Shown here: piece by piece, positions 1-35,934 of the stretch | Layout of the letters: the number at the start of each line of letters is the position of its first letter | How positions within the stretch are numbered: the first letter of the stretch is position 1 | Made by a program: the position numbers and the translations under genes | The notes under the pieces: model-generated | Database searches by the model: none | Told to the model about the DNA's origin: nothing | What the model saw: only the letters and a program-made list of their open reading frames with translations | IMG/VR virus record: IMGVR_UViG_3300025466_000101 | Location: 1-35,934 of that record | Strand: one strand, 5' to 3' | Source of the DNA: a virus | DNA length: 35,934 nucleotides

Positions 1-321
1 GGCGGAATAGGTACTGCAAGCGTTCCGACTACTGCTGGTGCTGGTGGTTCAGGATTAGCGGGTGGTGGTGGTGGTAGGTCAGTAAACGGCACTACAAATA
101 CTGGCGGTGCTGGCGGCAACGGAATAAATATTCTTACAGGTGCTATTACCACTGGTGGCGCACAAAACACTGGCAACGGTGGTGGTGGCGGTGGAGTAGC
201 AGGTAATGGTGGAAGTGCATCTTCAACAGTTGGTGGGGCTGGTGGACTTGGTGGCGGCGGTGGCGGTGCTGGTACTACTGGCGGCACAGGCGGCGCAGGA
301 ATCCTTTACCTTTACTATTAG
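1..321 (+). CDS. Glycine-rich tail/adhesin protein, C-terminal part
   Basis: The reading frame is open from the first base to a TAG at 319-321, so only the last 106 residues are in the window. They are almost entirely Gly with Ala, Thr, Ser and Asn, and end in ILYLYY. The next gene ends in VFLYY, so the two are probably paralogues with the same C-terminal fold. Glycine-rich domains of this kind occur in phage tail fibres and receptor-binding tips. Its position after the adaptor, nozzle and fibre genes (across the window break) fits that role. The exact function is inferred. Confidence 0.7.
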   Translation, partial: GGIGTASVPTTAGAGGSGLAGGGGGRSVNGTTNTGGAGGNGINILTGAITTGGAQNTGNGGGGGGVAGNGGSASSTVGGAGGLGGGGGGAGTTGGTGGAGILYLYY

Positions 322-329
322 GAGATAAA

Positions 330-1124
330 ATGACAACAACTATTTATAACAACTCATCATTTAGTGATTCTCCTTATGGGCTAAAACTACAACAAACCTT
401 TACTACAAGCGGTTCCGTAACAATCCCGTCAAACATCTTGCGTGTTTATGCAGTTGTTATTGGTGGAGGCGGTGGTGGAGCAGGTAACGCGGCTGGTTCA
501 GGTGGTAGCGGCGGTGGAGCAGGTGGCTATTCCGCAGGATGGACTTACATTTCAAATACAGTAACGGTTGGAACGGGCGGTGCAGGTGGCGTTGCTGGAA
601 TAGGAACAAGCGGCAACCCTTCAATTTACGGGATGGTATTTGCAGGTGGCGGCGCAGGTAGCCCACTCGCAACTGGTGGCGCAGCAGGTGGAGCAACAAC
701 TTCAACTGCCTCAAGTAGCACAACTGCTTACACAGGCGCACCTGGCGCTTCCAATGCAGTTTATGGCTATGCCGCTGGCGGAAGCCAAAGCGGAGTATGC
801 GGAGGCGGCGCAGGAGTTGCATACACAGCTTCCGCTGGTGGCTCAGGTCTAATCGCTGGTGGCGGTGCGGCTTCAACAAATATGTCGGGTACTGGTTCCG
901 CTGGTGGCAACGGTAATGGCGGCACAGGTGCGGCTGGTTCAACTGGAACTGGTAGCGGCTCAGGTGGTGGTGGTGGAGCAGGTTACACATCTACAATTCC
1001 TCCAACAGCAGGCGTAGGAAGCGTAGGCGGTAACGGTGGCTCTGGCGGTGGTGGCGGAGGCGGTTCTTCCAACGGAAGCACAGGCGGCAATGGTGGTAAC
1101 GGCGTTGTCTTTCTTTACTACTAA
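330..1124 (+). CDS. Glycine-rich tail protein
   Basis: A 264-residue protein with the ATG preceded by GGAGA. Residues 1-45 form a beta-type lead-in (QTFTTSGSVTIPSNILRVYA), typical of the glycine-rich domain that follows a short strand-rich region in phage tail proteins. From residue 46 on it is poly-Gly/Ala/Ser with few charged residues, ending GVVFLYY. It is a likely receptor-binding or adhesin-like tail component, located directly after a second copy whose end is at 321. Open frames on the other strand here arise from the GGT/GGC-rich composition and are not genes. Confidence 0.75.
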   Translation: MTTTIYNNSSFSDSPYGLKLQQTFTTSGSVTIPSNILRVYAVVIGGGGGGAGNAAGSGGSGGGAGGYSAGWTYISNTVTVGTGGAGGVAGIGTSGNPSIYGMVFAGGGAGSPLATGGAAGGATTSTASSSTTAYTGAPGASNAVYGYAAGGSQSGVCGGGAGVAYTASAGGSGLIAGGGAASTNMSGTGSAGGNGNGGTGAAGSTGTGSGSGGGGGAGYTSTIPPTAGVGSVGGNGGSGGGGGGGSSNGSTGGNGGNGVVFLYY

Positions 1125-1133
1125 GGAGCAATA

Positions 1134-1301
1134 ATGAATTACAGATACGAATACCTTTCAACCTGTTGTAATACAGGCTACATCGAAACACGCAATGAGA
1201 ATGACCCACAGGTTAATACCGTATGCGTTCAATGTGGGCAGGGTGAATATGAATTGACGGCGCAGACGGATTTGGATCAACAAACAACAACTTTGGAGTA
1301 A
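1134..1301 (+). CDS. Small Cys-rich protein (zinc-ribbon-like)
   Basis: A 55-residue ORF with a good ribosome binding site (AAGGAG, 6-7 bases before ATG) directly after the glycine-rich gene. It carries an early Cys-Cys pair (TCCN) and a CVQC pair about 24 residues later, which could bind a metal ion. It sits between two tail genes in the same direction with only a few bases between them. The function is unknown; it may be a small structural or chaperone-like protein. Confidence 0.65.
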   Translation: MNYRYEYLSTCCNTGYIETRNENDPQVNTVCVQCGQGEYELTAQTDLDQQTTTLE

Positions 1302-1307
1302 TAAGCG

Positions 1308-2429
1308 ATGGCAATCTATAACCAGAGCATTGCCTATAACGCGGCAGGGGTTCAGTATAACTCTGGGAGCAACACAGTTAATGCTGGCTCTTCTATTGTC
1401 ATTTCCGCAACAACTACAGCTTTAATTGCTCTTCTTACTTTTACAGGTAGTTCTTCATCTTTTGCTGCAACTCTTACAGCCGATGCCACTCTTACTAAGT
1501 ACGCCCAAGAAACAACCGCAACAACAGTTACCCTTACTGCTGATACTACAAAGACTGTTTATGTTTCAGCATCATCATCATTTACTGTAACGCTACCTGC
1601 CGATGGTTACAGGGCATTGCTTGCCCAAGCAAACCTCACAGTTGCTGATGTTGAAACATCTACTGCTGCTAAAACTGAATTTGCTGATGAGAACTTCAAT
1701 GCCACAGCAACTGCTACTGGTTCGGCTTCTAACAACAGTTTAATTGCATCTACTTCTGCAATATCAGCAACCCTTACCGCATCTGCAAATCTAACTCGAT
1801 CAGGTGATTCATTTCTTGCGGTAACGGTTACAGAAACTGCTGACGCATCTAAGACAACTTCTACTGGCGCTTCATTTGCCATCACCTCAACAGAAACTGC
1901 TGACACAAGTAAAGATCAGAAGTTAAGTTCATCAACGCCGGTAACTGCAACCCTTACTGCTTCTGCTGTATTCCAAAAGTATGCTAGTTCCACAACGGCA
2001 GTAACCGCCACCCTTACATCAAGTGCGAATAGATCGGTAGCATCGGATTCATCAACGGCAATAACTGCCGGTCTTACCGCCGATGCTTCTGTAACTCGCT
2101 TACTTAGTGCAAGCACCAACATAAATGCCACCTTGTCGGCAGATACTTTCAAGACCTTAACTATCCAGTCATCTCTTGGGGTTACAGCTTCTCTCTCGGC
2201 TAAGGTCAAGAAAAGCAACTCATTTACCGACCATAAGATTGTTGCTTACTCTGAGGTTTCCCCAACCCTTTGGGTGGATACAACAGGTGATATTTTCTGG
2301 TCTGCCCAGATGGGCGATCAACTCAATTACGCCGCAGTTATTCAAGATAAGAGGCGAACTGCTATCCTTGGCACAAGGCTTTGGTCGGCTTTAATCTCCA
2401 ATAGGCTCTGGAACGGACAAACCCAATGA
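1308..2429 (+). CDS. Repeat-rich surface/tail protein
   Basis: A 373-residue protein. Residues of about 45-300 are built from some 12-13 imperfect repeats of about 20 residues, with the recurring core TATLTA(D/S)A followed by a Thr/Lys turn (examples: AATLTADATLTKY, TATLTASAVFQKY, NATLSADTFKTL). The alternating Val/Thr/Ala pattern predicts stacked beta strands. The last 60 residues are non-repetitive, with two related ends, TRLWSALIS and NRLWNGQTQ. It is probably an elongated virion surface or tail fibre-associated protein; I recognise no named family. The stop overlaps the next start (ATGA). Confidence 0.7.
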   Translation: MAIYNQSIAYNAAGVQYNSGSNTVNAGSSIVISATTTALIALLTFTGSSSSFAATLTADATLTKYAQETTATTVTLTADTTKTVYVSASSSFTVTLPADGYRALLAQANLTVADVETSTAAKTEFADENFNATATATGSASNNSLIASTSAISATLTASANLTRSGDSFLAVTVTETADASKTTSTGASFAITSTETADTSKDQKLSSSTPVTATLTASAVFQKYASSTTAVTATLTSSANRSVASDSSTAITAGLTADASVTRLLSASTNINATLSADTFKTLTIQSSLGVTASLSAKVKKSNSFTDHKIVAYSEVSPTLWVDTTGDIFWSAQMGDQLNYAAVIQDKRRTAILGTRLWSALISNRLWNGQTQ

Positions 2430-2719
2430 TAAATGTGTACCCACTAGGTAGCGTTGAATTTCAACCTATTCTCGTTACCCGCGATAATGTGGTCATCACT
2501 TCAGGCGTTTCCTTTGCCGTTATAGCCCTTAATACTGCCCCTAAGAGTAGCGATTGGTTTGCAGCCACAGTCTTACCTACCGCCGCCTACCCAAGTGGCG
2601 CTACGGGCTTCCTGACAGGTTCTTATGGGGCTGGAACTTGGGCGGTCTGGGCGCAAATTTCGGATTCTCCAGAAACTCCAATTATTAGTTGCGGGACTTT
2701 TCAAGTATCCTTACTTTAA
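2426..2719 (+). CDS. Small beta-rich structural protein
   Basis: A 97-residue protein whose ATG overlaps the stop of the repeat-rich gene, indicating translational coupling. The sequence is strand-rich (FQPILVTRDNVVITSGVSF, then GTWAVWAQISDSPETPIIS) and resembles a single immunoglobulin-like or jelly-roll fold. It is the last gene before a strong terminator, so it closes the late transcript. It is likely a minor virion protein, but no family is recognised. Confidence 0.6.
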   Translation: MINVYPLGSVEFQPILVTRDNVVITSGVSFAVIALNTAPKSSDWFAATVLPTAAYPSGATGFLTGSYGAGTWAVWAQISDSPETPIISCGTFQVSLL

Positions 2720-2732
2720 CCGCAGAGAACCG

Positions 2733-2762
2733 AAATCCCCTCAGAAATGGGGGGATTTTTTA
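2733..2762 (+). terminator. Rho-independent terminator ending the tail gene block
   Basis: An 8-bp stem AAATCCCC / GGGGATTT (2733-2740 with 2751-2758) is followed by a T run. It lies 14 bases after the stop of the last tail gene and before the early gene block. Confidence 0.85.
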
Positions 2763-2774
2763 TTGCCAAATCCC

Positions 2775-2802
2775 TTCACAAATTCATTTAATCTGTTACG
2801 CT
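2775..2802 (+). promoter_or_regulatory. Possible promoter for the early gene block
   Basis: TTCACA (2775-2780), a 16-base spacer and TACGCT (2797-2802) lie between the terminator and the 2831 gene. The -10 is a weak match. The trailing TTACGCTC resembles the ATTACGCTC of the stronger promoter at 4999, which is the main reason to list it. Confidence 0.3.
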
Positions 2803-2804
2803 CT

Positions 2805-2829
2805 GTTCAACCAATAGAAAGGGTTGAAC
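2805..2829 (+). promoter_or_regulatory. Leader hairpin holding the ribosome binding site in its loop
   Basis: GTTCAACC (2805-2812) pairs perfectly with GGTTGAAC (2822-2829), and the helix ends one base before the ATG at 2831. The purine-rich AGAAAGG ribosome binding site occupies the 9-base loop and the first bases of the 3' arm. The geometry suggests that opening or binding of this hairpin controls translation of the 2831 gene. Confidence 0.6.
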
Positions 2830-2830
2830 T

Positions 2831-3298
2831 ATGAAAGATAAGGTTGAGGAAATCCTCAAAGAACGGCAACTGCAATACGGCGATGCAGAGGTTAATTTCG
2901 CCACCGTTGGTCGTATCTGGGGTGCGCTTATGCACCAAGATGATCTAAGTCCTACCGAAGTTGCAACATTTATGATCGCGTGGAAAATGGCGAGAGCGTT
3001 CGCTAACCCTTCACATGAAGATTCTTGGCATGACCTTGCCGGTTATGTCACTCTTGCTACTGAGATTGCTTCTCAGCTTTGGGAAGATGCCCCTACGGGG
3101 CAATCCTTAACAGAACAACCTAAAGTTGTAGGAACATTTATAGAGGCGAGGCTTGACGAATCATATGCAGTTCCAGATTGGAATACACGGCAAATATTTA
3201 AGTTTGATGGAGATGCATGGAGACCGGTAAATCATCCCCGTTACGGTGCTGCTTGGAGTTGGTTTATTAACCCAGTTTATGCTGGTTTGGAGGAATAG
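2831..3298 (+). CDS. DUF6378-like phage protein with actinophage C-terminal module
   Basis: A 155-residue protein. Residues 5-85 match the pattern of the DUF6378 family (YGDAEVNF, then LSPTEVATFMIAWKMARAF, then SWHDLAGY), an all-helical domain common in phages and of unknown function, possibly related to MazG-like folds. Residues of about 97-155 form a separate beta module (VGTFIEA, IFKFDGDAW, then INPVYAGLEE) that resembles the C-terminus of the 9197 protein. It is the first gene after the terminator, so probably early expressed. The family assignment is from memory of the motif. Confidence 0.7.
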   Translation: MKDKVEEILKERQLQYGDAEVNFATVGRIWGALMHQDDLSPTEVATFMIAWKMARAFANPSHEDSWHDLAGYVTLATEIASQLWEDAPTGQSLTEQPKVVGTFIEARLDESYAVPDWNTRQIFKFDGDAWRPVNHPRYGAAWSWFINPVYAGLEE

Positions 3299-3301
3299 CC
3301 A

Positions 3302-3544
3302 ATGAGCCTTGCGGATGATTTAGTAAATGACAATTTATTTCGCCATGCCAGCGGAGGTAAATGTACCTTTTGCGTATTTCTTAAAAATCTTGATAAAGCC
3401 TCACTTGCTAAGATAAATGAAAGATTGGTTAGGGAAGATACAACAAGTGCTTCCATTGCTAGAGTTCTTAAAAAGAACGGCATTGAAATTAAGGATGGCG
3501 TAATTTCACGCCATCGGCGCGGAGATTGTGCGGGTGCTAAGTGA
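3302..3544 (+). CDS. Small putative HTH DNA-binding protein
   Basis: An 80-residue protein starting 3 bases after the upstream stop. Residues 40-70 (TTSASIARVLKKNGIEI, then ISRHRRGDC) have the layout of a helix-turn-helix: an IARVLKK helix, a turn, and a recognition-like VISRHR helix. There is a CTFC pair at residues 21-24. Similar small HTH proteins sit beside phosphoesterase or terminase genes in actinophages. Its target is unknown. The last bases overlap the GTG of the next gene. Confidence 0.6.
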   Translation: MSLADDLVNDNLFRHASGGKCTFCVFLKNLDKASLAKINERLVREDTTSASIARVLKKNGIEIKDGVISRHRRGDCAGAK

Positions 3545-4593
3545 GCCTAGAAGATGATTTGGATGCGATGGAAAGAGATTCAGACCCACGCATTATCGAA
3601 CTTACTAAAGCCCTTAACACTTCTCAGCGCGAGTATTCAAAACTTAAAAAATCACGCGAAGATTTCACAAATGCGGTAGTCCAAGCTGCCCACGATGCCA
3701 TGTTATCTATGGGCAAAGTTCCACCAATTCCAACTCCACCTAAAGACCCACGATCTAAACGCGGAGAGGTTGCTTTACTTCACTCAACAGATTGGCAATT
3801 AGGCAAGCAAACCCTGACCTATAACACCCAAGAGTGCGAACGATTGGTCAAGCAAAGCGTAGATAAGGTAATTAAAATTGCCAATATCCAACGAGCAGAC
3901 CACCCAGTTAAAGAGTGTGTAGTGATGTTCGGTGGGGACATCATAGAAAACACGACAATATTTCCCTCGCAGCCCTACGAGGTCGATTCAGATGTTATGG
4001 CGCAATTTGTCGCAGCATCTCGAATAATGATTGACATTGTTCGCACACTCCTAACCAATTTCGATAAGGTAACAGTTGTTTGTGAGCCAGGTAATCATGG
4101 AAGAATTGGAAAACTTGGCGAACTTCCCAAAGATGTGAACTGGGATAAGTTGGTATATATGTTTGCTGGTCAAGCTCTCAAAGGCGAGAAACGACTTACT
4201 TGGCAAATGTCCAAGGAAGATATTCAGCGCGTAGAGATTGGCAACTATAAAGCCCTGCTTATTCACGGCGATGAAATCCGCTGGGGTACTGCCTCAACGA
4301 TTGTTCGATTCGCTGACCGCTGGAAGTCAGGGGCTTACAAGTTCTTTGATGAAGTGGACAAAATCACCAAGGGCTTTGACTTCCGCGATCTTTATATCGG
4401 TCACTTCCATCAGCACCAATCATGGAACATGGCTAATGGTGAAGGGCAGGTCTTTATGAGCGCAGCGGTTGAATCCGGTAATCGTTACGCCAGAGATTTA
4501 CTTGCTTCTAATGGTGAGCCTTCTCAGCGTTTGCACTTTGTGGACCCTGAGCGTGGGCGCGTAACAAGCGAATATCGGTTGTGGCTATCGTGA
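3541..4593 (+). CDS. Calcineurin-like metallophosphoesterase
   Basis: A 350-residue protein starting with GTG (GTGA overlap with the upstream stop). The metallophosphoesterase motifs are present in order: STDWQLG with Asp about 84, GGDIIE at 131-136, GNHGR at 184-188, HGDE at 242-245 and GHFHQ at 287-291. The first motif lacks the usual His of DxH (it is DWQ), a variation also seen in phage members. Residues 1-75 form a charged, probably coiled-coil extension. Likely a dinuclear-metal nuclease or phosphatase acting in DNA or nucleotide metabolism. The substrate cannot be read from sequence. Confidence 0.85.
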   Translation: MSLEDDLDAMERDSDPRIIELTKALNTSQREYSKLKKSREDFTNAVVQAAHDAMLSMGKVPPIPTPPKDPRSKRGEVALLHSTDWQLGKQTLTYNTQECERLVKQSVDKVIKIANIQRADHPVKECVVMFGGDIIENTTIFPSQPYEVDSDVMAQFVAASRIMIDIVRTLLTNFDKVTVVCEPGNHGRIGKLGELPKDVNWDKLVYMFAGQALKGEKRLTWQMSKEDIQRVEIGNYKALLIHGDEIRWGTASTIVRFADRWKSGAYKFFDEVDKITKGFDFRDLYIGHFHQHQSWNMANGEGQVFMSAAVESGNRYARDLLASNGEPSQRLHFVDPERGRVTSEYRLWLS

Positions 4594-4630
4594 AGGCGGT
4601 CAGTTTATTTGCCAGTTGTAGATTTTCTTA

Positions 4631-4963
4631 TTAAGAGGCTTCTTCATCCATCTCTTTGATTAACCATTCCCAAAGTTTTGGATTTTGTTTCAAAGTATCC
4701 ATAAAATGAAACCCCACGATGTCGCAGACTTCTTCTTCATTGAAGCGTTTTCTATCATGGATTGGGGTTTCAGCTATTACCGCATGGGTAATTTCGTGCA
4801 TAAGAACTCTTAAAAGTTTGTCGTCTTGCATAGAAGGCGAAATATGAATTGTGTTGTTATCTGGGTCGCATAGCCCGTTATTGTCATCTGAAACATAGTC
4901 GTACCGCACCTTGTATCTTTGCCCAAAAATTTTGATCGAAGTGGGGCGGTTATTGGGAGCCAT
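4631..4963 (-). CDS. Small zinc metallopeptidase (HExxH)
   Basis: A 110-residue minus-strand gene set alone between plus-strand genes. The zinc-site motif HEITH is near residue 56, with a downstream acidic helix (EEEVCDIVGFHF) that may give the third ligand. The N-terminus (SIKIFGQRYKVRY) and length resemble small SprT-like or ImmA-like phage metallopeptidases. An AGGTAGGA sequence lies just upstream of the ATG. Possible roles are processing of a host regulator or a phage protein. The convergent orientation to the phosphoesterase, with only 37 bases between stops, suggests independent transcription. Confidence 0.75.
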   Translation of the reverse strand: MAPNNRPTSIKIFGQRYKVRYDYVSDDNNGLCDPDNNTIHISPSMQDDKLLRVLMHEITHAVIAETPIHDRKRFNEEEVCDIVGFHFMDTLKQNPKLWEWLIKEMDEEAS

Positions 4964-4998
4964 GCGCCAATCCTACCTTGCGACACGGAAAGTAATGC

Positions 4999-5028
4999 TT
5001 GACAATAAAGATTACGCTCCGCTAGATT
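4999..5028 (+). promoter_or_regulatory. Promoter for the recombination gene block
   Basis: A perfect TTGACA (4999-5004), an 18-base spacer and TAGATT (5023-5028), followed by ACGC. The spacer holds a second AGATTACG copy (5009-5016), 16 bases before the one covering the -10 (5025-5032). A near-identical arrangement occurs at 7771. Confidence 0.75.
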
Positions 5029-5037
5029 ACGCTCAAT

Positions 5038-5070
5038 GGGTCATAAGACCCCCAACAGAAAAGGTGCAAA
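5038..5070 (+). promoter_or_regulatory. 5' leader with stem-loop and conserved ribosome binding region
   Basis: Close to the predicted transcript start, GGGTC-ATAA-GACCC (5038-5051) forms a 5-bp stem with a tetraloop. It is followed by a 19-base stretch with AGAAAAGGTGCAA up to the ATG at 5071. The same layout with a different but still paired stem is found at 7810-7842. Confidence 0.7.
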
Positions 5071-5718
5071 ATGAGTGAAAAAGTAGTAAATCCAGTAAGT
5101 AAGATGCTGGAGCCGTTTCCAGCCAATGAAATCAACCAGATTCCCAAGGGTGGAATCCAGCTCGATTATGTAGGTCACGCTGCCCTGACCAAGCGATTGC
5201 TTGAAACCGACCTAGAATGGTCGTGGGAGCCCTTTGCCGTAGGCGAAGATGGATTGCCTAAGTTAGATGACAAAGGCGGTCTATGGATACGCCTGACTGT
5301 TTGTGGCATTACTCGTATCGGCTATGGAGATTCCGGAAACTCCAAGGGAACCAACGCGGTTAAGGAAGCCATTGGAGATGCTTTGCGTAATGCTGGCATG
5401 CGCTTTGGGGCAGCCCTAGATTTGTGGCACAAAGGCGATCTCTTTGACCTTACTGAATCGCGTGGCAATGGCACACCAGAGAAGGTTAAAGTTGATAAGC
5501 CAGCACCCCGTAATGTTGAAAAGCCAACCCACACAGATGCCCAAATTGCCCGCGCACATGTTCTAGTTACATCCATTAAGGCTCATACCGATGTTGAGAA
5601 GTTGCGGAAGTTGTGGTCCGAATCCACCGAATTTTTGGATATTCCCGTTGATGGAACAACACTCAAGGATGCAATCAATTCTCAAGTTTCCTACATTAAA
5701 GAAAATGAGGAAGCATGA
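5071..5718 (+). CDS. Rad52-like single-strand annealing protein
   Basis: A 215-residue protein. Residues of about 25-115 carry the pattern of phage Rad52/Sak-type annealing proteins: VGHAALTKRLLETD, EWSWEP, GITRIGYGD, then NAVKEAIGDALRNAGMRFG. Residues of about 130-155 form a Lys/Pro/Thr-rich linker, and the C-terminal 60 residues are helical. It would anneal complementary strands during recombination-dependent replication or repair. The neighbouring Cas4-like nuclease, Hjc-like resolvase and SSB complete a plausible recombination set. It has its own strong promoter and leader. The stop overlaps the next start. Confidence 0.78.
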   Translation: MSEKVVNPVSKMLEPFPANEINQIPKGGIQLDYVGHAALTKRLLETDLEWSWEPFAVGEDGLPKLDDKGGLWIRLTVCGITRIGYGDSGNSKGTNAVKEAIGDALRNAGMRFGAALDLWHKGDLFDLTESRGNGTPEKVKVDKPAPRNVEKPTHTDAQIARAHVLVTSIKAHTDVEKLRKLWSESTEFLDIPVDGTTLKDAINSQVSYIKENEEA

Positions 5719-6011
5719 ACGGAGAAGATTTAGCCAATTTTGGCACACGCATTGCCCTTATTGAGAAATCCCTCTGGTCATCAGATGCCGAACTTTGGTT
5801 TATCAAATTGGATAAGGGAACACGCTTTACTTCAGAAGATTTGATCGAGGCAATTGGATTACCAGGAGAAGGAACTATCAACTCCAACAATGCGGTTGGA
5901 GCAAAGATGCGCGAATGGTCGCATGATGGCTCAATCTCTCGCGTGGGCTTTCAACGCGCCACTCGCCTCACTTCTCATGCTCGCGCCATTGTTTTATGGG
6001 AGAAATTATGA
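5715..6011 (+). CDS. Small putative winged-helix protein
   Basis: A 98-residue protein translationally coupled to the annealing gene (ATGA overlap). The layout of helix, helix, then a short beta wing (KMREWSHDGSISRVGFQRATR) and the ending ARAIVLWEKL is common in small phage proteins near replication genes and suggests a winged-helix fold. No catalytic motif is seen. It may assist recombination or replication as a DNA-binding accessory. The family is not named with confidence. Confidence 0.6.
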   Translation: MNGEDLANFGTRIALIEKSLWSSDAELWFIKLDKGTRFTSEDLIEAIGLPGEGTINSNNAVGAKMREWSHDGSISRVGFQRATRLTSHARAIVLWEKL

Positions 6012-6691
6012 GCGAAGAAACCAATGACTTTCTCTATCGTTTTCTTACCGAAGCCCTGACCGCGCAAGATAATAATCGCTCGCGCTCTAAGCAAATAGAG
6101 ATTGGACCCTCTCAACTTGGCGGTTGCCGTAGGCAGGTGTATTACCAACTTACGGGTAAAGAGGAAACCAATTCTCCAGAGAAGTTGCCAGCAATTTTGG
6201 GAACTTTCATTCACGCCGGAATTGCGGAAGCAATCAAGCGCGAAGACCCATTTGGTGATAACTTGCTTATCGAGCAAGAGATAGATGCTTTTGGGATGCC
6301 AGCTCATACCGACCTCTACATCAAAGATAAGCGATTAGTTGTGGACTGGAAAACCACCACAAAGGCAAGCCTTCGCTATTTCCCTAGCGATCAACAAGTA
6401 TGGCAAGCGCAGGTTTATGCTCATATTCTCAAAGAGAACGGGCATGACCCATTGACAGTCGCACTTGTAACGATTCCCAGAGATGGCAAGATGGGGGACA
6501 TATTGGTTCATTCTGAACCTTATGACCCAGCCAAGGCGGAGGCTGCCTTTGCGTGGTATGAAGAAGTTAAGCAAGCATCCATTGACAAAATTGTTCCTGC
6601 TCCAGAAAAACCGCGCCATTTTTGTAAGTTCTATTGTGCTTATTACGATGAAAGCGGGGATATTGGGTGTTCTTCCATGAGGCGGGGATAG
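6008..6691 (+). CDS. Cas4/AddB-like PD-(D/E)XK nuclease with Fe-S cluster
   Basis: A 227-residue protein. I chose the ATG at 6008, which overlaps the upstream stop and has GGGAGAAA before it, rather than an in-frame ATG at 5996. Nuclease residues are visible: GTFIHAG (His about 69), Asp about 102 in HTDLYI, and DWKT at 113-116, followed by a QxxxY-type helix (WQAQVYAH). Cys40 (GGCRR) plus three C-terminal cysteines (206, 210, 221) match the four-cysteine iron-sulphur arrangement of Cas4 and AddB nucleases. It would resect DNA ends for the Rad52-like annealer. The 3' end overlaps the WhiB gene by 25 bases. Confidence 0.85.
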   Translation: MSEETNDFLYRFLTEALTAQDNNRSRSKQIEIGPSQLGGCRRQVYYQLTGKEETNSPEKLPAILGTFIHAGIAEAIKREDPFGDNLLIEQEIDAFGMPAHTDLYIKDKRLVVDWKTTTKASLRYFPSDQQVWQAQVYAHILKENGHDPLTVALVTIPRDGKMGDILVHSEPYDPAKAEAAFAWYEEVKQASIDKIVPAPEKPRHFCKFYCAYYDESGDIGCSSMRRG

Positions 6692-7023
6692 ATTGGGAGC
6701 AAGCCGCGTGTGTGGGTTTGCCATTCAATTACTTTTTTGACCCCGAAGAAAGTCGGGAAGCGTTCAAAGAGATGATGTTGATTCGCCCCGTTTGCATGGC
6801 TTGTCCTATTCAAATGAAATGTTTGAAATGGGGATTCGAGCAGGAAGAGTTTGGCGTATGGGGCGGATTGACTGAAGCTGAAAGAGATTCCTTTAGGGGA
6901 AGTTTGCGAGTAAAGGGTTTGAAGGAAAAAACTTTATTTGTGCTTAACCAATATGGAATCACCGAAGATATGGTCAATGAAGTTGTCGCTCCTAGAGTGA
7001 AAAAAAGGATTTACAATGGCTGA
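6667..7023 (+). CDS. WhiB-family transcription regulator
   Basis: A 118-residue protein with the four WhiB cysteines in the expected spacing: Cys15, Cys43, Cys46 and Cys52 (CMACPIQMKC), followed by the diagnostic turn GVWGG (63-67) and LTEAER. These bind a [4Fe-4S] cluster, and WhiB proteins act with the housekeeping sigma factor, so the family is nearly confined to Actinobacteria and their phages. A basic C-terminus (RVKKRIYNG) could contact DNA. The GTG start lies inside the nuclease gene, with GCGGGGA upstream. It may redirect host transcription early in infection. Confidence 0.88.
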   Translation: MFFHEAGIDWEQAACVGLPFNYFFDPEESREAFKEMMLIRPVCMACPIQMKCLKWGFEQEEFGVWGGLTEAERDSFRGSLRVKGLKEKTLFVLNQYGITEDMVNEVVAPRVKKRIYNG

Positions 7024-7438
7024 ACAACCCTTTGGGGAGTTTTGGAATACTTACCCAATTCGCAAGAATGTTGTCGCAGCCAGAGAGTCGTGGCGTATTG
7101 CTATTAAGAAAGTTTCCCCCGAAACAATCTTAGAAGCCGTCAAGCAGTACGCCAGCGACCCTCACCGCGACCCTTCCTATACTCCTTTTCCGGCGCGTTG
7201 GCTTGATGAAGAACGCTGGCTTGATGGCCCAACTCCGCCACGCAAACTTAGTGAACAGGAAGCCAAGGAATACGAAATCGAACAAGCGAGGATTCGTGAT
7301 GAACGCGAAAGATTGCGTTCTGCTCAGATAGCACAGGAATTACAACAAGCGAAAGAGAGAAGCGTACCTATGCCAGAGGCAATCAAGGCGGAACTTATAG
7401 CCAAAGGAATTAAGAGGATTAACCATGAGCAAGGCTAA
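7016..7438 (+). CDS. Replication-associated phage protein with coiled coil
   Basis: A 140-residue protein overlapping the end of the WhiB gene. Residues 6-72 have the pattern FGEFWNTYPIRKNVVAARES, then YASDPHRDP and PFPARWLDEERWLD. This pattern is familiar from the C-terminal part of phage replisome organisers and DnaT-like proteins, although the usual N-terminal DNA-binding part is absent. Residues of about 78-120 are highly charged (Glu/Arg/Gln) and predict a coiled coil. A role in loading or assisting the host replisome is possible; this is inference. Confidence 0.62.
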   Translation: MAEQPFGEFWNTYPIRKNVVAARESWRIAIKKVSPETILEAVKQYASDPHRDPSYTPFPARWLDEERWLDGPTPPRKLSEQEAKEYEIEQARIRDERERLRSAQIAQELQQAKERSVPMPEAIKAELIAKGIKRINHEQG

Positions 7439-7796
7439 ACAAAAAGGCACTTCGGCTGAAACTGCTTTTGTTAAGAACGCGCAAGTAAAAGCCATGTTTC
7501 CTGATGTTGAACGCAGAGCCTTAACGGGCGCACTCGATCAAGGAGATATTGCTGGATGTGGCAATCTCGTATTTGAAATTAAGAACCAAAAAACCTATTC
7601 AATCCCAGCGTGGCTCAAAGAAACAACGGCTGAAACGATCAACGCGGGGGCAGAATTTGGCTTCCTCATAGTCAAACCTAACGGGGTTGGGCTTGATTCG
7701 GTGGGCGATTGGTGGATGATTCAACGGGTTTCTGACGGTTTAGATTTATTGCGAACTGCTGGTTATTCACTTGACACAGATTACGGCAAGGAATAG
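7425..7796 (+). CDS. Hjc-like Holliday junction resolvase / PD-(D/E)XK nuclease
   Basis: A 123-residue protein, close to the usual 120-130 of phage Hjc-type resolvases. Motifs: KGTSAETAF (Glu about 12), GDIAG (Asp41), and FEIKNQK (Glu51 and Lys53) make a PD-(D/E)XK core; the VERRALTGALDQGDIAG stretch is characteristic. It would cut branched DNA intermediates made by the annealing pathway. It overlaps the upstream gene by 14 bases, and its own 3' end contains the promoter for the next gene block. Confidence 0.78.
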   Translation: MSKAKQKGTSAETAFVKNAQVKAMFPDVERRALTGALDQGDIAGCGNLVFEIKNQKTYSIPAWLKETTAETINAGAEFGFLIVKPNGVGLDSVGDWWMIQRVSDGLDLLRTAGYSLDTDYGKE

Positions 7797-7799
7797 ATT
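7771..7799 (+). promoter_or_regulatory. Promoter for the small-gene cluster
   Basis: A perfect TTGACA (7771-7776), a 17-base spacer and TAGATT (7794-7799), followed by ACGC. It lies within the last codons of the resolvase gene. As at 4999, the spacer contains a second AGATTACG (7778-7785), here 17 bases upstream of the -10 copy. Confidence 0.75.
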
Positions 7800-7809
7800 A
7801 CGCAGTAAC

Positions 7810-7842
7810 GGAGCATCAGCTCCCCAAGAGAAAAGGTGCAAT
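7810..7842 (+). promoter_or_regulatory. 5' leader with stem-loop, second copy
   Basis: GGAGC-ATCA-GCTCC (7810-7823) is followed by the same 19-base ribosome binding stretch (AGAAAAGGTGCAA) as before the 5071 gene, with only two differences. The stem bases differ from the 5038 copy but remain fully paired. Confidence 0.7.
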
Positions 7843-7971
7843 ATGGAATGTGTATTTTGCGGAACCAAAGGTGGTTTCGCTAATCAGGTAGTTATTTATT
7901 TGGCTGGCGATGGTACTGGAATTGCCGAGTGCGATTGGTGTAATGCTGGAGCAAGGTCGGTGAAAAAGTGA
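7843..7971 (+). CDS. Zinc-ribbon microprotein, copy 1
   Basis: A 42-residue protein starting at the ATG placed correctly behind AAAAGG; a longer in-frame start would run through the promoter and leader. It opens MECVFCGTKGGF and has a second pair, CDWC, about 26 residues later, the layout of a one-zinc ribbon. It is a paralogue of the 8490 product (MQCVFCGTKGGF). First gene of the small-gene transcript. Function unknown. Confidence 0.7.
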   Translation: MECVFCGTKGGFANQVVIYLAGDGTGIAECDWCNAGARSVKK

Positions 7972-8255
7972 CTTCAATTCTTGGTTCGGGTGACCCTGCT
8001 TTCTACCATTCAGACCGCGATTCTGCGGAAGCTGAACGCGAACTTCAAATCAAGTACGAGGATTCCATTTTCAATGATGGTCGCCGTTCTTGCTATGACT
8101 GCGAAAATGTCCATGACGGTGAATCAATGATTGACTGGGAAGCCGAAGGTTATGTTTGGAAACTTTGCCCATCGTGTTCTTGGAGCAGAGATCAAGAAGC
8201 CATGTATGGCAATTACGGCATAGGCCCAATAATTTTAAGCGAGATGGAGAAGTGA
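7968..8255 (+). CDS. Small CxxC zinc-ribbon protein
   Basis: A 95-residue protein with a GTG start overlapping the previous stop. CYDC (about 42-45) and CPSC (about 67-70) form a two-pair zinc ribbon. The C-terminal GPIILSEMEK resembles a short ending (NPTILSEGLL) seen in the 9197 protein and in many actinophage small proteins, as far as I recall. Acidic overall. Function unknown. Confidence 0.65.
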   Translation: MTSILGSGDPAFYHSDRDSAEAERELQIKYEDSIFNDGRRSCYDCENVHDGESMIDWEAEGYVWKLCPSCSWSRDQEAMYGNYGIGPIILSEMEK

Positions 8256-8419
8256 GTTACCTAAAAGATTTACCCTGCGCGGGTTGTGGAACCGAAATCA
8301 CTTACTACTTCCCCGATAAACCAACGGCGCATTATTGCTATTGTGAGTTTCGGCATGAGATTGGCGAGCAGATAGCGCGGGAGATTGAGGCTGAGTGCAA
8401 ACAAGGCGGTGCGATGTGA
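8252..8419 (+). CDS. Small zinc-ribbon protein with REIE helix
   Basis: A 55-residue protein; I chose the GTG at 8252 because it overlaps the upstream stop. CAGC near the N-terminus, then HYCYC, give a compact metal site. The C-terminal helix EQIAREIE is encoded by 26 bases that recur exactly in the 10365 gene. Function unknown. Confidence 0.6.
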   Translation: MSYLKDLPCAGCGTEITYYFPDKPTAHYCYCEFRHEIGEQIAREIEAECKQGGAM

Positions 8420-8490
8420 TTGCTCTGATGCTGATCTGCGCGACTTTTACAGTTCTCGCAATCACCGGACTTTGGATCGAGCGACACTAA
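8416..8490 (+). CDS. Single-span membrane microprotein (24 aa)
   Basis: The GTG overlaps the previous stop and the TAA overlaps the next ATG, so this short frame fills the gap exactly. It reads MIALMLICATFTVLAITGLW and then IERH: one hydrophobic helix with a charged tail. A small membrane effector or lysis-associated peptide is possible. Evidence is spacing and hydrophobicity only. Confidence 0.5.
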   Translation: MIALMLICATFTVLAITGLWIERH

Positions 8491-8630
8491 TGCAATGCGT
8501 ATTCTGCGGTACTAAAGGCGGTTTCGTTAATCGCCTACTCATCCATCTAGTAGAAGAATCAACGCCAGTTTACGAGTGTGAATGGTGTTCCCTTAAAATC
8601 GAAGTCGAACTAATGAAAGAAGGCAACTAA
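8490..8630 (+). CDS. Zinc-ribbon microprotein, copy 2
   Basis: A 46-residue protein starting at the ATG that overlaps the preceding TAA. It opens MQCVFCGTKGGFVNRLLIHL and has CEWC about 26 residues later, closely matching the 7843 product in length, Cys spacing and flanking residues. The DNA has diverged at third positions, so the duplication is not recent. Function unknown. Confidence 0.65.
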   Translation: MQCVFCGTKGGFVNRLLIHLVEESTPVYECEWCSLKIEVELMKEGN

Positions 8631-8788
8631 TGATTACTACCCATGTATTCCGCGATGAGAACGGTGATGAGTACCTTGTCACTAACTTTGAAAACGGGAT
8701 CACCCGACTAGCTATCCGACCACTCGGCGCAAGAACTTGGAGCGCACCTATCCCACTCCTTCGCACAGAAAAGACGGAAACAGAATGA
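8630..8788 (+). CDS. Small hypothetical protein
   Basis: A 52-residue ORF with an ATG overlapping the TAA of the zinc-ribbon gene and a TGA overlapping the next ATG. The sequence begins MITTHVFRDENGDEYLVTNF, a beta-hairpin-like pattern, and ends in a charged Lys/Glu tail. No metal site is seen. It is kept because the start/stop coupling on both sides continues the operon pattern. Confidence 0.55.
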   Translation: MITTHVFRDENGDEYLVTNFENGITRLAIRPLGARTWSAPIPLLRTEKTETE

Positions 8789-8901
8789 AGTCACGCGCTT
8801 ATTACAGAACTCGCACAATCGTTCGAGTCATCTTCTGGTCAGCATTTTTCTTTGGCTTGATGTATTTCTCAGGTCGTATCGGTGGGGGTCGCGCATTATG
8901 A
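8785..8901 (+). CDS. Single-span membrane microprotein (38 aa)
   Basis: Starts and ends with ATGA overlaps. A basic N-terminus (KSRAYYRTRT) is followed by a hydrophobic segment of about 18 residues (IVRVIFWSAFFFGLMYF), then a Gly/Arg tail. The arginine-rich leader predicts the N-terminus in the cytoplasm. A lysis-related or host-membrane role is possible. Confidence 0.55.
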   Translation: MKSRAYYRTRTIVRVIFWSAFFFGLMYFSGRIGGGRAL

Positions 8902-9197
8902 AAACCGCCAGCGAACTCAGTTGCTCAGATTGCAAGATCAGCAAAGCCACACCGGTACTTGTTGCAATCTTTTTAGCCGAATACAACATAAGCGAGTCAG
9001 ATACTTTTGAGTGTAATAACTGCTCAAACTCTGATCTCTGGACTATCCCTGAAATGCTTTGGAATGTAGATGGGGAGTACCTAGTGACTCCATGTTGCCA
9101 TTGCGAAGCTGAAGCCGCGCTAGAGCTTAATAACTACGATCTCGACCAGCACCGCGAGGATTATGAAAACTATGTCTTTGCAGTTACGGGGCGATAA
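8898..9197 (+). CDS. Cys-rich zinc-finger-like protein
   Basis: A 99-residue acidic protein with three Cys pairs: CSDC, CNNC and CCHC. The first two and the last could bind one or two metal ions. It lies in the middle of the coupled small-gene run. No named family is recognised. Confidence 0.62.
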   Translation: MKTASELSCSDCKISKATPVLVAIFLAEYNISESDTFECNNCSNSDLWTIPEMLWNVDGEYLVTPCCHCEAEAALELNNYDLDQHREDYENYVFAVTGR

Positions 9198-9697
9198 TGG
9201 AACTTTATACATGGGAATACGAAGGTAGAAAGTATTACGGATTTATGCGGTATCACCGTTTGTGGGGAAAGGGTGAAGATGATGTCATCGAAGCGGTACT
9301 CGAAAAGTTCACCACCAACCTTCGCCCTGCGAAAGTGGTGGGTGCGGGTGCGGTGGTGATTGCGCCAAATAAATTGAAAATTATTAAATTGGCGGTGAAA
9401 GAAGGCATTGAGGGTATAGATCAATGGCGCACAAGAACCTATCCGCAATCCGATGAATCGGTCAAAGCGCGTGGAGCGTTCGCCATTATTCAGCAAACCC
9501 TTAATGACCTTAACCCAACCCCACCCGTCACCGAGCCAAAAAAATTCGGGGCGATAGTTGAGGCTCAATACATTCGAGCATCTTCGCGCACCAAGTTTTT
9601 CTTTAATGGCATTGATTGGATTCGTGAGCGCACTTTAGAGAATTTTGATTGGTCAGACCTTATCAACCCAACAATTCTAAGCGAGGGGTTGCTATGA
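9197..9697 (+). CDS. Hypothetical phage protein with SEGL-type C-terminal module
   Basis: A 166-residue protein with its ATG on the previous stop. Residues 1-90 are mixed alpha/beta. Residues of about 117-166 (FGAIVEAQYIRASS, FFFNGIDWIRE, then WSDLINPTILSEGLL) form a module that recurs in small actinophage proteins and resembles the end of the 2831 product. The function of this module is not known to me. The DNA encoding the ending also supplies the AGCGAGGGG ribosome binding site of the next gene. Confidence 0.6.
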   Translation: MELYTWEYEGRKYYGFMRYHRLWGKGEDDVIEAVLEKFTTNLRPAKVVGAGAVVIAPNKLKIIKLAVKEGIEGIDQWRTRTYPQSDESVKARGAFAIIQQTLNDLNPTPPVTEPKKFGAIVEAQYIRASSRTKFFFNGIDWIRERTLENFDWSDLINPTILSEGLL

Positions 9698-9972
9698 CCG
9701 ACCTAGAGATTGTTCAAGAGGCGCAGGAACGGATTGAAACAGGGATTCTAAGAACTCGTGCGACCATTGCGCTCCTTAAAGATTCGCAATTTATAGAAAA
9801 ACACAATGAAGGTTTTGTCTTAACCTTATTGCGCGCCCACAAAGCGGAGTTTGAGAGGCATGGCGTTGGAATTAACGAAGCAGAAAATCATTGTCGTATC
9901 TGCTATACCGAATTTCCCTGCCCTGAATCAGTAGCACAAGCCAAAGCGATTATGGGGGTGGATGGTGAGTAA
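9694..9972 (+). CDS. Helical protein with Cys-rich C-terminus
   Basis: A 92-residue protein; the ATG at 9694 is preferred because it has a strong GAGGGG site and an ATGA overlap. The first 60 residues are helical and charged. HCRICYTEFPC near residues 67-77 looks like a metal-binding knuckle. Similar helical plus CxxC proteins occur in actinophage accessory regions. Function unknown. Confidence 0.6.
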   Translation: MTDLEIVQEAQERIETGILRTRATIALLKDSQFIEKHNEGFVLTLLRAHKAEFERHGVGINEAENHCRICYTEFPCPESVAQAKAIMGVDGE

Positions 9973-10099
9973 GTTTGATCGCAAAGCCATGTTGAGGTAT
10001 GAGATAGCCATGTGGCCCACGCGGAAACATGTTGGTATTTCAAGATGGGCGTACATGAAAACGGCTATTAGCAATGTTCTAAGAGGAAGGCCTTACTAA
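9965..10099 (+). CDS. Small basic hypothetical protein
   Basis: A 44-residue frame starting at GTG inside the end of the previous gene and ending on the ATG of the next. It is strongly basic (Lys/Arg about one quarter) and helical in pattern (KAMLRYEIAMW, then YMKTAISNVLRGRPY), so nucleic-acid contact is possible. It is supported by tight coupling on both sides. Confidence 0.5.
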   Translation: MSKFDRKAMLRYEIAMWPTRKHVGISRWAYMKTAISNVLRGRPY

Positions 10100-10368
10100 T
10101 GACCCAACCCACTCACGATGAAGTTATAGCGTGGATTGACGACAGAATTGCCAAATTAAATGAGGTAATTAACAACCCTTGCGCTTGGGGCATTGAAACC
10201 GAGATTGAATACCGCGCCTCTCTCCTAGCCAACCGAGATGTGTTGGAGAGGCAACCAAAGAAGGCAACTGCGCCTTATGTTTTAACTCAACGAGGTTGGG
10301 GCTACAACCAATGTCTTGAGGAACTACAAACCGACATTTACAACAGGATTAGAGAGGTGATGGAATGA
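10099..10368 (+). CDS. Small helical hypothetical protein
   Basis: An 89-residue protein with coupling at both ends. The N-terminal helix (HDEVIAWIDDRIAKLNEVI) and the rest read as an acidic helical bundle (YRASLLANRDVLERQ). No Cys pair and no membrane segment. No family recognised. Confidence 0.6.
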   Translation: MTQPTHDEVIAWIDDRIAKLNEVINNPCAWGIETEIEYRASLLANRDVLERQPKKATAPYVLTQRGWGYNQCLEELQTDIYNRIREVME

Positions 10369-10625
10369 CTGAAAAAACTTATGCTCAATTTACTGCTGAC
10401 AATGGCGAGACGGTTATGGTGTCACCCGTTTATCAAGTTGCGGTAGAGCAAATAGTTGCGTACCGAAAGCAAGAATGGGAAAAGGAATTGCGCGAGCAGA
10501 TAGCGCGGGAGATTGAGATTTGCGAACCTTGTTTTAATGATGTTTGGTGTGGCAAAGACGAAAAGAATCAAGATTGCTCGTGTATTTGTCACCAATACGC
10601 CACTATCGCTAGGGGTGAGAAATGA
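10365..10625 (+). CDS. Small Cys-rich protein
   Basis: An 86-residue protein. The N-terminal 35 residues are beta-like. Then the helix REQIAREIE, encoded by the 26-base stretch shared exactly with the 8252 gene, is followed by six cysteines and a histidine (CEPCFNDVWC, then CSCICH) that could hold one or two metal ions. Function unknown. Confidence 0.6.
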   Translation: MTEKTYAQFTADNGETVMVSPVYQVAVEQIVAYRKQEWEKELREQIAREIEICEPCFNDVWCGKDEKNQDCSCICHQYATIARGEK

Positions 10626-10873
10626 ATCACGATGAATTGCTGGCTGAAATTAAATCTCTAAACGATTCTTGTTCCATTTCGAGCCGTTTGGGAAACGCAC
10701 TTAAAGCGGTAGTGGAATTGCATAAGCCCAGGTTTTGGCAGAACCCAAATGTCCCTGAGTGGAACGGCGCAAACTGCACCCATTGTTTAGAGGAACGGGG
10801 GGATTATATGTCACCTATTGAAGCGTCTTACCCCTGCCCCACTATTCAAGCCATCGAGAAGGAGTTGAAGTGA
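10622..10873 (+). CDS. Small Cys-pair protein
   Basis: An 83-residue protein coupled to its neighbours (ATGA overlap at the start, GTGA overlap at the end). A helical N-terminal part is followed by CTHC and a later PCPT, resembling the CxxC endings of adjacent genes. The helix plus C-terminal Cys-knuckle layout matches the 9694 product. Confidence 0.6.
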   Translation: MNHDELLAEIKSLNDSCSISSRLGNALKAVVELHKPRFWQNPNVPEWNGANCTHCLEERGDYMSPIEASYPCPTIQAIEKELK

Positions 10874-10950
10874 GCAGTTTTGACAAGTCTTACTCAGGAC
10901 TAAACCAACGGATGAAACCGCTAGTGATGCGAGATAAGGATATCAAATGA
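10870..10950 (+). CDS. Microprotein (26 aa)
   Basis: The GTG overlaps the previous stop and the TGA overlaps the next ATG. The product is short and basic, MSSFDKSYSGLNQRMKPLVM plus six residues. It may be a real peptide or only a frame that couples translation of the HTH gene. Confidence 0.35.
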   Translation: MSSFDKSYSGLNQRMKPLVMRDKDIK

Positions 10951-11120
10951 ACCTAACTAAGCGAATCCTCAGCGATGAGGAAGTCCGGCAGATAAGAGCT
11001 GAATATCGAGTTGAGAAGGGGAATACGGTGGGATTGGTTGAGTTGGCTAAGAAGTTTGGGGTGAGCCAAAACACCGTGAGAAAAATTGCTAAACGCAATA
11101 GATATGAGGATGTTGCTTAA
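10947..11120 (+). CDS. Small HTH DNA-binding protein
   Basis: A 57-residue protein with a clear helix-turn-helix: VELAKKFGVSQNTVRKIAKR (residues 31-50), where AKKFGVSQNTV is the canonical helix, turn and recognition helix. The first 25 residues (SDEEVRQIRAEY) are the helix that usually precedes this HTH in phage and HNH-associated proteins. It probably binds DNA as a small regulator of this transcript or of host genes. Confidence 0.75.
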   Translation: MNLTKRILSDEEVRQIRAEYRVEKGNTVGLVELAKKFGVSQNTVRKIAKRNRYEDVA

Positions 11121-11314
11121 TGACTTACTCAATTATTTCTGAGGGGTTACTACTTTCAGAACCTTTATACATAGGGTTAATTCCTTGCTCTGATTGTCCT
11201 GAACAAATTGCTATAGATCGTGAATTTCATAGAACTACATGGGTCGAAGCGAAATGCCCTGATTGCTTTTGTATCAATTATCGGATGTTTGGAGCCAAAA
11301 ATGCCTCATTATGA
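11120..11314 (+). CDS. Small zinc-ribbon protein
   Basis: A 64-residue protein starting on the stop of the HTH gene. CSDC (23-26) and CPDCFC (46-51) are spaced as in zinc ribbons. It begins with SIISEGLLLSEP, similar to the SEGLL ending of the 9197 product, which suggests module shuffling. Function unknown. Confidence 0.6.
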   Translation: MTYSIISEGLLLSEPLYIGLIPCSDCPEQIAIDREFHRTTWVEAKCPDCFCINYRMFGAKNASL

Positions 11315-11474
11315 TTACAAATGTTCGATTTGTGAAGGCACTTCTACTGTTTATTTGACATTTGATGACATACACTCAGTCGAGTGTCCTAAGTGCCATG
11401 TTCAGATGAACAAGGTATTTCAAGCAACACCTAGCCACTTCAAAGGAACGGGATGGGCAAAAAATGACCGATAA
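11301..11474 (+). CDS. FmdB-type zinc-ribbon protein
   Basis: A 57-residue protein; the ATG at 11301 has GGAGCC upstream and gives the hallmark N-terminus MPHYDYKCSICEG. A second pair, CPKC (35-38), and the ending FKGTGWAKND match the FmdB/putative regulatory zinc-ribbon family. Such proteins are small and poorly characterised; a nucleic-acid or protein-binding role is assumed. It overlaps both neighbours. Confidence 0.8.
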   Translation: MPHYDYKCSICEGTSTVYLTFDDIHSVECPKCHVQMNKVFQATPSHFKGTGWAKNDR

Positions 11475-11718
11475 GAAGCAACCGTATAAGCAATTCCTGC
11501 CAGACCCTACGGCGGTTGGCGAGCAAGTTAATGGATTGATGCTCTATGTTCACAATCGAACTGCACAGGACATTGTGAGCGCGATTCAAAGCCTTATCTT
11601 GGAACCTTATGAGCAGAATTTGGAGCTGACGGCAGATCAAATCCATATTGCTGCGCTTCAAAAGGCCCGAGATATTGCCAAGAGTTTTATCAAAGAATCA
11701 ATTACTCTCAAAAAATAA
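11464..11718 (+). CDS. Small helical hypothetical protein
   Basis: An 84-residue protein overlapping the FmdB-like gene by 11 bases. It is mostly helical (QDIVSAIQSLILEPYEQ, then ADQIHIAALQKARDIAKSFI), without Cys pairs or membrane segments. The stop region supplies AAGGAG for the next gene. Confidence 0.6.
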   Translation: MTDKKQPYKQFLPDPTAVGEQVNGLMLYVHNRTAQDIVSAIQSLILEPYEQNLELTADQIHIAALQKARDIAKSFIKESITLKK

Positions 11719-11728
11719 GGAGCATGAA

Positions 11729-11824
11729 ATGGATGAAAAGATCAATCGTTGCCCCAGTTGCGGGGGATATGTTTACGCCACCAATGCTTGCTATGTCTGC
11801 ATTAAGGAGAGAAGCGAGAAATAA
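11729..11824 (+). CDS. Zinc-ribbon microprotein (31 aa)
   Basis: The ATG at 11729 lies 6-7 bases after AAGGAG. The product has CPSC (8-11) and CYVC (21-24), a minimal rubredoxin-like knuckle. A second frame from an ATG at 11724 exists but sits too near the ribosome binding site. Confidence 0.65.
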   Translation: MDEKINRCPSCGGYVYATNACYVCIKERSEK

Positions 11825-11836
11825 ATAAAGACATCT

Positions 11837-12211
11837 TTGCGCTTCCTTGTAATCGCCGGATTATCGGTTGGAATCGTATTCGCTAGTGCAGCGCAAGCCT
11901 TGGAACCTAAATTGCTGGTGGTCAAGCTCCAGCCAAGGGCTTTCGCTAGAACTTTAATTTCCGCAAAAGAGTTTTCCTGCCTGGATAAACTCTGGAAGGC
12001 TGAAAGTCATTGGAACGCAAAGGCTAAAAACCCTAGTTCCGGTGCTTATGGCATAGCACAATTCATGCCGCAAACTTGGAAAAACTACAATTTAGTCAAA
12101 ACATCTAACCCATACAAACAGATTACTTATGGGTTACACTACATTCAAATGCGCTACGCGGGTTCAGCTTGCTTGGCGTGGCAACATGAACGCAATTACA
12201 ACTGGTACTAG
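11837..12211 (+). CDS. Secreted lytic transglycosylase (SLT/lysozyme-like fold)
   Basis: A 124-residue protein with a signal peptide-like N-terminus (residues 1-21, FLVIAGLSVGIVFASAAQA). The catalytic core KAESHWNAKAKNP (Glu56), SSGAYGIAQFMPQTW and the ending AWQHERNYNWY match the single-domain transglycosylases of actinobacterial resuscitation and lysis proteins. Cys48 and Cys112 could form a disulphide. It would cut peptidoglycan outside the membrane, most likely for lysis. The start is TTG at 11837; the nearest upstream in-frame codon is the stop at 11822, so the choice is narrow. Confidence 0.82.
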   Translation: MRFLVIAGLSVGIVFASAAQALEPKLLVVKLQPRAFARTLISAKEFSCLDKLWKAESHWNAKAKNPSSGAYGIAQFMPQTWKNYNLVKTSNPYKQITYGLHYIQMRYAGSACLAWQHERNYNWY

Positions 12212-12222
12212 AAAAGGAAAAA

Positions 12223-12585
12223 ATGAACAATTTAACTATTACAGGAAACCTTGGTAAAGACCCCGTATTGACCTTCACAAATGATAACAAGGCGGTTGCT
12301 ACCTTCTCCATCGCCGTATCTCAGAATGTCCGTCAGGGCGATTCTTGGGTTGATGGGCCTACTTTGTGGCTGAAGGTTACATTCTTTGGTGCGATTGCAG
12401 AACGCATTGTGGATAGATACAAGAAAGGCGATACCGCTACCGTGTCCGGCAAACTCGTTTATGAGGAATACAAGAACGCTGATGGAGAAGAAAAATCAGG
12501 GTTGAAGATTCTCGGTAACGAAATTGAGAAGGTAGATCGCGCTAAAGTCGAGGCAACTGCCAAGTCAGATAAGGCTCCATTCTAA
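12223..12585 (+). CDS. ssb: Single-stranded DNA-binding protein
   Basis: A 120-residue OB-fold protein with the SSB hallmarks: NNLTITGNLGKDPVL, ATFSIAVSQ, then LWLKVTFFGAIAERI and KGDTATVSGKL. The short C-terminus ends in KSDKAPF and lacks the long Gly-rich tail and acidic DDDIPF tip of bacterial SSB, so contacts with host partner proteins may be reduced. It covers single strands for the annealing and replication genes upstream. AAAAGGAAAAA precedes the ATG. Confidence 0.9.
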   Translation: MNNLTITGNLGKDPVLTFTNDNKAVATFSIAVSQNVRQGDSWVDGPTLWLKVTFFGAIAERIVDRYKKGDTATVSGKLVYEEYKNADGEEKSGLKILGNEIEKVDRAKVEATAKSDKAPF

Positions 12586-12770
12586 TGAGTGAAGAACTTT
12601 GGTCTAGCCTTCAGGTAATCGAACACTTAAAAATCAATCTCAATAATTTACGGCAGTTGCAATCTCGCAAGACAATTACCTGGAAGAAGAAAGTTGGCAA
12701 GCAAGTTTTCTATGATGCTGCCGAAATCCGGGCGTATCAAATCAAGCGCGAAGCCCGTAAGCAAGAGTAA
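12585..12770 (+). CDS. MerR/excisionase-like HTH protein
   Basis: A 61-residue protein with its ATG on the SSB stop. LQVIEHLKINLNNLRQLQSR is a MerR-type helix-turn-helix, followed by a wing (ITWKKKVGKQVFYDAAEIRAY), the pattern of the HTH_17 excisionase-like family. With no integrase seen, a role as an excisionase is unlikely; a replication accessory or small regulator is more probable. Confidence 0.65.
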   Translation: MSEELWSSLQVIEHLKINLNNLRQLQSRKTITWKKKVGKQVFYDAAEIRAYQIKREARKQE

Positions 12771-12779
12771 AGTTGGGGC

Positions 12780-12974
12780 ATGTTGGTTGTCGAAGATGAA
12801 TCACTAGCCGAGATAGATGAAGCTCTCGGCAACCTTCAGCGCGATCTTTCTACTGATACCTATGGAAAAAGAATGAATTGGCGCAAGCGCGAGATGTTGT
12901 TGTGGAGCATAGATAATTTGCTCGATGCAAGGAGTGAGTTAGTCCAAAAATTAAAAAATGCTTCCAATGAGTGA
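12780..12974 (+). CDS. Small coiled-coil hypothetical protein
   Basis: A 64-residue acidic helical protein (LAEIDEALGNLQRDLS, then NLLDARSELVQKLKN). It is the last plus-strand gene of this block, followed by the tandem 18-base repeats and a terminator. The start ATG has only a GGGG motif nearby, so the initiation site is not certain. Confidence 0.55.
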   Translation: MLVVEDESLAEIDEALGNLQRDLSTDTYGKRMNWRKREMLLWSIDNLLDARSELVQKLKNASNE

Positions 12975-13050
12975 GTTCTGCCTAGCAACAGGCCGGTAAT
13001 TTTTTCGCAGCTTGAGTGAGTTCTGCCTAGTGTCAGGCAATTAAATTTTT
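12968..13050 (+). repeat. Tandem 18-bp repeat with terminator-like hairpins
   Basis: TGAGTGAGTTCTGCCTAG occurs at 12968-12985 and 13013-13030, 45 bases apart. Each copy is followed by CAGGC, which pairs with GCCT (GCCT-AGCAAC-AGGC; TGCCT-AGTGTC-AGGCA), and then by a T run. The two units may be weak tandem terminators or processing sites ahead of the strong terminator at 13061. Confidence 0.6.
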
Positions 13051-13060
13051 AACACCCTGG

Positions 13061-13090
13061 ACCCCCGCTTTAGACTTTTGCGGGGGTTTT
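13061..13090 (+). terminator. Strong terminator between convergent gene blocks
   Basis: ACCCCCGC (13061-13068) pairs with GCGGGGGT (13080-13087), followed by TTTT on the plus strand. It closes the small-gene/SSB transcript. The opposite strand has the same hairpin but no U tract. Confidence 0.85.
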
Positions 13091-13095
13091 GTCTA
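13071..13095. promoter_or_regulatory. Palindrome site A (TAGACt-N13-TGTCTA)
   Basis: It matches 11 of 12 half-site bases of the palindrome found intact at 15278 and 18743. It overlaps the loop and 3' arm of the 13061 terminator, so it may be coincidental. Confidence 0.35.
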
Positions 13096-13105
13096 ACCCT
13101 TTACT

Positions 13106-13216
13106 TTATAGTTTATGCTCCCGCCGTAAATGAGCCGCGAGAGTATCGTGAGCGAATTTTCCCGCCCTTACTTCTAGCTCTTGCGAACATTTAGGACAAA
13201 TTACAGCGCGGTTCAT
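13106..13216 (-). CDS. C2H2-like zinc-finger microprotein (36 aa)
   Basis: A 36-residue minus-strand frame whose ATG overlaps the TGA of the 13213 gene. CPKC (7-10) and a helix ending in HLRREH give a Cys2His2 arrangement, with further His nearby (FAHDTLAAHLRREH). This is a plausible single zinc finger of DNA-binding or protein-binding type. Confidence 0.6.
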   Translation of the reverse strand: MNRAVICPKCSQELEVRAGKFAHDTLAAHLRREHKL

Positions 13217-13311
13217 TCATTGCCCTCTTTCTTCATGCACTTTTCACAATAAAAACCGTTTTTTGTCCATTCGTCCACAATCCCGCAAGGACAAGATAAA
13301 TCTTTACTCAT
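13213..13311 (-). CDS. Zinc-ribbon microprotein (32 aa)
   Basis: A 32-residue frame with its ATG overlapping the stop of the 13308 gene (ATGA). CPC (7-9) and CEKC (22-25) with Gly-Phe-Tyr between resemble a minimal zinc ribbon. It is supported by coupling on both sides. Confidence 0.55.
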   Translation of the reverse strand: MSKDLSCPCGIVDEWTKNGFYCEKCMKKEGNE

Positions 13312-13559
13312 GCGGTCACGGCTTCAATCACTAAGGTTTTTTCATCATGTAATTCGCAAAATTCTCTCGCAAGTTTTGAAGTGGGAAAAACTACGGGTGA
13401 ACCATTAAAAGTGAAATCAACTTCCCGATTGAACCAATACCGCCCCGCCCTGTATCGGTACGCCCCCTCCCTCACCACATAATAATAAAGAAAAGCCCTA
13501 GGGGTTCCTTTGGGCGTTATTTGTATTCTTCCCCGCATTGGTGTCCATTCCATTTTCAT
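13308..13559 (-). CDS. Small basic hypothetical protein
   Basis: An 83-residue protein. The sequence is strand-rich and aromatic (RGRIQITPKGTPRAFLYYYV, then YRYRAGRYWFNREVDFTF), ending with a helix (TSKLAREFCELHDEKT). It sits between a membrane microprotein gene and two zinc microproteins in a minus-strand operon. AAAGGTG precedes its ATG. No family recognised. Confidence 0.65.
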   Translation of the reverse strand: MKMEWTPMRGRIQITPKGTPRAFLYYYVVREGAYRYRAGRYWFNREVDFTFNGSPVVFPTSKLAREFCELHDEKTLVIEAVTA

Positions 13560-13633
13560 TTTTTCACCTTTCTATTTCTGCCAAAATTAGCAGACCACCG
13601 CCCACCCCTACGGGGTGGACGATAGACCGACAA

Positions 13634-13795
13634 CTAAAGCGAACCTGCTAAACATTTGGACATTGAACCCCAGCAAAATCCGGAATTTGTCCACCAAAAA
13701 TTAGTGGCAACAAGGAGGAGGAGATACACCCCGCCCCCGATTAAGAGGGCAACGGCTAAAGCTCTGACGAGTTTCCCGCGCTTTGTGAGTTTCAT
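13634..13795 (-). CDS. Small single-span membrane protein
   Basis: A 53-residue protein; I chose the ATG at 13795, which overlaps the TAA of the preceding gene, over a longer in-frame start. MKLTKRGKLVRA is basic, followed by a long hydrophobic helix (LAVALLIGGGVYLLLLVATNF) and a short tail with two Cys. N-terminus-in topology is predicted. Holin-like size and charge, but a holin role is only a guess. Confidence 0.6.
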   Translation of the reverse strand: MKLTKRGKLVRALAVALLIGGGVYLLLLVATNFWWTNSGFCWGSMSKCLAGSL

Positions 13796-14232
13796 TACTC
13801 GCGCCCCACTTCGTCTAATTGGCAACCGTGACAATTACAGACAGGGCGCGGAGCGTTGCCCGTCCATCGTGGACTCTTGCGAGCCTTTGCGAGCGTGTCA
13901 AACTTTGCTAACTCGCGCCCTTCGTCTTGCCAATCGCGGGATACATTTCCATAAGGGCAAACTATGAGAATCTCATAATAACGGCTCGCGCCTTCAATTC
14001 CGTACTTCGAGGACACAATTACATAGAGCGAGGAGATGACACTCTTACTAATTCCTACGGGCTTGAAGTCCGAGATACGGCTAGAGAACATCCGCATACT
14101 TGAAGGCTTGAAGAAATAGCCTTGAGTCTTGCCCTCTAATTGGCTCGTATGCCAAATGTCTGCGGGGCGCGTAGGGTAATTTCTGCACCCATTGCAGGTG
14201 CAATCAAAAGATAGTTTCTGAGTGTTGTTCAT
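13795..14232 (-). CDS. Hypothetical protein with paired CxC/CxxC ends
   Basis: A 145-residue protein starting at the ATG with AAAGGG about 6 bases upstream; the longer frame to 14352 overlaps the upstream gene heavily and looks non-coding in its first 40 residues. Cys motifs occur at both ends (CTCNGC near residue 11; CNCHGC near residue 135), so the termini may share one metal site. The middle is beta-rich (SLYVIVSSKYG, then ASRYYEILIVCPYG). Function unknown. Confidence 0.6.
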   Translation of the reverse strand: MNNTQKLSFDCTCNGCRNYPTRPADIWHTSQLEGKTQGYFFKPSSMRMFSSRISDFKPVGISKSVISSLYVIVSSKYGIEGASRYYEILIVCPYGNVSRDWQDEGRELAKFDTLAKARKSPRWTGNAPRPVCNCHGCQLDEVGRE

Positions 14233-14327
14233 GTCTTGCCCTTTCGCTTGTCTTGCTAAGTCCTCTTTGGACTCGTGCGCGCTAGGTACTTGAAACCTTC
14301 GCCGACCGACTCGGGCGCGCTTCCTTG

Positions 14328-14723
14328 CTATAAATTCCCTGCGTGGCACCAATTTTCTGCGTGATGTCCTTCGTCCATTGTGAGATAGTCATACATCTCG
14401 CCACAAGCGGGGCAGAAAAATAAATCCTCTCTTTGTGTTTGCTCCCAAGCCTTTAGCGCAATCTCTTTCGCTGGTAATTCTTCACACTCGCCTATCATGA
14501 GGTTAAACCCATCGGCAGAGGTAAGGCTCCACGAGTAGCCTTCTTCCTTCTCTAGTGAATAGCCAAGTGCTAACTCTGCATGGAATCCTTCTGCACCTTG
14601 TGGGTTCTTGAATAGAACCGAAAGATAATTAGGAAACTCCCAAGCGATAGAATGAATCACATCGCTTGGGATTACTTCCTTAGTTGCTTCAAATAACTCT
14701 TGCGGGGTTACTTCTCTGCTCAC
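14328..14723 (-). CDS. Hypothetical protein with C-terminal zinc knuckle
   Basis: A 131-residue protein. Residues 1-98 are mixed alpha/beta and acidic (TPQELFEATKEVIPSDVI, then FNLMIGECEELPAKE). CPAC (about 104-107) plus HHAENWCHAG near the end could bind zinc. It follows the 14725 gene by one base, so the two are co-transcribed. Function unknown. Confidence 0.65.
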   Translation of the reverse strand: MSREVTPQELFEATKEVIPSDVIHSIAWEFPNYLSVLFKNPQGAEGFHAELALGYSLEKEEGYSWSLTSADGFNLMIGECEELPAKEIALKAWEQTQREDLFFCPACGEMYDYLTMDEGHHAENWCHAGNL

Positions 14724-14724
14724 T

Positions 14725-15009
14725 TTATTTCCCTCCCCACATCTCTACTAATTCACTTGCGGAAGGCATTACAAAATTGAGCGCGTGACAATCTACGCAC
14801 AAATCGTTAGGGAATACGGCTAGAGGGTGGATTACTGTCTTGCACTTGGTACATTCCACACCATCATAAATACGCGAAGAGCGATTATGGAGAGTCACAC
14901 ATCTTTCACATACCGCTAGTGATACTTGCTCTCCGTTGTCATAGACAAAGAGGCGCGAAGTAATTGACTTATACATTCCACAAAGTTCACACATTGAAGG
15001 ATTCCCCAT
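14725..15009 (-). CDS. Multi-CxxC zinc-ribbon protein
   Basis: A 94-residue protein with four Cys pairs in order: CELC (7-10), CERC (34-37), CTKC (53-56) and CVDC (72-75), giving two zinc ribbons in tandem. The remaining residues are polar. Such proteins often bind nucleic acid or host proteins, but no specific family is clear. Its start lies within the 3' end of the 14987-15076 membrane microprotein frame, indicating coupled translation. Confidence 0.68.
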   Translation of the reverse strand: MGNPSMCELCGMYKSITSRLFVYDNGEQVSLAVCERCVTLHNRSSRIYDGVECTKCKTVIHPLAVFPNDLCVDCHALNFVMPSASELVEMWGGK

Positions 15010-15076
15010 TCTCTAAAGAGAGAAGAAGCGCAAAGAGCGAAATGGGGATAATTATTGCTAGCAGATAGATAAACAT
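14987..15076 (-). CDS. Single-span membrane microprotein (29 aa) under a hairpin-masked RBS
   Basis: The minus-strand frame reads MFIYLLAIIIPISLFALLLS followed by nine polar residues: a hydrophobic helix with a short acidic tail. A clear ribosome binding site (GAAAGG, 7 bases before ATG) lies in the arm of the 15082-15103 hairpin. It overlaps the next gene by 23 bases and is the first gene of the minus-strand block. The hydrophobicity, the ribosome binding site and its hairpin support a real gene. Confidence 0.58.
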   Translation of the reverse strand: MFIYLLAIIIPISLFALLLSLENGESFNV

Positions 15077-15081
15077 TTCAA

Positions 15082-15103
15082 GCCTTTCAGATAGTGGAAA
15101 GGC
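15082..15103 (-). promoter_or_regulatory. Hairpin sequestering the ribosome binding site
   Basis: On the minus-strand transcript GCCTTTC and GAAAGGC form a perfect 7-bp stem with an 8-base loop. The 3' arm is the ribosome binding site of the 29-residue membrane protein, so the closed form should block its translation. Confidence 0.65.
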
Positions 15104-15139
15104 ACTCGCGCCTCTCCTTCATCTCCCATTTTAGGGGCA

Positions 15140-15149
15140 TAGATTACGC
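15140..15149 (+). promoter_or_regulatory. TAGATTACGC motif, possible promoter -10 into the gene-free region
   Basis: It is identical to the -10 plus discriminator of the promoters at 4999 and 7771. No good -35 is seen at 16-18 bases upstream. If active, transcription would start near 15152 and run into the structured region. Read on the other strand it contains TAATCT, so the direction is uncertain. Confidence 0.35.
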
Positions 15150-15277
15150 AAAGGCAAGTACTCAAAAACTACGGCGCGGGGCAATCTTCATGACGCTTGG
15201 GGTGTGAAAGGGTAAGAATTACAGGGTGTAATCACCCCGCCCCGTTTCTTGATAGGGCTTAGAACCGATTCTAAGGC

Positions 15278-15302
15278 TAGACATTTATAGTTCCGATGTC
15301 TA
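15278..15302. promoter_or_regulatory. Palindrome site B (TAGACA-N13-TGTCTA)
   Basis: A perfect 6+6 inverted repeat with 13 bases between, inside the gene-free region and directly after a 7-bp hairpin. The same perfect site occurs at 18743. Confidence 0.5.
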
Positions 15303-15330
15303 ACCCTGGCAAATTGAGCGTGTGGTGAGA

Positions 15331-15370
15331 GTGGTGGCAAGTGGTGGCAATAATTCCCCTAAGTGGTGGC
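15331..15370. repeat. Short direct repeats GTGGTGGC
   Basis: GTGGTGGC occurs at 15331, 15341 and 15363, with a related GTGGTGAG at 15322. Spacings of 10 and 22 bases place the copies on about the same helix face. They could be protein-binding iterons or part of the RNA domain closed by the 11-bp long-range helix. Confidence 0.5.
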
Positions 15371-15766
15371 GAAACTTGTATCCTGCTTGGAAGTTAGGTG
15401 TGGCGAGGGTTCACGCTCAATTGGGAGATAATTGGAGGGTTTTGGGGATTACTCAATTTCCCACCTAATCCTTACATATTCACACTTAACCACTCACAAT
15501 CCATTCAACACTTAACCATTACCTATTGATGATCAATCTTTTCTGCTTACGGTTCATTCAAGTATCAGACTTTTATTTTTCACCACTCATTCAGCCACCA
15601 TCACTCACCTATTCTTCTAGGTATCTCTTGAGGGTCATGTATCTCTCAAGCGTGAGTGTGCTAACTCTAAACCTCTACTTGAGGGTGAGGGTTTGACTGG
15701 GTGAGTGCCGAGGCTGGGTGCGTGTCTATATTTGATTATCACCATATCACTCATATGTCATGGCGT

Positions 15767-15795
15767 AATCTATTCACACCGCTACCCAAGGTCAG
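15767..15795 (-). promoter_or_regulatory. Possible minus-strand promoter
   Basis: On the minus strand CTGACC, a 17-base spacer and TAGATT are followed by ACGC, the same -10/discriminator as the plus-strand promoters. It would transcribe leftwards towards the 15076-13106 minus-strand genes with a leader of about 680 bases. Confidence 0.42.
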
Positions 15796-15958
15796 TTGCT
15801 TTGAAGAACGCTATTAAGTAATTCATTTCAATCAATCTTTGTTTTCAGATGTACGCTCTTATCGCGTGGTGACAAACCAAACCACCCCACACACTCACTA
15901 GCGTTTTGCCTCTCTAAAGTTTAGATTCGTGCCTAGCCCGAAGTTACGCTTTCATGTA

Positions 15959-16014
15959 ATCATCTAGTTGGGTTACTCGGGCGTAGGTAACTTGTGTTAC
16001 GCCTACCAGATGAT
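15959..16014 (+). ncRNA. Main bulged hairpin of the 3' structured domain
   Basis: The outer helix ATCATCT/AGATGAT (15959-15965 with 16008-16014) encloses GTAG-GTAAC-TTGT-GTTAC-GC-CTAC (15983-16006), a 9-bp stem with a 2-base bulge. An alternative inner pairing GGCGTA/TACGCC also exists, so the element could switch between folds. Confidence 0.5.
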
Positions 16015-16146
16015 CTCGCTTCTAAAGGAAGCTAATCTTTGATAACTCAACCAAGGCTTTTGAGCAGGAGCAGGTTGCCTCATCTAACGAGGATTAGAGC
16101 CGGTGCGAAACGGCCTCAGACTTTCATAGAGCTAGCCTGACAACTC

Positions 16147-16338
16147 TTACCTTGATAGCCGCTTTTTATTGCGGTTTGTTTCCTTTAAGGCACTTGAGAA
16201 TAGCATCTTTTTCTCTGCCTTGCTTAGATCATTCCATGTCTTAGCGTTTGGGTCTATACGAAGTTTATCTGGTATAGGGCGTTGAACACCCATGACCGCA
16301 CCCATCTTAGCAGACAGGGATAACTTCTTCTGAGCCAT
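16147..16338 (-). CDS. Small basic hypothetical protein
   Basis: A 63-residue protein. I chose the ATG at 16338, since the longer frame to 16455 would overlap the divergent 16393 gene. It begins MAQKKLSLSAKMGAVMG and has an amphipathic helical segment (TWNDLSKAEKKMLFSSALKE) with a Lys/Arg-rich tail. The protein-like composition supports coding, but its 3' end contains the plus-strand terminator at 16157, so it is uncertain. No family recognised. Confidence 0.48.
   Translation of the reverse strand: MAQKKLSLSAKMGAVMGVQRPIPDKLRIDPNAKTWNDLSKAEKKMLFSSALKETNRNKKRLSR
16157..16182 (+). terminator. Plus-strand terminator after the structured region
   Basis: AGCCGC (16157-16162) pairs with GCGGTT (16171-16176), followed by TGTTTCCTTT. 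The asymmetry of the T-rich tail indicates plus-strand termination, even though the annotated gene here is on the minus strand. Confidence 0.55.
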
Positions 16339-16392
16339 AAGCAAAACCTTATCACAAGTGCTAGGATTTAGATTACTTACGAAAGGAAAATC

Positions 16393-16614
16393 ATGGGCTA
16401 CATTAAAAGACTTTTTAGTAATGGTCGAAGTGTGTATGAGTGGGATGGTATTCACACCCCAGCAGTAAATACCAATGCTTCATTTGAAGCAACAATCCTT
16501 AAGGAAGTTATTGTTGAAAAAGAAACTGATTACTCTCATCTACAACTCAACAGAGAAGATTTGATTACAGTCCTATCACGCATAGCAGATGCGCTAGAGG
16601 AAATTGCGTATTAA
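16393..16614 (+). CDS. Small hypothetical protein
   Basis: A 73-residue protein with a strong GAAAGGA ribosome binding site. The N-terminus (MGYIKRLFSNGRSVYEWDGI) and an acidic helical C-terminus (EDLITVLSRIADALEEIAY) are clear, with no Cys pair. It is divergently arranged to the 16147 gene and the first of a short run leading to the terminase. A TAGATT motif at 16369 could be its -10, but no well-spaced -35 is seen. Confidence 0.62.
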   Translation: MGYIKRLFSNGRSVYEWDGIHTPAVNTNASFEATILKEVIVEKETDYSHLQLNREDLITVLSRIADALEEIAY

Positions 16615-16834
16615 GTTGGAAGAACATACCCATAAGTATTTTGTTATCTGCCCAAGATGTAAGTGGGAGTCTGAACATTACCCGTGTCCAGATGGAGTAA
16701 TGATTGCTTTGGGGATTTGGACAAAGGACTTAGTAGATCATGTCAAAATAAAACATAGAATTTATTATACCTATTCAGGTATAAAGAAAACCAGCATCAA
16801 AAGTAAGGTACTGTGTAGTTGTGACAGGAGCTAA
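16604..16834 (+). CDS. Small C2H2-like zinc-finger protein
   Basis: A 76-residue protein from TTG at 16604 (AGAGG just upstream, overlapping the previous stop); a TTG at 16616 is an alternative start. VICPRCKWESEH and then KDLVDHVKIKH give Cys2 and His2 ligands in zinc-finger order, with an inserted loop. The C-terminal Lys-rich part and a late CSC pair are extra. It lies immediately before the terminase and overlaps its start; a DNA-packaging accessory role is possible but unproven. Confidence 0.58.
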   Translation: MRIKLEEHTHKYFVICPRCKWESEHYPCPDGVMIALGIWTKDLVDHVKIKHRIYYTYSGIKKTSIKSKVLCSCDRS

Positions 16835-18722
16835 TCTACGCGTTGATGATGAGCGTTGGCGTAAATATGCCAAAGCAATCAAAGATGGACATTCCCAGCG
16901 TACTGCCGCAAAGATGGCTGGCATTAGCCACTCAACAGTTATGCGCCAGTATCGCACTCCCACATCTCGCCTTAACCGCGTTCTTGGAGAAGCAGGGTTT
17001 GAATCTGCCGGCGTTATCAACATTGAAAAGATTAAAGGCGATGCCGAAAAAGCAATCAATGATTTCGGGTATTTTCGCCAACGCTACTTTGCTCGCTCGA
17101 CTTCTCCTTGGGCTGAGGAAGCAGCGTATAAAGTTCTTGCTCTAGCCGAAAGCCCTAACAAGGAATATGTAGTTGTAAACTGCCCACCTGGTGTTGGTAA
17201 GTCCACATTTTTTACCCATGATCTTCCAGTATGGCTTGCCGTTCGCAATCGCGCTCGCCGTACCATGATTGGTTCTCGTACCGCAGGACAAGCAACCAAA
17301 TACACAGGTCGTATTCGCCGTACCTTTGAACGCGTAACCCCAGTCAAAGCCGACCCAGTTCTATTGGAAAAGGGTTTAGCCAAAGATGCTGAATCCACGC
17401 TCATTACAGACTTCGGCAGGTTCAAACCTTCCAACTCTGATCTTTGGCGGCTAGATGAATTTATCTTGGCTCAAGATGGTGGAGTTGCGGTAGATGATAA
17501 AGAACCAAACTTTGTTGCCTACGGAATGGATTCTGGATTTTTGGGTGGTCGCTTTGATACCGTTATCTGGGATGACCTTGTAGATAAGACAAATATCCGC
17601 ACAGTTGAAGCCCGCGAGAATTTGATTAACTGGTGGGAAACTGAAGCTGAAACTCGCCTTGACCCTGGCGGTCTTTTGATTCTACAAGGGCAGAGAATGT
17701 CGCCCGATGACCTTTACCGATACGCGCTTAATCTCGTAGATTGGTCAGAAGAATTTGAAGAAGAACCAGAGAAGGCTCCCAAGAAGTATCACCACATTGT
17801 TTACAAAGCGCATTATGATGACTTATGTAAAGCAGAAAATAACGGGGGTGTTCATCATGGTAACTACCCTGATGGGTGTTTGCTGGATAGTTACCGTTTG
17901 CCCTGGCGTGAATTATCACGGGTAAGAAAAAGCAAACTCGATAAGTTCCTTACCCTTTATCAGCAAGAAGATGTAGATGCCGAAGCCTCTCTTATTCAGC
18001 AAGCATGGATTGACGGGGGCATTGACAAAGACGGGGTTCAATCTCAGGGATGCTGGGATGCCACCAGAAACATTGGAAATTGGCCTAAAGGAGTTATGGG
18101 GTATTCGGTTGTAACCGCCGACCCATCTCCGACAAAATATTGGGCAGTTCAATGGTGGGCTTATTCCCCTGATACCAAAATGCAACACCTTGTTGATTTA
18201 GCCCGAACCCCTATGGAAGCACCTGACTTCCTTGATTACAACCAAGACACCCGAACCTATACGGGACTTTTAGAAGAATGGTGGGTTCGTTCTAACGATC
18301 AAGGTCACCCTTTTACCTACCTCATAGTGGAGGCAAACGCGGCTCAACGGTTCATGTTGCAATATGACCATTTTAAGCGGTGGTCTGCTATTCGTAATGT
18401 GAACCTAGTTCCCCATCAGACAAACCGGAACAAATCTGATGAATCGTACGGGGTTCAAACATTAGCCCCGCACTACAAAGCTGGTCGCGTTCGCTTCCCT
18501 GGCGGTGGAACTTACCTTGAGTCTAAAGCCGTTATGAAGCCGATGGTTAAGGAACTTATTCAATGGCCTGAAGGTTCTACCGATGACACGGTTATGGCGC
18601 ATTGGTTCTTGATTTGGAACGCACCCCATCTCTTTGATGGAAATAATGGACAGGTCTATCAATTCTCCAATCGCCCAGCGTGGGTACAGAGAAATGCTAA
18701 TCGCTTCAAGCGAGGCGTCTAA
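16821..18722 (+). CDS. terL: Terminase large subunit with N-terminal HTH
   Basis: A 633-residue packaging motor, longer than many. Residues 20-45 (SQRTAAKMAGISHSTVMRQY) form a helix-turn-helix, as in small terminase subunits. The ATPase has Walker A CPPGVGKS (about 121-128) and Walker B TVIWDD (about 247-252), then the coupling segment LILQGQRMS. The C-terminal RNase H-like nuclease shows Asp in VTADPS (about 433), Glu in IVEAN (about 503) and Asp in STDDTVMAHW (about 587). GTG start. No separate small terminase is recognised, so this HTH may supply DNA recognition. Confidence 0.93.
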   Translation: MTGANLRVDDERWRKYAKAIKDGHSQRTAAKMAGISHSTVMRQYRTPTSRLNRVLGEAGFESAGVINIEKIKGDAEKAINDFGYFRQRYFARSTSPWAEEAAYKVLALAESPNKEYVVVNCPPGVGKSTFFTHDLPVWLAVRNRARRTMIGSRTAGQATKYTGRIRRTFERVTPVKADPVLLEKGLAKDAESTLITDFGRFKPSNSDLWRLDEFILAQDGGVAVDDKEPNFVAYGMDSGFLGGRFDTVIWDDLVDKTNIRTVEARENLINWWETEAETRLDPGGLLILQGQRMSPDDLYRYALNLVDWSEEFEEEPEKAPKKYHHIVYKAHYDDLCKAENNGGVHHGNYPDGCLLDSYRLPWRELSRVRKSKLDKFLTLYQQEDVDAEASLIQQAWIDGGIDKDGVQSQGCWDATRNIGNWPKGVMGYSVVTADPSPTKYWAVQWWAYSPDTKMQHLVDLARTPMEAPDFLDYNQDTRTYTGLLEEWWVRSNDQGHPFTYLIVEANAAQRFMLQYDHFKRWSAIRNVNLVPHQTNRNKSDESYGVQTLAPHYKAGRVRFPGGGTYLESKAVMKPMVKELIQWPEGSTDDTVMAHWFLIWNAPHLFDGNNGQVYQFSNRPAWVQRNANRFKRGV

Positions 18723-18742
18723 AGATTATTAGTGGTAACATT

Positions 18743-18767
18743 TAGACAGTTATTTCTCCATTGTCTA
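18743..18767. promoter_or_regulatory. Palindrome site C upstream of the virion gene block
   Basis: TAGACA and TGTCTA with exactly 13 bases between, in the only gap between the terminase and the late structural genes. It may be an operator or part of a late promoter (TAGACA as -35, TCTAAT near -10). Confidence 0.55.
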
Positions 18768-18786
18768 ATGAATTGAGATACCCCTC

Positions 18787-19017
18787 ATGGCAGCAAATTT
18801 AAGAAAGACTACTAAAGCAACTCCAGCACAAAACAAGAAGATGAACACGCCTTCTGAAATTAAAATCAATAGCCCAAAGGCTAAAGATTCTGGAAAGAAA
18901 ACTGCCTCTAAAGCCCCAAGTAATCTTCAGACAAAATCTCTTGGCGCAAAGCAAGGTTCATTTGGTGGCAAATCAGCTAAAAACCCTAACACTAAAAAGA
19001 TTGTTAAGAGCGTTTAA
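18787..19017 (+). CDS. Lysine-rich small protein 1
   Basis: A 76-residue protein, about a quarter Lys, with Ser, Ala, Asn and Pro and hardly any hydrophobic residues (KKTASKAPSNLQTKSLG), so probably disordered and DNA-binding. It is the first of three Lys-rich genes joined by overlaps between terminase and portal. It may be packaged with or help condense the genome. The ATG overlap with the next gene supports co-translation. Confidence 0.65.
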   Translation: MAANLRKTTKATPAQNKKMNTPSEIKINSPKAKDSGKKTASKAPSNLQTKSLGAKQGSFGGKSAKNPNTKKIVKSV

Positions 19018-19178
19018 TGAAAAAGCACCCTGGCTTCAAAGCCGTACAAAATTCAATTGCCAAAAAAGAAGGCGTATCAAAGAAGGCTGCTGGAGCGATT
19101 CTTGCTTCTGCTACCCGCAAGGCTTCACCAGCGGCAAAGAAAGCCAATCCAAATCTCAAGAATGTTAAAGGAAAATAA
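19017..19178 (+). CDS. Lysine-rich small protein 2
   Basis: A 53-residue protein overlapping its neighbour by one base. The sequence (KAVQNSIAKKEGVSKKAAGA, then ATRKASPAAKKANPNLKNV) fits a small basic protein type I recall from many environmental phages, where it lies next to portal or terminase genes. The NPNLKNVKG ending is characteristic. DNA binding is probable; the function is not established. Confidence 0.68.
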   Translation: MKKHPGFKAVQNSIAKKEGVSKKAAGAILASATRKASPAAKKANPNLKNVKGK

Positions 19179-19334
19179 ATGGCTACCAAGAAAAAGTGGA
19201 CAGAAAAATCTGATGACAAATCAGATAAGAAGGCTGGCATCAAAGACGGCTCAAAGCGCGACATGGCACTTGATAAGAAGCGCGGTTTGCCAAAAGATGT
19301 TGTTATGAAGAACGCAAAGAAAAAGTCCAAGTAA
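19179..19334 (+). CDS. Lysine-rich small protein 3
   Basis: A 51-residue protein starting immediately after the previous stop. Over a third Lys plus Asp (KKKWTEKSDDKSDKKAG), ending in KKKSK, so again likely disordered and nucleic-acid binding. Together with the two genes before it, it forms a basic trio ahead of the portal. Confidence 0.65.
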   Translation: MATKKKWTEKSDDKSDKKAGIKDGSKRDMALDKKRGLPKDVVMKNAKKKSK

Positions 19335-19377
19335 GGGCATTAGTTTCATTCAAGTTGTTTTAGTAGAAGGATAAATA

Positions 19378-21141
19378 ATGCTCGGTCCATCTATCGAAGA
19401 AATCTCGGCAATGCTTTTAGAACGCCAAGGTATTCGCGGTCCCGTTCTTAATGCAATGCGCGAATTGCGAGATACCTACAATGGCGATCTCGTTATTCCG
19501 CTACCCGAATTAGATAGGGTGGATAAGTCCTATGTTGCTAATCTGATTACAACAGGACTTGACCAATCGGCTATGCGTATTTCATCTACCATGCCAAGTG
19601 TTTTTTATCCTCCAGTTGAAGAAGGCAATCGCCCATCCGAGAAGCGAGCCAATACTCGCATGCGAGCCACCCTTGGCTGGTGGGAAACAAACAATATGCA
19701 ATTGAAGATGCGCCGTAGGGCAAGGCATTTAATTGGCTACGCATCTAGCCCAGTTGTTTTGCGCCCAGATAAAAAATGGGGTGCGGCTCGTTGGGATATT
19801 CGTGACCCACTTAATACCTTTCCTTCCGATGGTGGCGACCCAGACCAGATAACCCCAGACAATTGCATCTTTACTTACACGCGCTCTCGCACTTGGCTTA
19901 AAACTCGCTACCCCGATGCTGAATCTCGTTTGCGTAGAAATGAAAAAACTAAAGATTCAGACATGATTAACATGGTTGAATACCATGATGGTGAAGTTAT
20001 GGTTCTTCTTGCCAATTCATCTGTAAGTGCTTCACAATGGGATACCAAAATAACTGGAACTCCTAGCGTTGAATTAGAACGCGTTGCCAATCGAACTGGT
20101 CTTTGCATGGTTGTTTCCCCTGGAAGAATTACTTTAGATCGCCCAATGGGTCAATTTGATTCTTTAATCGGCATGTATGCCCTTCGAGCCAAGCTGACTG
20201 CCCTTGAAGTAACCGCCGTAGAGCGTGGCATCTTTCCAGATACCTACCTTATCTCGCGCCCTGGTGAAACTGCCAAGTTTATTGCAGGTCCTTATGATGG
20301 TCGCTCCGGTCAAGTGAATGTAGTTTCTGGTGGAGAAATCCGCGAGATGACAACTCAACCAAGCCCAGCAACTAATAACCTTATTAACACGATTGAACGC
20401 GCTGAACGCGTTGCCTCTGGTACTCCTGCTGAATTCGGTGGGGAATCTACATCAAACATCCGAACAGGAAAACGTGGTGATTCGATTCTATCTGCGGTAG
20501 TTGATTTTCCTATTCAAGAATCACAGGAAATCCTTGCCGCTTCCTTACAAGAAGAAAACAAGCGAGCAATCGCTATTGCTAAAACTTATTTTGGCAATGA
20601 ACGCAAATCGTTTTATGTATCTGCTCGTAACGCAAAAGGACATATTGATTATGTCCCTAGCAAAGATTTTGAAAACGATAACAACATTGTTGCCTATTCC
20701 CACTCTGGTTCAGACATTAACGGGCTTATCGTTGCATTAGGTCAGCGCGTAAGTATTGGAATCATGTCAAAGCAAACTGCACAAGAAATTGACCCAATGA
20801 TTGAAGATGCGGAAAAAGAAAAAGAACGCGTTATCGCAGAAGGTTTGGAGCAATCTCTTTTGCAATCAATCCAAGCACAAGCCCAACAAGGCGCAATTCC
20901 ACCAGCAGATGTAGCAGCAATTGATGTTGAGGTAAGAAAAGGCGCAACCCTTGGGGAAGCAGTAACAAAAGTTCACGAAGCGGCTCAAAAACGCCAAGCC
21001 ACACCTGCTCCTGCTGGCGCACCTGAAACACAACCTGGTCTTGCACAACCCGGACAAGGGGCAGAACAACCAGCGCAAGGCGCACCTGCGCCACAAGATG
21101 TCGGTTCATTCTTGGCTTCACTTAGCAATGGAGGTAAGTAA
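19378..21141 (+). CDS. Portal protein
   Basis: A 587-residue protein. Position after the terminase, length and sequence fit a portal: an N-terminal clip/wing region (LRDTYNGDLVIPLPELDRVD, NLITTGLDQSAMRISSTMPS), a stretch of basic and aromatic residues, and a long helical stem (GLIVALGQRVSIGIMSKQTA). The C-terminal 45 residues are Pro/Gln/Ala/Gly-rich and probably flexible inside the head. Twelve copies would form the packaging and ejection channel. AGAAGGA lies upstream of the ATG. Confidence 0.85.
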   Translation: MLGPSIEEISAMLLERQGIRGPVLNAMRELRDTYNGDLVIPLPELDRVDKSYVANLITTGLDQSAMRISSTMPSVFYPPVEEGNRPSEKRANTRMRATLGWWETNNMQLKMRRRARHLIGYASSPVVLRPDKKWGAARWDIRDPLNTFPSDGGDPDQITPDNCIFTYTRSRTWLKTRYPDAESRLRRNEKTKDSDMINMVEYHDGEVMVLLANSSVSASQWDTKITGTPSVELERVANRTGLCMVVSPGRITLDRPMGQFDSLIGMYALRAKLTALEVTAVERGIFPDTYLISRPGETAKFIAGPYDGRSGQVNVVSGGEIREMTTQPSPATNNLINTIERAERVASGTPAEFGGESTSNIRTGKRGDSILSAVVDFPIQESQEILAASLQEENKRAIAIAKTYFGNERKSFYVSARNAKGHIDYVPSKDFENDNNIVAYSHSGSDINGLIVALGQRVSIGIMSKQTAQEIDPMIEDAEKEKERVIAEGLEQSLLQSIQAQAQQGAIPPADVAAIDVEVRKGATLGEAVTKVHEAAQKRQATPAPAGAPETQPGLAQPGQGAEQPAQGAPAPQDVGSFLASLSNGGK

Positions 21142-21653
21142 TGCCACGCGGGGGAAAGCGTTCTGGCAAGGTTGGGGTTCAATACGCCAATCGTTCTGAT
21201 TTGCGTGGAGCAAATGTAGTTTCAGCGCAACCCGTTAATACCGCTTTGTCAAAGTTGGCTAACACCGCTGTTCCTGGACAACAGTACGGACAAGCCAAAG
21301 CACAACTCGATGCACAAAAAGCCGTTCCTATGGGTGGCGCACCTGCTCCGCTTTCTTTGCCAGCGCAACAAGCAGGGGTAAGCCAAGGCGCACCTCAAGG
21401 CTTGCCTTCCATGCCACCAGTCACACCTCTTTCTCAACCAACCGATCATGGGCTACCAATCACAACAGGTATTCCAAATAGCCCTGGTGCTGGACCTGAA
21501 GCCATGATGCAAACTGTTCAAACTAGCCCAGCGCAACAAGCTCTGGCTCAATTAAATTCTTTGGGTAACAATGTGTCCCCACAAGTTGCTTTCGTGCGTA
21601 ACTACCTTGCCATGCAAGCACAAAACCAATCCCCTCATGGAACGGCTATTTAA
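21141..21653 (+). CDS. Pro/Gln-rich virion protein
   Basis: A 170-residue protein overlapping the portal stop by one base. The N-terminus is basic (PRGGKRSGKVGVQYANRSD), the remainder low-complexity Ala/Gln/Pro/Gly, and the end (ALAQLNSLGNNVSPQVAFVR) is helical. This composition resembles portal-associated or internal proteins packed with DNA. Function not recognised. The next gene begins immediately after its stop. Confidence 0.65.
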   Translation: MPRGGKRSGKVGVQYANRSDLRGANVVSAQPVNTALSKLANTAVPGQQYGQAKAQLDAQKAVPMGGAPAPLSLPAQQAGVSQGAPQGLPSMPPVTPLSQPTDHGLPITTGIPNSPGAGPEAMMQTVQTSPAQQALAQLNSLGNNVSPQVAFVRNYLAMQAQNQSPHGTAI

Positions 21654-24600
21654 TTGGCTAATCAAACGCCACCAGTACCACCAGCATCCGCGCCTCAAGT
21701 TAATACTTATACACCTGCTGGTGATGGAATCTTAAATAACCCAAGTGCCACTTCGCTTGCCGATTTTATTAACAATGCCCACGCATCTGGATTTGGAAAC
21801 ATAGACCCAAATATCACAACAACCATTGGGCAATCAATGGGCAACAATAACGGGGCAAAAACTGTTTTAACAACCATTAAAAACGGATTAGCCGTACCCA
21901 ATAAAACTTCGCAATACCTTTATGAGCCATCTGCCATGAATCCTACGCAGACAATTAGCAAGGTAGTTCAAGACCACATCATCAATACTGGACTTCAAAC
22001 TTTTCATGCTAGTTCAATTGCTCAACTTCAACAAAAGATTTCAGATGCCACTTTTAACGGCATTAAGGGTGGCTATTCCCCTGGGCTTCCTATCAATGGA
22101 GTCTGGAACAATGATTGGAACAACGCCCTTTATCAATACCATCAAGACCAAATAAATCAACCTGGCGTTGGAACTTTTAGCGCACGAAATACATTTAATA
22201 CAATTTTTGGCGAATCGTGGTTGAGCCATGCAATCCCGCTTGTTGCCAGCGTTATTAAATCTATTCCTGGAGATGTTCTTAAAGGCTTGGGTGATGGATA
22301 CAAACTTACCGCCGATGCCTATACCGCACTTGAAAACTTTGTAGGCAATAGCCAAACTGGAAATGAAGCAAGGGCAACAACCACAGATATTGCAAATCAT
22401 TTAGCAAACGCTGGAAGAATTGCCGAAGGACAAAAAACCCTTACCAATGTCGAATACGCAAATCAAAGCAACGCAGAAAGTTTGCTTAACATTGCATCTG
22501 CGGCTATGGCTCTTTCAAGCATCGGCAAATTGGGCGAAGGCGCAGTTGGGGCAGTTAAAGGTGGCATCGCGGTTGGCAAAGAAGCTGGGGCAACCAACGC
22601 TGCCAAAGCCCTTGTTACCGATATCGGCCCACAAAAGCCAGAAGGTATTGCCAACTGGATTATGAACTCAGTATTGCCTGAAACCGCTACTGGCAATCGC
22701 CTTGTTTTTACCAGACGGCTTCACGATGTCCCACGCCTTGCTTTTACCAAATGGCTTCACAATGTCCCAGCCGTTAAAGGTTTAGTTAATGGCTTAGATA
22801 AAGCCGCAACCGAAGGTTACCAAGCCTATACAACCCTTCGTTCTGTCGCCGCAACCCCTTATCGCCTCCCAATAGTAGGAATCGCTGGAAAGATAGCGCA
22901 AGATACTTCCGTTGCCGGAATTAAACTTGGGCTTCAAGGTCACGCTGAAAACTGGATGGGCGATCCTAACGGAACTGCCGCCTATTCACTCGACCACTTA
23001 ACTCCTATTGCTGGCAATCTTGGAAACGCACTTAACATTATTCAATTGGGGGCACATGCTCCAGCATGGAACGCTGGCGGTCCTTCATTTGAAGTTGGTC
23101 AAAAAATAGCCAATATTCATCAACAACTTTCTGATGCGCTCAATAGCACGGGGGTTATCTCTGGTTATGAACGCGGTACTGGGGCTAATTTCCTTGATGA
23201 AGTCAATAAACTTAAAAATGCTGGCGTTGAAGATGCTTACGCAGTTCGCTCTCAACAACTTTCTAGCAAATATCTTGACAATGCCGCAGCGCACTCAGCG
23301 CAATCAGTTACTAATACGGCAATTCAAAAAGGTTTAATTGATGGAACTAACGCCGACCAACGCCTTCGTTATTTACAAAATGCACAATCGGCTATTCGCA
23401 ATAACCCAAGCCTTCTTCAAGAAGCGTTACAAAGTTATGCGACAAAGCCTATGCAATGGGAAACCGACTTAGCAAAGGAAATGCAAGTTTCCCAAGAAGA
23501 TGCTCGCACCGCACTTGGTCATGGACTTGAAAACCTTACCCAAGCGCAATTGCTTTTCAAACAACATGTTTTGCCTAACCTTTCTAAATTTACTACCCCA
23601 GCCAGCCTTGCTGGTGAAGATACATCATGGATGTCAATTGATTCCCCATTGATGCCCGAAGATGCCGTATCTAAGTTAATGTCCCCAGAGGACATTGCCA
23701 AAGCAAATAAAGAATCTGCTGCACCTATCGCATCTAATCAAATAAAGCGCATCCAAGCCCTTTTGCGCGATAAGGGAATTACAGATAAAGAATCACGCAT
23801 TGCTTATCTCAATAAGTTTTTACAACGCACAGACATTACCTCAACTAAGAATCTTAATAGCGGTGAAGCAGATCGCCTTATTAAGAGTTTAGTTCCCAAA
23901 TCACCAACCTTGCGTGATGCTCAAAATGCCTCACTTTCCGATGCCGCACTTCCATCTCATTTTGGCTTATCAAGAATTGAAACACTTCACGCCAATGATG
24001 TTCAAGGTTTGGCAAGTCAATTCTATGCAGACCTTGAAAAAGCAAAGCCCGGATTTAAGGCTCCCGAAACCTTAGATAACCTAGAACCTACCAGCGGTGA
24101 TAATTTTGGTGCAAATGCTCAAGCATCCGTACTTCCCAAAACATTTGACCCTAAAACCGCTACAACCGCTGAATTAAGACTTCGTGTTAATGTTGAACAA
24201 ATTTTAGGCACAGAACTTGGTCGCAATATTAGAGATTTGCAATATGTACCAACACAAGACCTTATTAAGTTGATGGTAGAGAAATCTACTTGGCTTGCTT
24301 CAGATGCCCACCTTCCTGCCGATGGCTCCCTTGATGAAGTAAACAAAATGATTAACGACCTTGGTTACAAGATTAACTATGGAACAGATGTCGGTCATAA
24401 CTGGACAGACCCAACTCTTTCTAGTGACTTACTTGGCGAAAGCCGTAATGATTTTCAAAAAGCCGCAGATAAACTGGGACTTAACTTGGCTCAATCTGAC
24501 CCATCTTTAGCCGCGCAAGCTGGGCGTACCGCCGCAAATAAAACCCTTCAAAACGCAATTACAAAAATTATTGCTAAGGGAAATAACAATTTGCCACCTT

Positions 24601-26663
24601 GGGTTACTGGCTCACGCCTTATGTCTTACGCCCAAGACATTATTAAGCCAACCGTTAGCGGTCCGGCAAAGTATTACATGGACTTGATGAATAGTCCTTT
24701 GGGCAAAGTCGCATCCCTTCGCATTGGAGGAGGAAGCGTATGGAGCAAGGAAGTTAATAAGTTAATTGGAACCACAGTTAAAAATCTTGATGGTTCCGAT
24801 TGGACATTGGCTACTAAAGACCAAGCCGCCGAATACATCAAAACCACAATCGCTTCAGCCAATACCCCACAAACTTGGTTGAAGAAAGACTGGATGACCG
24901 CCATGACCGACAAAGGTGATATTCGCGGAATGATTCTTAATAACAAAGGTTTTGAAACACAAGCCGTTGGACTTAGCACAAAAGAAGCAAGCGACCTTTG
25001 GTATGCCATGCAAAAGGGTTTGCGTTCAACCCCGCATTACATCAATGGCATTAACCCTCTTAGCCGTTTAATGAATTCTTCATTTGGGTTTGTCAATGTT
25101 CCACTTTCCGTTAATGGTCATAGAATTCTTGACCTTACTGGCAAAATTCAACCCTCTCTTATTAACCTTCGCTACTTATACTCACCACTTCAAGCATGGC
25201 TTCGTGTTTCCAAATCAGCCGTTAAGGGTGTCAATGAGTCAATGCCGATTTCCTACAACCCAGCCGCATCTCTCAAGGAACTTGGGGCAAAGGTGGAAGC
25301 CGATGCTTATGCTTTGGCAGATAAAATTTATGGCACAGATAAAAACGCTCAAGAAGTAGCAGATTTTACAAACAAAGAATTTGATTCCAAAGACCTTGCC
25401 AATATTTACAACCCACGCGCCACCCTTGCTCGCACAGTTCATTATGTGGCACAAAACATGAAAGAAGAAGGCAAGGCAATCAATACGGCAGAAGGTGAAG
25501 CCGAACTCAAATCTCGCGTGGATGCAATCAATAACTATGGAAATCGTACTGCTGCTGAAAAATCCGTTAATGCTTTTTTCTTTCCATTCTCATTTGAAAA
25601 GACCGTTGCCCGCGAACTTGGTGGCGCACTTTTAGATAACCCATCACTTCGTATGATGACTGCTGCTGCTATCGCTGCCTACAATTCATCTGACGGGCAA
25701 AAGACAAAGGCTTGGATGGAAGCCAATTTGCCATTGTTCAAAGAAGCTGAGAAATTAAATCCTTACTATCATGGTGTTGGCCCAGGCGTTTTCGGTGGAA
25801 TTAACAAAACCCCATATTCGGTTGCCGAGCAATTTTTATACGGTGGAAAAACCAGCACAAATCTTAACGGGGTATCTGATGCCGATAAGTTAAGTCTATT
25901 TGTTCACATGCTCATGCCAAAGCCAATTACTACCAAGGCTTCGGCTACCGCCATGCTTGCCCTTGTTCCAGCATTGAAAGATTTATCTACCAATGTCATT
26001 GGCTACAACCCTTCTTCAAACGCACCCCCCAATTGGGGTGGCGCACTTAAAGATTCAGCCAAAACTTTATGGTGGGAAGCAGGAAGCGCAATTACCAAAC
26101 TTTCACATGGTCAAATCTTTGGTCACGCCAATACCGACAATTGGCAAAACCAAGGTCATCTGCCTTACCAAGAACAACAGACAAAGGCTTGGGATTTGCG
26201 TTCGAAGATCATCACCTACGCTTCCCAAGCGTTAGATGCCAACCGTCATGGTGGGCAATTCGCATGGCCTGATACATTCCCAGCAGGTTTCGCTGGTCAA
26301 AAAGTAGATATGACAAGCCTTAATAATCTTGTTCACCATGTTTATCCAGCCTATGACCCATCTAAAGCCTTTACCGCAGTAGCAAATAAAACAACTGCTA
26401 TTTCAGAAGAACGCGTGGCAATTGCCAGCAACAAGACTCTTGGCATCTTGCCGTATTTCAACGCCTTCGTAACTCAAAGTGATAAACTTCAAGCGTATAT
26501 TCAAAAAAATTCACTTAGCCCAAATTTCGACCCAGCCCCAATTGCTCCATACATGGATGAATTGCGACAAGCCGCCGCAAAGTTGGCATCACGCGATGCT
26601 ACTTTCCCGACTTTCTATGCCAAGTATTACGCTTCTAAATATGGTCCATTGAAAGGATTATGA
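21654..26663 (+). CDS. Giant internal virion / DNA-ejection protein
   Basis: A 1669-residue protein with a TTG start directly after the upstream stop. In podoviruses, very large proteins near the portal act as internal core proteins ejected with the genome; no tape-measure-type repeats or membrane stack are seen. Residues of about 120-170 (QKISDATFNGIKGGY, then PINGVWNNDWNNALYQYH) faintly resemble a peptidoglycan-binding domain. Residues of about 275-310 are Ala/Gly-rich and hydrophobic and could insert in a membrane. A 12-residue tandem duplication lies at about 350-373. It sits unusually before the scaffold. The function is inferred from size and place. Confidence 0.6.
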   Translation: MANQTPPVPPASAPQVNTYTPAGDGILNNPSATSLADFINNAHASGFGNIDPNITTTIGQSMGNNNGAKTVLTTIKNGLAVPNKTSQYLYEPSAMNPTQTISKVVQDHIINTGLQTFHASSIAQLQQKISDATFNGIKGGYSPGLPINGVWNNDWNNALYQYHQDQINQPGVGTFSARNTFNTIFGESWLSHAIPLVASVIKSIPGDVLKGLGDGYKLTADAYTALENFVGNSQTGNEARATTTDIANHLANAGRIAEGQKTLTNVEYANQSNAESLLNIASAAMALSSIGKLGEGAVGAVKGGIAVGKEAGATNAAKALVTDIGPQKPEGIANWIMNSVLPETATGNRLVFTRRLHDVPRLAFTKWLHNVPAVKGLVNGLDKAATEGYQAYTTLRSVAATPYRLPIVGIAGKIAQDTSVAGIKLGLQGHAENWMGDPNGTAAYSLDHLTPIAGNLGNALNIIQLGAHAPAWNAGGPSFEVGQKIANIHQQLSDALNSTGVISGYERGTGANFLDEVNKLKNAGVEDAYAVRSQQLSSKYLDNAAAHSAQSVTNTAIQKGLIDGTNADQRLRYLQNAQSAIRNNPSLLQEALQSYATKPMQWETDLAKEMQVSQEDARTALGHGLENLTQAQLLFKQHVLPNLSKFTTPASLAGEDTSWMSIDSPLMPEDAVSKLMSPEDIAKANKESAAPIASNQIKRIQALLRDKGITDKESRIAYLNKFLQRTDITSTKNLNSGEADRLIKSLVPKSPTLRDAQNASLSDAALPSHFGLSRIETLHANDVQGLASQFYADLEKAKPGFKAPETLDNLEPTSGDNFGANAQASVLPKTFDPKTATTAELRLRVNVEQILGTELGRNIRDLQYVPTQDLIKLMVEKSTWLASDAHLPADGSLDEVNKMINDLGYKINYGTDVGHNWTDPTLSSDLLGESRNDFQKAADKLGLNLAQSDPSLAAQAGRTAANKTLQNAITKIIAKGNNNLPPWVTGSRLMSYAQDIIKPTVSGPAKYYMDLMNSPLGKVASLRIGGGSVWSKEVNKLIGTTVKNLDGSDWTLATKDQAAEYIKTTIASANTPQTWLKKDWMTAMTDKGDIRGMILNNKGFETQAVGLSTKEASDLWYAMQKGLRSTPHYINGINPLSRLMNSSFGFVNVPLSVNGHRILDLTGKIQPSLINLRYLYSPLQAWLRVSKSAVKGVNESMPISYNPAASLKELGAKVEADAYALADKIYGTDKNAQEVADFTNKEFDSKDLANIYNPRATLARTVHYVAQNMKEEGKAINTAEGEAELKSRVDAINNYGNRTAAEKSVNAFFFPFSFEKTVARELGGALLDNPSLRMMTAAAIAAYNSSDGQKTKAWMEANLPLFKEAEKLNPYYHGVGPGVFGGINKTPYSVAEQFLYGGKTSTNLNGVSDADKLSLFVHMLMPKPITTKASATAMLALVPALKDLSTNVIGYNPSSNAPPNWGGALKDSAKTLWWEAGSAITKLSHGQIFGHANTDNWQNQGHLPYQEQQTKAWDLRSKIITYASQALDANRHGGQFAWPDTFPAGFAGQKVDMTSLNNLVHHVYPAYDPSKAFTAVANKTTAISEERVAIASNKTLGILPYFNAFVTQSDKLQAYIQKNSLSPNFDPAPIAPYMDELRQAAAKLASRDATFPTFYAKYYASKYGPLKGL
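22701..22772 (+). repeat. 36-bp imperfect tandem duplication in the giant virion gene
   Basis: Units 22701-22736 and 22737-22772 are near-identical and keep frame, encoding the related peptides LVFTRRLHDVPR and LAFTKWLHNVPA. Confidence 0.8.
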
Positions 26664-27562
26664 TGGGTAGCACTAAAACTCCTAAGCCACAAAAAACCTT
26701 GCCACCTAGCGGTGGTTCGGGAACTCCCGATGCTGGATTGACTGGTGGCTTTACCACCCTTCCTGGAACTTCGACCGCCGACCCTACGGGCTGGACTGCC
26801 GCATCCAAGGCAGAACTTGATACGACCGGACTCAACATTCCTGGGCTTTCGGGCAAAGCCACAGGAGCGCAAATTTTCGCGGCTATCGAATCTGCTGCAA
26901 AAACCAATGCTGGAAGCGGAAAGATTTGGGGCGCACTTCGCCCACTTATCGCAGTTGGCAACTCTTATACCAAGGCACAGGCTCGCGTAAATTGGTCATC
27001 TGCCGATGTCACCGCACTTCAAAAATACATTGCAGCTTGGAATAACTACAACACCACCAACCCATCTACCCCTGCAACCCTTGGCTCATGGGTCAATCTG
27101 ACCAAAAATACAACTGCCACTACTGGTGCTTCCGTTGGTCAAACTCTCAACTTGGTCACAACTACCCCAGTTAGCGTTCCAGCCCAAGCCGATTTAACTT
27201 CAGTTGCCCAACAAGCCTTCGCCTCAACCCTTGGTCGCTCTGCTTCCCCCAAAGAAGCCGCCGACTTTGCCAAGAAATATCAGGAACTTGTTCTCTCCTA
27301 TGGCTCTTCCAAAGATTTGGCTAAGGTTTCACAGTCGTTCCAAGCCCCAAGTAGCCCTATTCAGTTCCAGCAAAGCGGTCAAGCCCCTCAATCGGGTGCG
27401 CCTATTCCAAGTATGACTTCTGGCGTTAATGCCGTCACAGCCCCTCCTACGGCTTCTGTTGCGGCTTCTAACTACGCCGCCCAGACCAACCCAACCGAAG
27501 CATCGGCTCAAGCCGCTTCAGATGGCCTTAATCAGTTCATGTCCATGTTGAAGGGCGCATAA
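26660..27562 (+). CDS. Internal virion protein 1
   Basis: A 300-residue protein with an ATGA overlap at its start. A Pro/Thr/Gly-rich first part is followed by VAQQAFASTLGRSASPKEAADF (about 175-200) and an Ala/Asn/Gln-rich end (SNYAAQTNPTEASAQAASDG). This LGR-xPxxxE pattern with a NYAxxxNPxE ending is one I recall in consecutive internal virion genes of actinophages and environmental podoviruses. Probably a core or ejection protein packed with the giant protein. Confidence 0.65.
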   Translation: MMGSTKTPKPQKTLPPSGGSGTPDAGLTGGFTTLPGTSTADPTGWTAASKAELDTTGLNIPGLSGKATGAQIFAAIESAAKTNAGSGKIWGALRPLIAVGNSYTKAQARVNWSSADVTALQKYIAAWNNYNTTNPSTPATLGSWVNLTKNTTATTGASVGQTLNLVTTTPVSVPAQADLTSVAQQAFASTLGRSASPKEAADFAKKYQELVLSYGSSKDLAKVSQSFQAPSSPIQFQQSGQAPQSGAPIPSMTSGVNAVTAPPTASVAASNYAAQTNPTEASAQAASDGLNQFMSMLKGA

Positions 27563-28633
27563 ATGGCAACCCGTATTAACTCACCAAAACCTAAAGTCCC
27601 TACGGGTACTGGCACAATTTCGGCTAAAACTATCGCCGGCGTTGTCCCTCAAATCAATTTTGACCAAGCAACGCAAGATTACCTCAACCAAAACTTTGGT
27701 TCGATTGCGGCTTGGTATAACAACCCAAGTATCGGACCCGTTCTCAAAGCAGCCTTGGTTGCTGGCAAGGGTGGAACCGCCCTTCAAGGTGAGGCTTATG
27801 CTGACTTTATCCGTACCCATGCGGTAGATGCCAACGGCAATGTTATCCAAGACTCTAAAAACTCTTGGTGGAACAACAACGCTAAAACAATCCGCGATGC
27901 TCAAGCCCAAAAAATTACAGACCCAGCCACTTACAATGCTGGAGTCAATGGAGTTCTTACTTCTTCGGTTAATCCTGTAGCCACAGAACTTGGAATCCAA
28001 CTTAGCCCAGATGCTCTTAATTCTGTTGCCGAACAAGCCTATATAAATGGCTGGACTTCAACCGATCAAATTAAATCTGCTTTGGTCAGCCAATATCATT
28101 ACGATCCACTTGCTACGGCTACCCAAGGCGGAACTCTTGGCAAGACTATTGCCGACCTTTCCACCATTGCTAGTAACTATGGAATCCCACTTCCTAAAGA
28201 CCCAACGCAAATTGAAAGTTTCATTAAGCAAATTGTTGCCCCTGGAAATCAGAATCCAGCTCTCGGTGGCAATGCTGAAGAAATCTTTACTGAATACGCC
28301 AAAAACCAAGCAAAGGCTTTGTATCCTTGGATGTCAAGTGCCATTGCTAACGGCATCAGCGTTAAGTCCTATCTCACACCTTATCAAACGCAGATTGCCA
28401 ACACCCTTGATATTTCCCCAGATTCGATTAACTGGCAAGACCCTAAGTGGCAAGGTTTAATCAATATTCCAGACCCAACTAAGTCCGATCAAACCATCCA
28501 AGCCAATATGAATCAAGTAATGAAAACCATTAAGACAGACCCTCAATACGGGTGGAATTACACCAACGCGGCTAAAACACAAGCCTCAGACTTTGCAAGC
28601 CAACTTAAGACTATGTTCGGATTACAGGGGTAA
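27563..28633 (+). CDS. Internal virion protein 2
   Basis: A 356-residue protein beginning immediately after the upstream stop. It is helical, with the C-terminal motif series AKALYPWMSSAIANGISVKS, LTPYQTQIANTLDISPDSI and then KTIKTDPQYGWNYTNAAK. This series occurs in a family of phage internal proteins placed between portal and capsid (recalled, not searched). It is likely a component of the ejected core that forms a channel with its neighbours. Confidence 0.68.
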   Translation: MATRINSPKPKVPTGTGTISAKTIAGVVPQINFDQATQDYLNQNFGSIAAWYNNPSIGPVLKAALVAGKGGTALQGEAYADFIRTHAVDANGNVIQDSKNSWWNNNAKTIRDAQAQKITDPATYNAGVNGVLTSSVNPVATELGIQLSPDALNSVAEQAYINGWTSTDQIKSALVSQYHYDPLATATQGGTLGKTIADLSTIASNYGIPLPKDPTQIESFIKQIVAPGNQNPALGGNAEEIFTEYAKNQAKALYPWMSSAIANGISVKSYLTPYQTQIANTLDISPDSINWQDPKWQGLINIPDPTKSDQTIQANMNQVMKTIKTDPQYGWNYTNAAKTQASDFASQLKTMFGLQG

Positions 28634-28636
28634 ATC

Positions 28637-29857
28637 ATGGCAACTAAGAAAACCAATAACGCAACCCCACCAAAACTATCTTCAGGTGTGCAATATGTAG
28701 GTTCTCAACTTCAGTATGTTTCTCCTACTGGTCAAATACTTCCCGTATCGGCTGCCCCAACTACGCCTACTGGTTCTGGAACACCAACAACGCCACCAAC
28801 AACGCCACCAATTTCTCCAGCAATTCCTCCAGCAAATCCAGTAAATCCTTTGGCTAAGGGAACAGTTGTCGGAACTCCCCAAGTTATTAAAAATGCAGAT
28901 GGAACTATCACCACAGTTAGCACAGTCGCAGATGGCAATGGTGGATTTACAAGTTCGCAAACAACTTCTGGAACACCAACATTTACCCCTTCAGCAAGTG
29001 ATGAATCTGCTATCGGGGCAATTGCAGATGTATTAGGTTCTGCTGGTCTTGGTTCAGTTGCTCAAACCGCATGGGCGCAATTGAACTCTGGAGTTCCAGC
29101 CTCTCAAATCATTTCAGATATTCGATCGGGAAATCCGATTTACGGAAACGCTTATGCTCAACGCTTTCCTGGCATGGCGGCTCTTGCGGCTAAAGGTCAA
29201 GCAATCAGTGAAGGTACATATATCAGTCTTGAAAAAAGTTACACAGAGGTATTGAAATCTGCTGGTATCCCTAGCGGAACTTTTGATACAACCGCCTATA
29301 TGGGAAATTTGATTGCTAATAACATCAACCCAACAGACCTTCAATCCCGTGTAACGGCAGCCCAAAATAGCGTTCTCTCTCTTGACCCAAATATTCGTCA
29401 ATACGCTTTGGATACTTACGGACTTGATTCAGGTCATCTTGCGGCATGGGCATTAGACCCAAGCCAAGCCTTGCCAAAAATCCAACAACAGGCTCAAGCC
29501 ATGCAAATCGGTGGCGCGGCTCTCCAGCAAGGATTTAAGGGCGCAGGAGCCAACGGGGAACTTACTATTGCCCAATCTGAAGCACTTGCTAACCAAGGTA
29601 TCAGCCAATCTCAGGCGCAAGCAGGGTTTAGCAACTTGGCTCAAGAAACCCAATTTGAAACCCAGTTACCTGGAGATGTGGCAACCGCCCTTAGCAACCA
29701 ACAACTTATTAACAGTCAATTCAAGTCCAACGGTTCAGATGTTCTTGCCTTCCAGCACCTTCAACAACAGAAGGTTAATGAGTTCAACCAAGGCGGAGCA
29801 ATTGCGGCTGATTCAAGCGGAATTAAGGGAATTGGCGCAAGCAATCTAACTGCTTAG
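28637..29857 (+). CDS. Internal virion protein 3
   Basis: A 406-residue protein. The N-terminal 90 residues are Pro/Thr-rich (PTTPTGSGTPTTPPTTPP). From about residue 210 there is a recognisable series, NINPTDLQSRVTAAQ, LDTYGLDSGHLAAWALDP, LANQGISQSQAQAGF and then the Gly-rich end GGAIAADSSGIKGIGAS. That series accompanies the previous gene's family in actinophage podovirus-like genomes, as I remember it. Probably the third ejected core protein. It ends the internal-protein block before the capsid leader. Confidence 0.68.
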   Translation: MATKKTNNATPPKLSSGVQYVGSQLQYVSPTGQILPVSAAPTTPTGSGTPTTPPTTPPISPAIPPANPVNPLAKGTVVGTPQVIKNADGTITTVSTVADGNGGFTSSQTTSGTPTFTPSASDESAIGAIADVLGSAGLGSVAQTAWAQLNSGVPASQIISDIRSGNPIYGNAYAQRFPGMAALAAKGQAISEGTYISLEKSYTEVLKSAGIPSGTFDTTAYMGNLIANNINPTDLQSRVTAAQNSVLSLDPNIRQYALDTYGLDSGHLAAWALDPSQALPKIQQQAQAMQIGGAALQQGFKGAGANGELTIAQSEALANQGISQSQAQAGFSNLAQETQFETQLPGDVATALSNQQLINSQFKSNGSDVLAFQHLQQQKVNEFNQGGAIAADSSGIKGIGASNLTA

Positions 29858-29860
29858 GTT

Positions 29861-29889
29861 TAGACAAAAGAACGCGTTATGTGTATTCT
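29861..29889 (+). promoter_or_regulatory. Palindrome site D and likely capsid-block promoter
   Basis: TAGACA (29861-29866), 13 bases, then TGTGTA (11 of 12 half-site bases match sites B and C). Read as a promoter it is TAGACA, 17 bases, TATTCT (29884-29889). It lies right after the internal-protein genes and before the scaffold. Confidence 0.55.
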
Positions 29890-29894
29890 TTAAT

Positions 29895-30108
29895 TGCGCT
29901 CCTGAAAAGTTCTAAGTCTATTCCTCGTCTAGTTAGAGCCACCAAGAGGAATCGCGGCTCCGTTCGCCGCTATAACAATGAATGAGGCAATGAGGGCTTG
30001 CCCCGCGTATTGGTTAAGCGGTGTCAGGTTCGGTTACGACCACCTTAAACACTAACCCTGCCTAAGTGCTTTCCTAGTAACTTAGCGATACAGAATTGGA
30101 AAACAATC
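29895..30108 (+). promoter_or_regulatory. Structured leader before scaffold and capsid genes
   Basis: A gene-free leader of about 210 bases with successive inverted repeats: GCGGC/GCCGC (29954-29958 with 29966-29970), TTAA-GGTG / CACC-TTAA (30014-30023 with 30041-30048) and CTAAGT/ACTTAG (30062-30067 with 30080-30085). The ribosome binding site before 30109 is weak (TTGGAAAA). The layout suggests an RNA control or stability element. Confidence 0.5.
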
Positions 30109-30615
30109 ATGTCAAATGAAAATGACGATTTCGAAAATGAAGAATTAGAACTAGAACAAAATAGCGAACAAAGTGGAGATACTGCTCTACTGCGTGACTT
30201 GAGAAAGCAAGCCAAAGATGGCAAGCAAGCCAAGCGTGAGGCTGAATTAGCCAAGCAAGAGGCAGATGCGGCTAGGCGTGAACTTGCTCTATTGAAGTCA
30301 GGCATTGACATCAACTCTCCAACTGGAAAGTTATTTGCTAAGTCCTATGAAGGTGAATTGACAGCAGAAGCAATCAAGGCAGAAGCGGAACAGTATGGCT
30401 TAATCGCCACTTCTGAAACCCAATCTGTTAAAGAGGAATTAAGCGCAATTGATCGCGTATCAAATGCCTCCGCTGGTTCTCAGGCTTTCGTTGCACCTTC
30501 AGCACTTGATGATATTCGCAATGCGGATTCACCAGAGGCAGTTCTGGCTATTGTTTCAAAACTCGGTATCCCAATTTCAAATGAGCAACCTCAATCTGGA
30601 TTCATCCGAATCTAG
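30109..30615 (+). CDS. Capsid scaffolding protein
   Basis: A 168-residue protein directly upstream of the capsid. It starts very acidic (ENDDFENEELELEQNSEQSG), has a long charged coiled-coil segment (RKQAKDGKQAKREAELAKQE, about 30-65), and ends with a compact helical part (SPEAVLAIVSKLGIPI) that probably contacts the capsid. Composition, length and position are typical of scaffolds that guide procapsid assembly and leave before maturation. Confidence 0.8.
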   Translation: MSNENDDFENEELELEQNSEQSGDTALLRDLRKQAKDGKQAKREAELAKQEADAARRELALLKSGIDINSPTGKLFAKSYEGELTAEAIKAEAEQYGLIATSETQSVKEELSAIDRVSNASAGSQAFVAPSALDDIRNADSPEAVLAIVSKLGIPISNEQPQSGFIRI

Positions 30616-30642
30616 TCCTCATTTCCGAAAGAAGGCGAATAA

Positions 30643-31830
30643 ATGGCTTTAACACAAGTCTCCTCGCTTGATCTCTCGAAGGCCGCGTATGAGCAAATTG
30701 CTTACTATGCCCTTCGCCCAGAGCTTTATTACGATGCTCTTGTAGAGGTTAAGTCCACAGATGCTACCAATCGCGGTGTATCTGTAACATTCACAATCGC
30801 TTCCGACCTTGCTGAAGCATCAACAGCATTGACAGAAACTTCAGACATCACTCCAGTAGCGATGGCTGACTCATACATCACCGTTACTCCTCTTGAATAC
30901 GGTAACGCAATCCAACTTACTGCCAAGCTCGGTGCTACCGCGTTTATGGAAGTAAACCCAATCGCCGCACAGGTTATTGGTTGGAACGCTGGTATCTCAA
31001 CAGACGGCATCGCTCGTACTGCTGCTGGTACAGGTACTCAGGTTGCCTACTCAGGCGCAGTTGCAGGTCGTACATCTCTTGCTAAGACAAATACTCTTGT
31101 AGGTTCAGATGTCCGTAATGCAGTTGCTAAGTTGCGTAAGCAGAATGTCGCAACATTCAACGGCATGTATAAGGGTCTTATCCACCCAGATGTTTCCTAC
31201 GATTTTCGTGGCGCAACAGGTGGAACTAACTGGTCTGACCCACATGTTTATTCCGACCCATCAGGTATCTACAATGGCGTAATTGGTAACTTCCAGGGCG
31301 TTCAGTTTATGGAAACACCACGCGCACCATTCTTCTCTGACGGTGGAACAAACTCATACACAATCTCAACGATTGCTGTTACTTCAAATGTGGCTACAAT
31401 CACCACATCTGGTGCACACGGTCTTGCAGTTGGTGACACTTTGACCATCTCAGGTGCTACGGCAACATCAGGTACTGGTTCAACTTCACAACTTGGCTTC
31501 AACGCTCAGTTCACAGTTGTAACAGTTCCAACAACCACAACTTTGACAGTTTCGGTTCTTGGATTGTCAAATGTGAACGCTGGTACTTCATTGACACTCG
31601 TTGTAAATGCAGTAGATGTGTACGGAACCTTGGTCTTGGGTCGTCAGGCTCTCGCTAAGGCTTTCTCAACCGGTGGCGGTTATGGAATCCAACCAATCTT
31701 GGTTGATATTCCCGTCATTGACACACTCCGCCGTTTTACTGGAGTTGGCTGGAAGCACTTTGTCGGGTATGCTCCATTCCGTCAAGCTGCTTTGTTCCGC
31801 ATTGAATCTGGTTCTTCAATCGGACAGTAA
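30643..31830 (+). CDS. Major capsid protein with inserted beta domain
   Basis: A 395-residue protein. Residues 1-235 and 325-395 read as an HK97-type capsid protein (N-terminal arm SSLDLSKAAYEQIAYYALRP, E-loop region with VSVTFTIASDLAEAS, then KGLIHPDVSYDFRG and VGWKHFVGYAPFRQAALF). Residues of about 236-323 form an inserted strand-rich domain (VATITTSGAHGLAVGDTLTI, then FNAQFTVVTVPTTTTLTVSV) usually met in tail proteins, probably exposed on the capsid surface. AAAGAAGG precedes the ATG. Followed by a strong hairpin. Confidence 0.87.
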   Translation: MALTQVSSLDLSKAAYEQIAYYALRPELYYDALVEVKSTDATNRGVSVTFTIASDLAEASTALTETSDITPVAMADSYITVTPLEYGNAIQLTAKLGATAFMEVNPIAAQVIGWNAGISTDGIARTAAGTGTQVAYSGAVAGRTSLAKTNTLVGSDVRNAVAKLRKQNVATFNGMYKGLIHPDVSYDFRGATGGTNWSDPHVYSDPSGIYNGVIGNFQGVQFMETPRAPFFSDGGTNSYTISTIAVTSNVATITTSGAHGLAVGDTLTISGATATSGTGSTSQLGFNAQFTVVTVPTTTTLTVSVLGLSNVNAGTSLTLVVNAVDVYGTLVLGRQALAKAFSTGGGYGIQPILVDIPVIDTLRRFTGVGWKHFVGYAPFRQAALFRIESGSSIGQ

Positions 31831-31838
31831 GTAACTTA

Positions 31839-31876
31839 GGGGAGTCACCCGCTTAACCTTTCTCGGGTGGCTCCCC
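31839..31876 (+). terminator. Long hairpin after the capsid gene
   Basis: GGGGAGTCACCCG (31839-31851) pairs with CGGGTGGCTCCCC (31864-31876), 13 bp with one G-U pair, loop of 12. Only a weak T-rich tail follows, so it may be a partial terminator or RNA-processing barrier that favours capsid mRNA over the tail genes. Confidence 0.7.
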
Positions 31877-31899
31877 GTTCTACTTTAGGAGCGTGACAA

Positions 31900-32217
31900 A
31901 TGGCAACTTTTACTCCCCCAGCGAGAACCTTTGTTCCCGTTATTACGGATAATACCCCAGAGTTTCAAAAGCGACCTTTTGCTTATTTCACGCCTTCGAT
32001 TCCTAAAGGCAATAATGTGTGGATAGATACCAACAATGTTGTATCTGAAACCCAACCCCCACTTTGGGTAGCCCAAACTTATTACAACGCAGATGGCTCT
32101 ATTGCCTCAAGTAGCCCTGGCGTTAAAGCCGTTTATTATGGCGGTCACTCCTATACAATTAGTGCCAGCGAAGTTCAAATTCTGACAAACGCTGGTTACG
32201 GAGCGTACATAAGTTGA
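31900..32217 (+). CDS. Hypothetical virion protein
   Basis: A 105-residue protein with AGGAGCG before the ATG. It is strand-rich (RTFVPVITDN, then NNVWIDTNNVVSETQPPLWV, GGHSYTISASEVQILTNAGY). The place directly after the capsid suggests a capsid-decoration or head-completion role. Its stop overlaps the TTG of the next gene. Confidence 0.6.
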   Translation: MATFTPPARTFVPVITDNTPEFQKRPFAYFTPSIPKGNNVWIDTNNVVSETQPPLWVAQTYYNADGSIASSSPGVKAVYYGGHSYTISASEVQILTNAGYGAYIS

Positions 32218-32630
32218 AAACTGAAACTACAATAGTTTGCGCTCATTCCAATTTTAAGTTTTCATCCAAAGATGGCTGGATGTGTAAGAATTGCTATAAA
32301 CCACTTACCAAAGATGAACTTCCACACCGCGAAGGTTTTCCCATGCTCGGTTTTGGAGATTTAAGAGATAGCGTAAAGGCAGTTAATGATCGTGAAGAAC
32401 GCTGGCAAAAAGATATGCCAGCCTACAAACGCCTTCGTCAGCAAGGGTATCAACCCAAGGGAATTGATGGAGCCGCCCGTATTGAAGCTGGAGCCACAAC
32501 CCGTTTTGAGATTGAATCAGGTCAAGTCCTAGAAGGACAAACTAAGAAAATTGAAGCCGCAGTAGAAGCAATTGAACATGTAACAGGCAAATCCATTTAT
32601 GACCCTAACACAACGGCGGTAAATCTATGA
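32214..32630 (+). CDS. Hypothetical virion-region protein with zinc knuckle
   Basis: A 138-residue protein with TTG start overlapping the upstream stop. The N-terminus has IVCAHSNFKFSS and WMCKNCYKPL, giving Cys/His ligands of a zinc ribbon (about 9-27), followed by a charged helical part (DLRDSVKAVNDREERWQKDM). Zinc-ribbon-plus-helix proteins are known in this position in environmental podoviruses, as far as I recall. Function unknown. Confidence 0.6.
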   Translation: MKTETTIVCAHSNFKFSSKDGWMCKNCYKPLTKDELPHREGFPMLGFGDLRDSVKAVNDREERWQKDMPAYKRLRQQGYQPKGIDGAARIEAGATTRFEIESGQVLEGQTKKIEAAVEAIEHVTGKSIYDPNTTAVNL

Positions 32631-33517
32631 CAACTGTTCAAAATTGGATTGACCAGACTCGTTCTTATTTAATGAGTGGTTATGTTGAAAATCGTAATCA
32701 ACTTGCTTCTGCTTATACCGCAGGTAGCGGAACCCTTACATTTGCTCAACCTACTGATGGTATCCGCTCCGGTACGCGCCTTTCTATTGGAACCAATACT
32801 TTTTATGTCTGGTCTATTTCAGGTTTAACTGCCAGCGTATTGGCTGGAGAAGAAGGTTCAACCGATGCTAATGCGGCTATTGGAACTCTTGTTCGTGTTG
32901 CCCCACGCTTTACGGGCAACGACATTCTCAATCAATTAGGCAATGAGATAAATGATTTGTCATCTCCCACCAATGGTCTTTACGGAATCCAAACTTATGA
33001 TTTCACTTACAATCCGATTCTAACGGGTTACGACCTTAGCCCTATTGCCGATCAATTGATTTCCATTTATGAAGTTAAGTATTTGACTCCTGGACCTGCC
33101 CACGACAACCCACGCATTTCCAATACCAAGTGGCGTTTGAACCGCAATGCAGATACGGCACAATTCCCATCTGGAATCTCACTTCAATTATTTTCTCCTG
33201 GTTATGCAGGTTTTGGCGTTCGAGTTGTTTACAAGGCAAACCTCACAATGCCAACTACCACCTATGCCAATGTTGCCTCTACTGGATTGCAAAATACGGC
33301 TTTTGATATTCCTCCACTTGGAGCAGCAATTCGCTTGATGGAAGGGCGCGAAATTAAGCGCGACTTTACCGAAGCACAAGGCGATACTCGCAGAGGAAGT
33401 GAAGTTCCAGCAGGAGCAATCATGCAATCTTCTAATGGACTTCAGCAATTACGCGCTCGCCGTATCGCAGCAGAAGCCGCAAAATTGGAAGCTTTGTACC
33501 CAAGTTATAGGAGTTAA
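32627..33517 (+). CDS. Head-to-tail adaptor-like protein
   Basis: A 296-residue protein with its ATG overlapping the previous stop. A helical N-terminus (VQNWIDQTRSYLM) leads into a beta domain (AGSGTLTFAQPTDGIRSGTR) and a long middle, then a basic helical C-terminus (RRGSEVPAGAIMQ, then ARRIAAEAAKLEALY). Order after the capsid and before the nozzle-like protein fits the T7 gp11/P22 gp4 adaptor role. The assignment is by synteny and fold pattern. Confidence 0.62.
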   Translation: MTTVQNWIDQTRSYLMSGYVENRNQLASAYTAGSGTLTFAQPTDGIRSGTRLSIGTNTFYVWSISGLTASVLAGEEGSTDANAAIGTLVRVAPRFTGNDILNQLGNEINDLSSPTNGLYGIQTYDFTYNPILTGYDLSPIADQLISIYEVKYLTPGPAHDNPRISNTKWRLNRNADTAQFPSGISLQLFSPGYAGFGVRVVYKANLTMPTTTYANVASTGLQNTAFDIPPLGAAIRLMEGREIKRDFTEAQGDTRRGSEVPAGAIMQSSNGLQQLRARRIAAEAAKLEALYPSYRS

Positions 33518-33519
33518 GC

Positions 33520-35382
33520 ATGACAATTTCGCCATCGCTTTCCTATGACACACCTTTTAGACCAGCGGTTCCTTTTTACTCTGGAAGTTCTACTTCTTCC
33601 AATGTTCCTTGGCCTTATCCCGTAGCACTTGATGGTCACCCTTATATGCTCCAATGGGACAAGGATTCAATCGGAGTATGGGGAGCAAAATTCAAGCGCG
33701 AAACATTGCCACTTGTTCGTAACCAAGCCGATAACTCCAATACCCCTGGAGAGCAATCTATCTCCCCCGAACAACTATGGCGCAGAAGTCAAGATACATG
33801 GTTGGGTGGAGAAGGTCAGACCTACCTTGATCGTGCTACATCACTACTCAATCGCTATAACGATTCAATAGGAATTAACCCTTGGAATCCTTGGCAACTT
33901 TCCCTTCTTAATGACACATCTCGCGTTTATACTTCGGCAAATACTGGGCTTGCTTGCTTAAACACGGGAACCAATGTTTACATCATTGATGGAACCGCCC
34001 TTAAATACACCTCAGATATGTCCACATTTACCAGCGTAACTGGCATGACTGGCTCACCAGTATCTATGGCTTCTGATGGCGCAACCATTTATACGGCGAA
34101 TAGTTCAAACGGCATTTACTCTGGAACACTCGGTGGAGCATCTGTTTCTTCTTTCGCAACCGGAACTGTCACCTTGGTTCGCTATACCAAGTCACGCCTT
34201 ATGGCGGCTGGTGGTGGCAAACTTTACAATGTTCTTTCTAGTGGAGCATTGCCTACTGCGCTACTTGACCTTTCGGCTCGCAACTTTACTTGGGTAGATA
34301 TTTGCGGTGGTCTTAGCCAGATTTATGCGGCTGGATACGCTGGAACTAAATCCATTATTTATCGAACCGCAATCCTTTCTGATGGAACCGCACTTGCCGT
34401 TCCTACCGTTGCGGCTGAATTGCCAGATGGAGAAATCGTTCGTTCGATTGCCTCCTATCTTGGTTATGTTCTTATTGGAACTGATAAGGGCGTTCGTTTT
34501 TGCCAAGTCAATTCAGATGGCTCGCTGACCTTGGGTGGAATCATTACAACTAGCCAACCCGTTTATTGCTTTGAGCCACAATCTCGCTTTGTCTGGTATG
34601 GCTTGTCCAACTACGATGGCAATAACTCTTTCTTGGGTCGCATGGATTTGACCACCTTTACCAGCACTCTAGTTCCAGCCTACGCAGCCGACCTTCAAGC
34701 CCATTCTCAAGGCGCAGTTCGCTCGGTTATTACCTTTAATAACAAAAGGTATTTCACCGTTGATGGCTATGGATTGGTCGGGGAAACTAGCATTCCAGTT
34801 GCTTCTGGAACTTTCGTCAGCGGAGTTATTTCCTACGGTCTTTCAGACCCCAAAGTTGCCATGTATGTGGACATTAAACATGAGCCACTTAAAGGCTCAA
34901 TTCAAGTAGGCATTATTGCCGATACTTCCGATCAATATGCGGCGGCTACAAATGCCACAACTATTGGAACTTCAAGCGTAGTGGGAAGTGTATCTCCTAC
35001 TTATGCTTTCCCCGCTGGTCAGCTTGTAGGTGAGAACTTTCAGATAGTTCTTACCCTTAATTCCGATGGCACAAATAGTCCAGTTTTGACTCGCTGGATT
35101 TTGCGCTCCATGCCTATTCCGATTAGAACTGCTCAATGGAATGTTCCGATTATGCTCTTTTCAACAATTACGGTTGGCGATAAAGATTGGTCAGTTAAAG
35201 TTCCAGATGAACTTGCTCACCTTTATTACCTATGGCAATCACAGAATGTCTTTACTTTCCAAATGGGATTTGAAACCTACCAAGTGGTACTCTATGACTA
35301 CCAATGGTTGCCTGAAATAGTGAATATTCACGGGGAAACAGAAGGAACATTCTTTGCTCAACTTAAAGAGATAGCGGGTTAA
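33520..35382 (+). CDS. Tail nozzle / beta-propeller-like tail protein
   Basis: A 620-residue protein. Residues of about 140-420 contain repeated strand-turn units with Ser/Thr/Gly (NVYIIDGTALKYTSDMSTFT, SMASDGATIYTANSSNGIYS, and later YLGYVLIGTDKGVRF), suggesting a beta-propeller. The C-terminal 120 residues (VLTRWILRSMPIPIRTAQWN, then FQMGFETYQVVLYDYQW) resemble baseplate or nozzle closing domains. In podoviruses the adaptor is followed by a nozzle protein (T7 gp12 type), so this is the likely tail-tube or nozzle component. Confidence 0.65.
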   Translation: MTISPSLSYDTPFRPAVPFYSGSSTSSNVPWPYPVALDGHPYMLQWDKDSIGVWGAKFKRETLPLVRNQADNSNTPGEQSISPEQLWRRSQDTWLGGEGQTYLDRATSLLNRYNDSIGINPWNPWQLSLLNDTSRVYTSANTGLACLNTGTNVYIIDGTALKYTSDMSTFTSVTGMTGSPVSMASDGATIYTANSSNGIYSGTLGGASVSSFATGTVTLVRYTKSRLMAAGGGKLYNVLSSGALPTALLDLSARNFTWVDICGGLSQIYAAGYAGTKSIIYRTAILSDGTALAVPTVAAELPDGEIVRSIASYLGYVLIGTDKGVRFCQVNSDGSLTLGGIITTSQPVYCFEPQSRFVWYGLSNYDGNNSFLGRMDLTTFTSTLVPAYAADLQAHSQGAVRSVITFNNKRYFTVDGYGLVGETSIPVASGTFVSGVISYGLSDPKVAMYVDIKHEPLKGSIQVGIIADTSDQYAAATNATTIGTSSVVGSVSPTYAFPAGQLVGENFQIVLTLNSDGTNSPVLTRWILRSMPIPIRTAQWNVPIMLFSTITVGDKDWSVKVPDELAHLYYLWQSQNVFTFQMGFETYQVVLYDYQWLPEIVNIHGETEGTFFAQLKEIAG

Positions 35383-35384
35383 TA

Positions 35385-35934
35385 ATGGGTGCGAGAGTTT
35401 ATTCAGGTGCGGCAACCCCCACCACTATTACAAGTTCGATTACGAATGTATCCACCAGCGTAACAATTGCTTCCGCAACTAACTGGCTTACATCTGGGCA
35501 ATTTTCTGTTGTCATTGATCCCGGACTATCTGGTGAAGAAAAGTCCCTTGCTACCCTTTCTGGAACAACCCTTACTTTCGTTACTCGCGGTTATGACAAT
35601 ACAACCGCAGCATCTCACAACTCTGGTGCGTCAATTTATCCAGTCCCTACCGCAATTGATTTTTCGGAAGCGAACACCCATGTAAACGCTTCTAGCGCAG
35701 TTCATGGAGTAGCTGGAACTATTGTTGGAACAACTGATACCCAGACCCTCACTAACAAAGACCTGACTTCGGGAACCAATACTTTTCCAGCGACTTTGGT
35801 TACGACAACGGGTACCCAGACCCTCACTAACAAAACCCTTACATCTCCAGTAATTAACGGTGGCGTAGTAACCAGCCTTCTTGAAGGTGCTAACACGGTA
35901 GCCTCAGCCGCAACGGGAACAATTAACTTTGATG
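35385..35934 (+). CDS. Tail fibre protein, N-terminal part
   Basis: Starts two bases after the nozzle gene and runs off the window; 183 codons are present. Residues 1-80 form a beta domain (TSGQFSVVIDPGLSGEEKSL), followed by two copies of TQTLTNK(T/D)LTS (about 120 and 145), a motif common in phage tail fibres and spikes. The remainder would probably continue into receptor-binding domains. It does not connect in frame with the partial gene at the window start. Confidence 0.75.
   Translation, partial: MGARVYSGAATPTTITSSITNVSTSVTIASATNWLTSGQFSVVIDPGLSGEEKSLATLSGTTLTFVTRGYDNTTAASHNSGASIYPVPTAIDFSEANTHVNASSAVHGVAGTIVGTTDTQTLTNKDLTSGTNTFPATLVTTTGTQTLTNKTLTSPVINGGVVTSLLEGANTVASAATGTINFD

Follow-up and report, generated by a model that had tools for sequence, protein, structure and literature searches.

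Comparative evidence for a structured RNA upstream of the terminase gene in uncultivated lake phages, with a probable compact form in marine phages

The window analyzed here, which is an IMG/VR virus record taken at its full length of 35,934 bases, almost certainly carries a structured non-coding RNA from 15692 to about 16176 on the plus strand, to judge from its comparison with related phages. The explanation that best accounts for the findings as a whole, to which we assign a probability of roughly 0.7, is that this is a phage gene for a folded RNA, read from the plus strand; within that reading it would be a separately promoted unit where the late genes begin. A preliminary description had drawn attention to a kilobase without genes, and this is real: between a minus-strand ORF with its 5′ end at 15009 and a minus-strand ORF of 63 aa at 16147 to 16338, no convincing gene was found from 15010 to 16146. 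The RNA that it proposed, from 15104 to 16182, was drawn too long; the conserved RNA is the second half, and the first ~590 bases are a regulatory or intergenic region that is not kept as RNA. We place the 5′ end where conservation starts and the 3′ end at a terminator-like hairpin. The features are as follows.

15277..15303, unstranded: dyad CTAGACA-N13-TGTCTAA, a possible promoter or operator (comparison with relatives)
15692..16176, plus strand: predicted structured non-coding RNA, ~485-490 nt (conservation, covariation, no common ORF, leave-out HMM matches in order)
15692..15776, plus strand: 5′ conserved block, which starts TTTGACTGGGTGAGTGCC (leave-out HMM match, alignment A3)
15941..16014, plus strand: predicted pseudoknot core (two-sided changes, best-scoring pairs under the phylogenetic null)
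16053..16148, plus strand: 3′ domain (alignment A2, leave-out match)
16147..16338, minus strand: 63-aa ORF that separates the RNA from the rightward genes (L004 has a related ORF, as does L006 by eye)
16157..16176, plus strand: terminator-like hairpin, then TGTTTCCTTT (terminator search)
16355..16386, plus strand: promoter-like block (TGC-TAGGAT, of TGN-TANNNT type) and ribosome site of the ORF at 16393 (counterpart in relatives)
16821..18722, plus strand: terminase large subunit, TerL (phrog_38, E 2e-55)

Relatives were gathered by means of TerL, which gave 24 related loci, and nearly all of those with enough sequence have a common non-coding element on the same strand in the 2.5 kb that precede TerL. 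This element, in the 15 lake phages related to the window, is ~450-600 nt long, lies on the plus strand upstream of the large terminase gene, and is 68-93% identical between relatives over up to 580 nt. Within the window, BLAST picks up no more of it than 15690-15777 (15405-16820 against the near relative L004, which is 94% identical to the window), and the remaining correspondence was seen in a MAFFT alignment. To exclude circularity, HMMs were built from relatives only, with the window and L004 withheld. These recovered the 5′ block at 15689-15775 (E 1.9e-13), the pseudoknot core at 15921-16020 (E 1.6e-5) and the 3′ hairpin at 16058-16092 (E 0.05, weak on its own), all 3 in order and on the plus strand. 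Where the 3′ model detects the RNA there is one copy per genome, placed where the leftward genes diverge from the rightward ones, which encode the terminase and structural proteins. No relatives by DNA were found among the named phages of GenBank, where the nearest TerL proteins (from Streptomyces, Microbacterium and other phages) are less than 30% identical, and the literature that was searched contained no earlier description of this RNA.

The evidence that this conserved element folds comes from compensatory change. The core consists of an outer helix (15959-15965 with 16008-16014), an inner helix (15980-15985 with 15998-16003) and a pseudoknot in which strand 15941-15947 pairs with 15987-15993; in alignment A1, two-sided changes are seen in 17 of its 20 pairs, with a covariation of 0.690 compared with 0.205 when shuffled and at most 0.165 with slid partners. 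The 3′ domain, which comprises a CCUC-AUCUAAC-GAGG hairpin at 16078-16092, a second hairpin at 16099-16114 and a degenerate one at 16115-16141, has two-sided changes in 12 of 20 pairs (alignment A2; covariation 0.435 versus 0.171). Covariation in homologues had been proposed as a check, and covarying pairs were indeed found with a home-made, R-scape-like null test: a G-test with average-product correction, in which each null alignment redistributed the reconstructed substitutions over the tree, starting from 15 partly redundant lake sequences. Among 149,331 column pairs, each of the top 8 is base-paired without exception (15/15 or 14/14); they fall in the 3 interlocked core helices, in a pair that flanks these and in a 3′ hairpin. 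Their E-values run from 0 in 60 null sets to about 1, so the pairs are not each significant singly, and the weight lies in all 8 of them pairing. Conservation is highest in the 5′ block, which has no local fold, RNAalifold giving only 2 pairs; a local hairpin there was therefore rejected for want of structure. In L006 and L009 the 5′ block and core are retained and the 3′ domain is swapped for another sequence, and thus the RNA appears to be modular.

Folding energy has to be read differently for the alignment and for the single sequence. For the whole alignment it is -72, versus -10.8 (sd 4.2) for column shuffles, and the minus-strand alignment folds equally well. The window on its own is unremarkable against its shuffles (z -1.1 for 15690-16178 and -1.3 for 15104-15689), and thermodynamic stability, being unexceptional, was dropped as evidence. 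Because the region folds no better than shuffles, the hairpins listed in the preliminary description prove nothing by themselves. Most of them are present as sequence, and most lie outside the RNA. The 7-bp stem with a CCGA loop is found at 15258-15275, away from the conserved RNA; the 11-bp inverted repeat (AATTGAGCGTG/CACGCTCAATT) exists at 15312 and 15412, is likewise outside, and is not conserved. In L004 its 5′ arm is missing and only the 3′ arm is retained, so that neither the repeat as a long-range helix, which was rejected, nor the alternative folds suggested through CTCAATT, whose second copy does exist at 15452, have comparative support. Only the bulged hairpin at 15959-16014, which is part of the conserved core, and the small 3′ hairpins around 16078-16114 coincide with the conserved RNA; the two pseudoknot strands were absent from that list. 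A plus-strand terminator had also been placed at 16157, and a terminator-like hairpin is there, as one of 3 such sites found against 1.5 expected.

As for the strand, counts of G-U against A-C cells are neutral in the lake clade (7 versus 7, and 5 versus 6). In the marine form described below, G-U exceeds A-C by 33 cells to 8, which supports the plus strand there. The assignment of the window RNA to the plus strand thus rests on the marine form, the positions of the promoter-like sites and the order of the genes.

Neither a gene nor a known RNA family explains the element. A coding frame conserved across the homologues was looked for, and no shared one was found in any frame; the longest ORFs differ among the loci in place, strand and sequence, and on these grounds a hidden gene was rejected. 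Rfam 15 gave no match at gathering scores in the window and 7 relatives, and no credible match under relaxed thresholds (E<=10 for the window and L007; E<=5 for L126). This disposes of GOLLD, ROOL and OLE, the identities considered at the outset, and equally of pRNA, group I and group II introns and tmRNA. ARAGORN detected 0 tRNA and no tmRNA in the window, and the notion that the 3′ hairpin presents an anticodon-like loop was dropped, as its triplet varies (CUA, CUG, CAA). With covariation in homologues, no common frame and no Rfam match, the proposal of a large structured phage RNA on the plus strand, possibly of a new class, has held up.

A wider TerL alignment brought in 80 loci, and with them marine phages, TerL ~45% identical, in which the late operon is preceded by a compact form, ~280 nt long, that has the same motifs at its ends. 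With the lake 3′ model, R2, L145 is found at E 0.001; the model also matches L126, L137 and L149 weakly (E 0.2 to 4.7), in each case on the plus strand 1.0-1.35 kb before TerL, and all 4 have a 5′ motif of the GGGGRTGTGCC type. A search for both motifs found the pair on the plus strand upstream of TerL in some 20 marine loci. The marine alignment has a covarying long helix of its own (CTCCGTG/CACGGAG, CTCTATG/CATAGAG, GTCGTGCCC/GGGCACGAC), with covariation in 12 of 23 pairs. A marine-only model (R3) detects further marine forms strongly (L098, E 7e-9) and lake forms weakly, at E 0.1-0.6, at the right places; the lake core model (R1) found nothing in the distant and marine loci. Since R3 is strong on marine and weak on lake forms, we consider it probable, not proven, that the two are homologous. 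In cellular genomes, a single MAG contig has both TerL and the compact RNA: PARV01000048 (L072, RNA at 2607-2725, TerL 46% identical), which is labeled Gammaproteobacteria and is probably a phage contig binned with a bacterial MAG. A more ambitious and quite tentative proposal is that all of these belong to one ancient RNA family, a further ornate phage RNA beside GOLLD and ROOL, in which a small conserved scaffold (5′ GGGGRUGUGCC, 3′ CCCNUCURACGGG with hairpins, and a covarying long helix or pseudoknot) carries variable inserts and which might have an essential role, at the origin or in a switch to late transcription and packaging, across a large family of uncultivated lake and ocean phages.

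The surroundings of the RNA contain several kinds of repeated site. Directly upstream of the 5′ block, some lake relatives have a dyad, TTAGACA-N13-TGTCTAA, and the others a pair of SOS-type boxes (CGAACRCYTGTTCG). The window dyad lies 390 nt upstream of the RNA, which leaves the true 5′ end of the window RNA uncertain; several relatives also have a site ~400 nt upstream. The 27-bp dyad occurs in intergenic gaps of the window at 13070-13096, 15277-15303, 18742-18768 and 29860-29886 (0-2 mismatches), with 7 of 100 shuffles reaching 4 sites at 3 mismatches, and it recurs in related phages; it is possibly a phage promoter, operator or stoperator. At least 2 SOS-type boxes (CGAACRCYTGTTCG, CGAACGTATGTTCG) lie directly upstream of the RNA in L005 (8511-8567), L008 (9244-9300) and L021 (3177-3233), and such boxes are seen upstream of it in L126 and L137 too, which suggests SOS-linked expression and an actinobacterial host. 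Downstream, the next start codon is preceded in most lake loci by a block that contains a TGN-TANNNT element and has AAAGG at its end; its counterpart in the window, at 16355-16386, comes after the opposite-strand ORF. This small gene (63 aa in the window, without a family match; 54 aa in L006, about -940 to -776 from TerL) looks like an insertion separating RNA and late genes. The window also has, upstream of the RNA, iteron-like repeats at 15330-15371 and 15478-15523, namely three copies of AGTGGTGGCA and two direct repeats of ~20 bp around CACTTAACCA. In the 450 bp before the RNA, many lake loci (L003, L007, L008, L010, L012, L016 and others) have a DnaA-box-like repeat, TTATCCMCA, mostly on the plus strand and ~70-fold enriched relative to the rest of the loci. 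These repeats, first noticed by eye and then counted, exceed expectation there in 10 of 13 lake loci (41 versus 5.7 expected over all loci), and the region is possibly a phage origin. A tyrosine integrase is present in 3 of 8 lake records.

How, then, might the RNA act? On the preferred reading it would be transcribed at lytic onset from a phage- or SOS-controlled promoter just upstream (the dyad, or the paired SOS-type boxes of relatives), as its own unit with its own 3′ end, and the folded RNA, not a peptide, would act as the phage turns to late transcription and packaging. That it forms its own unit is argued by the separate promoter-like block that follows it and by the opposite-strand gene that, in the window and L006, stands in between. 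Whether it works separately, as opposed to being a cis leader or an origin RNA, is a point on which we lean only slightly toward separate action, at well short of even odds. Not far behind is the possibility that the RNA is the 5′ leader of the late operon, transcribed together with the terminase and structural genes and acting in cis, by attenuation or by polymerase modification resembling put-type antitermination. The RNA is always on the same strand at the start of the rightward genes and, in the marine loci inspected and several lake loci, ends shortly before the first start codon even though the first gene differs. Against it, as a matter of sequence pattern, a promoter-like block separates the RNA from the first gene in the lake clade (in the marine form one was seen by eye), the window and L006 have the opposite-strand gene in between, and the window has a terminator-like hairpin there too; in addition, 280-600 nt is large for an element of this kind. 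Somewhat less probable is a replication-origin RNA, a primer or activator transcript like ColE1 RNA II or the RNA-based prophage origins of mycobacteriophages (PMC7157519). The upstream excess of DnaA-box-like repeats, mostly in one orientation, would fit, as would the lack of DnaB and DNA polymerase A in 8 near-complete phages, which therefore probably use host replication proteins; but the motif was picked out by eye before the count, and few or none of the boxes are seen at the window, at L004 and L006 or at the marine form, the window having other repeats at that place.

That the RNA serves the terminase motor, in the manner of phi29 pRNA, is improbable. Wherever the RNA occurs TerL follows downstream, but the marine RNA tracks the start of the operon rather than TerL, from which it can be up to 2.7 kb away; moreover, Rfam gives no pRNA match, and packaging in headful and cos phages generally does without an RNA. 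There remains the very slim chance that there is no RNA at all and that the conservation is of DNA (operators, an origin) or of an undetected gene. The 5′ block, with no local fold, could be a DNA site; the compensatory changes that pervade both the core and the 3′ domain, and the want of a common ORF in any frame, speak for a folded RNA instead.

What this adds is a phage RNA outside all Rfam families at a predictable position, where the late genes begin. Since it seems to occur in widespread aquatic phages, its structure, position and covariation are open to test, and it illustrates that such RNAs hide in the annotated "intergenic" space of uncultivated viruses. To our knowledge, there are few large structured phage RNAs, and no function is established for the best known of them; ROOL and GOLLD form homo-oligomeric RNA cages. 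The pRNA of phi29, of 174 nt, is of a type needed for DNA packaging, and the likeness is that of a phage RNA possibly linked with packaging; it differs in that its model does not match and that the lake and marine RNA is not tied in position to TerL. OLE differs in that its covariance model gives no match. The prophage origins of RedRock, Alma and LadyBird, ~600-670 bp in actinobacterial phages, express a non-coding RNA (PMC7157519), and by description they are alike in being divergent in sequence without a common ORF; those origins, however, adjoin parABS, and the text of that paper gives no secondary structure. ROOL, with a solved structure of 659 nt (PMC12286853), is likewise phage-borne, structured, several hundred nt long and of no established function, but does not match in Rfam and is often near tRNA islands, whereas the window RNA is at the start of the late operon. 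GOLLD (RF02032), often longer than 800 nt compared with ~490 nt here (PMC12286853), is frequently, not universally, near tRNA genes, whereas the window RNA has no tRNA island, and its covariance model finds neither the window, even at E 10, nor the relatives; what the two have in common is that they are large, structured and phage-borne, come from aquatic habitats, and set variable parts beside conserved ones.
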